Source: Sphingopyxis sp. (GTDB taxonomy: Bacteria > Pseudomonadota > Alphaproteobacteria > Sphingomonadales > Sphingomonadaceae). From it: DNA of 64,000 nt. Where the stretch lies: the NCBI RefSeq assembly GCF_016793825.1, contig NZ_JAEULM010000014.1, positions 1 to 64,000 of the forward strand. The letters run 5' to 3'. This document shows, piece after piece, positions 1 through 64,000 of the stretch (position 1 is its first letter; every line of letters begins with the position of its first letter). A program made the translations under genes and the position numbers. The notes below the pieces were generated by a model, which searched no databases, had not been told where the DNA came from, and was given only the letters and a program-made list of their open reading frames with translations.

Positions 1-32
1 CGTGCCAGCAGCCGCTTGACCAGAAGCCGAAA

Positions 33-998
33 TCAGTGACAAACCAGCCCATCGATCAGGCACTCTCGCCCGGGCGGCATCAGCTCGGAATGGTGGGCGC
101 GATCAGATCGGAATAGGTGGGCGGCATCGTCGGAATCCGCAAACATCGCCTTGGCGGCGGCGATATGGAGAGCGAAGGCGATGGCTGTCGCATAGTCCTT
201 GCCGATATCCCGCGGTATTTCGGCGCGCCCAAACGGCAGATCAAGCCCGAGCGACGAGCCGGTGAAGGGCTCCATGAACAGGGGGATGAGGAGGATGCAA
301 AGCCCGGACGCGACGAATGTCGCAACAGGCCATCGGATTATCCTCGCGGCCGCGTCACGGTACAGATAGCCGACATAGCCGAGCGCCCAGAGCGGGAGCA
401 GGGCGGCGATCGTCGGTCCCGCGCAAACGAGGATCAGGATTGACAGGGGCACGGCGACCGTGCGCCTGGCAAACAATATCAGTCCGGCCACAAGATAATA
501 TGTCGCCTCGAAGCTCAGCGACCAAAATGGCGCATTGCTCCCCGGTACAATGCCCCCAAACTGAAAAATTCGGAACTCGTTGACGAACAGAAGTGAGGCC
601 AGATATCCTTCGCCGCTAGGCGGCTTCATCAATATTTTCGGATGGGCATAGAAGCTCGGGTCGATCGCCTGTCCGACGCGGTCGCACAGCCATGTGATCA
701 GGAGTGCCGGAACGACCACGGAGTACAGACGTGATATCCGGCTGACGGCATAGCTGAAGCCGTCCTTCTCGCGCGTCGTCACGACAAGTGCGATGACATA
801 TCCCGAAAGGACGAAGAAGAGCGTGACGGCCGTCTGTCCGTAGTTCCCGATCAACTGCCACCCGGTGCGAGGGGAGCCATCGCCGGTGATTGGGAACGAC
901 ACGAGATGATCGGCCAATACCGCAACCGCAGCCGCAAAGCGGACGATGTCGAGATAGAGCGACAGAAGCGGCGAGATCGTCGGAACTGTCTTCACCAT
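33..998 (-). CDS. Acyltransferase 3 family membrane protein
   Basis: This is a polytopic membrane protein of the acyltransferase 3 family, which moves acyl groups (often acetyl) onto surface sugars. The N-terminus reads LDIVRFAAAVAVLADHL, the usual family opening with a membrane-embedded His, followed by FFVLSGYVIALVV and FWSLSFEATYYL, both family signatures. I start at the internal Met (MVKTVPTI) because the 27 residues upstream are Pro/Arg-rich and unlike the family. At 321 aa it is a little short: the last 35 residues are polar and lack the final helices normally present, so the C-terminus may be altered. It lies beside sorting and EPS genes, so modification of a surface polymer is a reasonable inference, not shown. 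Confidence 0.8.
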   Translation of the reverse strand: MVKTVPTISPLLSLYLDIVRFAAAVAVLADHLVSFPITGDGSPRTGWQLIGNYGQTAVTLFFVLSGYVIALVVTTREKDGFSYAVSRISRLYSVVVPALLITWLCDRVGQAIDPSFYAHPKILMKPPSGEGYLASLLFVNEFRIFQFGGIVPGSNAPFWSLSFEATYYLVAGLILFARRTVAVPLSILILVCAGPTIAALLPLWALGYVGYLYRDAAARIIRWPVATFVASGLCILLIPLFMEPFTGSSLGLDLPFGRAEIPRDIGKDYATAIAFALHIAAAKAMFADSDDAAHLFRSDRAHHSELMPPGRECLIDGLVCH

Positions 999-1394
999 GT
1001 GGGGGCCGGGTCTCCTGTTGCTGGAGGTGCGATCAACGTGTGGGGGCAGTGGTGCCAGATGTTGGCTCGCAGCAGCCACATCTCCGGCTGCTTGTCAACG
1101 AGGCTGCGGATGGCGGACGGGCGGGCGCCAACCGCGAGAGCGCCGATGGCTTTGGAGCGGGATGCTCGGTTCGGCAGTCGGTAAGGGCATCGACCCATTT
1201 CCCAATGCCTGGCGGCCGTCGATTTCCGTTTCATTTTGAGACATCTAAGGCGCCATTATTCCGAGCACTTCCCGGTCGCCCTGAATTAACAATCGTTTAC
1301 GACCCTGTAAACTTGGGTTATGCCGAAACTTCGAATCGTCTGCGATGGTTGGTGGGATTTCTGGCCGCGCGGTGCTATTTTTGGGGGCCTTACA
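999..1394. other. Divergent intergenic region with a candidate operator
   Basis: About 400 bases separate the acyltransferase (minus) from the first PEP-CTERM gene (plus), so promoters for both should lie here. Apparent reading frames are Arg/Gly-rich shadows without ribosome binding sites. One visible signal is the inverted repeat GTTTAC-N6-GTAAAC at 1295-1312, about 83 bases before the PEP-CTERM start, in an AT-richer patch. It could be an operator; I cannot name the regulator. Confidence 0.35.
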
Positions 1395-2042
1395 ATGCGC
1401 AGTCTTCTTGTCGCGGCAGCAGCCGTCGCCTTGCTTCCCGCCAACGCCAGCGCGGCGGGCTTCGTCAACGGAAGCTTTGAGTCCGGCATCGCACCGGGTT
1501 CCTTCACGACCGTCGCAGGAGGAAATACGACCTCGATCACGGGTTGGGAGGTCACGGGGAATAGCGTCGATTATATCGGCAGCTATTGGACGGCGCAGAA
1601 TCTGTCGCGCAGCATCGATTTGAATGGCAATGGGCAGGGCGGCATCCAGCAGACCTTCGATACGGTTGCGGGCGTTCTTTATAATGTGAGCTTTTGGCTG
1701 GCTGGAAACCCCGATGGTGCTCCGGTCACGAAAAGCGTGCTGGTCGGCGCAAGCGGCGCAAATAGCGCGACATACACCTTCACCTTCACCGGCTTCAACA
1801 AGGCGAATATGGGGTGGAAGAACTACACCTACAGCTTCGTCGCTGCGGGCCCCTCGACGACCCTGTCGTTTGCCTCGAAGGACGCGACGTCCTTTGGCGC
1901 GGCGCTGGACAACGTGTCGGTAGCGGCGGTTCCCGAACCGGCGACCTGGGCGATGATGATCCTGGGCTTTGGCCTTATTGGCGGATCGATGCGTCGCCGG
2001 CGCGTTACGTTTCGTCCGTTCGCTCGTCTCGTTCGCGCCTGA
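1395..2042 (+). CDS. Choice-of-anchor C / DUF642-like PEP-CTERM protein
   Basis: Secreted protein of 215 aa. It has a signal peptide (MRSLLVAAAAVALLPANASA), a beta-rich domain opening with GFVNGSFESG, as in choice-of-anchor C/DUF642-type carbohydrate-associated domains, then the C-terminal sorting signal VPEPATWAMMILGFGLIGG followed by RRRR. This is the PEPxxWA form of PEP-CTERM: motif, hydrophobic helix, Arg cluster. It should be processed by an exosortase, most likely the exosortase V encoded about 2.6 kb downstream. The start is the Met before the signal peptide, with a G-rich stretch upstream; a longer in-frame start at 1320 would bury the signal peptide. The extracellular role is unknown. 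Confidence 0.88.
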   Translation: MRSLLVAAAAVALLPANASAAGFVNGSFESGIAPGSFTTVAGGNTTSITGWEVTGNSVDYIGSYWTAQNLSRSIDLNGNGQGGIQQTFDTVAGVLYNVSFWLAGNPDGAPVTKSVLVGASGANSATYTFTFTGFNKANMGWKNYTYSFVAAGPSTTLSFASKDATSFGAALDNVSVAAVPEPATWAMMILGFGLIGGSMRRRRVTFRPFARLVRA

Positions 2043-2239
2043 TCGCTGATCGACAGCGTACGATCTTCGCAGGACGGATTCTGCGAGGAAAGGACTATTG
2101 TCTGATTGCTTCGTCTTTCGCAGGGAGGGCTGCCGTTGGGCCGCCTGCTTTGTGAGTTAAGTTGCGCGCAATTAGGCTTGTATCTTGTTAAGATGCTGAT
2201 ACCGCCATTTCGGACCAAAAAAGACGGAAGGCTCACCCC

Positions 2240-2845
2240 ATGAAGCGTACTTTGATTCTAGCAGCGGCGACGCTTGCGGCCATCGGCACCGCCACGGCCA
2301 GCCAGGCAGCGACTCAGGTCGTCAATGTCAATGCACAGGGCAACAGCTCATCCGGCGGAACCGGATACAACACCGGCCTCGGCTTTGTGGCCGGCGAGAT
2401 TTTTTCGACGAGCGTCGCGCTCACCGATCTGTGGAGTGCGGGCGCGCTTCCTCGCTGGTCGAACGCCGATGGCCTGACAAGCGATTTGTTCGCGACGGGA
2501 ACGGATGAGTCGGGCGAAGCGGCTGGAACCCAGATCGGCGTGAATTTCGGAACGTGGACGCAGGATGGCTTTACCGCCCCTTATGGAGCATTGGTGGGCA
2601 AGATCGGAAATACCTACAAGCTCCTCGGCACGTCGTACAACGGCCCGGCTTGGGATACGGGATCGCTTCAACTATTCTATTGGGACAGCAACAGCGGCGA
2701 CAACAGGAACTCGGTTGCGGTGTCGATTGCCGCGGTTCCTGAACCGGCGACCTGGGCGATGATGCTCTTCGGTTTCGCACTGGCCGGCTTTGCGATGCGC
2801 CGCCGCTCTAGCGGTGACGTCCGCACCACTGTTCGCTACGCCTAA
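2240..2845 (+). CDS. PEPxxWA-CTERM sorted exported protein
   Basis: Exported protein of 201 aa with signal peptide MKRTLILAAATLAAIGTATASQA, a Gly/Asn/Ser-rich beta-type middle region of unknown function, and C-terminal AVPEPATWAMMLFGFALAG plus MRRR. GGAAGG lies about 8 bases before the ATG. It follows the choice-of-anchor PEP-CTERM gene on the same strand with a 197-bp gap and ends at a strong terminator, so it is probably its own unit. The middle region matches nothing I can name. It is likely a client of the exosortase V encoded at 4680-5591. Confidence 0.85.
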   Translation: MKRTLILAAATLAAIGTATASQAATQVVNVNAQGNSSSGGTGYNTGLGFVAGEIFSTSVALTDLWSAGALPRWSNADGLTSDLFATGTDESGEAAGTQIGVNFGTWTQDGFTAPYGALVGKIGNTYKLLGTSYNGPAWDTGSLQLFYWDSNSGDNRNSVAVSIAAVPEPATWAMMLFGFALAGFAMRRRSSGDVRTTVRYA

Positions 2846-2870
2846 ATCCTAGGCTATCTGCTTTCTGGAA

Positions 2871-2898
2871 AGCCCCCGCATTACGCGGGGGCTTTTTC
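2871..2898 (+). terminator. Rho-independent terminator
   Basis: Perfect 9-bp stem AGCCCCCGC / GCGGGGGCT with a 5-nt loop, followed by TTTTT. It lies 26 bases after the stop of the PEP-CTERM gene. Confidence 0.9.
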
Positions 2899-3125
2899 GT
2901 TTGTGGCTGTGCGAGCTGTTCGCGTTCGCCGGGCGCGCGGCTGGGCGGGACCATATGTCGTCGCAACGTCGGTTCGGGTCGCACGGTCATGACTGCGCCG
3001 CGCTGCGTTTCCACACCTCGGTTGGACGCGAGCGGGTACGCTTTTACGCACCGCATCGGCCCGCCGCGATCGTGCCGCAGGTTGGAATGGTGGCGTGCTC
3101 CGGCGCGCGACCTGTGGACGCGGGG

Positions 3126-3971
3126 CTATTTCTTTGCGGCGGGGGCCGGCTTCTTGGCCGCCTCGGGAGCGAAGCCAGGCTGATAGGTGATTTCGGCTGC
3201 CGTGCGCGCCTGCTTCAACTTCTGCTGGAGCGTATCTCCAAGCTGCTTGTTTTGAATGGCCTGTACGGCAAGCGGACGGGCTTCGGTGCCGACGAGCGGG
3301 GTCGGTTGCTCGCCCTTAATCACACCGACCGTGACCATGCCATTTTCGGGAACGATGAAAGGCTCGCCTGCCGGTAGCGATTTGATCTGCTGGATTCGCT
3401 GAGCCCCCACTTGCGCCGAATCCATCTGTGCTGCCGATCGCACGAATTTGATCCCCAGGCTTTCCAGTCTCGCGGCAACGGCATCCATTGAGTGATCGTT
3501 TTCGAGCGCCTTTAATTGCGACATATCTTTCGGGAAGGCGAACTGGATTCGATCAATGGCATAGAGCTTGCGGTCGGCGAACATCGACGGATTCTCCGCA
3601 ATGAACTTGTCGATTTCGCTCTGGCCGGGGACGCGAAGCGCGCGCTGCGATTTCTGGCCCATGATTTGGACGAGCAGTGCGTCCTGCAGCTGGCGTTCGC
3701 GCAGCATATATTCCGGGCTCTTGTCGAGATCTTCTTCGCGAGCGCTCTGAGCGAGAAGGCGGCGATCGAGAATCCGCTGGAGCGCGGCTTGTTGGATCGC
3801 CTTCTTGTCGACGCCTTCAGGTATCGCGGCGTTGCCAAGCTCTGCGTTGATCTCTTGCAACGTGATCTCGTCACCATTGACGACCGCCGCGACCTGACCC
3901 GTCGGTTCCTTGTCGCACGCGGCGAGGGCAAAGAGGCTGAACGCAATCACTGCCAAGGGTTTACGGGTCAT
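3126..3971 (-). CDS. epsD: EpsD-like peptidyl-prolyl isomerase lipoprotein
   Basis: Parvulin/SurA-like protein of the EpsD family that accompanies exosortases and EPS export. A lipoprotein signal with lipobox LAAC places Cys19 as the lipidated residue, so it is probably periplasmic and membrane-anchored. The helical SurA-type N-domain (VNGDEITLQEINAEL, then repeated Gln/Arg-rich helices) is followed by a degenerate rotamase-like domain; the tail is Pro/Ala/Lys-rich. It overlaps the upstream epsI gene by 4 bases (ATGA), so the two are translationally coupled in the xrtV-epsI-epsD operon. Probable role: folding of exported surface proteins. Isomerase activity is uncertain because the catalytic core is poorly conserved. 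Confidence 0.85.
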   Translation of the reverse strand: MTRKPLAVIAFSLFALAACDKEPTGQVAAVVNGDEITLQEINAELGNAAIPEGVDKKAIQQAALQRILDRRLLAQSAREEDLDKSPEYMLRERQLQDALLVQIMGQKSQRALRVPGQSEIDKFIAENPSMFADRKLYAIDRIQFAFPKDMSQLKALENDHSMDAVAARLESLGIKFVRSAAQMDSAQVGAQRIQQIKSLPAGEPFIVPENGMVTVGVIKGEQPTPLVGTEARPLAVQAIQNKQLGDTLQQKLKQARTAAEITYQPGFAPEAAKKPAPAAKK

Positions 3972-4687
3972 GCTGAAGGTCCTTTTGAAGAGCTGCCCCC
4001 AAGGAGCAGATGTTGTAGCTTGCTGTTGGAATGCAGGATGAAAGCGCGCGTAAAATTGTCGAGCAGGGTTTCAGCCTCGTTGGCGCCGATGCCAAGTGTC
4101 GAGACGCGCATCATCATGCCGTCGGGAATGTCGCCCGCCAGGTTGGCGCGAATAACCGCGAGCCGCTGTTCGGCCCAGGTGCGCGGGAAGGCATCGCCGA
4201 GGCGCGTGAAATATTGGACTTGCTCAAGCCGATCAGGCCCTGTCGCGGTAAAGAAATTTGCAGGGATCCTTCGGCCGCTGACCTCGACGTCCACCGCGCG
4301 CGTATCGCTGAGCTGGAATCCGCCGACCGGATAACAGACCTCGGGACGATGCACCTGCAGCACGCCATCCTGGACATTGTTGTAGGCCAGCAGCATCATC
4401 ACCGATGGCGAACCCGACGCGGAATACACGCGCGTGACCAGATTGTCGTAGAGCCGGTCGCGCAGGCTGTCCGGGGGGGGGAGGACGACACCGGCCTGTG
4501 AGATGCTGCTCCATCGGCCAAAGCTGTCCGGAACCCACTTTTCAAAGGCTGCCTCCGGGATGGCGGGATTGGCGATGGCTGGCTGACGCAGGAAGGCAAA
4601 ACCTGATGCACAGGCAAGAACGCCGCCGATCAGCGCATTGCGTCGCGATATCCCGCCACTGCGCGCGGTCTGGCCGTCATCAGGCAT
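3968..4687 (-). CDS. epsI: Exosortase-associated protein EpsI
   Basis: EpsI/DUF3485 protein, the usual partner of exosortases. Residues 113-124 read HRPEVCYPVGGF, the family's diagnostic motif, with a conserved Cys at 118. The N-terminus has a twin-Arg stretch (SRRNALIGG, residues 14-22) before one hydrophobic segment, so the domain should face the periplasm. The length (239 aa) fits the stand-alone form. It overlaps xrtV by 8 bases upstream and epsD by 4 bases downstream, a tightly coupled operon. The precise activity of EpsI is unknown; known systems link it to EPS production and PEP-CTERM processing. Confidence 0.88.
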   Translation of the reverse strand: MPDDGQTARSGGISRRNALIGGVLACASGFAFLRQPAIANPAIPEAAFEKWVPDSFGRWSSISQAGVVLPPPDSLRDRLYDNLVTRVYSASGSPSVMMLLAYNNVQDGVLQVHRPEVCYPVGGFQLSDTRAVDVEVSGRRIPANFFTATGPDRLEQVQYFTRLGDAFPRTWAEQRLAVIRANLAGDIPDGMMMRVSTLGIGANEAETLLDNFTRAFILHSNSKLQHLLLGGSSSKGPSA

Positions 4688-5591
4688 GGGCGGTCTCCGT
4701 TTTCGGGGTCATGACGCGATCCCAGATCGGTTTCAGCATGATATCGATCCCGAATATCGTTACCAATGCGATGGCAAACATCACGAGGCCAGCGAAGTTG
4801 TGCAGGAAGCCCTGTGCGGCAGCTTCTCCGACATGATAGGTAAGGAGGATCAGGATCAACACCCGGAAGAAATTGGCGATCAGCGCGACCGGGACGATGA
4901 ACAGTACCAGCAGCAGCGCATAGCGCCATTCGGCCTGGTGCCGCATGTAGATATAAAACAGCGAGATCGCGGCGAGCGAAATGATCGAGTTGATACCCGA
5001 GCAGGCGGCCGCGACCAGCAATTCATATTGGCCGATGTAGATGCGAACCCCTTCGCCCCCGATCGGATATCCGAAGAGCTGAAGGAAGGCGACGGCGGCA
5101 TGGGACAGCCACATCTTCATCGGCACGGTGACGGTCGCCACGATCGTTTCCGGAGGCGGAAACATGAATGCCAGATAGAATAGTGGAAACCAGAGGGCTT
5201 TCATGACCCGCGCGCCGACAAGGCTGTACATGACGACCAGCAGAGTGGCGTACATCATATAGCCCTCGATCTCGACGATCTGGGTAATGCGCGCAAAGAC
5301 AAGAAGCGGAACGAGGACGAGGAGCGCAGCCCATATCAGCAGCGGGTTTGAATCCTCGCGCAGATGTTTGGCGTCGGTCCATTGGCGATGAAGCAACCAA
5401 AGCCCGGTGGCGAAGACGATCGGGCCGTGCGCGCCGGCCTCGTTCGACCAGGATTCGCGAATGACGAACAGCATCGTCGGAATTGCGAAGAGCGCCAGCC
5501 CCACGGCAAGGATGATCGCGCTGGCGGACAGCACCTCGCGGGCAGGGCGCCCTGATCCCGGACTCTTCGTCCGATCAACGAGCGTGGCCAT
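4680..5591 (-). CDS. xrtV: Exosortase V (PEP-CTERM sorting transpeptidase)
   Basis: Polytopic membrane enzyme that cleaves PEP-CTERM signals. The 303-aa protein has about eight hydrophobic helices. The candidate catalytic Cys197 lies in AAACSGINS, Arg243 in ANFFRVLIL and a His follows at 253 or 264, the Cys-Arg-His set known for exosortases. I call class V because it sits with a V-type EpsI in a sphingomonad setting with PEPxxWA clients; that assignment is inference. The start is the Met preceded by GGAGG seven bases upstream; the longer in-frame N-terminus lacks this. First gene of the xrtV-epsI-epsD operon, divergent from a cell wall hydrolase. Confidence 0.88.
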   Translation of the reverse strand: MATLVDRTKSPGSGRPAREVLSASAIILAVGLALFAIPTMLFVIRESWSNEAGAHGPIVFATGLWLLHRQWTDAKHLREDSNPLLIWAALLVLVPLLVFARITQIVEIEGYMMYATLLVVMYSLVGARVMKALWFPLFYLAFMFPPPETIVATVTVPMKMWLSHAAVAFLQLFGYPIGGEGVRIYIGQYELLVAAACSGINSIISLAAISLFYIYMRHQAEWRYALLLVLFIVPVALIANFFRVLILILLTYHVGEAAAQGFLHNFAGLVMFAIALVTIFGIDIMLKPIWDRVMTPKTETAHA

Positions 5592-5776
5592 CAATCCTCC
5601 GAAGTTTCGCGAACATTGATGCTCGATAGAGTAAACCGACGCGGCTGCCAATGCCCGTGGGAGAGAGAGCGTTAAGCGTGCCAACAAGGAACAATGTGGT
5701 TTGAGATCATTGCACTGCTAGACCCGGATCGTCCTATGACCTAGACGCTGAGCAGTCTCCGGACGGTATAGGAACG

Positions 5777-6760
5777 ATGGTCGAAATGACTTCCGGCGCT
5801 CATCATGTTCGCGACAAGATTCTCGCGGTCGCCGCAGTGCTGGTTGCGCTCGCGCTTCTTGCTGGAGCGGGCTGGTGGATATTGCGCGAGAGTGGTCCGC
5901 CGTCGTCCCGCAGGGTCGCGGCCACACCGCCGGCGCCGCCGGCCCTGGAGCCCCAGCTTTACAAGCCGCTGACGCCCGACGATGCATTGGCCGAAAACGC
6001 GGCCCTGCCGTTTTCCACCGCGCCGATCGAACGCGCCGCACCGCTCGTTCTGCCCCTTGGCTCGACCGATATCGTGGGCCGCCGGTCGTCGCTCGATTGT
6101 CTCACCGCCGCGATCTATTATGAAGCCGGTCAGGAATCCGATCAGGGCAAACGGGGCGTGGCGCAGGTCATCCTCAATCGGGCTCGCCATCCCGCCTTTC
6201 CGAACACGATTTGCGGTGTCGTATATCAGGGCTCGGAACGGCGGACCGGTTGCCAGTTCACTTTCACGTGCGATGGGAGTCTGGCACGGCGCCCGTCCCG
6301 GCAAGGATGGGATGCGGCGCGGCGGATCGCGTTGGCCGCGTTATCGGGCGTCGTCGAACCCAGTGTCGGGATGGCGACGCATTATCACGCCGATTATGTG
6401 GTGCCATATTGGGCGCCTACGCTCGCGAAGATCACGCAGGTCGACCATCACATCTTCTATCGCTGGGCGGGCGGCTGGGGCCGACGATCGGCGTTCACTC
6501 AGTCCATCAGCCAGGAGCAGTTGCTCGCGGACCAGCCGCAGCTTGATCCGAACGACAGCGGCCTCGACCCGGCGGCGATCGTCCCCAGCCCGAGTATCAC
6601 GCCGATTTCGCCGCGCCTTGTAGCGGACGAGGTTGCCGGAACCGTGTCGATCAATGCAGTCGGACCCGCTGCGGCGGGGGCCAAGGCCGCGGTCGCGGCG
6701 GACGAAAATCCGGGGCGCCTCGCAGCCGACGATGCAAGAGGCACATTGAAGTCGGAGTAG
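5777..6760 (+). CDS. SleB-type cell wall hydrolase
   Basis: Predicted peptidoglycan hydrolase with one N-terminal membrane helix (residues 15-35), a Pro/Ala linker, then a Hydrolase_2/SleB domain from about 105 to 225: CLTAAIYYEAGQESDQGKR with catalytic Glu116, followed by VAQVILNRARHPAFPNTICGVVY. The C-terminal 85 residues are low-complexity Ala/Pro and overlap the 3' part of the convergent CAP gene by 262 bases. It should act in the periplasm, tethered to the inner membrane. It is divergent from xrtV. Whether it acts during sorting or simply in wall turnover cannot be told. Confidence 0.85.
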   Translation: MVEMTSGAHHVRDKILAVAAVLVALALLAGAGWWILRESGPPSSRRVAATPPAPPALEPQLYKPLTPDDALAENAALPFSTAPIERAAPLVLPLGSTDIVGRRSSLDCLTAAIYYEAGQESDQGKRGVAQVILNRARHPAFPNTICGVVYQGSERRTGCQFTFTCDGSLARRPSRQGWDAARRIALAALSGVVEPSVGMATHYHADYVVPYWAPTLAKITQVDHHIFYRWAGGWGRRSAFTQSISQEQLLADQPQLDPNDSGLDPAAIVPSPSITPISPRLVADEVAGTVSINAVGPAAAGAKAAVAADENPGRLAADDARGTLKSE

Positions 6761-7314
6761 CGCAGGCGCGGAGCCGGTGCTTTCGGACCGGCGAACGGGT
6801 CGCGGCCACGGACATTGCCGGGTTCCGAATAGCGGCAGACGAGAATCTCTTCCCGGCCGAGGCTGCTGAGGCCGCAACCGACTTCCGCCGAGCGGGCCCA
6901 TATCAACTGGGTGTAATGGGCTACGTCCTGCGGCCGGCCGGTGGAACTGTTTGCCGGGAAGGTCCCGTAGACGAAGAATTTTTTCTCTTCCACCCAAAGG
7001 TTTACCATCGATTCGGGCAGGAATGCGCCGGGTGTCCCGCCCCAAATATTCTCGCCCTCGAGCGGCTTTCCCGGGACATTCGGCGAATGTTCGAACTGTC
7101 CGGTAGCCGACAGGTGGTCGGCCCATGCCTGGGCGCCGCGGGCGAGATCGTCGTTCCACTTCAGTCCGGGCACGCCCGCCAGCGCGCGCTCGCGGTTGTG
7201 GGTTTCGAGGAGCCGGGTATCCAGATCGCCAAGGCGTGTCTGCATGCCCGTCAGCAACAGCGCCGACGCCAGCAGGACGCCGGCTTTGCAGGCCTTTTCC
7301 GTGACTCCTCGCAT
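6499..7314 (-). CDS. CAP (SCP/PR-1-like) domain secreted protein
   Basis: Secreted CAP-superfamily protein. After a signal-like helix (KACKAGVLLASALLLTGMQ) comes the CAP fold: LLETHNRERALAGVPGLKWNDDLA, GENIWGG, HYTQLIWARSAEVGCG and ILVCRYSEPGNVRGRDPF, with the family's His and Glu residues. The fold is complete by about residue 175. The remaining 95 residues are Ala/Ser/Pro-rich and lie antisense to the SleB gene, so the frame may simply run on after loss of an ancestral stop. It is preceded on the same strand by the L,D-transpeptidase gene, 77 bases away. Function unknown; many bacterial CAP proteins sit in the envelope. Confidence 0.82.
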   Translation of the reverse strand: MRGVTEKACKAGVLLASALLLTGMQTRLGDLDTRLLETHNRERALAGVPGLKWNDDLARGAQAWADHLSATGQFEHSPNVPGKPLEGENIWGGTPGAFLPESMVNLWVEEKKFFVYGTFPANSSTGRPQDVAHYTQLIWARSAEVGCGLSSLGREEILVCRYSEPGNVRGRDPFAGPKAPAPRLRYSDFNVPLASSAARRPGFSSAATAALAPAAAGPTALIDTVPATSSATRRGEIGVILGLGTIAAGSRPLSFGSSCGWSASNCSWLMD

Positions 7315-7391
7315 GGCATTTCCCCAAGTTTCGGGAAATGCCTACGGCGGTGGGTCCTAAGGTCGGGTGAGAAGTTAAGCTTAAAGCAGCA

Positions 7392-8066
7392 TTAACTTCC
7401 GACCCCGGCGGCGAACTGGCGAGCCGCCGCTGGATCCGAATTGACGACATCGACTTCGTCGCCCGTCTTCGCTGTCGCGAACAGGAGGCGGGCAAATTCT
7501 ATCGGAAGGCCGATGCACCCATGTGTTGCGTGACGGCTCGACATCGGGCTTCCATGCAGCGCCACCCCGTCCCTTGTTATGAACATCGAATAGGGCATCG
7601 GCGCGTCATAAGCACGCGAATGATAATCACGATACTTGGAAATGATGGGGAACCGGCCGAGCGGTGATGCCATCCCGTCGGCACCGTAAACGATGACCGA
7701 AGTGCCGATTTCGTGACCGCCGCGCAGGACCGAGATCATTTGCCGGCGCAAGTCGACCCAGATGACAATTTTCCCGGCGGGAACATTCTTGTCGTCCCAA
7801 TGATATTCGCCGTGCTTGAGCGGCTTGTCGGTTTTGAGAAGCGACTTTGCGCCCGGAGGCAGAAGGTTGGCGCGATTTGCGGCATCGGCTTCCGCAGCCG
7901 TCAGGAAATCCCGGTCGGGCGAGAGGGCGGGGGAAAGCTTCGCCGATATCGTGGTGCCGGAAAGGTTTTTCGCCGATGGCTCGGCCGAACTCTGCAAGGC
8001 GAAGACCGCCATGGACAACGAAGCCGCAGCTACGATAGCTCCGCCGGCGATCCACCCGCGCATCAC
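7392..8066 (-). CDS. L,D-transpeptidase (YkuD domain)
   Basis: Periplasmic enzyme forming or exchanging L,D bonds in peptidoglycan. A signal peptide or anchor covers residues 1-28 (cut near SSAEPS). The YkuD domain runs from about 98 to 215 and contains HGSPMSSRHATHGCIGLP, with catalytic Cys184 and nearby His171 and His182. The 224-aa length is normal for a single-domain member. Its start overlaps the stop of the upstream PEP-CTERM gene by 4 bases (ATGA), so its translation is coupled to a sorted surface protein. That pairing suggests a role in attaching or organising surface protein, but ordinary wall remodelling is equally possible. Confidence 0.9.
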   Translation of the reverse strand: MMRGWIAGGAIVAAASLSMAVFALQSSAEPSAKNLSGTTISAKLSPALSPDRDFLTAAEADAANRANLLPPGAKSLLKTDKPLKHGEYHWDDKNVPAGKIVIWVDLRRQMISVLRGGHEIGTSVIVYGADGMASPLGRFPIISKYRDYHSRAYDAPMPYSMFITRDGVALHGSPMSSRHATHGCIGLPIEFARLLFATAKTGDEVDVVNSDPAAARQFAAGVGS

Positions 8067-8731
8067 GCGATGCCCGGTTTGCCCGACCCTTCATGACGAC
8101 GACGGCGTAGTGCGGCGCCGCAGAGGCCAAAGCCAAGAAGCATCAAGGCCCATGTCCCGGGTTCGGGAACCGCACCGACCGGGTCGGTGGGCGTCGTCGG
8201 ATCGGTCGGCGTCGTGGGGTCAGTCGGCGTCGTGGGATCGGTCGGGTCCACCGAAGGGTTCGGCGGTACGACGGTGGTAATGCCTCCCGGAAAGCCCGGG
8301 CTGCCGCCCGGTCGTCCACCCACATTTCCGATATCACCAAAATCGGTAGGATCGACGTCGCCAAGCGCAAGCGGGCCTAGCGGCGCTTCAGTCAGCGACT
8401 GAACAGCTTCCTCGGGCGGCGTATCGAAAATCTTGCCCAACGCGCGCTCTTCAGCTTCGCCGGGTTTGGTACGGGGCGCGGTTTCGACCAGCTTGCCCCC
8501 GGCTTTCCCTTTGCCGCGCTTGATCTTGGTCTTGATCAGATCGACATCACCGCGTTCGCCCGGCGATCGGCCGAGAAAACGGCTGATCGCGTCCGAGGTC
8601 TGCGCCATCAACGATCCGCCGTCGCCGTTAAAGGCGGGGATGGTGATCGACGCCAGCGCAAGCAGCGACATCGCGATGATGCCCGCCGCCATCCGCCTTC
8701 GCGATTTCAGATATGTTACGAACCATCCCAT
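8063..8731 (-). CDS. PEP-CTERM protein with Pro/Thr repeat linker
   Basis: Exported 222-aa protein. It has an N-terminal hydrophobic segment after SRRRM (residues 14-36), a charged region rich in Lys/Arg (KTKIKRGKGKAGGK), a Gly/Pro stretch, a linker of three to four PTDPTT units, and the sorting signal AVPEPGTWALMLLGFGLCG plus RRRR. Such Thr/Pro linkers resemble wall-spanning or glycosylated stalks. First gene of a two-gene unit with the L,D-transpeptidase (4-base overlap). The basic central region could bind an anionic polymer, which is speculation. A probable exosortase V client. Confidence 0.82.
   Translation of the reverse strand: MGWFVTYLKSRRRMAAGIIAMSLLALASITIPAFNGDGGSLMAQTSDAISRFLGRSPGERGDVDLIKTKIKRGKGKAGGKLVETAPRTKPGEAEERALGKIFDTPPEEAVQSLTEAPLGPLALGDVDPTDFGDIGNVGGRPGGSPGFPGGITTVVPPNPSVDPTDPTTPTDPTTPTDPTTPTDPVGAVPEPGTWALMLLGFGLCGAALRRRRHEGSGKPGIA
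8184..8249 (+). repeat. 18-bp tandem repeat coding for PTDPTT units
   Basis: Three full 18-bp units and a partial fourth (TCGGTCGGCGTCGTGGGG and close variants) inside the PEP-CTERM gene. The copies differ at one to three positions. Length change by slippage would alter only the linker length. Confidence 0.75.
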
Positions 8732-9127
8732 TCAGGCTAAGTATCTTAATTTGCACGTAAGAGAAACTCCCTTTGTTGCGTTGCCGCCGTCCCACTCTGG
8801 AATGATGTTAACCACGTAAATCTGGGGGATTATGCCAATTTTATGAGGTTTGGGGCGCTGGGGGTTCTCATAAGAAAAATTTACTCTTCCGTGCGAGGGA
8901 GGAATATCTAGCAATATGAGAGAGTTCGCATTTCCGATTCGGGTTTGTGAAGTAGGTTGGTCTGGAGGAGTGTTAAGAACGGAAGCGGGCCGTGATTGGG
9001 CCATGGGCAAGATCGCGCACCCTGTCCGAGCGATAGGCTTCAGCTCCCACACGAGCGGCGATCGCAATCGAACTGGTGCTGGGCGTCAGTGGGCTTATAC
9101 GGGGCCTCCGATCGGAGAAGCTTGAGA
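8732..9127. other. Divergent intergenic region
   Basis: About 400 bases, AT-richer than its surroundings, between the PEP-CTERM/L,D-transpeptidase unit (minus) and the gtrA-like gene (plus). Promoters for both presumably lie here. I see no convincing gene: the frames present lack ribosome binding sites and resemble no family. GGAGAAG at 9114-9120 is the ribosome binding site of the gtrA-like gene. Confidence 0.4.
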
Positions 9128-9565
9128 ATGATGCCGGGCGATGCGCCAAAGGAGAGTCGCCTGTTGGCCCGTCTGCGTGAGCGGACACCATTGTTGGCGA
9201 CTCTGGTGCGCTTTGCGTTGGCGACGATTTCCAGCGCGACCCTCTCGTTTCTCCTGCCGCTTGTTCTTCACAGTTTTGCGGGGATTGGCGAACATGCGTC
9301 AGTCGCGATTTCCTTCGCGATCGCTTACGCTTTCAACTTCATTGCGCTGCGAAAGCTGGTTTTCGCCAGCGAGACGGGTTGGCGTCGTGATCTGGCGCTT
9401 TACGCCGTCGTCAACGCCGCCTTCCGATTCGCGGAGTTTCTGTGTTTCTCGGCGCTGCGCGCCTGGGGAATATTACCTTACGCGGCAGCGCTACTTTTTG
9501 TCCTCGGCGCGTCGACCATAGTGAAATTCTTCGCTTACCGCCGCCTCTTTGGGAATATCGGCTGA
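9128..9565 (+). CDS. GtrA-like flippase-type membrane protein
   Basis: Small four-helix membrane protein of the GtrA family (145 aa), known or proposed to flip polyprenyl-phosphate-linked sugars or to support their transfer. Visible features: LVRFALATISSATLSFLLPLVL in helix 1, SVAISFAIAYAFNFIALRKLVF with the conserved Asn-Phe and basic end of helix 2, and STIVKFFAYRRLF at the C-terminus. The start is the ATG preceded by GGAGAAG. Its 3' end overlaps a convergent GtrB-like glycosyltransferase by 75 bases. Together with that gene and the GT-C-like protein next to it, this looks like a Gtr-type glycosylation set. Confidence 0.82.
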   Translation: MMPGDAPKESRLLARLRERTPLLATLVRFALATISSATLSFLLPLVLHSFAGIGEHASVAISFAIAYAFNFIALRKLVFASETGWRRDLALYAVVNAAFRFAEFLCFSALRAWGILPYAAALLFVLGASTIVKFFAYRRLFGNIG

Positions 9566-10525
9566 ATCGGCGCCCTTCGCGGCAGCCATCATATGTTCTA
9601 TCCGCTTCACTCGCTCCAGCGTCATTTCGACGAGTTGGCGGTTGTGGCTGATGAGATCGGCCATAAGGCCAACGACGAACGTGATCGTACCAACGGTCAG
9701 CAGCGCCGAACCGACCACGAGCGACTGGATTTTTCCCTCGCCGGTCACGAACAGGTAGAAATAGAGGAAGCGCAGCATCGGAATGACGCCGATGAGGGCG
9801 ATGGCGGCGCCAATCAGCGTGAAGGTGCGAAGCGGTTGATACATGGCATACATCCGCAGCGCCGTAGAGCCCGAGCGCTCGATGAAGCGGAATGCCGACG
9901 AGAACAGCCTCGAATCGCGGGTTTTTGCATTCGTCCTGATCGGCACGCTTTCATAGGCCATCGCCTTGCGGCCGACCTGGATCAGCATTTCGATCGTATA
10001 GCTGAACGACGAAACGATATTGACCTGCATCGCGGCGGCGCGGGAGATAGCCCTGAAGCCGCTGACCGCGTCCGGGACGTCAACGGAGGAAAAGTGACGG
10101 ACGACCCAGCTGCCGAAGCGCTGGAGGAGGCGTTTTGTCCGTGAAAAATGAACGATCGATTGCGTCTGGCGGTCGCCGATCACAACGTCGGCGCGGCCCG
10201 CTAAGATGGGTTCGACAAGCTTTTCGATGTCTGCACCGCAATATTGATTGTCGCCATCGGTGTTGACGATGATGTCAGCGCCAGCGCCAAGGGCGAAATC
10301 GAGACCACGCCTGAAGCTGCGGGCAAGCCCCATGTTACGGCGGTTTCGCAGGACATGGTGCACGCCGCAGGCCGCTGCGATCTCGCTGGTGCCGTCGCTC
10401 GATCCATCGTCGATCACAAGATATTCGATCACGTCGATGCCGGGGATATGGCGCGGCAGATCGGCCACCGTGGGTCCGATGGTGTCGGCTTCGTTGAAGC
10501 ATGGAATCTGGATAATGAGTTTCAT
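9491..10525 (-). CDS. GtrB/DPM-like polyprenyl-phosphate glycosyltransferase
   Basis: GT2 family enzyme of the dolichol-phosphate-mannose synthase type, transferring sugar from a nucleotide donor to polyprenyl phosphate. The domain begins IIQIPCFNEADTIG, with YLVIDDGSSDGTSE, NMGLARSFRRGLDFAL and NTDGDNQY carrying the metal-binding DxD. Two C-terminal transmembrane helices (about 235-260 and 275-300) are followed by a charged tail, as in GtrB/ArnC. It overlaps the GT-C-like gene upstream by 4 bases and the convergent gtrA-like gene by 75 bases. The sugar cannot be predicted. Confidence 0.87.
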   Translation of the reverse strand: MKLIIQIPCFNEADTIGPTVADLPRHIPGIDVIEYLVIDDGSSDGTSEIAAACGVHHVLRNRRNMGLARSFRRGLDFALGAGADIIVNTDGDNQYCGADIEKLVEPILAGRADVVIGDRQTQSIVHFSRTKRLLQRFGSWVVRHFSSVDVPDAVSGFRAISRAAAMQVNIVSSFSYTIEMLIQVGRKAMAYESVPIRTNAKTRDSRLFSSAFRFIERSGSTALRMYAMYQPLRTFTLIGAAIALIGVIPMLRFLYFYLFVTGEGKIQSLVVGSALLTVGTITFVVGLMADLISHNRQLVEMTLERVKRIEHMMAAAKGADSADIPKEAAVSEEFHYGRRAEDKK

Positions 10526-12033
10526 GGCGCGGCCGTTTCTCCGGTCGGAATGAAGCGAGTGAGGCGAAATTGAAAGCCGGATGCGCCGAGCGCGGCAACG
10601 ACCAGCGGCAAAAGCCAGATGATACGCATCAGATAGCGTGCGTGTGGGGTCGATAGAGCTCCGCAGATCACAACATTCGCCGCGACGGCGAGGACCAGAA
10701 GGAATGTGGCGGTGATGACGGGTGAGCGCCAGGTTTTGCGGCGCACAGCCTGGATGATCGCAATCGTGATGATCAGCAACGATGCGATTGTCGTTGCGAT
10801 CGATAGAATGACCGTCGGGGCGATGGGAACCGATCCGCGGTAGGCCGCCGATTGTTCAACCCAGCGAAACGTTGCATCAGGGAGATGAAGCCGCGCACCT
10901 TCGCGATGAATCGGGATGTAGTTGAAATGATCAAGGTCGAATTCGACGGTCTGCTTTGCGATTGAGCCAGCCATCGAACCGATAACCTCGAGTGGGCGAT
11001 CTTTCAGCACGGCAATATAGAAAGCAGTGTCCTGCCGGCCCAGCGCGCGTTTGACGGGATCCGATACCGTGCTGAAGACCCCGTCGCGCGGGTCCTCGCT
11101 CCAAAGGAGTGTGTCGCTTCCTTTTGGCATTCGATCCAGATAGCGGCACAGGACGAAGTGGCCTTCGCCGCAGTGCGTCTTCAGATAGGCATAACCCGGA
11201 CCATCGGCGATCAGTCGCGCCGACATGAACGGCGGCGATATCGGCGGCGCGCCAAGCGTTTGCGTCACAGCCGCCGAGAAAAGCATCTGTCCACCAGCCG
11301 CAAGCAACATCAGCACCGCAGGCAGGACGATGACCCGGGTCCACGACGCCTTACTTCCTATGGTCAAAAGAAGCGCGGCCGCACCAATAGCGACAGTCAG
11401 CAAGATATGAGATGTGTGGAAAAGAATGGCAGCGCTGGCGAGGGCGACAAGAAACGCCCGCGCGATACGAGTATATCGATCCCAGAAGGCAAGCAGCGCG
11501 ACCAAGGCTACCGCCAGCAGTCCGGTAAAGGCGTCAGGCATCAATCGCGAAAGGAAAAAGGGGAGCGGGGTCAGGGTGCCAATCGCAAGCAGCCCCCCCC
11601 AGATCCATCGCCCTCGGTGACTCGGGTCGCTTGATTGCGAGGCCCCGAACAGGAACAAGCCGACGGCGGTCACCGCAATAGCAGACTGGATGAACACCGG
11701 GCCGTATTTCCCGAATGCGAAGCCGCCGTAGAGTAACGCCCCATAATAGATCGACCGACCGGTGAGCACGGTTCGGGTCGACCGGATCGGGGTCGATCCG
11801 GCGTTGCCGCCATCCGCTGTCGCGGCGGTTCCTTCTCGACCGTCGGTCAAGATCAGGCGATCGGACCATTCGGACCGAACGCCGGTCAGCGAAACGACGG
11901 CAGCGTCTGCGGACCGGATATAATGACTACTATCCGGAAAGAAGAACGGGCCACCATTCCACAGGGCGGGCCAAGAATAAAGCAGGACCATGGCCAGCCA
12001 TAACCCTATCCTTGTCGGCGATCGCAAGATCAT
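10522..12033 (-). CDS. Polytopic membrane protein, GT-C glycosyltransferase-like
   Basis: Protein of 503 aa with about eleven hydrophobic helices. The first periplasmic loop contains PFFFPDSSHYIRSAD, with an acidic residue placed where GT-C enzymes such as ArnT and mannosyltransferases keep their catalytic Asp. A large soluble loop lies between about 265 and 400. It is coupled to the GtrB-like gene by a 4-base overlap, which supports a role as acceptor-specific transferase using the polyprenyl-linked sugar made by GtrB. Family assignment is by topology and context only; it could be an uncharacterised membrane protein. Confidence 0.68.
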   Translation of the reverse strand: MILRSPTRIGLWLAMVLLYSWPALWNGGPFFFPDSSHYIRSADAAVVSLTGVRSEWSDRLILTDGREGTAATADGGNAGSTPIRSTRTVLTGRSIYYGALLYGGFAFGKYGPVFIQSAIAVTAVGLFLFGASQSSDPSHRGRWIWGGLLAIGTLTPLPFFLSRLMPDAFTGLLAVALVALLAFWDRYTRIARAFLVALASAAILFHTSHILLTVAIGAAALLLTIGSKASWTRVIVLPAVLMLLAAGGQMLFSAAVTQTLGAPPISPPFMSARLIADGPGYAYLKTHCGEGHFVLCRYLDRMPKGSDTLLWSEDPRDGVFSTVSDPVKRALGRQDTAFYIAVLKDRPLEVIGSMAGSIAKQTVEFDLDHFNYIPIHREGARLHLPDATFRWVEQSAAYRGSVPIAPTVILSIATTIASLLIITIAIIQAVRRKTWRSPVITATFLLVLAVAANVVICGALSTPHARYLMRIIWLLPLVVAALGASGFQFRLTRFIPTGETAAP

Positions 12034-12498
12034 CTCTCCAACTCGCAGAAAAGGCGTTCGAATCCACGACTGCCATTATCGCTGTATGTCAGCGAATCTT
12101 GAAGGTCTACCGATTGAGGCAAGGGCGTTGTCTCGTTTTGAACCTACGAAGCTTCGGATAATCGACCCACCTCCCGCTTGGCTTTCGCAGTGCGACCCGT
12201 CAAGTCCGGGTGTCCGTTTTCTGGCAAAGGCAAAGCGGCGGCAATCCGCACCAACGTTCGATCGTGGTTTGTCCGTCTTTGCGAATTTGGACATCTTCGA
12301 TTTATGCACGGCACAGCCGTCATCTGATATGCGGGGGCAGTGAGATAGACCGATTTGCGTCTCGACGCGCCTTCAGAAAAGCAGTTGGAAACGGTTTGGC
12401 ATCTATGGTCCCCTTTGGCAGGGCGAGTTGATTGCCTCCGCTCCGCCTGCGATGGAACCACAGGCGGATGCTTTCCTCCTGACTTGAATGGATACCGA
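12034..12498. other. Divergent intergenic region, no gene seen
   Basis: About 465 bases between the GT-C-like gene (minus) and a GT4 glycosyltransferase (plus). Several short frames exist on both strands, but none has a ribosome binding site or a family-like sequence. Promoters for both flanking units are expected here; I cannot place them. Confidence 0.4.
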
Positions 12499-13581
12499 AT
12501 GAGATTGCTTTTCGCCTTGCCCGGATTTCATCGCTTTGACCGGGGAGCCGAAGTGGCGCTTCTTTCGGTCGCGGAGGAGCTTGCGAGGGAAGGGCATTCG
12601 GTAACCGTGATGGGATCGGGCGAGGCCCGGACGGATACGTCATACGCCTTCAGGCACGTATCGTCCGCGCGGCGCGAGCGATTCGAGAAATTCCCCTTTT
12701 TTCCGCCGCTGCGGAGCGAGACGGCGTGGGAGGACATGACGTTCGCGGCGAATCTTCTTCGCGCCTATCGGCCGGCAGATTTCGATGCGGTTGTCACCTG
12801 CTCCTTTCCCTTCACGCACTGGGCGCTCCGTCGCCCTTCGCGCACCAATCCGCTCCAGATTTTCGTGACTCAGAATGGCGACTGGCCTGCATTTTCCGAC
12901 AATTCGGAATATCGCACCTTTGCGTGCGACGGGCTGGTGTGCACCAATCCCGACTATCTTGAGCGAAACAGCAAGCGCTGGGCCTCGGCCCTCATACCCA
13001 ACGGCGTCGACCTTGCGCGGTTTCGCGTCGGAGAGGACGAGCGCGAGCGTCTTGGCCTTCCTGTCGACAAGCCGATCGTGTTGATGGTCAGCGCCTATAT
13101 TCCGACGAAGCGCGTCGTCGACGGCATCCGGGCAGTATCCCGCCTGGACGATGCGTATCTTGTGGTGGCAGGCGACGGCCCGCTTCGCGACGACGCCGAG
13201 GCTCTTGCCGCGGATCTGCTTCCCGGACGCTATCGCAGAATCAGCCTGCCGGCCACCGAAATGCCGTCGCTCTATCGGTCAGCCGATGCATTCCTCCATC
13301 TGTCGTTGCTCGAATCCTTCGGTAACGTCTTTCTGGAGGCATGGGCCAGCGGCCTGCCGATCATCGGTCACGACAGCGACCGGCTCCGCTGGATTCTTGG
13401 CAAGAACTCCGACTATCTTTGCGATACGGAAGATTCGGTGCGGCTGGAAACGGCGATCGGCGCCGCGCTTGCAACCGGACGCCAGCGACAGGGTGCCGCC
13501 GCCGGAATCGAACGCTTCGCCTGGCCGACGATCGCCAGTCAGTATCGCGAGTTCATCGCCGGCTTGATCGCGGCGCGCTGA
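12499..13581 (+). CDS. GT4 glycosyltransferase (GT-B fold)
   Basis: Glycosyltransferase group 1 protein of 360 aa. The N-domain starts MRLLFALPGFHRFDRGAEVALLSVAEELA, a typical Rossmann half with a Gly-rich acceptor loop. The C-domain has LMVSAYIPTKRVVDGIRAV, VVAGDGPLRDDAE and the E-x7-E region SLLESFGNVFLEAWASGLPII, which holds the nucleotide sugar. I start at the Met that opens the first beta strand; a longer frame from 12355 adds unlike sequence. No signal peptide, so it acts on the cytosolic side. Convergent with the epimerase gene, with which it abuts directly. Sugar specificity unknown; presumably an EPS chain enzyme. Confidence 0.88.
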   Translation: MRLLFALPGFHRFDRGAEVALLSVAEELAREGHSVTVMGSGEARTDTSYAFRHVSSARRERFEKFPFFPPLRSETAWEDMTFAANLLRAYRPADFDAVVTCSFPFTHWALRRPSRTNPLQIFVTQNGDWPAFSDNSEYRTFACDGLVCTNPDYLERNSKRWASALIPNGVDLARFRVGEDERERLGLPVDKPIVLMVSAYIPTKRVVDGIRAVSRLDDAYLVVAGDGPLRDDAEALAADLLPGRYRRISLPATEMPSLYRSADAFLHLSLLESFGNVFLEAWASGLPIIGHDSDRLRWILGKNSDYLCDTEDSVRLETAIGAALATGRQRQGAAAGIERFAWPTIASQYREFIAGLIAAR

Positions 13582-14538
13582 TCAGTTGCCGAGAGCCCGG
13601 AAGTAGGCGATCGTCTTTTCCAGGCCTTCGCGCAGCTTGATCTTCGGTTCCCAGCCGAGTTCGGCGCGCGCCAGCGAAATGTCGGGGCGACGCTGCGTCG
13701 GGTCGTCTGAGGGTAGCGGGTGCTGAACCAGATTCGATCGCGCGCCCGTCAGTTCGATCACCAGTTCGGCGAGCTCGCGGATCGTGAACTCGACCGGATT
13801 GCCGAGGTTGACCGGCCCCGTGAACCCTTCGCGTGAATCCATCAAACGGAGCAGCGATTCCACCAGGTCGTCGACATAGCAGAAGCTGCGCGTCTGCGAC
13901 CCGTCGCCATAGATGGTGATGTCCTCGCCACGCAGCGCCTGCATGACGAAGTTCGATACCACGCGCCCATCGGCGGGGTGCATGCGAGGACCATAGGTGT
14001 TGAAGATGCGCGCGACCTTCACGTCGATGCCATGTTGTCGGTGATAGTCGAAGAAGAGCGTTTCGGCGCAGCGCTTGCCTTCATCATAGCAGCTGCGCAG
14101 GCCGATCGGGTTGACATTTCCCCAATAGCTTTCGGTCTGTGGATGCTGCGTCGGATCGCCGTAAACTTCGCTTGTCGAGGCCTGAAGGATCGGCACCTTG
14201 GTCCGTTTGGCCAATCCCAGCATGTTGATCGCGCCGATGACGGAGACCTTTGTCGTCTGAACCGGATCGTGCTGATAGTGGATCGGCGATGCGGGGCAGG
14301 CGAGATTGAAGATCGCATCGACCTCGACGAACAGCGGCAGGCAGATATCATGGCGGAGGAATTCGAAACGCGGATGCGGCAGCAGGTGCGCGATGTTCGC
14401 CTTGGCACCCGTAAACAGATTGTCGACGCACAGAACCTCGTCGCCGCGCTCGATAAGGCGGTCGATCAGGTGTGAACCGACAAACCCCGCGCCGCCGGTC
14501 ACAAGCACCCTGCGGGCCATGGAATATTCACGCGCCAT
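13582..14538 (-). CDS. UDP-glucuronate decarboxylase (UDP-xylose synthase)-like epimerase
   Basis: Extended short-chain dehydrogenase of 318 aa. [18 protein letters not shown] binds [13 protein letters not shown] and TSEVYGDP are typical of UDP-glucuronate decarboxylases, YDEGKRCAE supplies the catalytic Tyr-x3-Lys, and [21 protein letters not shown] matches the family's substrate region. The reaction expected is UDP-glucuronate to UDP-xylose plus CO2. The start has GGGGGAAAG about seven bases upstream; a later Met six codons in is possible. Set within the EPS locus, it suggests xylose (or a derived pentose) in the polymer. A related 4,6-dehydratase or epimerase cannot be wholly excluded. Confidence 0.85.
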
Positions 14539-14680
14539 TGAAATCTTTCCCCCAATTGGAGGTTGCTCTCTATCCAGCCGCTTTGTGATTGCATAGGCCG
14601 GAGCAACCAAAGTCGCACTTTGGTACAGGCAAGCGCGCAAAGCTTGCCGCGCGACGAAGATCGATTAAACGCGGGGCGGC

Positions 14681-15850
14681 ATGTTGGGAATCCTCGCCTG
14701 GTTGATCGTGACGCCGTTTGTCGTGGCGCTTGCCTATCTTGCCATCGAGCTTGCTTCCGGTCTTGCCTCGCTCCGGGCCCCTTCGGAGGCAGGCGGCTCC
14801 GTGTCCTTTGCCATCCTGATTCCCGCGCATGACGAGGCGGCCGGCATTTCGGACACCATTGTCGCTCTTCGTGAAGCAGCGCCGACGGCGCGGCTCTTGG
14901 TTGTGGCCGACAATTGCGGCGACGCCACTGCCGCGCTTGCTCGGGCCGCCGGTGCCGAGGTCATCGAGCGTCAGGACGCCGAGCATCGCGGCAAAGGTTT
15001 TGCGCTCGCATTCGGCCGGGATCATCTTGCGCTCGATCCGCCTGAGGCCGTGCTGATTCTCGACGCCGACTGCCGGATTGCCAAGGACGGGGCCGAGCGT
15101 CTGGCCGCCGGTGCGCTGGAATCGGGCGCGCCGGTCCAGGCTGCCAATCTGCTCGTCGCGCCTCGCGGGGCATCGCCGCTCGTGTCCATTTCCAATTTTG
15201 CCATGTTCATCAAGAATTTGGTGCGTGCGCGCGGTTTGATGCGGATCGGTGGCGGGGCGCTGCTGTTTGGCACCGGCATGGCCTTTCCGTGGGCGCTATT
15301 CAGGCATATTCCGCTCGCGACAGCCAATATGGTGGAGGACCTCGATCTCGGGATAGGGCTTGCGCGTGATGGGATCCGGGTCCGGCTCGACGATGCGGTG
15401 CTCGTGACGAGCCCTGCTGCCGGGCTGGACGCGGGGCGGGGACAGCGCAGCCGGTGGGAGCATGGTTTTATTCAGACCGCCGCTCGGCAGGCCTGGCCGT
15501 TGGTTGCGAAGGCGGTCGTGCATCGGTCGCGGCACCTGGCGGCGCTCGGCGCGCATCTGCTGATACCGCCGCTCGCGCTCTTGATGGCCCTTGCGACGCT
15601 GGCGCTCGCGTTCGCGGCGGCGCTTGGCCTTTGGTCCGGGAACGCCATGCCTGTGCTGGTGCTCGGCACATTGTTCCTCGTCGTCATCCTACTGCTTTTC
15701 GCGGCCTGGTGGCGCGGTGCACGCGCGATCCTGCCGTTCCGCGATCTTGTTCGGGCGCCTCTCTATATCTTGTGGAAGATACCGATCTATCTTGCCTTTT
15801 TCAGGCGTCGTCAGACGGTTTGGAACCGGACCGAGCGCGATCCGCGTTAA
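14681..15850 (+). CDS. GT2 membrane glycosyltransferase
   Basis: Processive-type GT2 enzyme of 389 aa with an N-terminal membrane helix (residues 3-27), a GT-A domain (FAILIPAHDEAAGISDTI, VVADNCGDATA, ILDADCRI with the DxD metal site, EDLDLGIGLARDG as the general-base region, QRSRWEHG as the acceptor-binding motif), and two to three C-terminal helices. The order is that of hyaluronan or cellulose synthase-like transferases. Convergent with the WecB/TagA gene, overlapping it by 50 bases. Likely role: sugar addition to the lipid-linked EPS repeat at the inner membrane; donor unknown. Confidence 0.87.
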   Translation: MLGILAWLIVTPFVVALAYLAIELASGLASLRAPSEAGGSVSFAILIPAHDEAAGISDTIVALREAAPTARLLVVADNCGDATAALARAAGAEVIERQDAEHRGKGFALAFGRDHLALDPPEAVLILDADCRIAKDGAERLAAGALESGAPVQAANLLVAPRGASPLVSISNFAMFIKNLVRARGLMRIGGGALLFGTGMAFPWALFRHIPLATANMVEDLDLGIGLARDGIRVRLDDAVLVTSPAAGLDAGRGQRSRWEHGFIQTAARQAWPLVAKAVVHRSRHLAALGAHLLIPPLALLMALATLALAFAAALGLWSGNAMPVLVLGTLFLVVILLLFAAWWRGARAILPFRDLVRAPLYILWKIPIYLAFFRRRQTVWNRTERDPR

Positions 15851-16592
15851 GCGTCCGCCAACGCCACCAGATCGGGAATATGGCTGGACCATCGACTAGA
15901 TAGCGCCGCCACAGCCGCCGGGGTTCGCTGACCAGCCGAAACAACCATTCGAGACCGGCGCGCTGCATCCATCGCGGGGCGCGCTGCTTCGCGCCGGTCA
16001 GGAACTCCAGCGATGCGCCGATGCACAGGGCGATACCGCGCGAACGGCCGCGCGCCGCGATCTCTCCGCAGACGATCTCGCTTTGCGGTGCACCAATCGC
16101 AAACAATATGACATCCGCCTGCATCGCTTCGACGAATACGGCGATCGCATCGCGCGCTTCCGGATCGCGCCGAACCCCCATCGGAGGTATGTGGAAGGTC
16201 CAGGCGAAGCGGGGGTAGAGCGCTTCGAGGTTTCGGTGCAATTCGCTGTCGCCACCGATAACGGCGACCCGGCAATCGGGTAACTCACCGCACAAGAGGT
16301 CGCGCGTCACATCGCTGCCCGGAACCGCAGCGAGCGATATTCCCGAGAATGCGGCAAGGCGTGCGATGATCCGGCTGTCGCAAATACAGAGCGCTGCGGC
16401 GTCGTAAATCCGGATGATCTCAGGGTCCGGAGATCGATGGAGCTGCACGATATGGTCCACGTTGGGCGTGACGACATAGGAAAAGGACGACGAGCGGGCG
16501 AGGGCGACGACCGAACGGCGCACCGCAGCCGCGTCGAGAGCGTCGAAGTGCAGCCCCAGAAAATCGATACGGTCCGGTGCGGCGACCCTCAT
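15801..16592 (-). CDS. WecB/TagA/CpsF family glycosyltransferase (GT26)
   Basis: Peripheral membrane transferase that adds a sugar (often ManNAc(A), or Glc in EPS systems) to a polyprenyl-diphosphate-linked acceptor. Motifs: SYVVTPNVDHIVQLHRSPD with the catalytic-region Thr-Pro-Asn, ICDSRIIARLAAFSGI, VAVIGGDSELHRNLEALYP, ILFAIGAPQSEIVCGEI, IGASLEFLTGAKQRAPRWMQRAGLEW. The tail is basic and aromatic, the usual membrane tether. The start overlaps the stop of the upstream TPR gene by 4 bases (ATGA); longer starts read through Arg-rich antisense sequence. 263 aa is normal. Overlaps the convergent GT2 gene by 50 bases. Confidence 0.88.
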   Translation of the reverse strand: MRVAAPDRIDFLGLHFDALDAAAVRRSVVALARSSSFSYVVTPNVDHIVQLHRSPDPEIIRIYDAAALCICDSRIIARLAAFSGISLAAVPGSDVTRDLLCGELPDCRVAVIGGDSELHRNLEALYPRFAWTFHIPPMGVRRDPEARDAIAVFVEAMQADVILFAIGAPQSEIVCGEIAARGRSRGIALCIGASLEFLTGAKQRAPRWMQRAGLEWLFRLVSEPRRLWRRYLVDGPAIFPIWWRWRTLNADRARSGSKPSDDA

Positions 16593-18193
16593 CGCGTGAC
16601 GATGCGGCCGAACAGGCCGTTCGGGGGGAGCTGCCCCGGCAGGAGGTCGATCCCATAGCTGCGCGCCGCGACGGCAAGTCCTCGCTGCGCGTCGGCGACA
16701 CATTTCGCATCGTTCCGCGTGCAGGCTCCTGCATAGAGCCGCCATCCGCTCATCAACGCGGGAGCATCGTGGGTGAGGCGGCGGCCGATCGCGACTGCCT
16801 CGCGTCCCTGGCCGTTCGCTTCCAGCCAGCCGATCGCGGCGGCGGCGATCGTCGAATTCTGACGGTTGGCCGCGATACCCTGGCGCCACATCCGCTGGGC
16901 ATTTTCCAGATCGCCACGCCGCGAATAGCTTGTCGCGGCCAGTCGCCAGCCCCGAATCTGGCCGGGGCACTGGCTGACCGCTTCCTGCGCCGATCGCAAG
17001 GCGCCCTGCAAATTCCCATTATGCAGGCGCACCTCGGATCGTACGGTAAGGGCGAGGCAGTGTGTTGCATCCTCGCTCAGGACGCTGTTCGCCAGTTCGA
17101 GTGCTTTTGGCCAATCCTTCTGCTCGAGCGCCGCGCCCGCGTCGAGCGCCACCCTGTCGGCCCCGCGCAGGCTCGTAGCCGCAGAAGTGGCTTTCGCAAT
17201 TTGCCCGTTTTCCAGGAAATATCCGGCGACCGCAGTGCGGGTGGCGGATGATCCTTCGCTGACAATTCGACGAAGAAGCACATCATCAGGACCACTTGGG
17301 CTATATTCTTGCCACAGATTGAGAATAACCGGAACCTGATCCCTGGCAAGCTTGGGATTGGCCAGCAGCGCGGCGGTAATCGCGAGACCGTCCGCGGGGC
17401 GCCCGTCCTTGAAGGCGAAATTCGCCTCGTCGACGCGGACGGCGTCATTGTCTGGCGCCAGACCGCGAAGCTTGGCGAACTCCGCGCGCATCCCATCGGC
17501 ATTGTCGAGCGCGCGATAAATTTCCAGCCGCGTCAACGCAATGCCAACCGTGGCCGGGTGCGCTGCCGTAAACTGGTCGAGCGCCGCGAGAGCGACCTGC
17601 GACTGTCCTTTCCGGAAAATGGCGCGCGCCTTTAGAATCGCGCCGCCTTCATTCGCCGGATCGATCGCAAGAATCTTGTCGGCGTAGCCATCGGCCTCAT
17701 CGAACCGGCTGCGAACGATCGAATGCAGTCCGCGCGTGAGGAGCGCGGAGAGGTCATTGGGAGCAAGCGAGAGGATGGTATCGGTCGCATCGAGCGATTC
17801 GCGCAAATGCCCCGTCTGCAACCCCAGCTGCGAGACTGCCTGCAGCGCTTCCATATTGCTCGGATCGAGGGCCAGCGCGTCATTATAAGCGTCATAAGCC
17901 TGAGGAATCGCGTTCACGGCATATTCAATGCGTGCCCTAAGTATATGATATTGCGGTTCATCATCCTGTTCGGAGATGGCCTCCTTGATCGCCATCCTGG
18001 CCTCTGCGAACCGGCGCTGTTCGAAAAGGGATTGCGCGCGCGTCGCATCCGCCGCAGCGGCTGCCTCGGACCGCGAACAGGCCGACAAGGTCGGGGTCGC
18101 CAGCAGGGCCGCGGCGAGCGCGAACAGGACGCCCGGCCGGAACGCGCGTGCCCGAAGTGCAAGTTCAGGGTTAACATTGTAGCCAAACACCAT
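16589..18193 (-). CDS. Tetratricopeptide repeat lipoprotein
   Basis: Protein of 534 aa with a short basic N-terminus, a hydrophobic signal and lipobox LSAC, so probably an envelope lipoprotein. The rest is repeated helix pairs of the TPR type, for example AQSLFEQRRFAEARMAIKEAI, AYDAYNDALALDPSNMEAL and DEADGYADKILAIDPANEG, roughly eight or more units. Large TPR lipoproteins accompany exosortase/EPS loci and EPS exporters in other bacteria, where they scaffold the machinery. Divergent from the Wza-like gene with a 71-bp promoter region, and coupled to the WecB/TagA gene. The internal start is chosen because it precedes the signal and follows AAGGCG. Confidence 0.82.
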   Translation of the reverse strand: MVFGYNVNPELALRARAFRPGVLFALAAALLATPTLSACSRSEAAAAADATRAQSLFEQRRFAEARMAIKEAISEQDDEPQYHILRARIEYAVNAIPQAYDAYNDALALDPSNMEALQAVSQLGLQTGHLRESLDATDTILSLAPNDLSALLTRGLHSIVRSRFDEADGYADKILAIDPANEGGAILKARAIFRKGQSQVALAALDQFTAAHPATVGIALTRLEIYRALDNADGMRAEFAKLRGLAPDNDAVRVDEANFAFKDGRPADGLAITAALLANPKLARDQVPVILNLWQEYSPSGPDDVLLRRIVSEGSSATRTAVAGYFLENGQIAKATSAATSLRGADRVALDAGAALEQKDWPKALELANSVLSEDATHCLALTVRSEVRLHNGNLQGALRSAQEAVSQCPGQIRGWRLAATSYSRRGDLENAQRMWRQGIAANRQNSTIAAAAIGWLEANGQGREAVAIGRRLTHDAPALMSGWRLYAGACTRNDAKCVADAQRGLAVAARSYGIDLLPGQLPPNGLFGRIVTR

Positions 18194-18264
18194 GCAGCGC
18201 CTTATAATGTTGCAAGCTTTTATGTCGACCGCCCACGCTGAGCGTTTACAAGGTAATTTTCCGA

Positions 18265-18942
18265 ATGATGAGATTTCTGCTTTCGGTCGGGATGGCCATG
18301 ACGCTTGTCGTGCCCGTATTGGCTGCCGCACAGGATCCCGCGGCGACTGCCGAAGTGCCCGTTAGCGCGCCGTCAGGCGTTGCTCCCGCGGCATCCCCGA
18401 CGACCGTTCCACCACCGCCGATCACCGTGCGTGCCAACGCCTATCGTATCAACGCGGGCGACGAGCTTGAAATTTATGTGTGGGGCGAGGAGCGGCTACA
18501 GCGAAAGGTAAAGGTTCTCCCCGACGGAACCATTGCCTTCCCGCTCGTCGGCAAGATTGTCGCACAGGGCTATATGCCGAGCGAAGTCGAAACCTTGATC
18601 ACGGCCGGGCTGCGGGACCAGTATCGCGGACAGGTGCCCCAGGTTACCGTATCGGTGGTGCAGCCCGCGGGCCTTCAGTTCTCCGTGATGGGGCGTGTTC
18701 GCTCGCCGGGAACCTTTACGCCGGGCCGCTATATTAATGTTCTTGAAGCACTTAGTATGGCAGGTGGTCCAAGTGAATTTGCCAATCTTGACAATGTGGT
18801 CATCATTCGCAAGGCGGGCGAGGACCTGCGGACGGTCCGCGTGCGCCTTGCTCCGCTGTTCAAGATGGGCGCCGATGCCAACGATATCGCGCGGGCAAAC
18901 ATCCTTAGGATTGAAACGGGTGATACCGTTATCGTTCCTTGA
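18265..18942 (+). CDS. Wza-like polysaccharide export protein
   Basis: Outer-membrane polysaccharide export protein, 225 aa, a short form. Signal peptide MMRFLLSVGMAMTLVVPVLAAAQ, a Pro-rich spacer, then a Poly_export domain (NAYRINAGDELEIYVWGEERLQRKVKVLPDGTIAFPLVGKI, residues 58-98) and one SLBB-like domain (VMGRVRSPGTFTPGRYINVLEALSMAGGPSEF). It has no lipobox Cys and lacks the C-terminal helix of E. coli Wza, as is common in alphaproteobacteria. First gene of the plus-strand run Wza-like, barrel, co-polymerase, kinase and GT2. Role: the channel for the EPS chain. Confidence 0.9.
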   Translation: MMRFLLSVGMAMTLVVPVLAAAQDPAATAEVPVSAPSGVAPAASPTTVPPPPITVRANAYRINAGDELEIYVWGEERLQRKVKVLPDGTIAFPLVGKIVAQGYMPSEVETLITAGLRDQYRGQVPQVTVSVVQPAGLQFSVMGRVRSPGTFTPGRYINVLEALSMAGGPSEFANLDNVVIIRKAGEDLRTVRVRLAPLFKMGADANDIARANILRIETGDTVIVP

Positions 18943-18958
18943 GGCGTTGGGGGGATTT

Positions 18959-20176
18959 ATGATGAGGAAGCTCGCATCCTCGATATTTTTGCTGGCTTGG
19001 TGCGGCATGCCCGTGGCGGCATTTGCACAGCAACCCGAGGTGACCGTCGATGTTTCGGTCGGGGGTTCGGTGTCGACGAACCCGTTTCTTTACGCGGATA
19101 AAGGGACGGCGGCGGCGGGCAATGTTGGCGTGCGCCCGTTGATCCTCTGGCAAGATGAGGTCGGTCAGACCGCGATCGAGGGCGATTTGCGGCTTGCGCA
19201 ATACACCAATCGCTACGGGACGGACTTGTCCGGCCGCATCGGTGTATCGAGTAATCGCCGGCTTGATGAAAAAACGACCCTCAGCCTCTCGTCTTCGTAT
19301 CAGTCGCTGCGTTCGGCGATCCAGAACAACTTCCTCCTGGCGGGGCAAGACCCTCTTAACCCCAGTAATGATCCGATTCCTGTCATCCCGCCCGTCGATA
19401 CGACGATTGCAGGTATCCGCAGTCGGACACAGGCTGCCAGCGGATCGGTCGGGGTTGCGCACGTCATCGACGAGGTCAGCTCGATCAATGCCGGCGTTTC
19501 ACTCGGAGCATCTTTCGTCAACGACGACATTGGCTTCGATTATCGCAATCTTTCGGGCCATATTGGCTATGAGCGGAGATTTTCCGAGCGGTTTGCACTT
19601 ACCGCGACGGTCCAAGGCGGCACCGTCAATTATCTTGGTCGCGGTACCGGGGACAGCAGGATATTTACCCCTCAGCTCGGAATCCGGCAACAATTGACCT
19701 CTCGGTTGATCTTCGTGGCGGGCGCGGGCGTCTCTTATGTCCTCACCGATGTCGGCACAGGAAAGGATGCCAAGCGCACGTCATTTTCCGGAAATGTCGG
19801 ACTTTGCGATCGGGGACAGGATCAGACTTTTTGCCTGTCAGCGAGCCGTAGCGCGCAGCCGACGGCGCTCGGCGGGGTTTCGTCCGTGACGGCGGTTGCT
19901 GCAAACTTTGACGTCGTTCTGTCCCAGAAAGACCGTGTCTCGTTCGCGGCGCGCTATGGCCGCACCGATCAAAATGGCAACAGTGGCCTTCCGACGCAGT
20001 TCCGGGCAACCGACATCATCGGCGTCAGCGGGACATACAGCCGTCGGCTTAACGATCGCATGACCTTCACAGTAACGCCGAGCTACTCCAAGATTTATGG
20101 CGATACGCAAGGGCGCCGGGGCTCCAATGCTTCACTGATGGTTGGTGTAACGGTGCGCTTCGGAAAGCTTGGTTGA
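18959..20176 (+). CDS. EPS-locus outer-membrane beta-barrel protein
   Basis: Exported 405-aa protein with signal peptide MMRKLASSIFLLAWCGMPVAAFAQ and many alternating amphipathic strands (such as RLAQYTNRYGTDLSGRIGVSSNR, NAGVSLGASFVND, RISFAARYGR-like stretches) ending with a terminal aromatic strand VGVTVRFGKLG. It resembles outer-membrane barrels that accompany Wza and Wzc genes (EpsL-type). GGGGGGA lies eight bases before the ATG. The gene starts 16 bases after the Wza-like stop and its TGA overlaps the ATG of the co-polymerase. Probably part of the export route or its anchoring; exact role not known. Confidence 0.8.
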   Translation: MMRKLASSIFLLAWCGMPVAAFAQQPEVTVDVSVGGSVSTNPFLYADKGTAAAGNVGVRPLILWQDEVGQTAIEGDLRLAQYTNRYGTDLSGRIGVSSNRRLDEKTTLSLSSSYQSLRSAIQNNFLLAGQDPLNPSNDPIPVIPPVDTTIAGIRSRTQAASGSVGVAHVIDEVSSINAGVSLGASFVNDDIGFDYRNLSGHIGYERRFSERFALTATVQGGTVNYLGRGTGDSRIFTPQLGIRQQLTSRLIFVAGAGVSYVLTDVGTGKDAKRTSFSGNVGLCDRGQDQTFCLSASRSAQPTALGGVSSVTAVAANFDVVLSQKDRVSFAARYGRTDQNGNSGLPTQFRATDIIGVSGTYSRRLNDRMTFTVTPSYSKIYGDTQGRRGSNASLMVGVTVRFGKLG

Positions 20177-21615
20177 TGGACCACATGATCGACACGGTAG
20201 AGGAAGGCGGTAGCGGAGGAGGCTTCCTGAGCCAGATTCCCGTCATTCTGTGGCAGCGAAAATGGTGGGTCATTGCCCCCACCGTTGTTGGCACTATCGC
20301 AGCACTCGCGGCGATCTTCCTGATCCCGCCAACCTATCGTTCGAATGCGATCATGCTCGTCGAATCGCCTCAGCTTCCGCAGGAAGTCATCGGCATCGAT
20401 ACGAGCAACGACGTGATCGACCGACGGATCGCGGCGATTCAGCAGCAGGTCACCGCGCGTCCCGACCTCATCGAGTTGATCGAACGTCACGGTCTTTATG
20501 CCAGTGAACGCAAGCGCAAGCCGCTTTCTGAAATCATCGAAAAGATGCGCTCATCGATAAAGCTGACCCCTACTCAGGGGAGCGCGCAGCCAAATCGACC
20601 TGACCAACGCACGATCGCGTTCGAACTGGCGTTTGAATATTCGCAGCCGGCCCAGACGCAGGCCGTCGCGCAAGACCTGATGGACCGCATCCTTCAACTC
20701 GACGCACGCGGCAATTCGGAACAGGCCACGAATACGGTGCAGTTCCTCACCGATCAGGCGACCGGGCTGGAGACGCAGATCGGCAGTCTGCAGGCGCAGA
20801 TCGCAACGGTGACGGCGCAGAACGGCGGCGTGCTGACGAGCGGCGGCATGATGATCGGCAGCGGCACCGGTGGCTACGACGTTCAGATTGCCGCGCTGCA
20901 ACGCGATAATCAGACGCTGCTTCTTCAACGCAACAACGCGCAGACAAGCGACGAACGCGACCCGGTGGTCGTCGGTGCAGAGCAGCGGCTCGCTTCCGTG
21001 CGCGCGGTCTACGCGGAAACGCATCCGGACGTCATCATCGCGAAGCAGGCGCTCGCGGAAGCAAAGCGTCTCGCCAAGGACAACACGCAGAAGCTGCCAT
21101 TGCAGTCGATCGACGAACAGATCGCGTTCAACAATTCCCAGATTGCCGGACTTCGTGCCGCGAAGGCGCAGGAAACTGCACAGGTGAGTTCGCGTCTGGC
21201 GGCGCAGGCCCGCGCGCCGCTGGTGCAGCAACAGCTTGGCGAGCTGCAACAGCGGCTCACGGCGCTCAATTCCCAATATGAGCAGGTGCAAAAGCAGCTC
21301 ATGTCGGCTCGCTCGGGCGTGCGCGCCGAAGACGAACAGTTGAGCGAACGGCTTTCGGTGGTCGAACCTCCTGTCATTCCCGATACGCCGAGCTGGCCAA
21401 ACCGGCTCCTGCTTGCGGCCCTCGGTTTGGGAGGAGGCCTTGGCCTCGGCTTCGTTCTTGCCTTTGCGATCGAGATTTTTCTCAGACCGATACGCGATCC
21501 TTCGGCGCTGAAATCGATCCTTGGGGCGTCGCCGCTCGGCGTGATTCCCGTCATCGAACTGACTCGTGTTCCGGTCCAGGGATGGCGTCGCTTTCTTCCG
21601 TCCCGACGATCCTGA
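20176..21615 (+). CDS. Polysaccharide co-polymerase (Wzz/GumC-like)
   Basis: Inner-membrane protein controlling EPS chain length. A Wzz domain opens at residue 16 (FLSQIPVILWQRKWWVIAPTVVGTIAALAAIFLIPPTYRSNAIMLV), a long coiled-coil periplasmic region spans about 150-390, and a GNVR-like segment is followed by the Pro-rich membrane entry PPVIPDTPSWPNRLLLAALGLGGG and a cytosolic tail. There is no kinase domain here; that is encoded by the next gene. I use the ATG at 20176, which overlaps the previous stop (TGATG) with GGAAAG upstream; an adjacent TTG at 20173 is the alternative. 479 aa. Confidence 0.9.
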   Translation: MDHMIDTVEEGGSGGGFLSQIPVILWQRKWWVIAPTVVGTIAALAAIFLIPPTYRSNAIMLVESPQLPQEVIGIDTSNDVIDRRIAAIQQQVTARPDLIELIERHGLYASERKRKPLSEIIEKMRSSIKLTPTQGSAQPNRPDQRTIAFELAFEYSQPAQTQAVAQDLMDRILQLDARGNSEQATNTVQFLTDQATGLETQIGSLQAQIATVTAQNGGVLTSGGMMIGSGTGGYDVQIAALQRDNQTLLLQRNNAQTSDERDPVVVGAEQRLASVRAVYAETHPDVIIAKQALAEAKRLAKDNTQKLPLQSIDEQIAFNNSQIAGLRAAKAQETAQVSSRLAAQARAPLVQQQLGELQQRLTALNSQYEQVQKQLMSARSGVRAEDEQLSERLSVVEPPVIPDTPSWPNRLLLAALGLGGGLGLGFVLAFAIEIFLRPIRDPSALKSILGASPLGVIPVIELTRVPVQGWRRFLPSRRS

Positions 21616-21639
21616 CACGCGATATTCTGAGGTATGATC

Positions 21640-22452
21640 ATGGCTGACGCCGACCCGACCGCCCTTGGCACGCGCGACATGCTTCGGCTGGAAGACCTGC
21701 CCGTCTTCACGCCCGAAAAGTCTGCGATCAACACGCACAAGCTTGTCGGGTTCGACAGCCGCGATATTCGCGCGCGCCCCTTCAACCTTTTGCGGACCAG
21801 CCTTTCGAAGAAGGTGAAAGAGAGCGGCCTGCGCCTCGTCGGCGTGACGTCGGCAACGCCGGCGGCGGGCAAATCCTATTTGTCGCTCAATCTTGCCAGT
21901 TCACTGGCGCGTGTCACCGATCAACCGGTGTTTCTTGTCGATCTCGATATCAGGCGAGCGTCGCTTGCCGAGGAGATCGGGCTGATCACCGAGCATGGCA
22001 TCGAAAGCTTTCTGGAAGGCGAAGTGTCCGACCTGAGGCGCGTCGGTTATCGCATTGAAGGCACCGAACTTGGTTTGTTTCCTTCCGTGCGGCGCAAGCG
22101 CAATACGGCAGAGTTGCTCGCGAGCGAGCGTTTCGCCGAGATGGTGGAGATTTTTCGCAGCAAGAGTGAGGCTGCGATCATATTGTTCGACCTGCCGCCA
22201 GCATTCGCGAACGACGACGCGATGATCAGCCTCGAACATCTCGACGGCTATCTGCTGGTCGTCGATAGTGGCAAGACGACCCGCAAGCACGTGCAGGATG
22301 TGCTCGCCATGCTTCATCCGACGCCCTGTATCGGATCGATCCTCAATCGCTACAATGGCGGTTTTACCGACAGCTACGGCTATGGCTACGGCAGCGCGCA
22401 CTACGGAAAATATTACGAGCAGGTTGACGATGCCTCGGGACATTCAGATTAA
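21640..22452 (+). CDS. CpsD/BY-kinase-type tyrosine kinase
   Basis: P-loop protein of the bacterial tyrosine kinase (BY-kinase) group, partner of the co-polymerase. Walker A is SATPAAGKSYLSLNLASSLA (with PAAGKS in place of the usual GEGKS/T), Walker A' is VFLVDLDIRRASL and Walker B is AAIILFDLPPAF. The C-terminus has a tyrosine cluster (DSYGYGYGSAHYGKYYEQ), the autophosphorylation tail. The start at 21640 has TGAGG seven bases upstream; an ATG at 21634 abuts that site and is less likely. It lies 24 bases after the co-polymerase. Phosphorylation cycling of this pair normally controls EPS polymerisation and export. Confidence 0.88.
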   Translation: MADADPTALGTRDMLRLEDLPVFTPEKSAINTHKLVGFDSRDIRARPFNLLRTSLSKKVKESGLRLVGVTSATPAAGKSYLSLNLASSLARVTDQPVFLVDLDIRRASLAEEIGLITEHGIESFLEGEVSDLRRVGYRIEGTELGLFPSVRRKRNTAELLASERFAEMVEIFRSKSEAAIILFDLPPAFANDDAMISLEHLDGYLLVVDSGKTTRKHVQDVLAMLHPTPCIGSILNRYNGGFTDSYGYGYGSAHYGKYYEQVDDASGHSD

Positions 22453-22509
22453 GTCTGAAGTGGCGCGCGCGGCAAATGAGGCCGAACTCGGCAGCGCTGC
22501 AGAGCGAAC

Positions 22510-23556
22510 ATGATGCCCGGCGATGAGATGATCGCACCGCGCATCGCTATTTGCGTCATTGCGCGAAATGAAGCGTCGACGATCGGAGCGCTGGTCGCAC
22601 AACTTGCCACGCAGACCCTGCTCATCGATCATGAGAACGTCGACCTGTTTGTCGTGAGCAATGGATCGAACGACGGCACTGCCGAAAAGGCCCGGGCGGC
22701 AATCGACGCGGAATTGGGTGCGACGCGGGTTCGCAGTATTGTGCATGATACGACGGAAGGCGGCAAGGCGCGGTCATGGAATCTTGCCGTCCACGACCTC
22801 ATCGATCCAGCAAGCGACATCGTCATCTTTCTGGACGCCGATATTGAACTCGCGCATGAGCGAGTGCTGAGCGGACTCGTCGAACGTCTCGTCAGTCGGC
22901 AGGATCTTCGCGCAGTCTCGGGCTTCCCCGTCAAGGACATCGCGCGCAAGGATCGCAAGACGTTCATCGACCGTTTCTCGCTGAAGATTTCCAGCGATTC
23001 GCCGGCGCCGCACGCGATCAATGGATCGCTTTACGCCGTGTGGATGCGAGAGCTTCTGAAAATATGGCTGCCCGTGCCGACCCCGGGCGAAGATGGCGTT
23101 CTTTCCGCCATGCTTCACACGAACGGCTTCACCGAGCCTGCGTGCCTGCAGAGAATCGAGCGCATGCCGGCGCCGACACATTATTTCGAGGCGCATGATG
23201 TCGCGGGCTTCTTCAAGCACGAGTGCCGCATGACACTCGGTACAACGATCAACGGATGGATATTCGAACATCTTTGGGCGGGTCGACATGAACATCACGT
23301 CGGCACGCTGATTCGTGACTGGAACGCCCACGATCCGCAGTGGATCGACCGGCTTGTCGCTGCCAGAGTGGGAAACAGGATTTGGGCGCTGCCGCCTCGG
23401 ATGCTGAGCTGGCGACTTCACAATCTAAGGGGAGTCGGTTTGCGCCGGGCGCTTGTGCGGGCGCCGTTCTCACTTGGTGCCACGATCCTGAACCTCTGGC
23501 CCAGCATCGAGGCCAATCGGATGCTCAAGCGAAAGGGAGCCGCGCGCTATTGGTAA
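22510..23556 (+). CDS. GT2 family glycosyltransferase
   Basis: Glycosyltransferase of 348 aa with a GT-A core: RIAICVIARNEASTIGALVAQL, LFVVSNGSNDGTAEKARAAI, GGKARSWNLAVHDL and VIFLDADIELAHE with its DxD. The C-terminal half carries HEC and HLWAGRHEHHVG motifs and weakly hydrophobic helices but no clear transmembrane segment. It begins 57 bases after the kinase gene on the same strand and is the last gene of that run. Donor and acceptor are unknown; EPS repeat assembly is inferred from location. Confidence 0.84.
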   Translation: MMPGDEMIAPRIAICVIARNEASTIGALVAQLATQTLLIDHENVDLFVVSNGSNDGTAEKARAAIDAELGATRVRSIVHDTTEGGKARSWNLAVHDLIDPASDIVIFLDADIELAHERVLSGLVERLVSRQDLRAVSGFPVKDIARKDRKTFIDRFSLKISSDSPAPHAINGSLYAVWMRELLKIWLPVPTPGEDGVLSAMLHTNGFTEPACLQRIERMPAPTHYFEAHDVAGFFKHECRMTLGTTINGWIFEHLWAGRHEHHVGTLIRDWNAHDPQWIDRLVAARVGNRIWALPPRMLSWRLHNLRGVGLRRALVRAPFSLGATILNLWPSIEANRMLKRKGAARYW

Positions 23557-23581
23557 AGTGAAGCAGGCGCGCGACGGTGTT

Positions 23582-24763
23582 TCAAACGCCGGTCGAAAAG
23601 AGATTCGCCATGCGGGCAGCGGATACTTCCACGCGAAACTCTTCCACGACCCGTCTTCGTCCTTCGACACCCATTTTGTCCCAGATGGACCTGTCGGCGA
23701 TGGCGTCGCGAAGCCGGGTCTGAAGCTCCTTCCAGTCCGATGGTGCAAACAGCCATCCATTCTGCCGCGCTTCCACCAGTTCGGGAATGCCTGCAACCCG
23801 GCTCGCGATGACCGGGAGGCCGAGCGCAAGCGCCTCTATCAGGACGACAGGTAGCCCCTCCATGAGGCTCGGCAGAACCAGCATGTCCGCATTCACGATT
23901 TCGGCCAGCGTTTCCGCTTCGGTCAGGGCGCCAGTGAAATGGACGCGATTCCCAAGGTTCAGCGCCGCCGCGTCGGCGTGCACGACTTGCGCCGAGGGCC
24001 CGTCCCCCACGATCGTCAGCGAGAAATCAACGCCTTCCTCGACAAGCCGGGCGAGAGCGGCGAGGAGGCCGGAGTATCCCTTTTCGGGTGACAGGCGACC
24101 CACGCAAACCAGCCGCGGCGGATCGTCGCTCGATCTTCCGGCTTTTGCTGCGCGATCCGGCAGCGCCGCCAGGTCGATGCCGCAGCGGACGATATGCATC
24201 TTGGGCCATTGTGCGGGTTCGACAAGGCGCATGGCCTGCGCGCGCATGAAATAGGATGCGCATGCGATAAAGACCGCGCGCTCGATCTTCCCGGCGAGGA
24301 GCGCGCCGGCCGGGTGATCGGTTTCCGAAATGCCATGCAGCGTCAGACTCCATGGGACCCCGGCAAGATGCGCGGCAAGCATCCCGACGGTCGCACCGCT
24401 GTTCGCGAAATGACTGTGCAGGTGGCATACGCCTCGCCCGCGTATCCGGCGCGCGAGAAGCACGGCTTCCAGAAAGTGGAACTGCGACCAAAGCAGTGCG
24501 CGCGCGCCGCCAACCCGATGACGAAGGGACAAGACCCAGCTTGCGGCCAGTTTGCGCGGCCTGGTGAACAGCGCCCACAGCAAGGCCAGAGCGTAATCGA
24601 GAAGAGGGCGGCCGAGGAGGCTCTCGGTACCCTCGCGGTCCGAGCATGGCTGGACACTGAAGGTCAGGATGTTGTGTCCGGTTGCGCGCAAGGCCGCGAC
24701 CTCGCGCCGAACAAAGGTGTGCGACGCAGCGCCGTAATCGCTGACCAGATAGGCGATGCTCAT
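23582..24763 (-). CDS. GT4 glycosyltransferase (colanic-acid type)
   Basis: GT-B enzyme of 393 aa. MSIAYLVSDYGAASHTFVRREVAALRATGHNI is the typical start of WcaL/AmsK-like transferases. HLHSHFANSGATVGMLAA and LTLHGISETDHP lie in the acceptor lobe, LVCVGRLSPEKGYSGLLAALA opens the donor lobe, and VLPSLMEGLPVVLIEALALGLPVI holds the E-x7-E site. The start overlaps the stop of the upstream GT2 gene by 4 bases. It is the last gene in the minus-strand run of O-antigen ligase/polymerase, flippase, GT2 and GT4. Cytosolic; likely adds one sugar of the EPS repeat. Confidence 0.88.
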   Translation of the reverse strand: MSIAYLVSDYGAASHTFVRREVAALRATGHNILTFSVQPCSDREGTESLLGRPLLDYALALLWALFTRPRKLAASWVLSLRHRVGGARALLWSQFHFLEAVLLARRIRGRGVCHLHSHFANSGATVGMLAAHLAGVPWSLTLHGISETDHPAGALLAGKIERAVFIACASYFMRAQAMRLVEPAQWPKMHIVRCGIDLAALPDRAAKAGRSSDDPPRLVCVGRLSPEKGYSGLLAALARLVEEGVDFSLTIVGDGPSAQVVHADAAALNLGNRVHFTGALTEAETLAEIVNADMLVLPSLMEGLPVVLIEALALGLPVIASRVAGIPELVEARQNGWLFAPSDWKELQTRLRDAIADRSIWDKMGVEGRRRVVEEFRVEVSAARMANLFSTGV

Positions 24764-25731
24764 TTGTAGAATATAGCGCCCTGCGTACGCCGTGCCATCA
24801 TCGCGAACAGGAACCGCATGATGCCGAGCATCTCGGCGAATTTACCGACCATCAGATGCCAGGCCCTCGCGGCGCCATCGCGGCGCGCGAGGCGCAAGAT
24901 CTGCGTGCTCCACAGCGCGGGGGCCGCGAGAAGCGCAAGCGGGCCGAAAATGAAGGCGAGAGCTATGGCAAGGCTGACAATCCCCACAGTCCAGAAGAGC
25001 GAGCTCATCACTTGCCGCCCATAGAGGCGATCGCCCGTTCGTTTCGTCTTCCACCACACCTGCGCATAGCCGAAACCGCTACGGACCGCTCGCATCCACC
25101 ATTGGCTGAAGTGATGCATATCGGCGTCGTGGATCGTCATCGGGGCGTCGAGACGCCAGATCCGCCAGCCTTTCCCACGCATGCGCTGACAAAGTTCAGG
25201 CTCCTCACCGGCAATGATCGCCGGGTCGTAACCTTTCGCATCGACGAAAGCCTTGACCCGCATCATCGCATCGCCGCCGCACGCGCCTGCTTCTCCAGTC
25301 GGCGTATTCCATTCCGCATCGGCCATGGCGTTATAGAAGCTTGCACCCGGAAAGCGCTCGCGGCGGCGACCACAGGTCGCAGCGAATTCGGGTTCGCGGT
25401 CGAGAAAGAGCGTGGCAGCGTCGAGCCAACCTTCTTCCAATTCGCAATCGCCGTCGACGAATTGCACATACTCGATGTCGGGATAGGAGGCGAGGAGCTT
25501 GTCGAAGCCCTCATTGCGGGCGCGCGCGGCCGAAAAGGGCAATCGCATGTCGAGCGCGACGACAAGCGCACCATGTTCACGGGCAAAGTTCACGCTGTCG
25601 TCGGTTGACGCGCTGTCCACATAGACGACCGGAAGACCGTCCGGGATCGAACGAAAACAGCGCTTCAGCCGCTCGCCCTCGTTTCGCCCGATGGCGACCA
25701 GGCCCAATCGGCCCGTCCCTTCGTCAGCCAT
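24760..25731 (-). CDS. GT2 family glycosyltransferase
   Basis: GT-A enzyme of 323 aa: GLVAIGRNEGERLKRCFRSI, VVYVDSASTDDSVNFA, PFSAARARNEGFDKL and VQFVDGDCELEEGWL with a DxD at VDGDC. EEPELCQRMRGKGWRIWRL is the general-base region, and two or three hydrophobic helices follow after residue 235. It overlaps the flippase gene upstream by 8 bases and the GT4 gene downstream by 4. An EPS chain-building transferase by context; sugar unknown. Confidence 0.86.
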   Translation of the reverse strand: MADEGTGRLGLVAIGRNEGERLKRCFRSIPDGLPVVYVDSASTDDSVNFAREHGALVVALDMRLPFSAARARNEGFDKLLASYPDIEYVQFVDGDCELEEGWLDAATLFLDREPEFAATCGRRRERFPGASFYNAMADAEWNTPTGEAGACGGDAMMRVKAFVDAKGYDPAIIAGEEPELCQRMRGKGWRIWRLDAPMTIHDADMHHFSQWWMRAVRSGFGYAQVWWKTKRTGDRLYGRQVMSSLFWTVGIVSLAIALAFIFGPLALLAAPALWSTQILRLARRDGAARAWHLMVGKFAEMLGIMRFLFAMMARRTQGAIFYK

Positions 25732-27106
25732 GGACTTGTGCCCCCTCTCGAATCCAGTCGCCGACGCCGCCGGTCAGGCCAACGAAACTGCTCGCCTCTC
25801 GAAAGAGCAGGATCAGCGCAAAGAAGGCAATCGTCAAAATCACGTCCTGACGCACGAAGCTCAACCCGGCCCGCCGCTTCCGCCAGGTGAGGGCAGCATA
25901 GCGTATGGCTTCGGCCGCAACGAACGCTCCCATTGCTGCGTTCAGGCCATAGCGGGGTAGCAGGATTGGAAGCGTGCAGGCGATCGCGGCAAATTTGACG
26001 CCATTACCGAGGGCGACACCAGAGGGTTTGCCGAGCCCCATCATCATGGCCTCGGCCATCGACGCGAGAATGGAGAACCAGGTCCCGGTGAGGAGGACCG
26101 TGAGGAAGAAACCGGCGTCATGGTATCGGGCGTCGTAGACGAGATAGATAAATCGATCGGCAAGCACCACGCCGACCGCGAGGCCGATCGCGACCACGCC
26201 TAGCAGTGCGAAACGCATTGGTCCGATCGCCGCGCCAAGCTCGGCGCCGCGCAGCCCTGTTGCGGAAATCTTGGGGAAGATCAGAAAGCTGCCCACGCGT
26301 TGGAAGAGTTCTGTGACCGCATCGGCAAAGGTTCGCGCAATTCCGTAAACGCCCAGCAGCGCCAATGGGATCATGTCCGCGAAGTATAATCTGTCGAAGT
26401 TCATCGCGAGAAAATAGACCAGCGAAGACAGGAATATCCATTTGCCGAAGTGGACGATCGCATGGACTGCCTCTTTCTCCCAGCGCAGGCGGTGCATTCG
26501 CCAGTCGATCAGAAAGAAGCTCGCGATGGCGGGAACCGCGACGCCGATCAGCAAGGCCCAGATCAGGGCCCATATCGTCGGCATGAGAAAAGCGAGGAGG
26601 AGCTGAACGCTGGCCCCGAATATCGCCGAGGCGAGGTCGAACAGCGCGAGCTTTCGGATCTCCAGGCGCTTCTGAAGGAGGAAGCGCGACGGAGAGGTCA
26701 GCCCCGTGAGGATGAAAATTGGCGCCGCCGCGGGAAGCAACAGCAGCAGGTCCGGTTTTTCATAGGCGTGCGCGATGGGAATCGTAAGTGCGAGCGCCAC
26801 AGCAAATAGAAGCAGCCCACGCACGATCTGGACTGTCCAGGCGGTGTTGAAGAAGACCGGGTCTTCGCCGCGCGGGTTGTTGACGATGCTTTGCCCGACA
26901 CCGACATCGGTCAGCAGTTCTCCGCCGGTCCGCAGCGCGTTGATCAACAGCATCGTGCCGAGCAGGGCGGGCGCGAGAAGCCAGGCGAGCAGAATGTTCG
27001 ACAGGAGGCGGACGATTTGTTGGGCAACGTAAGTGGCGGTGATCCACCCCATCGAACCGAAATGCCCCAGCCAGGAATGCGGTAGCGACAAACGAAGGCG
27101 TTTCAT
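25724..27106 (-). CDS. Wzx-like oligosaccharide flippase
   Basis: Polysaccharide transporter (MATE-like MOP superfamily) of 460 aa with about twelve to fourteen helices. The N-terminal region ATYVAQQIVRLLSNILLAWLLAPALLGTMLLINAL and the segment DVGVGQSIVNN match the family's first helices and conserved loop. It should flip the finished undecaprenyl-diphosphate-linked repeat across the inner membrane. Gene overlaps: 4 bases with the O-antigen ligase/polymerase gene upstream and 8 bases with the GT2 gene downstream, so the operon is tightly packed. Confidence 0.88.
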   Translation of the reverse strand: MKRLRLSLPHSWLGHFGSMGWITATYVAQQIVRLLSNILLAWLLAPALLGTMLLINALRTGGELLTDVGVGQSIVNNPRGEDPVFFNTAWTVQIVRGLLLFAVALALTIPIAHAYEKPDLLLLLPAAAPIFILTGLTSPSRFLLQKRLEIRKLALFDLASAIFGASVQLLLAFLMPTIWALIWALLIGVAVPAIASFFLIDWRMHRLRWEKEAVHAIVHFGKWIFLSSLVYFLAMNFDRLYFADMIPLALLGVYGIARTFADAVTELFQRVGSFLIFPKISATGLRGAELGAAIGPMRFALLGVVAIGLAVGVVLADRFIYLVYDARYHDAGFFLTVLLTGTWFSILASMAEAMMMGLGKPSGVALGNGVKFAAIACTLPILLPRYGLNAAMGAFVAAEAIRYAALTWRKRRAGLSFVRQDVILTIAFFALILLFREASSFVGLTGGVGDWIREGAQVHG

Positions 27107-28476
27107 TTCGTCCGCGCTGACCTGCTCGAGTTTGATACGCTGCTGGAAATTTCGCTATTTGCGCCGGGCACCTGTCGTTTCTTGCGCGCATCAGCCAACT
27201 TTTCGACGCGAGCCTGCCTGATGGTTCCGGCAATGATTCCCAACGATATCACAAACACATATTGCGTATTGTATACAACGAAGACCCATTCCCAAAAACA
27301 ATGCAGTGCCGCTGCAAAGATCGCGACGCTCGCGCCAATGACGATATCTCCCCTGGGATCCTTCCGATTGGAGAAAGCAAAGGCCAAGCCGCGCAGAACC
27401 GGCCATGTGAAAAGCGCTATAAGCGCCAGCAGCCCGGGCCAACCGGTCTCCGCGGCGGTAAGCAAATAGATATTGTGAACGGTTGCCGACCGACTGCGAT
27501 AATTCCAGATGACCCCTGCGTTTTGCGAGTATCCTTTCGAGTTGGCGACGACGACATATTGATTGGCGCCGACGCCCATTGGGTGGTCTTTCCACATCGC
27601 TTTTGCGGCGCGTTCGAATGCTTGGCGTTCGCCGTCGGGTCCGCTGGCGACTGGGGCAACCGCGAAGCGTTCGCCAAAGGATACGGCGGCGATCGGTGCC
27701 ACGACCATCAGCACGAGAGCGCCCAGACCGACGATTTTCCATTTATGAGGCGTGCTGCGCCGCACCAACGAGAGCAGGAACAGGAGGGCGAGCCCAACGG
27801 CGACGAAAGCAACGGCTCCGCGGGAGGCGCCGAGTGCAACGGCAAGCAACGCCGCAAAGACCCCGAGCATTATGAACTTGCTCCGCTCGCCAGCAAGCAG
27901 CAGCGCGATGAGAGGAAGGGTAACGAAATGAAGCATCAACCCGAGCAGGTTCTGATGAACCATGGTTCCCGAGGCCTGGACCGCGCCCGATAGTCGCTGA
28001 TCGAGCGTTACGACACCTTGAAAGATCGCTCCCGCAGCGAGGCCGAACGCGAGCCACCGCACGGCCTCAGGTTTTCCGGCGATGGAAGCGACGGCAACAA
28101 ATACGAGGATGACGCGGATAAGCTGAAAAGCGTAGAAGCTTGAACTCATCCACTGGTCTGAAAAGAACATCGAGAGCGCAGCCGCGAGCATGTAGGCCGT
28201 TAGCAGCCCCAGAAACGGCAAACGGCGGAATGGTGCACGAGCAATAACGATCACGGCGATGGCGAGCGTATCAAGAATGGAAACCACCAGACCGCGCGCG
28301 AAACCCGGCCAGGTGTCCCAGTTGATAAAGGCGACGTCGAGGTTCGCCCAACTCATCGTGAAGGGCAATATGCCCATCGCGAAGTACGCCCATTTTCGTT
28401 GGCGCGGAAACGAACGTATCCACCAGATGAAGGCGGGAAGCGATATAAGGATCAGAAGGATGCCGAGGATGCGCAT
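27103..28476 (-). CDS. O-antigen ligase/Wzy-like polymerase
   Basis: Polytopic membrane protein of 457 aa with about eleven helices and a large periplasmic loop (about 275-345) ending in SRSATVHNIYLLTAAETGWPGLL, the Wzy_C/O-antigen ligase hallmark with a conserved His. GANQYVVVANSKGY is also typical. Being coupled to the flippase and lacking other polymerase candidates in the locus, it is more likely the EPS polymerase (Wzy) than a lipid A ligase, but sequence alone does not separate these. The C-terminal tail is Ser/Arg-rich. Confidence 0.85.
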   Translation of the reverse strand: MRILGILLILISLPAFIWWIRSFPRQRKWAYFAMGILPFTMSWANLDVAFINWDTWPGFARGLVVSILDTLAIAVIVIARAPFRRLPFLGLLTAYMLAAALSMFFSDQWMSSSFYAFQLIRVILVFVAVASIAGKPEAVRWLAFGLAAGAIFQGVVTLDQRLSGAVQASGTMVHQNLLGLMLHFVTLPLIALLLAGERSKFIMLGVFAALLAVALGASRGAVAFVAVGLALLFLLSLVRRSTPHKWKIVGLGALVLMVVAPIAAVSFGERFAVAPVASGPDGERQAFERAAKAMWKDHPMGVGANQYVVVANSKGYSQNAGVIWNYRSRSATVHNIYLLTAAETGWPGLLALIALFTWPVLRGLAFAFSNRKDPRGDIVIGASVAIFAAALHCFWEWVFVVYNTQYVFVISLGIIAGTIRQARVEKLADARKKRQVPGANSEISSSVSNSSRSARTK

Positions 28477-28561
28477 AGATCGGATTTACGCGGTACAGAC
28501 CGGTGGCAGCAATATTCCTGTTCGCACAGGCTTGGGAACGCCACTCGGGTCTTGCTGACGC

Positions 28562-29977
28562 TCAATAGGCATTTTTGTGAATGACGACCGGAAGGGTCTT
28601 GAGCAGGATCATGATGTCGCTCCACAGTGACCAGTTGGACAGATATTCAAGGTCGCAGCGAACGCGCAGGTCCAGATCCTCCACTTTTTCGGTCGCGCCG
28701 CGATATCCCCGAATTTGGGCAAGGCCTGTGATTCCGGGCTTCAGCGCATGTCGAAGCCAATACTGACGCGAAGCGTGCCAGAAAAGCTCGTCGCCTGCCG
28801 TTGATCCCAGTGCATGGGGTCTTGGCCCCACCATGCTCATCTCTCCGCGCAGCACATTGAATAGTTGAGGAAGTTCGTCGATGCTTGTTCTGCGGATCAG
28901 GCGCCCGATACCCGTGACACGATCGTCCTGTCGACCGGTAGACTGCGTTCCATCCGCGTCGCTGCTGTCCTGGCGCATCGAGCGAAACTTGAAAATTCGA
29001 AACTGCCGGTTTCCTTGTCCGACACGCCACTGACGAAAGAAAATAGTGCCGGGCGTCTCGAGCTTTATCGCGGCGGCTACGACGAGCAGGATCGGCGAAA
29101 GCAGGATCAGCGCTGCAGTCGCGACAACAAGATCGAGTCCTCTCTTCTGGACGCGGTTCATCAAATTGAGCGGTCCGCGCGAGAGAACGATGGTGTCACG
29201 CTTGTCGTATCGCCCCAGCGCAACCGCGCCGTGCAACAGATCGCGGTCGAGCAGAATCTCGCCGCCGATATCGTGCCCCTTCAGAAAGATTGACCAGAAG
29301 GCGCGATGTTCGAAGCGCGACGCGACAACTACGCGGTCGAACGGGGCGATCAGTCGCGACAATGTGTCGATCATGTCGGGCCGGTCGAGGTCAGGCCATA
29401 GGCCCAAGGCTTCGACATCGACGACGATTGCCGGGCCCTCGGGTTCGGCGTCGAGGCCATCGAGGAGAAGGATGGTCGCAACGACGGCATTCCCCAGCAT
29501 TGCCTTGACGATGATATCGAGCAAGAATTTTCCAAGAATGATGAAGCAGGCGCCGGCACCAAAGGTAATCGCCAATCCGAGCCGCGAAACGTCATCGGCC
29601 TTGAACAGAAAGCCGAGGCCAATGATCACGATCGCGGTTGCGCCCAAAGCGCTGAGTGCGCGCTGGGTTCCTAGGAGCCGATTTTGCAGCGTCTCCGCTT
29701 CCTGCGCTTCGCGGGCGATCTCGAACATCACGAAAATAGGCAGCGCGACATAGATGATCGAATGACCGCCAGCGCTTAACCACTGGGCATCGCGGGTCTC
29801 AAGCGCGCACAGATATCCCAGCACGAGCGCAATCACGTCGAGCAGCAGCGACAGAATATAGAGTAGCGTTCGCTTGTCCCGCGCGGACGAAAACACGCCA
29901 CCCTCGCTGCCCTGCGGCCGATTGGGGTAGCCGGGGATGTTCAAGTCCCTCCCGATCTCGATCTGCCGGATGTCCAT
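28562..29977 (-). CDS. Polyprenyl glycosylphosphotransferase (priming enzyme)
   Basis: Initiates EPS synthesis by moving hexose-1-phosphate (or a related sugar phosphate) to undecaprenyl phosphate. The protein has 471 aa: four N-terminal helices (about 35-155), a CoA-binding-like middle domain, a reentrant hydrophobic segment (LVVATAALILLSPILLVVAAAIKLE), then the catalytic bacterial sugar transferase domain with RQWRVGQGNRQFRIFKFRSM, RRTSIDELPQLFNVLRGEMS, MVGPRPHA and KPGITGLAQIRGY. This is the WbaP/GumD layout. It lies 85 bases upstream of the O-antigen ligase/polymerase gene and probably leads that operon. Confidence 0.9.
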   Translation of the reverse strand: MDIRQIEIGRDLNIPGYPNRPQGSEGGVFSSARDKRTLLYILSLLLDVIALVLGYLCALETRDAQWLSAGGHSIIYVALPIFVMFEIAREAQEAETLQNRLLGTQRALSALGATAIVIIGLGFLFKADDVSRLGLAITFGAGACFIILGKFLLDIIVKAMLGNAVVATILLLDGLDAEPEGPAIVVDVEALGLWPDLDRPDMIDTLSRLIAPFDRVVVASRFEHRAFWSIFLKGHDIGGEILLDRDLLHGAVALGRYDKRDTIVLSRGPLNLMNRVQKRGLDLVVATAALILLSPILLVVAAAIKLETPGTIFFRQWRVGQGNRQFRIFKFRSMRQDSSDADGTQSTGRQDDRVTGIGRLIRRTSIDELPQLFNVLRGEMSMVGPRPHALGSTAGDELFWHASRQYWLRHALKPGITGLAQIRGYRGATEKVEDLDLRVRCDLEYLSNWSLWSDIMILLKTLPVVIHKNAY

Positions 29978-30117
29978 ATACCCTTACGTCAACCTGCTGG
30001 CGTTCGGCAACCCGCGCCCAAACTCCTGATTTAGCGACTTGCCGTCAAGCACACATCATGGTTGCCGGCGCGCCCAAAGAGGCACGTCCCGTAATGGGAA
30101 GAAGATAGCTCAAAAGA

Positions 30118-30366
30118 TTACCGCTGCTGAAATGGTATCGGAACTTTGAGAACCGTGAAGATATAAATGATTACACCGACAAACAGCAGCGCGGCGAACA
30201 AGTCATATCCTTCGTTACCCAGATAATTGACGACGGCACATCCAACGGCCGGAGGGCCATATTGCCACAGCTTGTCGCGTGGCGTCTCTTCGCTCGACCG
30301 TTGCAGCAATAATGTTGCGAGGCCGGAAAACGCGATGACCGTGACCCAATCCCAAATCGTTTCCAC
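30118..30366 (-). CDS. Small membrane protein, XrtV sorting accessory-like
   Basis: Small membrane protein of 82 aa beginning VETIWDWVTVIAFSGLATLLLQRS, then DKLWQYGPPAVGCAVVNYLGNEGYDLFAALLF and a second hydrophobic segment. I recognise this as the small protein that accompanies exosortase V systems in sphingomonads (XrtV sorting system accessory protein); recognition is from memory of the motif WQYxPPAxGCAxxNYLGNEG. I use the GTG start because GGGGAGAGG lies five bases upstream; the longer frame to 30474 lacks such a site. It is 24 kb from xrtV, inside the EPS locus, tying the sorting and EPS systems together. Mechanism unknown. Confidence 0.72.
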   Translation of the reverse strand: METIWDWVTVIAFSGLATLLLQRSSEETPRDKLWQYGPPAVGCAVVNYLGNEGYDLFAALLFVGVIIYIFTVLKVPIPFQQR

Positions 30367-30675
30367 TCTAACCTCTCCCCACCATCCTGCGCGGCTGGCC
30401 GACCCGTTTGAACTTCGCAGCGCGCCGAATCCTAGCAGGGTGCCGCGAGCTTCGAAAGCCGACTTCTCGCGCATGAAGCGTCAAGTTGGCATTATTGTGT
30501 TGTTATGATGCAGATTGGTGCCCTTGCGCTTGGATAATATCTTTCCCGATGTGGCTGCGATTGGCTCGGCGTCTGCCGCGCGTAAGTGAGGGTGGGTGAC
30601 GGACAGCGTGCTCGGCATGGACGATCCTTATGCTAAACCTCCTCCAGGCCCTTCTGGCACTACGAGGTCTGTCTT
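30367..30675. other. Divergent intergenic region
   Basis: About 310 bases between the XrtV accessory-like gene (minus) and the GH74-like gene (plus). No gene is visible. The short stretch GTTGTTATGATGCAG near 30499-30515 is promoter-like but unproven. GAGG about eight bases before 30676 is the ribosome binding site of the GH74-like gene. Confidence 0.35.
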
Positions 30676-32916
30676 ATGAACGATTCGTCCCAACCAGCAG
30701 GTCCGCTGAAATATGAGCGCGTTTGTATCGGCGGTGGTGGTTATGTCACCGGCATGCGCATAGCGGGCATGGGCGCAAACAAGGTACGGGTGTGTCGCAC
30801 TGACACGGCCGGGGCATTCATTTGGAGTGAACGGGCCCAGTCATGGCAACCCCTTCTTCAGGTCGGCATCAACATCTCCGAGCGTTTGGTAAAATACAAT
30901 TATGCCCGCGGCGCCGGTTGTTACGATGTCGTCACCGCGCCAAGTGCTACCAATCACATCTACGTCTGCCAGTTCGGTTATGTTTATCACTCGGCGGATC
31001 GCGGCTCTAGCTGGAGCCGCACCAGCCTTCCTGCGTTTGCTGGTTATGGTGCCAATAGTAGATCGCGCGCGACGAACGAACGCATGGCGGTCGATCCCGC
31101 GAATCACTTGATCGTCGGTCTCGGGAATCCGGATATCGGTGCGCAAGGAGGACTGAAATACACGTTGGATGGCGGCATCAGTTGGACGTCACGTCAGGAT
31201 ATTCCCGCACCAACGGAAGTTGATCGGGGCATGGCGGTGGCCTTTGATCCGGAAAGCAGCGTGCCTGGTCGCAAGACTGCGACAGTCTACGTTTGGTCGT
31301 TCGGTCATGGTATCTATCGATCAAGCACGGGGATCGATGGAAGTTTTGCGCTGATCGATGGAAGCCCCGTCGATATCGGCCATATGGTTGCACGACTGGG
31401 CGCGCTGTGGGTCGGAGGCACCAGCGGCGGAGCGAGTGCTCCGCTTCGCAAGTGGACCGAACGCACCGGTTGGAACGCCGTAAGCGGCGTGGGAGACTGC
31501 AAACATATTGCCATCTCGCCTGACGGCAGGAAGATCGTCTCCATGATCCCCTCGAGCGCCTACCGGATGTCGAAGGATGGCGGGGAGAGTTTTTCCCCGC
31601 TGACACCCAGGATGAAGCGACAGGCGGTCCATATCGGATGGCATGAAACCACGAATGAAAATTACATGTCGAATGGAGCCTGCGTGTGGGACACCGAGGA
31701 GGATATTCTTTACATTGCCGAAGGGATCGGTTGCTGGAAATGTATCAGCCCCCCTGCTGACGGGAGCATCCCGACCTATCTGGAGGATAGTGTCGGCATC
31801 GAGAATCTGGTTTCGATGCAAATTCTCGTGCCGCCGCAAAATAGCCGGATCCACTACGTGTCGCAGGATAGAAATGTCATCACGCGCGAGTGGTGGCAGT
31901 ATAAGCTTTTCCCAAATCACGTCGGCGTCAGCAACTCGGTTCCGATCGATCATGGTGGAGGTATCGATTTCGCCGCGGGAGACGAGAATTATCTCGCTGT
32001 TGTGAGCAGCAAGAACGGTCGCTGCAACATTTCGACTGACGGTGGGGCAAGCTGGCAGCCGGTATCCAGCGTTCCTGCCAACGTACTGCCTACGCCGCCG
32101 CAAACGGGATCGGGAGCAGGATTTGGCGGAAATGTAGCGGTAGGGGCTGCCGGTAATATCGTTTGGTTACCGACAGGAAATAACAAGCCTAGCTATACGC
32201 TCGATGGCGGCCAAACTTGGGCCTTTTGCAGGTTTGAAGGGGCGGAACCGGAAAATTCGGGCATGCGCTGGCACAATCAATATTCATACCAGCGGATTCA
32301 ACTGCTCGCGGACAAGCAAAACCCAGGCACCTTTTATCTCTATCATGTTGGCAATCAGATCCACGATGCAGCCAGCCAGCGGTTTCGCGGTTTCTGGAAG
32401 TCGGTCGATGGAGGCGCGAATTTCTCGCGAAAGCGAAAGGATATCATCGGACCGATTTACGGGACCGATGCATTCAACTGCAAGCTGAGGATGCCGCCGG
32501 GAAAATCCCCGGATCTCTTCTTCTGTGTCGGCGACGTCGATGCCGATGATACGCACACCAATATTGGTCTTTTCTACAGCGGTGACGAGGGCGCGAGCTG
32601 GAGGAGCATCGCCGGGGTACGCGAGCCTCTCGATTTTGCGTTTGGAAAGCCGGTTGCAGAGGGGGCTTACCCTGCGATCTACGCATGGGGAGGCTTGTCG
32701 GACGTTCGTGGGTTACATCGATGCTTGAATTTCGACCCATCGCGACCGTCCGCAGCCAGTTGGGAGACGATTGGGCGTTATCCGGAAGGGAGCCTCGATA
32801 ACGGGACAGTCATGGCGGCCGACATGCAGGAATTCGGGCTCGTATATCTGGGGCTCGGTGGATCGGGCCTGTTTCGTGCTGTCAATGATCCGGAACTACC
32901 AAGAGGGAATGGATGA
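30676..32916 (+). CDS. GH74-like double beta-propeller protein, no signal peptide
   Basis: Protein of 746 aa that opens YERVCIGGGGYVTGMRIAG followed by VCRTDTAGAFIW and WQPLLQ, the characteristic start of GH74 xyloglucanase-type enzymes (IGGGG-x-V-x-G, then RTD-x-GGA). Asp43 in RTD corresponds to a catalytic Asp of that family. At least seven Asp-box/BNR repeats follow (SADRGSSW, TLDGGISW, SKDGGESF, STDGGASW, TLDGGQTW, SVDGGANF, SGDEGASW), consistent with two seven-bladed propellers. The N-terminus MNDSSQPAGPLK is polar with no signal peptide, odd for a polysaccharide hydrolase. Located in the EPS locus, it may trim or recognise the polymer. Activity is inferred; a sialidase-like role is less likely. 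Confidence 0.72.
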   Translation: MNDSSQPAGPLKYERVCIGGGGYVTGMRIAGMGANKVRVCRTDTAGAFIWSERAQSWQPLLQVGINISERLVKYNYARGAGCYDVVTAPSATNHIYVCQFGYVYHSADRGSSWSRTSLPAFAGYGANSRSRATNERMAVDPANHLIVGLGNPDIGAQGGLKYTLDGGISWTSRQDIPAPTEVDRGMAVAFDPESSVPGRKTATVYVWSFGHGIYRSSTGIDGSFALIDGSPVDIGHMVARLGALWVGGTSGGASAPLRKWTERTGWNAVSGVGDCKHIAISPDGRKIVSMIPSSAYRMSKDGGESFSPLTPRMKRQAVHIGWHETTNENYMSNGACVWDTEEDILYIAEGIGCWKCISPPADGSIPTYLEDSVGIENLVSMQILVPPQNSRIHYVSQDRNVITREWWQYKLFPNHVGVSNSVPIDHGGGIDFAAGDENYLAVVSSKNGRCNISTDGGASWQPVSSVPANVLPTPPQTGSGAGFGGNVAVGAAGNIVWLPTGNNKPSYTLDGGQTWAFCRFEGAEPENSGMRWHNQYSYQRIQLLADKQNPGTFYLYHVGNQIHDAASQRFRGFWKSVDGGANFSRKRKDIIGPIYGTDAFNCKLRMPPGKSPDLFFCVGDVDADDTHTNIGLFYSGDEGASWRSIAGVREPLDFAFGKPVAEGAYPAIYAWGGLSDVRGLHRCLNFDPSRPSAASWETIGRYPEGSLDNGTVMAADMQEFGLVYLGLGGSGLFRAVNDPELPRGNG

Positions 32917-33098
32917 AAACCCCGTCACTCGCATGGACAGCTCCGAAACTTTCTGGCGAGCAGGTAGTCAAACAGGGTAGAATTTTGATCGGCCGACCGT
33001 CGTTGCGTTTGCCAGCCGATCCGATCGCGCGCTCGGCGGATGCACTGGCGACGATGTCCTCAAATATCGAACCTGAATTCGCTGGTGCGAAATCCTGA
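32913..33098 (+). CDS. Possible small coupled ORF after the GH74-like gene
   Basis: A 61-codon frame whose ATG overlaps the stop of the GH74-like gene (ATGA), with AGAGGGAATG just before it. The product (MKTPSLAWTAPKLSGEQV...) has no signal peptide, helix or motif I recognise. Its end overlaps the convergent FkbM gene by 39 bases. Translational coupling argues for it; the lack of any family resemblance argues against it. Confidence 0.25.
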   Translation: MKTPSLAWTAPKLSGEQVVKQGRILIGRPSLRLPADPIARSADALATMSSNIEPEFAGAKS

Positions 33099-33752
33099 CG
33101 CTTCCCGTACGAATACTATGTCGGTCTGGACGAGGTCCGAACCATTCGGCCGGATGAAGCCGGCGAAATCGTAGGGGACAAACCCCCAGGCCCTCATTTG
33201 TACCAAAAGCTCGACGATTTGTGGAGCATCCTTGTTGTACGGCAGAAGCGCGGTCTCGAGCTGGACGGCTTCGCATCTGGCGAGCGTCGCAGCTCCGCCA
33301 GAGAGGATGGCTAGTTCAGAGCCCTGCGTGTCGATCTTCAGAAGAAGGGGGCCTGCCAGATCCGCAGCAACGTCGTCCAGCGTACTGGAGGTCAGCCGGC
33401 GTTCGGTTCGGGGAACATTGCTATTTTCCGGCAGGATAGATGAACCGGACTCCATCTCATAGAATATCACTTCTTCGCCGGCGCGGTTGGAAAGCAGGCT
33501 GTTAACGATTGTAACATTGTCTATGAGACTGAACTCGGCAACGAGGGCTGCGGCCTTCGCAGCTTGTGCCTCGACCATAAGCACCGGCGCGTCGGGAAAC
33601 ACGTTGCGGGCCAGTCTGGTCCAATTCCCCTCATACGCCCCGACGTCGACTATGCCTGCCGGTTCGAAGCCTTTAAGTTTAAGGCGCCGATAGACTTGAA
33701 TTTCGAGCGGAGTATCCGCTCTTCGACCAAGCAAGCGATCAAATATGCCCAA
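33060..33752 (-). CDS. FkbM family SAM-dependent methyltransferase
   Basis: Methyltransferase of about 230 aa: GIVDVGAYEGNWTRLARNVFPDAPVLMVEAQ is the SAM-binding motif I region, VIFYEMESGSSIL and LLKIDTQGSELAILSGG are the FkbM signatures, and the C-terminus DFAGFIRPNGSDLVQTDIVFVRE completes the fold. I start at the TTG codon (LGIFDRLLGRR) because AGAGGG lies seven bases upstream; an ATG at 33791 has no such site but cannot be excluded. FkbM enzymes in EPS loci usually O-methylate a sugar of the polymer; that role is inferred. Confidence 0.85.
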   Translation of the reverse strand: MGIFDRLLGRRADTPLEIQVYRRLKLKGFEPAGIVDVGAYEGNWTRLARNVFPDAPVLMVEAQAAKAAALVAEFSLIDNVTIVNSLLSNRAGEEVIFYEMESGSSILPENSNVPRTERRLTSSTLDDVAADLAGPLLLKIDTQGSELAILSGGAATLARCEAVQLETALLPYNKDAPQIVELLVQMRAWGFVPYDFAGFIRPNGSDLVQTDIVFVREASGFRTSEFRFDI

Positions 33753-34012
33753 GAATGTGCCCTCTCGTTTCACGCTGTGTGATCCGTGCATAGCGCGGAA
33801 AAGCGAACCAAAATATAAAAATGGGTACTGGAGGCCACGGCAACGCTTAGTTGGCCGTCAAAGCGGCTCTTAGGGAAGGGGACGTTCGCGCGGGCGATAT
33901 TATGCCGTCTGACACGTTTGCGCCAGGCGGATTGATCGTCTCGAATGCCCGACAGCTATCGCCCACTGGACGTAATGCGCAAAATTCCCGCGAAAAGCCG
34001 GTGACCAAAGCA

Positions 34013-34041
34013 AAGCGCCCGGGGAACAGGCCCGGGCGCTT
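34013..34041 (-). terminator. Hairpin terminator after PEP-CTERM gene
   Basis: Perfect 11-bp stem AAGCGCCCGGG / CCCGGGCGCTT with a 7-nt loop, 25 bases beyond the minus-strand stop at 34066. The T-run that follows (TTTGCTTT) is broken, so strength is moderate. Confidence 0.65.
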
Positions 34042-34065
34042 CATATTTCGACAAGGTAGGCTCGT

Positions 34066-34614
34066 TTAACCGAACGATACAGAAACCCGGGGTTGCGACG
34101 TGCGCCGCCGCATGGCTGCACCCACGGCACCGAAGCCCGCCAGCATCAGTATCCAAGTGGTCGGTTCGGGAACCGCCGGAGCGTTGTCGATACGGAAGGC
34201 GTAGTTCGTGAATTCCGATCCCCGAGCGTTATCGAACACGTATGCGGATGCCGAATTGGTCTGGTCACCAAGCGTATATCCCGACGTTGGGCCATAGAAT
34301 TGGCCCAGATACTTGCTGGAATAATTCTCGCTAAGCTCGAAACCTCCGGAAACGCCGAGGATAGAATACCAGGCCATGTTGTTGATATTGGCGACGAGGT
34401 TGTCGACCGTCGAAATGGCATAATCGGAAGCGGAGCCGCCGAAAAGCAGCGCGGCCGCTTCCTGGCCCGTATAGGCCAGAGGGCCGTTGGGGGGCGCTAA
34501 CCAATTAGGGCCCTGATCGACGGTCCAGCTCCCCACGAAAACCGTTGCAGCCTGAGCTGGAAGTGCCGCGACCGCGCTGAGCGCCGACATCGCCAATAAA
34601 AGCGTCTTCTTCAT
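34066..34614 (-). CDS. PEP-CTERM exported protein (PEPTTWI variant)
   Basis: Exported 182-aa protein with signal peptide MKKTLLLAMSALSAVAALPAQA, a middle domain rich in Tyr/Ser/Gly (for example YLGQFYGPTSGYTLGDQTNSAS) of unknown function, and C-terminal VPEPTTWILMLAGFGAVGA plus MRRR. Unlike the three other PEP-CTERM proteins in the window it has Ile rather than Ala after the Trp. It has its own terminator and a divergent upstream region, so it is monocistronic. It closes the EPS locus on the right side. It may be sorted by exosortase V or by another exosortase outside the window. Confidence 0.85.
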   Translation of the reverse strand: MKKTLLLAMSALSAVAALPAQAATVFVGSWTVDQGPNWLAPPNGPLAYTGQEAAALLFGGSASDYAISTVDNLVANINNMAWYSILGVSGGFELSENYSSKYLGQFYGPTSGYTLGDQTNSASAYVFDNARGSEFTNYAFRIDNAPAVPEPTTWILMLAGFGAVGAAMRRRTSQPRVSVSFG

Positions 34615-35071
34615 TTTCGCGTCTCCTGGTCCGTGGATCGGCGCCCCCTCGGCAACCGGTTTGAAAAGATTCGTTGATTTTCCTAAGCAAACTTAACAGG
34701 AAAGCAATCGATACAATCGAATCTGTTCCGATTTGATACAGTTTTGTCGTCATGAAGAGTATAAGCCGAGGGGGGCTTTGAGCGCCGCGGTCGCGCGCGC
34801 TGAATACAACAGCAGGGGGCTGGCTGGACCCGGTTGTTTGATGAGCCCGTTGTCGATCGGCAGCGCCCGCCTTGCAGGGCGGTGCGGGTTCATTGAAATT
34901 TCATCGGAACCAGCCTATAAGATGGTCGTGCGGGCCGGGCCCCTCTGGCGACCCTTATTTCGAAGGGCGTGATGTCGGACCGCATCGAGTGAGCTCGATG
35001 CAGGTCTTTTGCTATTTCTTTATCCTGGGACCTGTTCGTGCCGCTCGTTGGATCGATCAACGAGGATGGAT
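34615..35071. other. Divergent intergenic region with a small hairpin
   Basis: About 455 bases between the PEP-CTERM gene (minus) and the Bax inhibitor-1-like gene (plus). The left 120 bases are AT-rich and probably hold the PEP-CTERM promoter. An 8-bp hairpin, GCATCGAG-TGAG-CTCGATGC, lies at 34982-35001 followed by AGGTCTTTT, possibly an attenuator or terminator upstream of the Bax gene. No gene is convincing. Confidence 0.4.
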
Positions 35072-35788
35072 ATGTTCGAACAGCAATCTTTCAACCGGAC
35101 CCGCGGCGCGGAGAGCGCCGCCGAGTTCGATGCGGGCCTCAAGCGCCACATGCTTCGGGTCTACAACTATATGGCGTCGGGTGTGCTCCTGACCGGCATC
35201 GTCGCGATGCTGGTCGCGTCGACCCCGGCGCTGTACCAGCCGATTTTCGGTACGCCGCTGAAATGGGTCGTGATGCTGGCCCCGCTCGCCTTCGTCTTTC
35301 TTTTGTCCTTCCGGATCGAGAAAATGTCGGCATCGACCGCGCAGGCGCTCTTCTGGGTCTTTTCGGGCCTGATGGGGCTGTCGCTCGCGTCGGTGTTCCT
35401 GGTGTTCACCGGCGCGAGCATCGCCCAGACCTTTTTCGTCGCGGCGATCATGTTCCTGTCGATGAGCCTCTATGGCTATACCACCGGCCGCGACCTGTCG
35501 AAGATCGGCAGCTTCCTGATCATGGGCCTGATCGGCGTCGTTCTGGCGAGCCTCGTCAACCTGTTCCTGCAATCGGGCGCGCTGCAGATGGTCGTGTCGA
35601 TCGTTGGCGTGATCGTCTTCACCGGCCTGACCGCGTGGGATACGCAGAACATCAAGGCGCAATATGCCGAACATCATGGGCAGGAAACCAACAGCAAACT
35701 TGCCGTGTTCGGCGCGCTTTCGCTGTACCTGAACTTCGTGAACCTGTTCCAGTTGCTCCTGAACTTCATGGGGCAGCGCGAGGAATGA
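35072..35788 (+). CDS. Bax inhibitor-1/YccA family membrane protein
   Basis: Seven-helix membrane protein of 238 aa in the BI-1/YccA family. LKRHMLRVYNYMASGVLLTGIVAMLVA is the common alphaproteobacterial opening, SLYGYTTGRDLSKIGSFLIMGLIG the conserved central segment, and FTGLTAWDTQNIKAQY near the end contains the Asp of the pH-sensing pair. The start has GAGG six bases upstream; an ATG two codons earlier abuts that site. Family members act as calcium/proton leak proteins or modulators of FtsH. Single gene, ending at a strong hairpin shared with the convergent gene. Confidence 0.88.
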   Translation: MFEQQSFNRTRGAESAAEFDAGLKRHMLRVYNYMASGVLLTGIVAMLVASTPALYQPIFGTPLKWVVMLAPLAFVFLLSFRIEKMSASTAQALFWVFSGLMGLSLASVFLVFTGASIAQTFFVAAIMFLSMSLYGYTTGRDLSKIGSFLIMGLIGVVLASLVNLFLQSGALQMVVSIVGVIVFTGLTAWDTQNIKAQYAEHHGQETNSKLAVFGALSLYLNFVNLFQLLLNFMGQREE

Positions 35789-35793
35789 TCGCG

Positions 35794-35831
35794 CGGCCTG
35801 CCGCTTGCGTGCTTGCGCAGGCGGCAGGCCG
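35794..35831. terminator. Hairpin between convergent genes
   Basis: Eleven-bp stem CGGCCTGCCGC / GCGGCAGGCCG at 35794-35804 and 35821-35831, with a further short inner stem. It lies between the Bax inhibitor-1-like stop and the stop of the minus-strand gene at 35836. No long T-run, so possibly a bidirectional or processing hairpin. Confidence 0.5.
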
Positions 35832-35835
35832 ACCC

Positions 35836-36252
35836 TTATGCGATGAGGAGTCGTCCGATCAGCAGGATGACCAGAGACGAACCGAAATTCGCTACGTTTC
35901 CGTCGATCCGGCCCAGCCGGGTCGATGCCAGCCCCGATCCCGCATAGCCCGACCCGCCGTAGATCGGCGCGCTGAAGAGGGCGATGAAGAAGCTTCCCAG
36001 AACGGCGAGGCTCAATATCGTGGCGATGCAGGTGCCAAGCGCCAGATCAACTCTTCCCGACCAGAGAAAGAACAAGGCGACCCCACCGATCGCGGAACCG
36101 GCGAGCGTCTGCGCAACGACGTGAAAGCGCGCATGGCCGGGCCACGCCGGGTTTGCGGCATGGCTGCGGTTCAGGTCGGCGAACAACGGTCCCACCATAT
36201 ATTGCAGGATCGCAACGGACATCAGGCCCAGGCCCAGATCGGAAATGGTCAT
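35836..36252 (-). CDS. Uncharacterised four-helix membrane protein
   Basis: Membrane protein of 138 aa with four hydrophobic segments (about 5-22, 47-67, 73-97, 122-137). It has an aromatic/His-containing first loop (GPLFADLNRSHAANPAWPGHARFHVVAQ) that looks conserved, and a Gly/Ser/Tyr-rich loop before helix four. I do not recognise the family with confidence; small DUF proteins of this layout are common in sphingomonads. Monocistronic, convergent with the Bax inhibitor-1-like gene and divergent from the DUF1328 gene. No function can be proposed. Confidence 0.65.
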   Translation of the reverse strand: MTISDLGLGLMSVAILQYMVGPLFADLNRSHAANPAWPGHARFHVVAQTLAGSAIGGVALFFLWSGRVDLALGTCIATILSLAVLGSFFIALFSAPIYGGSGYAGSGLASTRLGRIDGNVANFGSSLVILLIGRLLIA

Positions 36253-36448
36253 GCCGTCAGCATAATATGGTCTGAGCAGGCTGCAACGCCTGTTGTCGTG
36301 CAGCGAAGGGTGGAGCGGGCGTTCCGGAACTTTCGACCCTAACCAGCGTTAACGGCACATCCACGAAGGATATCGACGGCGGCTTTCGTTCATCCCCGCA
36401 TAAGGGCGGTGGGGGAGGGAAGGTCGCGCGTCCCGGAAGGAGACCGAC

Positions 36449-36619
36449 ATGTTCAGATATGCTCTTATCTTCGCGGTTATCGCGCTGGTTGCGGCGCTGC
36501 TCGGTTTTGGCGGCATTGCCGGCCTCTCGGCCGATTTCGCGAAGATTCTGCTGATCGTCGGCGTCGTGCTGGTCGTCGTCGCGTTCGTCTTTGGTCGCGG
36601 CCGCCGGACGCTGCCGTGA
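36449..36619 (+). CDS. DUF1328 (YtjA-like) small membrane protein
   Basis: A 56-aa protein, [21 protein letters not shown] followed by [32 protein letters not shown]. This two-helix layout with a GIAG turn is the DUF1328/YtjA family. GGAAGGAG lies six bases before the ATG, a very strong site. Family function is unknown, although members are often stress-induced. Short single gene between a divergent membrane protein and the 24-codon ORF unit. Confidence 0.85.
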
Positions 36620-36686
36620 CTTGTGCGGATCAGCGCCCTTGCGCGCGTTGGCGCAGGCGCGCATAGTCGCGTCATCGTCAACAAGC

Positions 36687-36701
36687 GAAAGGAGGTGGTC
36701 C
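36687..36701 (+). promoter_or_regulatory. Extended Shine-Dalgarno, 15 nt complementary to the 16S 3' end
   Basis: GAAAGGAGGTGGTCC can pair without a gap to GGAUCACCUCCUUUC, the standard 3' end of alphaproteobacterial 16S rRNA, with one G-U pair. Normal sites use 4-6 nt. It lies just before the 24-codon ORF at 36703. The 16S sequence is from general knowledge, not from this window. Confidence 0.7.
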
Positions 36702-36702
36702 G

Positions 36703-36777
36703 ATGTCTCATTGTCCTATGCCGCACGCGGCAGATCAGTTGAGCATGGCCTCCGTCGCGGGGGCCGCGCTCGCCTGA
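36703..36777 (+). CDS. 24-codon ORF behind an extended ribosome binding site
   Basis: Short frame MSHCPMPHAADQLSMASVAG plus AALA and a TGA, starting one base after the extended ribosome binding site (core GGAGG seven bases before the ATG) and followed 27 bases later by a terminator. So there is a compact unit of about 150 bases. The peptide has one Cys and no membrane helix of useful length. It could be a true small protein, a leader peptide, or the mRNA-like part of a small RNA acting through 16S pairing. The unit ends before the interrupted NTF2-like gene, so control of that gene is possible but not evident. Confidence 0.45.
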   Translation: MSHCPMPHAADQLSMASVAGAALA

Positions 36778-36804
36778 GCAATCCCGCGTCAGCCAAGACA
36801 ATGG

Positions 36805-36837
36805 AGGGGCCGCCCGCGAGGGTGGCCCCTTTCGTTT
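36805..36837 (+). terminator. Terminator with GCGA tetraloop
   Basis: Eleven-bp stem AGGGGCCGCCC / GGGTGGCCCCT (one G-U pair) closed by a GCGA (GNRA) loop, then TTTCGTTT. It ends the unit containing the 24-codon ORF. Confidence 0.75.
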
Positions 36838-37229
36838 GCGCTGATACGAGCGAAAGGCGGACAGGTTCGTTTGTGCGCCGTCCGATGCCGGTGTACGATC
36901 CTGCCTTCATTTCGGGGGAACGGCGATGAAGCGGATGATGATGGCGGCGCTGCTGGCGGCGGCGATGGTTCCGGGAGCAGCGATGGCTGAGGAGGCACCC
37001 GCGGCGCCGGCGGATGATGCGCCGGTGGTGATCGAGGCGAAGACCTTCATGGCAGGCTATGCCGACGATCTGCTGACGGGCGACCGTGCGGCGATCGCCA
37101 ACCGGTACGACCGGCGTGGCGCGTGGCGCGTCGGCGGCGGTGAAAAGACCTTCGACGAATGGAATGCGATCCGGCGTTACTACGCCGAAGGCTGGAACAA
37201 GCCGGCGACATTCGAATGGCGCGATTTTA

Positions 37230-37260
37230 GGGTCAGGACCCACTAATTCCGCGCTCGAGG
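37230..37260 (+). repeat. Left terminal inverted repeat of the MITE
   Basis: 31-bp repeat matching the right end in inverted orientation with two mismatches. It contains the small palindrome GGGTCAGGACCC. Confidence 0.85.
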
Positions 37261-37462
37261 TTTGAAGCGATTTTGTTCAGGGCGAGGAGAAAAGGCGCAG
37301 GAATATGTCGATATTTCCAGACTTTTTGACGAAGCCATGGGCAAAATCGGTCAAATCCCGCAGGGACGCCGAAATGGCTTCGATCTCGAACCTGCGCGGC
37401 CTTGCGGGTAGCGATGCTACCCGCTGCACCCGCACAGGCCCGATATCTTCGCCATTTCGACG

Positions 37463-37493
37463 CCTCGAACGTGGAATTAGTGGGTCCTGACCC
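37463..37493 (-). repeat. Right terminal inverted repeat of the MITE
   Basis: 31-bp inverted copy of the left end, two mismatches, ending at the TA at 37494-37495. Confidence 0.85.
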
Positions 37494-37668
37494 TAACTAT
37501 GAACCGATCGGTGCCGATGCGGTCGCGATCGTCGGCCTGTTCGACTGGGGCCTTGGCGAGGGCAGGGCACCCATTACCCTGTCGTACACCGCGCTGCTTA
37601 CCCGCCAGGAAGGCGAACTTCGTATTCGCCTGGAGGATGAGAGCGCGGCGCCGCAAAAATAGACCGCG

Positions 37669-39780
37669 CTATTTCTTCTCGACCAGTTCGCGCAACAGGA
37701 AGGCGTGGAGCATCGCGGCGCGGACCGCGTCTTCGGCATGATCGGCCCCCACCGAATGGCCGCCCTCCAGATATTCGTGATAATAGACGCTGTTGCCATA
37801 TTCCATCAGGCGGGCCGCGAACTTGCGCGCGTGGCCCGGATGGACGCGGTCGTCCTTGGTCGACAGATAGAGAAAGATCGGGGGGTATTTCACGCCCTTG
37901 CGGATGTTCTGATAGGGCGAATATTTCGACAGGAACGCCCAGTCGGCGGGATTGTCGGGGTCGCCATATTCGGCGACCCATGATGCGCCCGCCAGCAGTT
38001 TGTTGTACCGGCGCATGTCTTTCAGCGGAGATCCCGAGATCACGGCGCCGTAAAGATCGGGGCGCTGTTCCATCGCCGCACCGACAAGGACGCCGCCGTT
38101 CGAGCGCCCCGAAATGGCTATTTTGCCTTTGCTGCTGACGCCCGTTGCAACCAGATCCTCTGCGACGGCGTGGAGATCGTCGAAGCTGTTCTGGCGCTTT
38201 TCACGCAGCGCGGCCTGATGCCATCCCGGCCCATATTCGCCGCCGCCGCGGATGTTGGCGAGGACATAGGCATTGCCATCCTCGACCCAGAAAAGGCCGA
38301 GCGGACCGGCGCGATAGGGCTGGCCGGTAAGATATCCGGGCGTCTGCGCCGCGCGGAACCCGCCATAGGCATGGACGAGCGCGGGGACGGGGTCGGTCGC
38401 GCCGGCCTTGCGAACAAGAAAATAGGGGACTTTGGTGCCATCCTTTGATGTCGCGAAGCGTTTTTCGACGCGCATGTCCTTTGCGTCGAAGGTTGCGGGC
38501 AGGCTTTGAACCGTCGGCGGCGTGCCGGTTTCGGCGACGGCGTAGAGCGTCGGCGGCATCAGCATCGTCTCGGCAGTGACGAACGCGAGATCGCGGTCGT
38601 CGACGGTGCCCGAAATCGTCATCGTCGCATTGGCGACGACCGGAACCTCCTTTTGGCTCCAGCGTCCGTTCGGTTGGTCGCGGCGGAGCGCGAACAGCTT
38701 GCCTTCTACGTCGTCGAGCGCCTTGACCCACAGGATATTCCGGCTCGCGGCGACATTCTCGATCGCCTGCGATCTGGTGGGCATCATCACCGGCACGAAC
38801 GGCACCTGATCGCCGCGCGCCATGGTGTCGAGCGGCAGGGCGAGCAGCGAACCCGCCGCGAAATCGCCGATGGCATCGTTGAGGAACAGGATCGCCTGTC
38901 CGTCGATCACGGCGCGAAGGTCGGCGGTTTCGGGGATCACGCTGCGGCTGTAGGTGCCGGTGACGGGGTGGGGGAGATAGACGTCGCTGGTATAGAAGGT
39001 CTTGTTCCGGCTGATCATCGTCCAGCGCCTGTCGCCGTCCATCACGGCGCTGACATTGATGCCGACGTCGTTTTCCTCGCCCTCGATAAGCGTTTCCGCC
39101 GCGGCGAGCGGCGTCCCGCGTTTCCAGCGCTTGACGATGCGGGGATAGCCCGATGCGGTCATGCTGCCCGCGCCATAATCCGTCGCGACCAGCAGCGTGT
39201 CGCCGGTTTCCCACGTCACGCTGCTCTTGGCCTGCGGCAGCGTGAAGCCGTCCGCGACGAAGCTTTTCGTCGTGCGGTCCCATTCGCGGACGATGTCGGC
39301 GTCGGTGCCGCCGGGGCTGACCGACACGAGGCAGCGCTTATATTCCGGCGCGAGACAGTCGGCGCCGTGCCAGACCCAGCTCTGCTTTTCGGCCTTGCCG
39401 AGCGCATCGACGTCGATCAGCGTCGTCCAGACGGGCTTGCCGGCGAGATAGGCGTCGAGCGGGCTCTGGCGCCAGATGCCGCGCGGATTGTTCGCGTCGC
39501 GCCAGAAATTCGTGATCGTGTCGCCCATGACCTCGCCGGGATCGGCGATCTGACGATCGTCGTCGAGGATCGCCCTGGCGCGCTGGCGATCGCTCTCGAA
39601 TCCGGGGCGTTCCCGGATCAGCTTGTCGGTCGCCGCATTTTCCTTTTTCACCCAGTCGAGCGCCTTCGGACCCTCGATATCTTCCAGCCAGAGATACGGG
39701 TCTTTCGTTTCCTGCGCGGCCGTCGCGACGGCGACGAAGGATGAGCTGAGCGCGAGCGCAGCGAGGGTGGCGCGGATCAT
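37669..39780 (-). CDS. Prolyl oligopeptidase family serine peptidase (S9A)
   Basis: Exported serine peptidase of 703 aa with signal peptide MIRATLAALALSSSFVAVATAAQ, an N-terminal segment DPYLWLEDIEGPKALDWVKKEN typical of prolyl oligopeptidases, a seven-bladed propeller (about 75-430) and an alpha/beta hydrolase domain. Catalytic residues: Ser560 in SGRSNGGV, Asp644 in KDDRVHPGH and His675 in EGGHSVGA. The internal start is chosen because it opens the signal peptide; GGGGAGA lies upstream. Convergent with the interrupted NTF2-like gene, ending six bases after it. Likely a periplasmic peptidase acting on short Pro-containing peptides. Confidence 0.9.
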   Translation of the reverse strand: MIRATLAALALSSSFVAVATAAQETKDPYLWLEDIEGPKALDWVKKENAATDKLIRERPGFESDRQRARAILDDDRQIADPGEVMGDTITNFWRDANNPRGIWRQSPLDAYLAGKPVWTTLIDVDALGKAEKQSWVWHGADCLAPEYKRCLVSVSPGGTDADIVREWDRTTKSFVADGFTLPQAKSSVTWETGDTLLVATDYGAGSMTASGYPRIVKRWKRGTPLAAAETLIEGEENDVGINVSAVMDGDRRWTMISRNKTFYTSDVYLPHPVTGTYSRSVIPETADLRAVIDGQAILFLNDAIGDFAAGSLLALPLDTMARGDQVPFVPVMMPTRSQAIENVAASRNILWVKALDDVEGKLFALRRDQPNGRWSQKEVPVVANATMTISGTVDDRDLAFVTAETMLMPPTLYAVAETGTPPTVQSLPATFDAKDMRVEKRFATSKDGTKVPYFLVRKAGATDPVPALVHAYGGFRAAQTPGYLTGQPYRAGPLGLFWVEDGNAYVLANIRGGGEYGPGWHQAALREKRQNSFDDLHAVAEDLVATGVSSKGKIAISGRSNGGVLVGAAMEQRPDLYGAVISGSPLKDMRRYNKLLAGASWVAEYGDPDNPADWAFLSKYSPYQNIRKGVKYPPIFLYLSTKDDRVHPGHARKFAARLMEYGNSVYYHEYLEGGHSVGADHAEDAVRAAMLHAFLLRELVEKK

Positions 39781-39894
39781 GGTCGGAAAGTCTCCCCTGG
39801 GGTGTGGTGCCGCTGTGCTAGCATCACCAGACACCAGAGGGGAAGAGGTTGCAGGCGAAACCATCGCCCGCGCCGCGCTTTGCGACGCACCGCC

Positions 39895-40317
39895 TTACTG
39901 GTCGATGATGATCGTACCCGGGTGGTGCTTGTCGAGATGCTTCTTGATGATCTTGAGGTTGCGGGTGTTCGACCGGAACAGGAAGTCGAACGCGTCGCCC
40001 GCGATCGGGATCGCGCCGAGCGCCGTATCGACCCCCAGATTGCCGATCATGCGCCAGATCTTCCATTTCGGCATGCCGAGATTGCGCGCTTCCCAGATGA
40101 TATAGGCGCCCATCGTCGCGGTAATCACGTCGCCGACGACGGGGACAAGGCCGACGATCGCGTCGAGGCCGACCGGACGGTTGATGCCGGGAATGACGAA
40201 ACTGCGTTCCAGCAGGATTTCCAGCGTCTCCACGCGCTTGCGCAACGCGGCGGGGTCGCGCCTGTTGTTGATCAGGGCATCGAAGATCGCATCGGGGTTC
40301 GGGGTCGAAGGGGCCAT
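39895..40317 (-). CDS. DUF4112 membrane protein
   Basis: Protein of 140 aa with RVETLEILLERSFVIPGINRPVGLDAIVGLVPVVGDVITATMGAYIIWEARNLGMPKWKIWRMIGNLGVDTALGAIPIAGDAFDFLFRSNTRN. The repeated G-(L/A)-(V/I)-P-(V/I)-(V/A)-GD segments are the DUF4112 signature. Two hydrophobic hairpins suggest membrane association. Function unknown. Single gene between the prolyl oligopeptidase and the peptide-binding lipoprotein, all on the minus strand with separate gaps. Confidence 0.88.
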   Translation of the reverse strand: MAPSTPNPDAIFDALINNRRDPAALRKRVETLEILLERSFVIPGINRPVGLDAIVGLVPVVGDVITATMGAYIIWEARNLGMPKWKIWRMIGNLGVDTALGAIPIAGDAFDFLFRSNTRNLKIIKKHLDKHHPGTIIIDQ

Positions 40318-40358
40318 CGGGGTCCTTTCACGCAGCGTCGGGAACAGACGCCACTGTA

Positions 40359-41852
40359 TTAGTTAGGTAAGGCAATCAGTCGATTCAATGGGTGGATCGC
40401 GCGCACGTTCGGACGCAGCCCGGTCAGCCGCTGCGAAGCGACCGACCAGCGGAGCGGCGAGGCAAGGGGAATGAAGGGCGTGTAGCGCGCCAGGATCGCC
40501 TCGATCTCCCCCACCTGCTGCGCGCGCTGGCCGGCATCGATGTTCGCGGTCGTCGCTTCGATCATCTCCTGCGCGTCGCGGTTGCAGAGCGTGCCCGGCT
40601 GACAGGACAGCCGGCGCAGCGCCCAGAGTGCGTCGTCGTTGGGGGCGACTTCGTCGATCAGGCGGAGGTCGGCCGCCGATGCCATGTTGACGCGCCGGCT
40701 TTCGATGCCGAGCCGTGCGAAATCGGCCGCGATATAGGCGAAGAGAATGCGGCCGCCCGGCGTCGCGGGGACCGCGATGCGCAGCGGGTCGATGTCGCGG
40801 CCGCCGGCGCGCCAGGCATCGACGACACGCTTTGCCTGCACGAGGCGCGAGTTGTCGTCATAGTCCGCCCATGCGGGGGCGAGCGGCTCCGGACCGCCGT
40901 CGCGGCGAAAGGCTGCCGGTCGCAGGGTCGTTTGCGGCTGCCATTCGGCCAGCCCGAAGGCGTCGATCAGGCGCTGGCGCCGGATGGCGCGCGACAGGGC
41001 ATCGCGGTTGGCATCGATCCCGAGAAAGCCGTCGGTGCGGGTGAAGGCGAGGCCGAAAAGGCCCGGCGCCGGATCGACGACCAGCCGCGACCGGCCGATA
41101 TTGGAGGCGACGAAATAGGGCAGGGTCGAAAAACGCCCCCCGATGACGCCGTCGGCATAGCCGTTCTTGAAACGCGCCAGCGCCCCTTGCGGAGTGGTGC
41201 CGACGAGTTCGATCGACGCGGCGGGGTCGTTCGCCGCCGCCTCCGCCGCGGCAGGGTCTTCGGCAAGCGGGTCGGGAACGGGCGACAGCAGGACCGTGCG
41301 CCCCGTCCGTTTCGCGCGCATCGGTCCCCATCCCATGCCCTTGTACACGATCGCCATCGACGGTTGCGCAAGGAGTTCGAGGATGTTCGGTTGCGGGACC
41401 GACAGGCGGATTTCGATGACGCTGTCGGTCATCGCCTTGATCGTTTCGATCTCCGGAAAATTGCTCTTGAGGAGGTGCCGGCTGGCCGGGGCGATATAGG
41501 ACCGCAGGGTGGCGGCGACATCCTCCGCCATCACCTTGCGGCCGTTCGTCCATTTCGCCTCGCGGATGCGAAAGACATAGCTGCGGCCGTCGGCGGTGAC
41601 GGTCCAGCGTTCGGCGAGCCCGGTATCGATCTGTCCTTCGCCATCGAAGCTGACGAGTCCCTGCGCCGACAGGTCGAGCAGCGCGGCGTTGCCCGCCGAC
41701 AATTCGCCGCGGAGCGGCGCGGCGGCCGACGTGATCGGCCCGATCGCGGCAACCCTCACCGGGCCGCGCGCGCCGAAAAGACCGCAGTTTGTCAACGCAA
41801 GCGCGGCGGTGGCGGCAAGCAGGACGGTGGCGGCGGGGCGGAGGGCGTACAT
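40359..41852 (-). CDS. Peptide-type ABC solute-binding lipoprotein (SBP family 5)
   Basis: Family 5 extracellular solute-binding protein of 497 aa. Signal with lipobox LTNC (Cys23 from this start), then LLDLSAQGLVSFDGEGQIDTGLAERWTVTADGRSYVFRIREAKWTNGRKVMAEDVAATL, the classic opening of OppA/DppA-like proteins. No permease or ATPase of the Opp type is adjacent; the ABC-2 exporter across the tRNA is of another class. It may serve a distant transporter or act as an orphan binding protein. A GTG at 41861 is an alternative start. Confidence 0.82.
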   Translation of the reverse strand: MYALRPAATVLLAATAALALTNCGLFGARGPVRVAAIGPITSAAAPLRGELSAGNAALLDLSAQGLVSFDGEGQIDTGLAERWTVTADGRSYVFRIREAKWTNGRKVMAEDVAATLRSYIAPASRHLLKSNFPEIETIKAMTDSVIEIRLSVPQPNILELLAQPSMAIVYKGMGWGPMRAKRTGRTVLLSPVPDPLAEDPAAAEAAANDPAASIELVGTTPQGALARFKNGYADGVIGGRFSTLPYFVASNIGRSRLVVDPAPGLFGLAFTRTDGFLGIDANRDALSRAIRRQRLIDAFGLAEWQPQTTLRPAAFRRDGGPEPLAPAWADYDDNSRLVQAKRVVDAWRAGGRDIDPLRIAVPATPGGRILFAYIAADFARLGIESRRVNMASAADLRLIDEVAPNDDALWALRRLSCQPGTLCNRDAQEMIEATTANIDAGQRAQQVGEIEAILARYTPFIPLASPLRWSVASQRLTGLRPNVRAIHPLNRLIALPN

Positions 41853-41947
41853 TCCCGCCACTTTAAGACGCGCTTGCGCGCAAGGCCATGCCCTTGTGTG
41901 CCGGGCCGGACAAAAGATGAAGGACGGCGCCCGGGCAAGGGGATGGA

Positions 41948-42033
41948 TGGTGCGGACGGCGGGACTTGAACCCGCATGACACTAGGCCGGCAGATTTTAA
42001 GTCTGCTGCGTCTACCGATTTCGCCACGTCCGC
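41948..42033 (-). tRNA. tRNA-Leu (anticodon TAA)
   Basis: Minus-strand tRNA of 86 nt including an encoded CCA. The acceptor stem GCGGACG pairs with CGTCCGC; anticodon stem GCAGACT-TAA-AATCTGC gives TAA; a long variable arm, as in class II tRNAs, precedes the T arm GCGGGTTCAAGTCCCGC. It reads Leu UUA codons. Confidence 0.93.
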
Positions 42034-42123
42034 GCCGTTTCCGGCAAGAGCCGATGGCCGGAGAGAGGTCAAGCCTCCTTTGCGGGCTTCACCCTGCGCG
42101 ATCGCTCGGCTAGAGCCGGATGC

Positions 42124-43061
<938 letters not shown>

Positions 43062-43065
<4 letters not shown>

Positions 43066-43829
43066 TTTCGAATTTCCGGGGTATCCGGGCGATCTATCGG
43101 TTCGAAATGGCGCGGTTCGGGCGGACGGTCTGGACCAGTCTGCTGCTGCCGGTGATCACGACGACGCTCTATTTCGTCGTGTTCGGTTCGGCGATCGGCA
43201 GCCGGATGAGCGACGTCAGCACGGTGCCCTATGGTGCGTTCATCGTGCCCGGACTGATGATGCTGACGATGTTCACCGAAAGCATCGGCAACGCGAGCTT
43301 CGGTATCTACATGCCCAAATGGACCGGCACGATCTATGAGATGCTGTCGTCGCCGATGTCGCCGCTGGAACTGCTGATCGCCTATGTCGGCGCGGCGGCG
43401 ACGAAGTCGGTCATCATCGGATCGATCATCTTCGCGACCGCCCATCTGTTCGTCGATGTCCAGGTCGCCCATCCGGTCCTGATGGTCGGGTTCATGATCC
43501 TGATGGCGGTCACCTTTTGCCTGTTCGGGTTCATTATCGGCATCTGGGCGCAGAGTTTCGAGCAGTTGCAGGTGATCCCGATGCTTGTCGTCTATCCGCT
43601 GACGTTTCTCGGCGGCGCCTTCTATTCGCTCGACATGCTGCCTGCGGCCTGGCGCGTGGTGACGCTCTTCAATCCGGTCGTCTATCTGATCAGCGGTTTT
43701 CGCTGGACCTTTTTCGGGCAGGGCGACGTTGGGATCGAAGTCAGCATGGGGGCGGTGGCCCTTTTCCTTCTGCTCTGTCTGACGGTGATCTTCTGGATGT
43801 TCCGCACGGGTTACCGCCTGAAGAATTGA
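43062..43829 (+). CDS. ABC-2 type transporter permease
   Basis: Membrane subunit of 255 aa with six helices. The N-terminal [29 protein letters not shown] and [15 protein letters not shown]-type regions, then [39 protein letters not shown], the ABC-2 signature. Coupled to the ATPase gene. Together they form a YadGH/NodIJ-like exporter. Confidence 0.9.
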
Positions 43830-43940
43830 GCATGCGGCGGACGCACGTCCGCTGGTCCGGCACGGGCCTTTCCACGCCGGATCGCGGCGCGCCTGCGCCG
43901 CCTGCAAGGACGGAATACAAAGGTTGGCGGACGTCCGAAC

Positions 43941-44219
43941 TTAATCGTTCAGGCGTTCACGCATTTCCTTACCGGGTTTGAAATAGGGAACATTTTTCGC
44001 GTTCACGGCGACGGGGGTGCCGGTGCGAGGGTTGCGGCCGGTGCGCGACTCGCGCGCGCGGGTCGAGAATGCTCCGAAGCCGCGCAATTCGACGCGCCCT
44101 CCCGCAGCAAGCTGATCGACGATGGAATCGAAAAACGCATCGACGATTCTTTCGACCTCTTCAAGACGCAAGTCGCTGTTTTCACTCGCGATCTTTTGCA
44201 CCAGTTCCGACCGGATCAT
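43941..44219 (-). CDS. ihfB: Integration host factor subunit beta
   Basis: DNA-bending protein of 92 aa. [51 protein letters not shown] forms the dimer core; the beta arm [33 protein letters not shown] carries the intercalating Pro in RNPRTG. The beta type rather than alpha or HU is supported by its place directly after rpsA, the standard order. A terminator-like hairpin and 208 bases separate it from rpsA, so it probably has its own promoter as well. Confidence 0.93.
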
Positions 44220-44360
44220 GGGCTTCCCCTAATATAAACACGCGCACCCCGCAGGATGCAGGCCATCCGGTCTTTGCCGGCTCGGTATGCGTGAGGACCC
44301 CTCCCTACGCGGTGGGAAGACTATCATGAATCACTGTTCGGTCAAAATATATCACTGAAA

Positions 44361-44397
44361 GAAAAAGGCCCGCAGAGGGACACTCTGCGGGCCTTTT
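44361..44397 (-). terminator. Rho-independent terminator after rpsA
   Basis: Perfect 15-bp stem at 44363-44377 and 44383-44397 (arm AAAAGGCCCGCAGAG) with a 5-nt loop. Read on the minus strand, it ends in a T-run. It lies 31 bases beyond the rpsA stop and may also work on the other strand. Confidence 0.88.
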
Positions 44398-44427
44398 GCA
44401 TTGCCTTGCGGCGAAAGGCTGAAACTA

Positions 44428-46143
44428 TCAGTCCTTCTTGCCGGCCTTCAGCGCTTCGCCGAGGATGTCGCCAAGCGACGCACCCGAATCCGACGAACCG
44501 TACTGAGCGACGGCTTCCTTCTCTTCGGCGATCTGCATCGCCTTGACCGAGAAGCTGGGCTTCTTCGAACGGTCGAAGCCGATGACCATCGCGTCGAACT
44601 TCTGACCGACCTGATAGCGCTCGGCGCGCTGTTCGTCGCGGTCGCGGCCAAGGTCGGCACGCTTGATGAAGCCGGTCGCGCCGTCTTCGCCGGCCTGGAC
44701 TTCGAGGCCGTTGTCGCGGACTTCGAGGACCGAGACGGTCACGATGTCGTTCTTCTTCAGCGAACCCGCGCTTGCGGCGGCGCTGCCGCCAACGGCCGGC
44801 GCACCCTTTTCAAGCTGCTTGATGCCGAGGCTGATGCGTTCCTTCTCGACATCGACGTCGAGAACGACGACCTGCACGGCCTCGCCCTTGCGGTGGAGGT
44901 GCAGCGCTTCTTCGCCCGAGATGCCCCATGCGATGTCCGACATGTGAACCATGCCGTCGACGTCGCCCGGCAGGCCGACGAACAGACCGAATTCGGTCGC
45001 GTTCTTGACTTCGCCTTCGACGACCGAACCGACCGGATGGGCTTCGGCAAACGCACCCCAGGGGTTCGACTGGGCCTGCTTGAGGCCGAGGCTGATGCGG
45101 CGCTTGTCGCTGTCGACTTCGAGGACGATGACGTCGACTTCCTGGCTGGTCGAAACGATCTTGCCGGGGTGGACGTTCTTCTTGACCCACGACATTTCGC
45201 TGACGTGGACCAGACCTTCGATGCCGGCTTCCAGTTCGACGAACGCACCATAATCGGTGATGTTCGTGACCGTACCCGACAGCTTCGCACCGACGGGATA
45301 CTTGGCGGCGACGCCTTCCCACGGATCGCTTTCGAGCTGCTTCATGCCGAGGCTGATGCGCTGCGTGTCGCGGTTGATGCGGATGATCTGGACGCGGACA
45401 TTGTCACCGATGTTGATGACTTCGCTCGGGTGGTTGACGCGCTTGTAGCTCATGTCGGTGACATGGAGCAGGCCGTCGATGCCGCCGAGGTCGACGAACG
45501 CACCATAATCGGTGATGTTCTTGACCGCGCCTTCGATGATCTGGCCTTCTTCGAGGTTCTGGATCAGGCCCGAACGCTGTTCGGCGCGCGTTTCCTCGAG
45601 GATGGCGCGGCGCGACACGACGATGTTGCCGCGGCGACGGTCCATCTTCAGGATCTGGAACGGCTGGGGCAGGTCCATGAGCGGGCCGACGTCGCGCACG
45701 GGGCGGATATCGACCTGTGAACCCGGAAGGAAGGCCACGGCGCCGCCGAGATCGACGGTGAAGCCGCCCTTGACGCGGCCGAAGATAACGCCTTCGACGC
45801 GGGCTTCCTTGTTGAATTCTTCTTCCAGGCGGTCCCACGCGGCTTCGCGGCGAGCACGGTCGCGCGACAGCATGGTTTCGCCATTGGCGTTTTCGACGCG
45901 GTCGACATAGACTTCGACTTCGTCGCCGACCTTGATGTCGGCCTTCTGGCCCGGCATCGCGAATTCGCGAAGCGGCACGCGGCCTTCGCTCTTCAGGCCG
46001 ATGTCGATCACTGCCAGGTCATTTTCGATCGCGGTCACGGTGCCCTTGACGACGCGGCCTTCAAAGCCGCCGTCGGCACCACCAAGCGATTCATCGAGCA
46101 TCGCGGCGAAATCGTCGCGCGTCGGGAAAGCCGTAGTGGCCAT
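44428..46143 (-). CDS. rpsA: 30S ribosomal protein S1
   Basis: mRNA-binding ribosomal protein of 571 aa with six S1 (OB-fold) domains. The first (GFEGRVVKGTVTAIENDLAVIDIGLKSEGRVPLREF) and second domains bind the ribosome. Central ones contain the repeated (V/I)TNITDYGAFVDLGGIDGLLHVTDMSY and related blocks; the last is more diverged. The start (MATTAFPTRDDF) is preceded by AAGGAAA; an in-frame extension up to 46710 crosses the leader and lacks S1 features. Flanked by cmk and ihfB as in many proteobacteria. A terminator upstream of its leader suggests separate transcription from cmk. Confidence 0.96.
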   Translation of the reverse strand: MATTAFPTRDDFAAMLDESLGGADGGFEGRVVKGTVTAIENDLAVIDIGLKSEGRVPLREFAMPGQKADIKVGDEVEVYVDRVENANGETMLSRDRARREAAWDRLEEEFNKEARVEGVIFGRVKGGFTVDLGGAVAFLPGSQVDIRPVRDVGPLMDLPQPFQILKMDRRRGNIVVSRRAILEETRAEQRSGLIQNLEEGQIIEGAVKNITDYGAFVDLGGIDGLLHVTDMSYKRVNHPSEVINIGDNVRVQIIRINRDTQRISLGMKQLESDPWEGVAAKYPVGAKLSGTVTNITDYGAFVELEAGIEGLVHVSEMSWVKKNVHPGKIVSTSQEVDVIVLEVDSDKRRISLGLKQAQSNPWGAFAEAHPVGSVVEGEVKNATEFGLFVGLPGDVDGMVHMSDIAWGISGEEALHLHRKGEAVQVVVLDVDVEKERISLGIKQLEKGAPAVGGSAAASAGSLKKNDIVTVSVLEVRDNGLEVQAGEDGATGFIKRADLGRDRDEQRAERYQVGQKFDAMVIGFDRSKKPSFSVKAMQIAEEKEAVAQYGSSDSGASLGDILGEALKAGKKD

Positions 46144-46498
46144 GGATGGTTTCCTTACTTCATTTGTTCCGGCCAAGCGGTTGGTTCCGCTGGTCTTGTG
46201 GCCGATCCGTCCTGCCCGCCGAATGCGAGGCAAGACATCCTCGAGGCGGATCGCGGACGACGCACGGGCAAAACAAAAAGGGCGCGACGAGGTCACCCCG
46301 TCACGCCCGACGCTCCAATAGAAGCGGCGGTTCACTCGTGCCTCGACCGGCAAAAAGCCCGTCGGACGGCGCGCGTATAGGCGTGAGAGCCGCAGTCGGC
46401 AAGGAAAAAGGCCGTGCCGGTCGAGGCGGTTGAGCTTTCGAAGTCTTCGAATAGGGGAGCAGGCGGATTGGATCCGCGCTGAGGCGCGGAGTTGTGAT
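46144..46498. other. rpsA leader and cmk-rpsA intergenic region
   Basis: About 355 bases without a gene. The cmk-proximal part is GC-rich and contains several hairpins, one of them a terminator (46274-46308). The remaining 130 bases before rpsA should hold its promoter and leader, a place where S1 protein autoregulation is known in other bacteria. Confidence 0.45.
46274..46308 (-). terminator. Terminator between cmk and rpsA
   Basis: Minus-strand hairpin with 10-bp arms GGGCGTGACG / CGTCGCGCCC (one G-U pair) at 46299-46308 and 46280-46289, a 9-nt loop, then TTTTT. It would stop read-through from cmk before rpsA. Confidence 0.75.
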
Positions 46499-48543
<2,045 letters not shown>

Positions 48544-48578
48544 TTAATATCCTTCTTTTAAAGGGTTACGAGGCATAT

Positions 48579-48902
48579 ATGGTAAAGGCTGAATGGGGCA
48601 CGAAGCGTAGCTGCCCGAAATGCGCAACCCGATTCTATGATTTGACCAAGGACGATCCAGTTAGTTGCATCAACTGCGGTTACGCCTGGCTTCCGGAATC
48701 GGTGTTGAAATCGAAGCAGCCGATGCCGTTCGAACAGCTCGAAAAGCCCGGCAAGGTCGCGAAGGAAGAGAGCGTCGACGAGGATCTGGATCTGGACGTC
48801 GATGTCGACGAGGACAGCGATTCGCCGGACAATGACGTCGACCTTGGCGGCGACGACGATCTGGGCGTCGACACCGGCGACGACAGCGACGAAGAAAGCT
48901 GA
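48579..48902 (+). CDS. FYDLN acid domain protein (TIGR02300 family)
   Basis: Small protein of 107 aa: a zinc-ribbon-like N-domain with two Cys pairs (CPKCATRFYDLTKDDPVSC then INCGY) that gives the family its FYDLN name, followed by a very acidic tail rich in Asp/Glu/Val (residues 60-107). Conserved in alphaproteobacteria with no known function. Divergent from aroA. A hairpin follows 10 bases after the stop. Confidence 0.92.
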   Translation: MVKAEWGTKRSCPKCATRFYDLTKDDPVSCINCGYAWLPESVLKSKQPMPFEQLEKPGKVAKEESVDEDLDLDVDVDEDSDSPDNDVDLGGDDDLGVDTGDDSDEES

Positions 48903-48911
48903 TCATCCACG

Positions 48912-48950
48912 GGGGCCAAAAAAGCACCTGGCGGTGCATTTGGCCCCTTG
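48912..48950 (+). terminator. Hairpin terminator after the FYDLN gene
   Basis: Two-part stem: GGGGCCAAA / TTTGGCCCC (9 bp) enclosing AA-GCACC / GGTGC with a TGGC loop. A short T-run follows weakly. Confidence 0.55.
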
Positions 48951-49020
48951 CATAACGGACGTGCGCTGGTAAAGGCGGCGTCCCGGTCGCACTCCCCAGC
49001 GCGGCCGTATGAAATGGCAC

Positions 49021-49096
<76 letters not shown>

Positions 49097-49104
49097 TTTC
49101 CCAC

Positions 49105-49130
49105 AGGGCCCGCGAAAGCGGGCCTTTTTG
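49105..49130 (+). terminator. Terminator after tRNA-Ala
   Basis: Stem GGCCCGC / GCGGGCC with a GAAA tetraloop, followed by TTTTT; starts nine bases after the tRNA. Confidence 0.88.
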
Positions 49131-49163
49131 TTGTCCGATCATGGTGTCCGGCGAAGCGGGTGG

Positions 49164-49610
49164 CTATGCGGCCGCTTCTTCCTTCTCGAAGAGGGGTTCC
49201 AGCTCGATTGGGTCGGCCAGCGTGATCCGGTCGAGGATCGACGCGGTGTCGTCGCGTACCTTCAGCATCAGGCTGCGGAGCCGGCATTCGGATTCGGGCA
49301 GGCAATTCTTGCAATGTTCGTGGGCGTTGCGGGCGGCGCAGGGCACAAGGGCGAGCGAACCGCGTGTCAACCGGACCAGGTCGCCATAGCTGATGTCGAT
49401 CGGCGGCAGCGCGAGCTGATATCCACCGTCGCGGCCGCGCTGCGATATCAGGAGTCCCTCGCGCGCCATTTCCGACAAAATCACCGTCAGGAACTTGGGC
49501 GGAATATTCTGGGCGTCCGCAATATCCGCGAGCTGGACCTGCCCCTTGCCCCAATGGTCGGCAAGGTGCTGGAAAGCGCGGATCGTGTAGCGGGTCTTTT
49601 GCGACAGCAT
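49164..49610 (-). CDS. Rrf2 family transcriptional regulator with Cys cluster
   Basis: Winged-helix regulator of 148 aa. MLSQKTRYTIRAFQHLADHW and QVQLADIADAQNIPPKFLTVILSEMAREGLLISQRGRDGGYQLA form the HTH and wing of the Rrf2 family. A Cys cluster follows at about residues 91-110 (CAARNAHEHCKNCLPESEC), suitable for an iron-sulphur centre as in IscR, NsrR or RirA, although the spacing differs from IscR. No Isc/Suf operon is adjacent, so its targets are unknown. Single gene, convergent with tRNA-Ala. Confidence 0.88.
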   Translation of the reverse strand: MLSQKTRYTIRAFQHLADHWGKGQVQLADIADAQNIPPKFLTVILSEMAREGLLISQRGRDGGYQLALPPIDISYGDLVRLTRGSLALVPCAARNAHEHCKNCLPESECRLRSLMLKVRDDTASILDRITLADPIELEPLFEKEEAAA

Positions 49611-49756
49611 GAAGCGGTTAGTGTGACATATTCATACTTAATTCAACCTGTGTGCATGAGATTCCGTCAAGAGTTGATGAAAATCACAGCGAGTGGCATG
49701 AACCCGCCGTACAGGGGTCGTGCGGCTGCCCGAATTCGGGCGCGACTAGGGTGGGT

Positions 49757-50320
49757 ATGATGAAGCACAGGATTTTATGGGCCCCGGCGATTCTTGCCGC
49801 CTGCATGCTGGCGGTAACACCCGCCGAGGCGCAGTTCGGCAGCCTCTTGCGCAAGGTGACGACGCCGACGCCGAAACCCAGCGAGGACGATAATGGCGGC
49901 TGTCCCAAGGGTAAGAAGGGCAGCAGCGCCGGGCGCAAGGTGCTGGGCGGAGTCCTCGACGAAGCGATCGGCAGCGCGGCGAGCCGCGCCGGGGTGTACA
50001 GCTATGTGCCGATCGCCGAGGTCAGCGGAACGTTGACGAATGCGATCGCCTGCAAGCTCGATCCGGCGGAACAGGTACAGGCGGCGGCCGCGACCGAGGA
50101 GGTCACGCGCGGCGAGGCGGTTGGCGCGACGGCGAACTGGACGAGCGAGACGCGCGAGAATGTCACGGGATCATCGACCGTTCAGTCGAAAAACAAGCTC
50201 GCCGACGGCACGAGCTGCATGAACGTCACCGACATCGTGATCGTTGAGGGCGAAGAAACGCGCGTCTCCAAAAAGATGTGCAGGGGCCCCGGTCAGTCGC
50301 GCTATGTCCTCGCGGCATAG
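49757..50320 (+). CDS. Exported protein of unknown function
   Basis: Protein of 187 aa with signal peptide MMKHRILWAPAILAACMLAVTPAEAQ, a Pro/Thr-rich linker with a Gly/Lys-rich stretch (DDNGGCPKGKKGSSAGRKVLGGVLDEAIGSAASRAG), and a C-terminal domain with three Cys residues (IACKLDP, TSCMNV, KKMCRG). GGGTGGG lies just before the ATG. Its 3' end overlaps the next gene by 17 bases, so they are probably co-transcribed. No recognised family; periplasmic or surface location is expected. Confidence 0.7.
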   Translation: MMKHRILWAPAILAACMLAVTPAEAQFGSLLRKVTTPTPKPSEDDNGGCPKGKKGSSAGRKVLGGVLDEAIGSAASRAGVYSYVPIAEVSGTLTNAIACKLDPAEQVQAAAATEEVTRGEAVGATANWTSETRENVTGSSTVQSKNKLADGTSCMNVTDIVIVEGEETRVSKKMCRGPGQSRYVLAA

Positions 50321-51020
50321 GCTGGTCCGGATCGCGCTGGCCAGCGCGGCGCTTGCGTGCCTGACCGGCGCCGCGAAGGCCAAGATGGACCCGGCGAACC
50401 CGACGTGCCCGCTCAGCCCCGACTGGTCGGCGAACACGACGATGCAACTGACCCCGGTGGTTCGGAACGGCACCAAGGTTCTGCTGGCCGAAGGACGGAT
50501 CGACGCGGGCGTGCCCGACCGGCTCAAGAAAGCGCTCGAGGCGAATCCGGATGTTGCGGAGGTGTGGCTGCGTTCGCCGGGCGGCGATGCGCGCGCGGGC
50601 AACGCGGCGGGGCGTGTCATTCGCCAGAATATGGGGCTGATGACGCGGATACCCGCAGGCTGGGCCTGTTTCAGCGCCTGCAACTTCATCTTCATGGGCG
50701 GCCAGCCGCGCGTGATTGATCCGGGCGGGCTGTTCATCGTCCACATGTTCACGCGCACCGGCGACCGCCAGTCGATCGACATGAGCGTCGCGATGGGGAC
50801 CGACGCGACGCGCGAACTGATCGGCGATATCGAACAGGATGCCGCTCTTCTGGCGAGCGAGGACAATGATTTCCTGATCCGCATGGGCGTGTCGCGCAAG
50901 CTGCTGACCGAAGTGATGTACCAGCAGAAAGCGCTCGCCAATTCGGAGGACAAGTCGACGCGCCGCTGCCTGACGCAGGCCGAGGTCAAAGCCTATAACG
51001 TTGCAAATAACAACGAATAG
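50304..51020 (+). CDS. ClpP/crotonase-fold-like periplasmic protein
   Basis: Exported protein of 238 aa. After a signal peptide (MSSRHRLVRIALASAALACLTGAAKA) comes a ClpP-like core: VLLAEGRIDAGVPDRLKKALEANPDVAEVWLRSPGGDARAGNAAGRVIRQ and then GWACFSACNFIFMGGQPRVIDPGGLFIVHMF. The SPGGD turn and the W-x-C-x-S-A-C block with Ser preceding Ala are features of the periplasmic ClpP-like family (COG3904). The Ser in FSAC would be the nucleophile if it is active. The start overlaps the end of the previous gene, implying coupling. Substrate unknown. Confidence 0.75.
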   Translation: MSSRHRLVRIALASAALACLTGAAKAKMDPANPTCPLSPDWSANTTMQLTPVVRNGTKVLLAEGRIDAGVPDRLKKALEANPDVAEVWLRSPGGDARAGNAAGRVIRQNMGLMTRIPAGWACFSACNFIFMGGQPRVIDPGGLFIVHMFTRTGDRQSIDMSVAMGTDATRELIGDIEQDAALLASEDNDFLIRMGVSRKLLTEVMYQQKALANSEDKSTRRCLTQAEVKAYNVANNNE

Positions 51021-51053
51021 GATAGGTTCTCTCCAAAATCAGGAGAGGCTGCC

Positions 51054-51656
51054 ATGAATGACATGACGCACGAGCATGCGACCTTCCGCTCGATGATCGA
51101 CGGGACGCAGGAAGACTGGGACATCATTGCGCGCGAGCAGAAGGAGTTCGCTCCGAACAATGGCCGGCGCATCCTCGACCATCTGAAGCTGCTCGGCGGC
51201 GACTATGGCGGCTTTCCGGTCGATCGGCTCGAGCATTGCCTGCAGACCGCGACCCGCGCGCACCGCGATGGCCGCGATGAGGAATATGTCGTGATGGCGC
51301 TGCTCCACGACATCGGTGATACGCTCGGCGCGTTCAATCATCCCGACGTTGCCGCCGCGATCCTGAAACCGTTCTTGTCGGAAGAGAATCTCTGGATCGT
51401 CCAGCATCATGGAGTCTTCCAGGGGCACTATTTCTTCCATTATATCGGGCTCGACCGCGACATGCGCGATCAGTTCGCCGACAGCCCTTATGCTGCGGCG
51501 TGTGCCGAATTCTGCGAGAAGTATGACGCACCGGCTTTCGATCCCGATTACGACACGCTGCCGCTGGAATTTTTCGAGCCGATGGTGATGCGGCTTTGCT
51601 CCTATCCGCGCCAGAGCATCTACAAGAAGGTGATGGTGGAGGAAGCGGCGGCGTAG
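51054..51656 (+). CDS. HD domain protein (PhnZ/MIOX-like)
   Basis: Protein of 200 aa with an HD-type metal site: RRILDHLKLLGGDYGGFPVDRLEHCLQTATRAHRDGRDEEYVVMALLHDIGDTLG, and a later HHGVFQGHYFFHY. The pattern HC..., HD and HH-x4-H matches PhnZ-like di-iron oxygenases that act on phosphonates or related small substrates, rather than nucleotide phosphohydrolases. GGAGAGG lies upstream of the ATG. Single gene, convergent with the enoyl-CoA hydratase across a palindrome. Substrate unknown. Confidence 0.8.
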   Translation: MNDMTHEHATFRSMIDGTQEDWDIIAREQKEFAPNNGRRILDHLKLLGGDYGGFPVDRLEHCLQTATRAHRDGRDEEYVVMALLHDIGDTLGAFNHPDVAAAILKPFLSEENLWIVQHHGVFQGHYFFHYIGLDRDMRDQFADSPYAAACAEFCEKYDAPAFDPDYDTLPLEFFEPMVMRLCSYPRQSIYKKVMVEEAAA

Positions 51657-51671
51657 CGACCCGCGCGGGCG

Positions 51672-51699
51672 CGTCACCCCGGTTTTCGCCGGGATGACG
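51672..51699. repeat. REP-like palindrome between convergent genes
   Basis: Stem CGTCACCCCGG / CCGGGATGACG (one mismatch or G-U) with a short loop TTTTCG. This form is a known repetitive palindrome in alphaproteobacterial genomes and may terminate both flanking genes. Confidence 0.6.
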
Positions 51700-51707
51700 T
51701 GGCGCGC

Positions 51708-52511
51708 CTACTTCCCCTGGAATTCGGTCTTGCGCTTTTGCTGGAAGGCCAGAATGCCTTCCATCGCGTCGGCGCTGTTGCCGGCGATGAACTGGCCCTT
51801 CGCTTCGGCGTCGAGCGTTTCCGAATAGCTTTGCGACAGGCCGTCGCGCAGCACCTTGCGCATCGTCCCGAGCGAGACGGTCGGACCCTTGGCGAGGCGC
51901 GCGGCTAGTGCCCTGGCTTCGGTCATCAGGTCGGCATCCTCGACGCATTTATAGATGAGGCCCCATTCGGCAGCCTGTTCGGCGCCGATCTTTTCACCCA
52001 GCATCATCATCTGCGTTGCGCGCGGCAGGCCGATCAGGCGCGGCAGCAGCCATGATGATCCGCCGTCGGGGACGAGCCCGATATTGACGAAAGCCTGAAG
52101 GAAATAGGCGCTTTTGCCGGCGATGGTGAAATCGCCCGACAGGCCGAAGCTGCAACCGACGCCCGCGGCGGGACCGTTGACTGCGACGACGACCGGAATA
52201 TCGAGGTTGGCAAGCGCAAGGAGCATCGGGTTATAATGGTTGCGTAGCGCCTTGCGGCTGTTCGCGCCGCCGCCGACCGCCGACCCGCTGCGGTCACCCG
52301 CCAGATCGGCGCCCGAACAGAAACCGCGCCCTTCGCCGGTGATCAGCAGCGAACGCGCGCCCAGAACGGGGAGGTAGTCGAGCGCCGTGCGAATATCGTC
52401 CGCCATCGCGGGCGGCATCGAATTCAGACGATCGGGCCGATTGAGGTTGATCGTGGCGACATTGTCGGCGACTTCGAGCTTGATCGTGTCAAAGCTGGGG
52501 GCATCGGTCAT
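51708..52511 (-). CDS. Enoyl-CoA hydratase/isomerase family protein
   Basis: Crotonase-fold enzyme of 267 aa: NVATINLNRPDRLNSMPPAMADDIRTAL, ARSLLITGEGRGFCSGADLAGDRS (oxyanion hole region), PVVVAVNGPAAGVGCSFGLSGDFTIAGKSAYF with the AAGVG motif, and GLVPDGGSSWLLPRLIGLPRATQMMMLGEKI. In PaaG-like members Asp replaces Glu at the second site, and the PDGGSS stretch fits that isomerase-type group. A LiuR-like operator sits 31 bases upstream of the ATG. Role: a fatty acid or branched-chain/phenylacetate degradation step; which one is uncertain. Confidence 0.88.
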   Translation of the reverse strand: MTDAPSFDTIKLEVADNVATINLNRPDRLNSMPPAMADDIRTALDYLPVLGARSLLITGEGRGFCSGADLAGDRSGSAVGGGANSRKALRNHYNPMLLALANLDIPVVVAVNGPAAGVGCSFGLSGDFTIAGKSAYFLQAFVNIGLVPDGGSSWLLPRLIGLPRATQMMMLGEKIGAEQAAEWGLIYKCVEDADLMTEARALAARLAKGPTVSLGTMRKVLRDGLSQSYSETLDAEAKGQFIAGNSADAMEGILAFQQKRKTEFQGK

Positions 52512-52541
52512 GGGGAAGAATCCTCTCGCGGCTGCTTTACC

Positions 52542-52557
52542 TTTACGTTCACGTAAG
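52542..52557. promoter_or_regulatory. LiuR-like palindromic operator before enoyl-CoA hydratase
   Basis: TTTACGTTCACGTAAG, two inverted TTTACGT arms around two bases, 31 bases upstream of the hydratase ATG. It matches the form TTTACGT-N2-ACGTAAA reported for MerR-type LiuR regulators of acyl-CoA catabolism. A near-copy sits before the gene at 62240-63409. Confidence 0.6.
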
Positions 52558-52629
52558 GTGTGACCCATTTGGACGGCTAGCGCAAGGGGGCGAGGAGTGG
52601 CGGCGGCTTACGACCGATAGCGGCCATGC

Positions 52630-52759
52630 GATCCTCCCCGCTTGCGGGGAGAGGGACTGCGCCCGCAGGGCGTGGTGGAGGGGGTGCGACGTCGCTTGAG
52701 AACGCCACCCCCCTCCGTCAGCGCTTCGCGCTGCCACCTCCCCACAAGTGGGGAGGATC
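52630..52759. repeat. 130-bp nested inverted repeat
   Basis: The outer arms at 52630-52651 and 52738-52759 are 22 bp and 20 of 22 complementary (core GATCCTCCCC-N-CTTG); each arm is itself palindromic (CTCCCC-N-CTTG-N-GGGGAG). An inner imperfect pair (GGTGGAGGGGG region with CCCCCTCC region) continues the fold. The whole can form a long hairpin. This is the layout of REP/BIME-type repeats that occur many times in sphingomonad genomes; copy number is not testable here. Confidence 0.72.
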
Positions 52760-52797
52760 CGAAAACGTCCGCTCCCCCCAAAGCTGTCGAACTCATC

Positions 52798-53454
52798 CTA
52801 CTCCGGATCGTCACGCAGCCGCACGAACCGCATATCGCCCTCGGTCCGGTGGAGGGTGAGGCCGCGTTCGGTCTTTTCTGCGCAGGCGCCATCGAAATCC
52901 ACGACGCCGATATCGTTCGGAACGATGATCGCGCGCAGCTTGCCGCCGTCCGCGTCGGTCAATTCGAAACGCGGCGCGGTGATGTCATAGATCGGCTCGC
53001 GCACTTCGATCCAGCGCGGGATGCGCTTGTCCTCGTCGGGCATCGTCCAGCCGTCGGTCTGCGTGTAATCCTCGATCGGATCGCCACTGTCGAAACCGAT
53101 CGTGAAATCGACTCCCGGGATGCCCCGACCGTTGGGCCAGGTGACGAGCACGGTGGGTATGCTGCCTTCAACAGCCATGGGCGTGCCTTTTTCGAGGGTG
53201 GGCGGCACGGGTTTGGGGTCGGTCGTCAGGCAGACCCTGTCGCCATGGATTTCCCAGCGCCCTTCGGCGCGTTCATCCAGCGCCCCGGCGGCGAGCATGT
53301 AGAGGAAGCGGCCGTCGTTGCGGATCAGCAGGCCGCCGCCGACGTCGGGACCTTCGGCAAGGCCATATTCGCCAACAAAGGGCGAATCACCGGCGGCGGC
53401 CAGGGCGCTTGCGGGAGCGACGATCAGGGCCGCAGTGAGGAGCAGGATGCGCAT
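52798..53454 (-). CDS. Exported protein of unknown function
   Basis: Exported protein of 218 aa with signal peptide MRILLLTAALIVAPASALAAAG, then a beta-rich domain (SPFVGEYGLAEGPDVGGGLLIRNDGRFLYMLAAGALDERAEGRWEIHGDRVCLTTDPKP) that reads like a lipocalin-type or COG-of-unknown-function domain. A second acidic, Trp/Pro-rich part follows. No motif names a function. Single gene between the 130-bp repeat and prfC (divergent). Confidence 0.7.
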   Translation of the reverse strand: MRILLLTAALIVAPASALAAAGDSPFVGEYGLAEGPDVGGGLLIRNDGRFLYMLAAGALDERAEGRWEIHGDRVCLTTDPKPVPPTLEKGTPMAVEGSIPTVLVTWPNGRGIPGVDFTIGFDSGDPIEDYTQTDGWTMPDEDKRIPRWIEVREPIYDITAPRFELTDADGGKLRAIIVPNDIGVVDFDGACAEKTERGLTLHRTEGDMRFVRLRDDPE

Positions 53455-53531
53455 CGGGCGATCATGCGTCGGGTACGGAACCGACGCCAGCCCCTTTCCA
53501 CCATCCGCCCTTCCTGCTAACCGCCCGCGCC

Positions 53532-55127
53532 ATGCCCCAGATCCATCCCGAACGTCGTACCTTCGCCATCATTTCGCACCCCGACGCGGGCAAGACGACG
53601 CTGACCGAAAAGCTGCTCGTCGCGGGCGGGGCCATCCACATGGCGGGAGAGGTGAAGGCGCGCGGCGCGACGCGGCGTGCGCGCTCGGACTGGATGAAGA
53701 TCGAGCAGCAGCGCGGGATTTCGGTCACCTCGTCGGTGATGACCTTCGAACATGCGGGGCTTGTCTTCAACCTGCTTGATACGCCGGGCCACGAAGACTT
53801 CAGCGAGGATACCTATCGCACGCTGACCGCCGTCGACAGCGCCGTGATGGTGATCGATGCCGCCAAGGGTATCGAGCCGCAGACATTGAAGCTGTTCGAG
53901 GTGTGCCGCCTGCGGTCGGTTCCGATCATCACGTTCGTCAACAAGGTCGACCGCGAAGGCTTGCCGCCGTTCGAACTGCTCGACGAAGTCGCCGACAGGC
54001 TTGCGCTCGACGTCTGTCCGATGAACTGGCCCGCGGGCATGGGGGGGCAGTTCGAAGGTATCTATGACCTCGTCGACCCCGCGATCATGAAGCCCGACGG
54101 CGATGCGTCGCGCATGTATGAAGGACATCGCGTCGGCGTCGCGGGCCTCGACGATCCGGCATTGGCGGCGGAATTGTCGGCCGATGGCCTCGCGCACCTC
54201 AGGGAGGAGACGGAGCTTGCGGCCGCCTGTTACGCCCCCTTCGACGCTGCTGCTTACCGCAATGGCGATCTGACGCCGGTCTATTTCGGTTCGGCGCTGA
54301 AGGAATTCGGCGTCGTAGACCTGCTGACCGCACTGGCGAACCATGCGCCGGGGCCGCAGCCGCAGCCGGCCGAGCCCGCGCCGGTGCACCCCGCCGACGA
54401 TGCGGTGACCGGATTCGTGTTCAAGGTGCAGGCGAACATGAACCCTGCGCACCGCGACCGCATCGCCTTCATGCGGCTCTGCTCGGGAAAATTCGAACGC
54501 GGCATGCGCCTGATGCAGGGCGGGACGGGCAAGGCGATCGCCATCAGCCGCCCGATGCTGTTCCTGGCGCAGGACCGTGAGATGGCCGAAGAGGCGTTCC
54601 CGGGCGATATCATCGGCATCCCCAACCACGGCACATTGCGCGTCGGCGATACGCTGTCCGAACGCACGGACATTACCGTGACGGGCCTACCGAACTTTGC
54701 GCCCGAACTGCTGCGCCGTGTCGCGCTGGTCGATCCGACCAAGACAAAGCAACTCCGCAAGGCACTCGACGACATGGCCGAAGAGGGCATCATCCAGGTC
54801 TTTTATCCCGAAATCGGGTCGAACATGATCGTCGGCGTGGTCGGCCAGCTCCAGCTCGAGGTTCTGATCAGCCGTCTCGACGCCGAGTATAAGGTCGAGG
54901 CGAGGCTCGAAGCGTCGCCGTGGGACACCGCACGCTGGATCGCGAGCGACGATGCCGCGGCACTGAAGGCCTTTCAGGCCGATCATCGCGGCGCCTCCGC
55001 GACCGACCGCGACGGCGCACCTGTCTTTATGGCGAAGGACGTCTGGGAGGTCGGCTATGTGACGCAGCGCCACCCCGCGATCCGCTTCACCGCCACCAAG
55101 GAGCGCGTCTTCGCGAAAGCGGGCTGA
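53532..55127 (+). CDS. prfC: Peptide chain release factor 3
   Basis: GTPase of 531 aa that recycles RF1/RF2. G1 is HPDAGKTTLTEKLL (residues 16-29); RRARSDWMKIEQQRGISVTSSVMTF is the switch I region, DTPGHEDFSEDTYR is G3, and FVNKVDREG is G4. Later domains include VKVQANMNPAHRDRIAFMRLCSGKF and the C-terminal RF3 block VGYVTQRHPAIRF. Full length. Convergent with dinB. Confidence 0.96.
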   Translation: MPQIHPERRTFAIISHPDAGKTTLTEKLLVAGGAIHMAGEVKARGATRRARSDWMKIEQQRGISVTSSVMTFEHAGLVFNLLDTPGHEDFSEDTYRTLTAVDSAVMVIDAAKGIEPQTLKLFEVCRLRSVPIITFVNKVDREGLPPFELLDEVADRLALDVCPMNWPAGMGGQFEGIYDLVDPAIMKPDGDASRMYEGHRVGVAGLDDPALAAELSADGLAHLREETELAAACYAPFDAAAYRNGDLTPVYFGSALKEFGVVDLLTALANHAPGPQPQPAEPAPVHPADDAVTGFVFKVQANMNPAHRDRIAFMRLCSGKFERGMRLMQGGTGKAIAISRPMLFLAQDREMAEEAFPGDIIGIPNHGTLRVGDTLSERTDITVTGLPNFAPELLRRVALVDPTKTKQLRKALDDMAEEGIIQVFYPEIGSNMIVGVVGQLQLEVLISRLDAEYKVEARLEASPWDTARWIASDDAAALKAFQADHRGASATDRDGAPVFMAKDVWEVGYVTQRHPAIRFTATKERVFAKAG

Positions 55128-55166
55128 CGGCGGGCCTTCGCAGGCGGCGGGCGCCTGCACCGATCG

Positions 55167-56315
55167 TCAGATAAGGCTGAGCAGGTCGGCGGGCGCCGCA
55201 ACGGCGTCCTCATCCTCTTCGCCTTCGAATTTGCTGAGCGTGACGCCGAGCAGGCGAATCCCCTGCGGCGTGGGAAGCAGGGGGGCCAGTATCGCTTCGC
55301 CCGCGGCCAGCAGCGCCGCGCCGTCGAGAATCGGCGCGGGCAGGGACCGGGCGCGGGTGATGGTCTGGAAATCGGCATATCGCAGCTTGAGCGTGACGGT
55401 CCGTCCGCGCGCGCCCTTCTTCGCCGCCCGATCCCATACAACGGTGCAGACATGGGCGAGCGCCTCGCGAATCTCCGTATCGGCGATCAGGTCGTTGAAG
55501 AAGGTGCGTTCGCCGCCGAGCGATTTCAGCGGCCGGTTCGACCGGACGCGGCGATGGTCGATCCCGCGAGCAAGGTTGTGGAGCCATTCGGCGTTGTTGC
55601 CGAAATGCTCCGCCAGCCACATGGCGTCCTTTGCCGCGAGGTCAGCCCCCGAAAAAATACCGAGTCCCTCCATCTTGGCGGCGGTTACTGGGCCGATGCC
55701 GTGGAAGCGGCGGATCGACAGGGTCTGGACGAAGGCGGCGCCTTTGCCCGGCGGGATGACGGTCAGCCCGTCGGGCTTGTTCTGGTCCGACGCGAGCTTG
55801 GCGATGAACTTGTTGTACGAGACCCCAGCCGAGGCGGTGAGGCCGGTTTCCTCGCGAATGCGGCGGCGGATCAGGTTCGCGGTCGCGGTCGCGCTGCCGA
55901 GGCTGCCCTTGTCGCGACTGACGTCGAGATAGGCTTCGTCCAGCGACAGCGGTTCGACCTCGTCGGCATAATCGTGGAAGATCGCCCGGATCTGGTGCGA
56001 GACCTCGCGATATGCGTCGAATCGCGGCGGGACAAAGACAAGGTCCGGGCATTGCCGCTTTGCGGTGATGCTGGGCATGGCCGACCGGACCCCGAACTTG
56101 CGGGCCTCGTACGAGGCGGCGGCGACCACGCCGCGCCGCGACGATCCGCCGACGGCGACGGGCTTTCCGCGCAGCGCCGGGTCGTCGCGCTGTTCGACCG
56201 ATGCGTAAAAGGCGTCCATGTCGACATGGATGATCTTGCGGACGGAGGCCGCCGCATCATGCCCGGGAGCTGGGTTTTCTCCGTCTTCCACGCGCCGGAC
56301 ATAGCATGTTGCCAT
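55167..56315 (-). CDS. dinB: DNA polymerase IV (Y family)
   Basis: Translesion polymerase of 382 aa from this start. HVDMDAFYASVEQRDDPALRGKPVAVGG is motif I with metal-binding Asp residues, YADEVEPLSLDEAYLDVSRDKG supplies the catalytic Asp-Glu, and SAGVSYNKFIAKLASDQNKPDGLTVIPPG closes the fingers. HhH, then a little-finger domain follow. The C-terminus lacks the usual clamp-binding QxxL(F) in an obvious form. The start is uncertain: Met at 56339 is also possible. It would be SOS-regulated in other species, but no LexA box was checked here. Confidence 0.94.
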   Translation of the reverse strand: MATCYVRRVEDGENPAPGHDAAASVRKIIHVDMDAFYASVEQRDDPALRGKPVAVGGSSRRGVVAAASYEARKFGVRSAMPSITAKRQCPDLVFVPPRFDAYREVSHQIRAIFHDYADEVEPLSLDEAYLDVSRDKGSLGSATATANLIRRRIREETGLTASAGVSYNKFIAKLASDQNKPDGLTVIPPGKGAAFVQTLSIRRFHGIGPVTAAKMEGLGIFSGADLAAKDAMWLAEHFGNNAEWLHNLARGIDHRRVRSNRPLKSLGGERTFFNDLIADTEIREALAHVCTVVWDRAAKKGARGRTVTLKLRYADFQTITRARSLPAPILDGAALLAAGEAILAPLLPTPQGIRLLGVTLSKFEGEEDEDAVAAPADLLSLI

Positions 56316-56390
56316 GATGTTCTCAATGACGGGCGGCATGCTCTTGACGGCGGGCGGGCAAAATGGCAATCGCCGCCGGCCTCTGGAGAT

Positions 56391-56464
56391 GCGGGTATAG
56401 CATAGTGGTAATGCTCTAGCCTTCCAAGCTAGCTAGGCGGGTTCGATTCCCGCTACCCGCTCCA
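56391..56464 (+). tRNA. tRNA-Gly (anticodon TCC)
   Basis: 74-nt tRNA with encoded CCA. Acceptor GCGGGTA / TACCCGC, anticodon stem CTAGC with loop CTTCCAA (TCC), T arm GCGGGTTCGATTCCCGC. Reads GGA/GGG codons. It lies just downstream of the convergent DUF885 gene and upstream (in reverse) of dinB. Confidence 0.94.
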
Positions 56465-56573
56465 GCGTTTCTCCCCCGCTTTCCATCTCGCGATTCATCG
56501 GCGCCCCGTACGTCTTGCGTGGCTGGCAGGCGCGGGCGGGGTCGCCTTTGGCCGGTTCGGGGTCATATCTGGT

Positions 56574-58391
56574 TCATTTGGGGAAGGCGGCGAGCACGCG
56601 CCGCTCGAGAACCGTCAGCGGGATGCGCCCGGCGCCCAGAACGACATCGTGAAAGCGCCTGATATCATAGCCCTTGCGGCGGGACACGGCATCGCGCGCG
56701 CCGAGGATTGCGATCTGCCCCACCTTGTACGCGCACGCCTGTCCCGGATAGACGATGTAGCGATCGATCTCGGTCCGCGATGCGCTTGGCGAGTTCGACG
56801 AATTCCGGGTCATGTAGTCGATGGCCTGGTCGCGGCTCCAGCCCATCGCATGAAGGCCGGTGTCGACGACGAGGCGGGAGGCCCGAAAGGCGTAGGAGGC
56901 GAGGTAGCCGATCTTGCCCAGCGGATCGTCGTCATACAGGCCAAGCTCATCCGCGACCTGTTCGGCATAGAGTCCCCAGCCTTCGCCATAGGCGGTGACC
57001 GAAGCGGCCTGCCGATAGAGTGGCAGCGCGGCATCCTCGAATTTGAGTGCGCCCTCGAACAAATGGCCGGGCGCGCCTTCGTGATAGGCAAGCGTCGGCA
57101 AGGTGTAGCGCGGCCATTCCGCCGTATCGCGCAGGTTGATGAAGAAGATGCCCGGGCGCGACCCATCGGGCGTCCCCGCCTGCGCCGAGCCGCCGGGGGC
57201 GCCGATCTCGATCTCGGGCGGTACACGGCGAATTTCATACGGAGCCTTGGGCAGGCGGCTGAACACTTGCGGCAACCGCTCGCGCACCGCGGCCAGCCGG
57301 CCGTTGAGATACGCCAGCAACTCGGCGCGGCCGGCGTCATCATTTGCGAAGCGCTGTCCCTCGGCCTTGCCAAGCGCGTTCAGACGATCCCGGATGCTGC
57401 CGTCCTTGTAACCTTGGGTCTTCAGCAAATTGTCCATCCGCGCCGTAAGGTCAGCGACCTGGTCCACCCCGATGCGGTGGATGGCGGCGGCACTGAGATC
57501 GGTCGTCGTATGCTGCGCCAGCGTTGCGGCGTAATAGGCCGCTCCATCGGGCAGTCGCGACACGCCCGCCGCCTCTCCGGCACGCGGGAGCAGGGCGGTC
57601 AGCGTATCGATCTGCCGTGTCAATGCCGCGCGGATCGGGCCTTCGAACGCCGCGGCGGCGCGCTCGCCATAACCCGAAAGACCGAACGCGGAGCTGCGCC
57701 TGGCGATCGAGGACACGAGCGTCTTGGTCGACGCATCGCCGTTGCGCAGCCGGCCGAGCTGCTGAATCGCCTGATCGAGAATGAAGCGCGGCGCGACAAC
57801 GTCGATCGCGGCATTGGCCTGCACGATGTCCGTATCGGCATCGAACAGCGCCGGGATGGCATCGAGGCGCGCCATATAGGCGTCGGCATCGGCCTTGGTC
57901 GCGACGGGATGCTGGCTGTCGAGGAAGGTGCTGACGCCCGTATAGAAGCCGCCGAGCTGGGTCACGCCATAGGGACCGGCCCGGTGGCCGAAGCCGCCGC
58001 TGTGGTAGGAGAAGCGCGCAAGCCGCTGGCGCGTTGCGAGGTCGAATTCGGCGCTGTCGTGGGCGACGCGCGCGCTGTCGCTGAGTGTCGCGGGGTCGAT
58101 CGCGCGTACATCGGCCAGGTCGATATCGATCTGCCGGTCGCGCTTCTGTCGCGCTGCCGCCGACCAGTCGGGAAACTGCGCGCGCAGAGCGGCACGCGCG
58201 CCGGTGTCGATGCCCAGGCTGGTTGCGCGCGTGGGGTCGTCACGCAGCCCGGCTTCGAACTGGCGTGACAGCAGGGCGTCGAGCTTGGCGTCGCCGCTCT
58301 CTGCCGCGAGCGCGGGGCGGACGGCCCCCGCAATGGCAAGGCCGCCCACACCCGCCAGCAAGGTTCGGCGATCGACTGCGAAATCCCTCAT
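56574..58391 (-). CDS. DUF885 family exported metallopeptidase-like protein
   Basis: Protein of 605 aa with a twin-arginine signal (VDRRTLLAGVGGLAIAGAVRPALA), so folded before export. The DUF885 domain occupies most of the length, with the thermolysin-like site LAYHEGAPGHLFEGAL (HE-x2-PGH). The helical N-terminal part is Ala/Arg-rich. Family members are carboxypeptidase-like or uncharacterised zinc proteins. Substrate unknown. The start is the Met before the Tat motif; it is not coupled to any neighbour. Confidence 0.87.
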   Translation of the reverse strand: MRDFAVDRRTLLAGVGGLAIAGAVRPALAAESGDAKLDALLSRQFEAGLRDDPTRATSLGIDTGARAALRAQFPDWSAAARQKRDRQIDIDLADVRAIDPATLSDSARVAHDSAEFDLATRQRLARFSYHSGGFGHRAGPYGVTQLGGFYTGVSTFLDSQHPVATKADADAYMARLDAIPALFDADTDIVQANAAIDVVAPRFILDQAIQQLGRLRNGDASTKTLVSSIARRSSAFGLSGYGERAAAAFEGPIRAALTRQIDTLTALLPRAGEAAGVSRLPDGAAYYAATLAQHTTTDLSAAAIHRIGVDQVADLTARMDNLLKTQGYKDGSIRDRLNALGKAEGQRFANDDAGRAELLAYLNGRLAAVRERLPQVFSRLPKAPYEIRRVPPEIEIGAPGGSAQAGTPDGSRPGIFFINLRDTAEWPRYTLPTLAYHEGAPGHLFEGALKFEDAALPLYRQAASVTAYGEGWGLYAEQVADELGLYDDDPLGKIGYLASYAFRASRLVVDTGLHAMGWSRDQAIDYMTRNSSNSPSASRTEIDRYIVYPGQACAYKVGQIAILGARDAVSRRKGYDIRRFHDVVLGAGRIPLTVLERRVLAAFPK

Positions 58392-58602
58392 GCGACTCTC
58401 CCGTTGGTTTGAAGGCAGCCTAGGATCGGGGCCAGGCGTCGGCAACCGGGTGACTCAAGCGATTGCACCGAGATGAACGAAGCGGCCGTTTCGCGACAAT
58501 TTGCGACAATAATTCGCCGTTTCGACAAGCGGCTGGGACAAGTGGGCCCTAGAAACGTTGCATCGGGACATCGCAACGGTCCCTTCGACAGGAGTTCGTT
58601 TC

Positions 58603-59223
58603 GTGAAGAAAATCTCTCTTTTGACGCTGGGTGCCGCGCTGATCGCGGTTCCCGTTTTCGCCGCCCCAACGGGCGGCAGCAAGGCCGATGCCGATGGCAA
58701 CGGCACGCTCACCCGCGCCGAAGCGCAGGCGCACGCCGCCGAAAAATTCGCGAGCCTCGATGCGAACAAGGACGGCAAGCTCGATGCCAGCGACCGCGCC
58801 GCCCGGCGCGCGGCGATGCAGGCGCAGATGTTCGCCGCGATCGATGCGAACAAGGATGGCAGCATCAGCAAGGCCGAATGGGACCAGCATGGCGCCGATC
58901 GCGCGGCGAAGCGCGCCGAGCGTGGCGACAGGCGCGCCGACGCGGGCCTCGACGGCAAGCGCGGCATGCGCGGTGACCATCATGGTCCGCGTGGTGGCCA
59001 TCACGGCATGATGATGGGCAAGGCCGATACCGACGGCGACAAGGCGATCAGCCAGGCGGAATTCCAGGTCGCGGCGCTCGCGCGCTTCGATGCGGCGGAC
59101 GCCAACAAGGATGGCCAGGTAACCGCCGACGAACGCGCCGCCCAGCGCGAGGCGCGGAAAGCGAAGGCCGACGAATGGCGCGCAAAGCGCGGCGCGCCGT
59201 CCGCGGCCCCCGCCAGCGAATAA
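58603..59223 (+). CDS. EF-hand calcium-binding exported protein
   Basis: Exported protein of 206 aa beginning at GTG (VKKISLLTLGAALIAVPVFAAP signal peptide); GGAGT lies upstream. Three to four EF-hand loops follow: DADGNGTLTRAE, DANKDGKLDASD, DANKDGSISKAE, then a His/Gly-rich stretch (GDHHGPRGGHHGMMM) and DTDGDKAISQAE and DANKDGQVTADE. Five calcium-type loops in all. The His-rich insert could bind metals. Divergent from DUF885; the next gene is a two-component regulator that may control it, which is not shown. Confidence 0.88.
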   Translation: MKKISLLTLGAALIAVPVFAAPTGGSKADADGNGTLTRAEAQAHAAEKFASLDANKDGKLDASDRAARRAAMQAQMFAAIDANKDGSISKAEWDQHGADRAAKRAERGDRRADAGLDGKRGMRGDHHGPRGGHHGMMMGKADTDGDKAISQAEFQVAALARFDAADANKDGQVTADERAAQREARKAKADEWRAKRGAPSAAPASE

Positions 59224-59360
59224 GCTCATGGCTCGGGGTGGCGGCAAGCCGCAGGCTGTCCTCCCCCCTCCCGGCATTGCCTTTGCCGTCGCCCCCTGCC
59301 AGCATCGCCCACCGGTCCCGTCGGATCGGTGGGCGAACTACTGCTTCTTACGGACAAGTG

Positions 59361-60089
59361 ATGACTGAAACGCCACGCATCCTGCTGATCGACGACGAGC
59401 CTTCGATCCGCGAGCCGCTCTCCGAATATCTGGAGGCGCAGGGCTTTGCCGTGACCGACGCGGCGAGCGCCGCGGAGGCGCGGTCGGTGCTTCGCGCGCA
59501 GTCGGTCGACCTGGTCGTCAGCGATATCATGATGCCCGGGGAGGATGGCCTGTCGCTGACCCGCCACCTGCGCGAGACCGGCAATATCCCCGTCATCCTG
59601 CTGACGGCGCGCGCCGAGGATACCGAACGGATCATCGGACTGGAAATCGGGGCCGACGACTATGTCGTCAAGCCGTTCAATCCGCGCGAACTGGTCGCAC
59701 GCATCCGGACCGTGCTGCGCCGGACGCAGGCGAACGGGCGTGCGCTCGACAACAGCGGCGCAAGCTATGCGTTCGGTCCCTGGGTGCTGCGCGAGGTCGA
59801 GCGGGTCCTGGTGGATGAAGCGGGCGCGGAGGTCGCGCTTTCGTCGGGCGAATATCATCTTCTCCACGCGCTCGTCCGGCACCCCCGGCAGGTGATGAGC
59901 CGCGACCGCCTGCTCGACCTCGTCCGCGGCCGCGAGGCCGATATCTTCGATCGGGCGATCGACAATCTGGTGAGCCGCCTGCGCAAGAAAATCGAGGACG
60001 ACCCCGCGCATCCACAGATCGTCAAGACGGTATGGGGCGGGGGCTATACGCTTGCGTGCGAAGTGCGGCGCATGGGCCCGGCCGCATGA
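59361..60089 (+). CDS. OmpR-family response regulator
   Basis: Two-domain regulator of 242 aa. Receiver: acidic pair D11-D12 in LIDDEPS, phosphorylation site Asp55 in VSDIMMPG, Lys in VKPFNP. The C-terminal winged helix contains LSSGEYHLLHALVRHPRQVMSRDRLLDLVRGREADIFDRAIDNLVSRLRKKIEDDP and the wing ending KTVWGGGYTL. Overlaps the kinase gene by 4 bases (ATGA), so the pair is coupled. Regulon unknown. Confidence 0.93.
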   Translation: MTETPRILLIDDEPSIREPLSEYLEAQGFAVTDAASAAEARSVLRAQSVDLVVSDIMMPGEDGLSLTRHLRETGNIPVILLTARAEDTERIIGLEIGADDYVVKPFNPRELVARIRTVLRRTQANGRALDNSGASYAFGPWVLREVERVLVDEAGAEVALSSGEYHLLHALVRHPRQVMSRDRLLDLVRGREADIFDRAIDNLVSRLRKKIEDDPAHPQIVKTVWGGGYTLACEVRRMGPAA

Positions 60090-61441
60090 CGCTGCGCCTT
60101 TGGCCCCGCAGCCTTGTCGGCCAGCTTGTCTTCGCGGTCGCGGTGATGCTGTTCCTTGCTCAGGCAATAAACTTCGTGCTGCTCGCGCGCGGGCAGAAAC
60201 AGCAGGCATTGGCGCACGGGGGCGGTATGGCGGTCGCCCGCATCATCGATGCGATCGAGCGGGACCGGCGCGGCGATTTCCGGCCCGCGCGCAACGAGCG
60301 TGAACGGCACGAGGAGCGCGAGCGCGCGGAGAAGCTGTCGATTTCCGACCAACTGCCCGTCAAACCGGCAGGCGCCGTGCGGCTGCCCGATCTGGCGACC
60401 TATGTTGCCGGCCTGCTGAGCGAAACCGATGCCCGGGCGGAAACGGTCGATGCTTGGATGCTGCCGCAGCGGCAGAGGCAACGGCTTCGCGGCCCCACCT
60501 TTCCGGACCGTGCCGTCATCGTTGTCGCGAAGGTGGAAAATCGCTATTTTTCTGTCCGGACGCGCATCCCGGCAGGCGGCGACCGCCTCAAAGGTTTTCT
60601 CGTTTGGCAGACGCTGACGCTTTACCTGCTGCTGCTCATCCCGGTCATCGTCATCGCTTATCGCGCCGCCCGGCCGCTGCGCGACCTGACGCGCGCCGCG
60701 CGTAGCAATCCGGCGCTGCGCGATACGGTGCCGCTCGACGAGGAGGGACCTTCCGATGTCCGCGACCTCATCGCCGCCTTCAATGCCTATCGCGCTCGTA
60801 TCGCAACCATGCTGTCGGACAAGGACCGGATGCTGGGCGCGGTGGGGCATGACCTGCGCACTCCGCTCGCGAGCTTGCGCGTGCGGGTCGAAGGGGTCGA
60901 GGACGACAAGCTGCGCGACAAGATGGTGGCCTCGATCGAGGAAATGACCGCGATGCTCACCGACATATTGGCGCTTGCACGGTCAGGGGCGGGAACCGAG
61001 GTGCAGGAACGAATCCCGCTTCGAGAGCTCATCGGCGAGCTGGCGGCCGATTATGGTGAGCGCGACAAGGATGTCACCGTCGGCGATGTCGCCGACGTCC
61101 ATGTTCTGGCTCGCCCGATGCTGCTCAAGCGCGCGCTGCGGAATCTGGCCGACAACGCCCTGGCCTATGGTGTGCGGGCGCGGTTGTCGGTGACCGCTGC
61201 CGCAGGCCGCGCACGGATCATCGTATCGGACGATGGTCCCGGGCTGACCGACGAGCAGATCCGCGCGCTGGTCGAACCTTTCGCCCGCGGCGAGCAGTCA
61301 CGCAACCGGGCGACCGGCGGTGCGGGTCTTGGCCTGTCGATCGCTCGTGAAATCGCCGAGAGTGAGGGCGGGGCGCTGACGCTGGTGAACGGCGATGCAG
61401 GTGGTCTGAGTGCGATTATCGAGCTGCCCGTTCAGGCGTAG
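60086..61441 (+). CDS. Sensor histidine kinase
   Basis: Kinase of 451 aa: two membrane helices (about 10-34 and 177-198) enclose a periplasmic sensor of roughly 140 residues rich in Arg/Glu. A HAMP-like linker (RAARPLRDLTRAARS) is followed by the H-box GAVGHDLRTPLASLRV with the phosphorylated His, an N-box LADNALAYG, DDGPGLTDEQ and GAGLGLSIA. It is the partner of the OmpR-type regulator upstream. The signal sensed is not apparent. Its end overlaps the convergent thioesterase gene by 10 bases. Confidence 0.93.
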   Translation: MTLRLWPRSLVGQLVFAVAVMLFLAQAINFVLLARGQKQQALAHGGGMAVARIIDAIERDRRGDFRPARNERERHEERERAEKLSISDQLPVKPAGAVRLPDLATYVAGLLSETDARAETVDAWMLPQRQRQRLRGPTFPDRAVIVVAKVENRYFSVRTRIPAGGDRLKGFLVWQTLTLYLLLLIPVIVIAYRAARPLRDLTRAARSNPALRDTVPLDEEGPSDVRDLIAAFNAYRARIATMLSDKDRMLGAVGHDLRTPLASLRVRVEGVEDDKLRDKMVASIEEMTAMLTDILALARSGAGTEVQERIPLRELIGELAADYGERDKDVTVGDVADVHVLARPMLLKRALRNLADNALAYGVRARLSVTAAAGRARIIVSDDGPGLTDEQIRALVEPFARGEQSRNRATGGAGLGLSIAREIAESEGGALTLVNGDAGGLSAIIELPVQA

Positions 61442-62232
61442 ATCGCGATCGCCTGACTGCCGCTGAGCACCGGTTCGCCGGCGCGGTTCCACAGCATCAT
61501 GTCCTGCACCGACAGGCCGCCACGGGCATAGCCGGTTTTCGCCGACAGCAGCCACCAGCCATCGTCGGTCGTCGGCGCGCCGGTCAACATGTTGACCGTC
61601 CAGTTCATCGAGCTGATTGGGCCGAATTCGCTGAACAGGGCCATCGCAGCCGGCGGCAGCGCGTCGCCCATTGCCAGCAGCGCGACGGCGGGATGACAGG
61701 CCGGTTCCTCGACGAAGCGCACCCAGGTCAGATATTCGCCGACCTCGCTCTTCCAACTGAAGCGCGGGCCTGTGGTCGGGCGCATGTCGAAATGGCGCGT
61801 GAAGGACGGGCGGGCCTTGTGTTCCGGGACTGGCTCCAGCGTATCGGGTTCGGGCGCTTCCGGCATGATCAGGCGATTGTGATCGAGATGGCTTTTGCGG
61901 TCGCCTGAAAAGGCAAAGACGGCGGCGGTGCCAAAACCCTGATCGCTCGATACGCCGGCATCGATGAACAGGCTCGATTTCGACTGGCGCAGCACGCGCG
62001 TGCTGACCGTGCAATCGCCGCCGACGGGTCCGATAAAGCTGATCTGCGCATAGCGAAGCGGCGTTTCGGTCGGGTGGAGCGCCATCGCCCCGGCCAGCGC
62101 GACCGCCGAACTGATCCCGCCATAGGCGGTGCGGCCCTGCATCCAGCCGTCGTCGATATGCGCCTTTGCGACGTCGCCGTCGATGCGCAGCGTGGAGAGC
62201 AGCGCGTCGAGCGCGCTGGGAGAGGTCGTCAT
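61432..62232 (-). CDS. Acyl-CoA thioesterase family protein (double hotdog)
   Basis: Protein of 266 aa in the TesB-like thioesterase superfamily (thioesterase family/HGG type). The N-terminal part IDDGWMQGRTAYGGISSAVALAGAM carries the hotdog helix with conserved Gly residues, and the C-terminal half MNWTVNMLTGAPTTDDGWWLLSAKTGYARGGLSVQDMMLWNRAGEPVLSGSQAIAIYA is the second hotdog domain. It likely hydrolyses acyl-CoA. It lies seven bases downstream of the saccharopine dehydrogenase-like gene on the same strand, so co-transcribed, probably under the LiuR-like operator. Convergent with the kinase. Confidence 0.85.
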   Translation of the reverse strand: MTTSPSALDALLSTLRIDGDVAKAHIDDGWMQGRTAYGGISSAVALAGAMALHPTETPLRYAQISFIGPVGGDCTVSTRVLRQSKSSLFIDAGVSSDQGFGTAAVFAFSGDRKSHLDHNRLIMPEAPEPDTLEPVPEHKARPSFTRHFDMRPTTGPRFSWKSEVGEYLTWVRFVEEPACHPAVALLAMGDALPPAAMALFSEFGPISSMNWTVNMLTGAPTTDDGWWLLSAKTGYARGGLSVQDMMLWNRAGEPVLSGSQAIAIYA

Positions 62233-62239
62233 TGTTATG

Positions 62240-63409
62240 CTATTCCTCGACCCGAAAGGTCAGTCCGGCGTTGGCGGTCAGTCGCGCGATCAGGGCGTCG
62301 CCGAGCAGCGCGCCCGGCGTCCACACGCCGCCCGTACCCTTGTTTTCGAGCAGCGCGATGCCCGTTTCGGCGAGCATCTTCGACGTCGAGCCATAGCCCG
62401 GATCGCGGTCGCCCTGCACGCTGGTGCGCACCGTCGTCCCGTCGGGATATTCGCCGATGAAGAGAATGTCGTAAAAGCCGTTCTCGCGCTCTTCCTTGCT
62501 TGGGCCCTCGCCGGGTTTGATGCTGGGATCGAAGGGGTTCGCCTTCGCCATCGCCTCGGCCATCGCCTTGCCGGCGTCGCCGATCGTGGTCATCACCATT
62601 TCGTCATAGACCAGATCCGCACCCCATTCATGCCCGAGCAGGAAGTTGCTGCGGTGGACATTCTTGGTGTTGATTGCCGCCATAACGAAAGGCGCGGTCC
62701 AGGTGCCCGTCGCGCTGTCATATTCGGGGACAAGGCCTGTCGGTTGCGACGGCCCCTCGAATCCCGGCGTCAATGCGAAGCTGGATTTGAGCAGCAGCGC
62801 CAGCGAGGGCTTTTTCGCGATGGCCTTCAGCGTTTCGGTGAGGCTGGCGATGGTTCCGCCCGACGCGCCGCCCGCCATCTTGCGGACGCGGCCCTTGACA
62901 CGCGGGGCGGGTTTGCCGTGCCGCTTCACCGCCTCGGCCTGCAGGAACAGGACGCCGAGGTCGAAGGGGATCGAATCGAAACCGCATGAGAAGGTGATGC
63001 GCGCGCCCGACGCCTTTGCTGCGTCGTGGTGTTTGTCGATCATCTCGCGCATCCAGCCCGGTTCGCCGCAGAGGTCGGCATAGGCGGTGCCGGCGCGGAC
63101 GCAGGCGGCGACGAGTTCGTTGCCGTAAAGCTGGTAGGGGCCGACCGTGGTCAGCACGACCCGGGTACTCGCGGCCATCGCATCGAGGCTGGCGGGATCG
63201 CTGGCGTCGGCGACGACAAGCGGCGTTTCCTCGTCGGCGCCGATCAGGTCGCGGACTTCGGCCAGCTTGGCGAGGCTGCGTCCCGCCATTGCCCATTTCG
63301 GTGCGTCCTTGCGGCCCTTGTAGTGATGCGCGAGATATTCGGCGACGAGGCGGCCGGTAAAGCCGGTCGCGCCGTAAACGACGATGTCGAGATCGCGGCC
63401 AGCGGCCAT
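62240..63409 (-). CDS. Saccharopine dehydrogenase-like / trans-acting enoyl reductase family protein
   Basis: NAD(P)-binding protein of 389 aa: VVYGATGFTGRLVAEYLAHHY is the Rossmann glycine motif, VVLTTVGPYQLYGNELVAACVRAGTAYADLCGEPGWM and RITFSCGFDSIPFDLGV match the saccharopine-dehydrogenase-like/mycobacterial enoyl reductase family. The substrate is unknown; related proteins reduce polyketide or lipid intermediates. A LiuR-like operator lies only 14 bases before the ATG, overlapping the ribosome binding region (GGGAGAG), so tight repression is expected. First gene of a two-gene unit with the thioesterase. Confidence 0.85.
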   Translation of the reverse strand: MAAGRDLDIVVYGATGFTGRLVAEYLAHHYKGRKDAPKWAMAGRSLAKLAEVRDLIGADEETPLVVADASDPASLDAMAASTRVVLTTVGPYQLYGNELVAACVRAGTAYADLCGEPGWMREMIDKHHDAAKASGARITFSCGFDSIPFDLGVLFLQAEAVKRHGKPAPRVKGRVRKMAGGASGGTIASLTETLKAIAKKPSLALLLKSSFALTPGFEGPSQPTGLVPEYDSATGTWTAPFVMAAINTKNVHRSNFLLGHEWGADLVYDEMVMTTIGDAGKAMAEAMAKANPFDPSIKPGEGPSKEERENGFYDILFIGEYPDGTTVRTSVQGDRDPGYGSTSKMLAETGIALLENKGTGGVWTPGALLGDALIARLTANAGLTFRVEE

Positions 63410-63422
63410 GACAAACTCTCCC

Positions 63423-63438
63423 TTTACGTAAACGTCAA
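63423..63438. promoter_or_regulatory. LiuR-like palindromic operator before the enoyl reductase-like gene
   Basis: TTTACGTAAACGTCAA, the same two-armed layout as the operator at 52542-52557, 14 bases before the start codon at 63409. Its match to a MerR-type LiuR site is by pattern only. Confidence 0.6.
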
Positions 63439-63481
63439 GTGGAAGCTAGCGCAGAGTTTGCCCGATGCCAAGCGCGAAGCG

Positions 63482-63970
63482 TCAGCGGCGCCACCATGGA
63501 CGATGGGCAGCCACCGGGGCATCGACCGCATCGGCACGCCCCTCGGCGCGCGCGGCGCGAAGTTCGGCGTCGTGTGCGGTGATCTCGTCGCGCCGTTTGC
63601 GGCGAAGCGCATCGTAGCTCCAGCGCGTGTGGCCATAGCCGAACAAGCAGAGCAGGCCGCCGGCGATCGCCAGATTCTTCATCGCTGCCACCGCTTGTGC
63701 CGGATCGGTGAACTCGCGGTGGAAGAAAAGGATCGTGAGCAGGACGAACCCCGCGAGCAACAGTGAAAAAAGCCGCGCAAAAATGCCGAGCGCGATGCAG
63801 ATGCCCGCGATCAGTTCGAAGAGGCCGGTCGGGACGGCCAGCGCGCCGGGCAGGCCTGCGGCGGAGATCATCGCGCCGGTGTCGCTAACGTGGATGAGCT
63901 TGTTGATCCCGGAAACGATGAATATCACGGCGATGAACAGGCGGCCGATGAAGACGGCGATCATGGACAT
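63482..63970 (-). CDS. DoxX family membrane protein
   Basis: Four-helix protein of 162 aa: IGRLFIAVIFIVSGINKLIHVSDTGAMISAAGLPGALAVPTGLFELIAGICIALGIFARLFSLLLAGFVLLTILFFHREF is the DoxX/DoxD core, followed by a charged His/Arg-rich tail ending WWRR. DoxX proteins act in redox or thiol stress in some bacteria. The first Met is chosen because GGAGGA lies six bases upstream. Divergent gap of 72 bases before the enoyl reductase-like gene; the window ends shortly after. Confidence 0.9.
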   Translation of the reverse strand: MSMIAVFIGRLFIAVIFIVSGINKLIHVSDTGAMISAAGLPGALAVPTGLFELIAGICIALGIFARLFSLLLAGFVLLTILFFHREFTDPAQAVAAMKNLAIAGGLLCLFGYGHTRWSYDALRRKRRDEITAHDAELRAARAEGRADAVDAPVAAHRPWWRR

Positions 63971-64000
63971 GGGGCATCCTCCACTCGCGCCCCGTCCGCT

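Follow-up and report, generated by a model that had tools for sequence, protein, structure and literature searches.

The window, by which we mean the whole 64,000-nucleotide stretch of DNA that was analysed, carries a 264-bp non-autonomous element at positions 37230 to 37493 that begins with GGGTC, ends with GACCC and has TA directly outside both ends, at 37228-37229 and 37494-37495. It is described here on the forward (+) strand, the orientation in which most old copies of its family read into the downstream gene. The preliminary description of this locus had named 31-bp inverted ends matching at 29 of 31 bases, which is what we find (37230-37260 and 37463-37493), and an inverted-repeat tool returns the same repeat as 34 bp at 94% with the TA side counted in. 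The first 12 bases, GGGTCAGGACCC, had been called self-palindromic and are so except for the central two, and the inner hairpin at 37404-37424 is perfect as claimed, with a 9-bp stem and a 3-nt loop.

The element interrupts an exported gene on the same strand. The 5′ part of this gene (36926-37229) now runs into the element and stops there at 37246, giving an open reading frame of 106 amino acids (36926-37246), and its 3′ part lies at 37496-37662. When the element is removed and one TA is kept the flanks come into frame (...WRDF-NYEPIGADAV...), as had been proposed, and an intact orthologue (locus L311 in genome G088; 72% over 156 amino acids) passes the join without a gap, which makes it an empty site; a second, weaker intact orthologue (L312 in G001) aligns at 58% over 118 columns and is likewise empty. 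By sequence, the copy in the window inserted recently and broke a gene, and the earlier claim of a recent, TA-duplicating insertion into an exported gene holds. The name NTF2-like that was given to the gene is weaker, as the intact orthologue reaches DUF4440 at E 0.046, a score that falls below the cut-off, and a Pfam search with either half of the gene gave no match at E 0.1. The split gene is rare, since its 5′ half is matched in only 5 of 80 genus genomes, its own included. The element itself is not a chance arrangement, because its own genome has three full copies, of which the other two match the window copy at 94-95%. That genome also contains two copies shortened by deletion, to 179 and 161 bp, and a further copy that is degenerate.

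A dispersed MITE family and its probable parent

With the window copy as query, 28 of 35 other genus genomes match and none of 24 other genomes of the order does, and with a diverged copy as query the matches extend to 65 of 80 genus genomes and to 31 of 249 family genomes from 21 of 96 genera, several of the latter by short weak matches. Six plasmid records match the family, and none of the phage records searched does. Copy numbers are lower bounds, as the genus survey scored at most nine candidates per genome and the family survey at most three; genome G060 carries at least 17 full copies. We collected 192 distinct full copies, leaving out 33 loci without both core anchors and one at a contig edge, and 167 of them are exactly 264 bp long. 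The first 107 copies were chosen by matched ends, with 18 loci that had no matched ends or span left out, and 56 of these 107 have TA on both sides. Copies of 263, 265 and 266 bp break any reading frame, and a coding role for the element was rejected on these grounds. The element is short and without a transposase (264 bp, with open reading frames of at most 61 amino acids), and it has terminal repeats, a TA duplication, many dispersed copies and empty sites. It qualifies as a MITE, and its likely partner belongs to the IS5 family. The search for further copies and empty sites that the preliminary description had suggested bears out its idea that the element belongs to a distinctive family, here present in many copies, that lacks its own transposase.

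The parent of this MITE is probably an IS5-family element. PF01609 transposases occur in 8 of 10 genomes searched, and among 32 transposase loci fetched three (L162, in the window's own genome, L171, in G024, and a shortened one, L172) carry the ends GGGTCAGGACCCATTGATT and GGGTCAGGACTCATTGATC with TA outside, their agreement with the MITE consensus end being 18 of 19 bases on the left and 16 of 19 on the right. L162 and L171 are an 841-bp, TA-flanked IS5-family element. The transposase of L162 matches PF13340 and PF01609 and lies in two frames, one of which scores 161.8 over positions 110-258 of NF033580, above the cut-off of 110, and the other 104 over positions 3-112, just under it; the inner sequence of L162 is unlike that of the MITE. 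The full-length transposon that the preliminary description had suggested looking for was found, with nearly matching ends, in the IS5 family. A derivation from IS630/Tc1-mariner elements, which the preliminary description had favoured and with which the TA duplication agrees, was rejected and is very improbable, as PF13358 (DDE_3) has no match in the window's own genome and is present in 2 of 10 genomes, and IS5-family elements with matching ends are present instead; two DDE_3 loci that were inspected have no MITE-like ends.

Around 20 seemingly unpaired ends (stretches of up to 4.6 kb, some ended by the contig) a search for an autonomous transposon gave no long two-ended element, and about half of these stretches proved to contain ordinary or truncated copies with more mismatches at the other end. 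The end pattern that was searched for tolerated one mismatch, and the IS5 end, which departs from it at two positions, was beyond its reach. In G060 no insertion sequence with matching ends was found among eight fetched of its 15 PF01609 matches, which counts against this parent. L172 (1445-1942, in G096) is a 498-bp internally deleted IS5-family copy, intermediate in size between the parent and the MITE. The same genomes also contain further IS5-type elements whose ends start with GG and have CTAG/TA outside (L161, L187, L189 (G060), L166, L173 and L183).

Predicted fold and paired change in the ends

The consensus of 59 copies folds with 92 predicted pairs, 52 of which have at least one both-sided change. 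The terminal repeats form the arms of a closing helix, P1 (37230-37260 and 37463-37493), which is followed on the + strand by three predicted hairpins: P2, the first long one of the conserved core (37261-37355), P3, a small one with the sequence TCCCGCAGGGA in the window copy (37356-37366), and P4, a second long one that was also seen as inverted repeat I2 (37367-37462). The perfect hairpin at 37404-37424 forms the apex of P4 and covaries among copies (columns 179-191 and 181-189). P1, P2, P3 and P4 join without unpaired bases in the consensus fold, which gives a predicted four-way junction. The Rfam 15 covariance models, run on the window stretch and five loci, returned only sub-threshold microRNA matches.

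The strand on which this fold would act is read differently by its different helices. P1 mismatches in mid/old copies comprise 29 G.U and 37 A.C, and with no G.U excess RNA selection on P1 is unsupported. The same G.U/A.C balance is 35/11 in P2, which favours the + strand, and 14/47 in P4, which favours the - strand, and the consensus fold is more stable on the - strand (-153.5 versus -126.8 on the + strand). In eight leaders that were folded P1 forms in all eight, the start codon is fully paired in five, and the folding gave no clear open ribosome-binding site.

The ends are unusual for a MITE in that they vary between copies while the two ends of any one copy match. In all 192 full copies a copy's own two ends pair at 20 or more of 26 bases when each edge may be moved by at most 3 nt to optimise the match, and pairing by position is 93-99% except at positions 22 and 25 (about 70%), falling to chance from 3 nt outside the element. 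These two positions (37251/37472 and 37254/37469 in the window) are mismatched in some 30% of copies, compared with 1-7% elsewhere in P1. In the 36 of the first 107 copies that have divergent ends, agreement within a copy is 24.3 of 26 and between copies 14.8. Of 28 loci from other genera two are cut by contig ends, with end pairing of 16 and 13, and all 26 usable copies pair at 27 or more of 31 end positions when the best placement is searched.

The orthologous insertions show that P1 evolves pairwise, in place and after insertion. Across 32 orthologous-site pairs in which both flanks are alike there are 49 double-compensated changes, 39 one-sided changes and 4 other double changes, against a null of 2000 trials that scattered the same number of changes and gave 3.7 compensated ones on average and never more than 10. 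These 32 pairs overlap in their loci, and with one hand-picked pair per site the remaining 23 sites hold 39 double-compensated and 29 one-sided changes. Some sites (L111/L228, L123/L254, L196/L212 and L074/L271) have no one-sided change at all. Because orthologous insertions have changed pairwise in place, we rejected a different-transposase origin as the main cause of end diversity. The element is inverted between the same flanks in three orthologous pairs at two sites (L025, L074 and L271; L112 and L205), as is expected of template switching or recombination between the ends, and both the homogenisation of arms and the inversion of the spacer have been described for template switching (PMC8604942, PMC8794818). 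Among 29 orthologous pairs in which this was measured, 27 have a core that is conserved no less than the aligned flanks, the exceptions being L123/L254 and L204/L234, with three pairs of unequal length left out. Some insertions are common to several species (L114/L116/L121 and L110/L115/L214/L229), which shows long retention at one site.

Placement of long-lived copies before start codons

Genes beside the copies were called with a home-made codon model using a stricter training set, an exact mirror control and one copy per flank cluster, so that the 192 copies reduce to 152 flank clusters, 117 of them with both flanking genes called; the same orientation bias was obtained with a first version that had a less strict training set. 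Codirectional right-hand genes accompany 26 of 49 young copies and 62 of 68 mid/old ones (P 3e-6). Calls for young copies inside genes may err, since the 3′ half of the gene next to the copy in the window (L001) escaped the caller. Sorted by the state of the TA, codirectional right-hand genes number 30 of 49 with both TA, 30 of 37 with one and 28 of 31 with none. Two of the usable loci from other genera have no right-hand gene called, and the remainder give 6 of 16 where TA is intact and 7 of 8 where it is eroded. A start codon lies 0-5 nt past the right end in none of 26 young copies and in 29 of 60 mid/old ones (P 2.5e-6; no start was found for two of the 62 right-hand genes), and on the minus side in 2 of 21 mid/old and none of 15 young copies. 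Pfam matches at E 1e-4 were obtained for 25 of the 29 start-abutting genes and revealed no evident common pathway; the NrdR and PF03602 profiles begin at residue 1, which supports the called starts. Long-lived copies are, on these counts, strand- and position-biased, with an orientation preference that is not absolute because of the three inverted orthologous pairs. The position of older copies before start codons, with their shared predicted fold and co-changed stem halves, suggests that mobile DNA has been incorporated into the control regions of genes.

At two sites the leader could be compared directly, using forward-strand loci only: 14 NrdR and 18 ABC-F relatives without the element and one of each with it. 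The NrdR site without the element reads GGGTGAA(A/G)CGC, followed by a stop codon and an ATG a few bases on, and with the element it has GGGTGAAGCGCTAA on the left and TAACG-ATG on the right, an arrangement that fits a Shine-Dalgarno and a start on opposite sides of the helix. The ABC-F site without the element has a leader running straight into the ATG (...TTCAT(C/A)ATG), and with it the same leader stands on the left and the ATG directly after the element. At both sites the element thus lies between a native leader and its start codon. In tandem contexts the left-flank Shine-Dalgarno is better for start-abutting copies (mean -4.6 in 20 copies) than for the others (-2.0 in 22 copies and -2.6 in 19; one-sided P 0.004), and where the start is 10 nt or more away the Shine-Dalgarno lies on the right side. 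Left Shine-Dalgarnos of -6 or below, which we count as strong, are present in only 6 of the 20 tandem start-abutting copies, and the nine divergent start-abutting copies stand at -3.4 against a control of -3.5, with none above control, so a bridge across the element would be at most part of the explanation. The P1 3′ arm is purine-rich in some copies, and its match to the anti-Shine-Dalgarno is -5.0 in start-abutting copies against -3.7 (P 0.06).

A proposed role in translation initiation and its rivals

We propose a model in which a structured MITE has repeatedly been kept within translation-initiation regions, where its closing helix would bridge a ribosome-binding site that the element has split and its arms would stay paired largely via template switching, a model that we hold to be somewhat likelier right than wrong. 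A putative IS5-family transposase would mobilise the sphingomonad MITE in trans, duplicating TA, and the ends and core of each copy are predicted to fold into the closed four-way junction of P1 to P4. The copies that persist mostly have a + strand leading into a downstream gene, with the start 0-5 nt after the right end in about half, and their P1 has altered in sequence and yet kept its pairing; we infer that they are kept since they have become part of the translation-initiation region. A P1 helix closed flush at its two edges would bring the native leader, which lies to the left and sometimes includes its Shine-Dalgarno, beside the start codon on the right, and in some copies the P1 3′ arm may itself supply a purine-rich site. 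Once the element is installed its loss would harm the gene, leading to a conserved core. The paired changes in P1 seem best explained by template switching between the inverted repeats, through homogenisation of the arms and an occasional inversion of the spacer, with selection likely removing broken P1 stems.

Precedents for parts of this model exist. In phage T4 genes 25 and 38 an RNA structure between Shine-Dalgarno and AUG gives a split ribosome-binding site its working distance (PMC3014915), although the spacings in those phage mRNAs are 22-27 nt and the insert here is a mobile element of 264 nt. Where inverted repeats are present, template switching produces arm homogenisation, spacer inversion and compensatory stem changes like those of P1, in studies of RNA genes and yeast coding genes (PMC8604942, PMC8794818). 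That MITEs may act in a riboswitch-like way is judged conceivable in a 2024 review (PMC10969869), and the literature searched, mostly without subscription papers, held no report of this element or of a MITE at a split ribosome-binding site. If the bridge is real, ribosomes initiate across a 264-nt structured insert. A bolder form of the model, which we offer tentatively and think rather doubtful, is that a mobile element, spread through a bacterial family, that can lie between a ribosome-binding site and a start codon is tolerated by folding away, as an unspliced, self-looping insert across which initiation proceeds, and that it has been repeatedly domesticated before housekeeping genes (those for NrdR, a RelA/SpoT protein, an LptD-domain protein and a GTPase) while its closing helix is rewritten by template switching. 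The model, if true, would link a bacterial MITE, repeated exaptation before housekeeping genes and direct phylogenetic evidence on the upkeep of long stems, which are seldom met together, and the 192 copies and 23 orthologous sites provide a data set for compensatory change in which selection through G.U steps can be set against template switching.

The strongest rival, unlikely but to be taken seriously, is an ordinary IS5-driven MITE with no host role, whose stem is kept by template switching alone and whose old copies before start codons are simply those that cannot be deleted without harm to the gene, a case of entrenchment. The lack of a G.U excess in P1 fits this reading, as do the homogenisation and inversion that are both observed here and both described for template switching (PMC8604942, PMC8794818), and a start codon that is predicted to be paired in 5 of 8 leaders is unlike a device made for initiation; what this reading does not easily explain is a core conserved at least as well as its flanks in 27 of 29 pairs, and a strand preference that places starts within 5 nt in 29 of 60 mid/old copies on the plus side against 2 of 21 on the minus side. 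An improbable rival is that the element is a regulatory leader, in which P1 sequesters a ribosome-binding site in its 3′ arm and is opened by a ligand, by temperature or when a ribosome terminates at the left edge. The slightly better anti-Shine-Dalgarno match of that arm in start-abutting copies (P 0.06), the upstream stop codons that often adjoin the left edge and the start codons that are often predicted to be paired would be in keeping with such a leader, but a 31-bp stem is very stable and the 29 start-abutting genes have no evident common pathway by Pfam. Slightly less probable again is that the downstream gene is driven from a promoter or protein-binding site within the element, and that the helix matters only as DNA. 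This would account for the upstream, codirectional placement and for a P1 without an RNA-strand signature, but the core covaries along its length, a search of the window copy for sigma-70-like promoters and terminators found neither, and the distance to the start of the left gene is 34-186 nt in 30 of 35 mid/old divergent copies, leaving room for a native promoter to the left of the element. The bridging model retains our preference over these three rivals.

Other bacterial repeats share features with this MITE. The 127-bp ERIC/IRU elements of enterobacteria likewise have TA at their ends, an intergenic position and RNA folding, and affect co-transcribed neighbours or mRNA in an orientation-dependent manner (PMC2229807). 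Compared by description, they differ in length and in their 7-bp terminal repeats, and the available part of the same text describes no co-varying ends, four-way junction or start-codon placement for them (PMC2229807). The Correia/NEMIS elements of Neisseria also have TA at their ends, with 24-bp terminal repeats and folded transcripts (PMC2229807). They differ, by description only, in that their proposed role lies in RNase III processing. Their parent family is not known to be IS5. At its left edge the MITE described here often inserts within the stop codon of the upstream gene (copies L001-L279), where TA and the first G of the element re-create a TAG; among the 34 young copies that have an upstream-facing gene, 17 have a stop whose last base is at +1.
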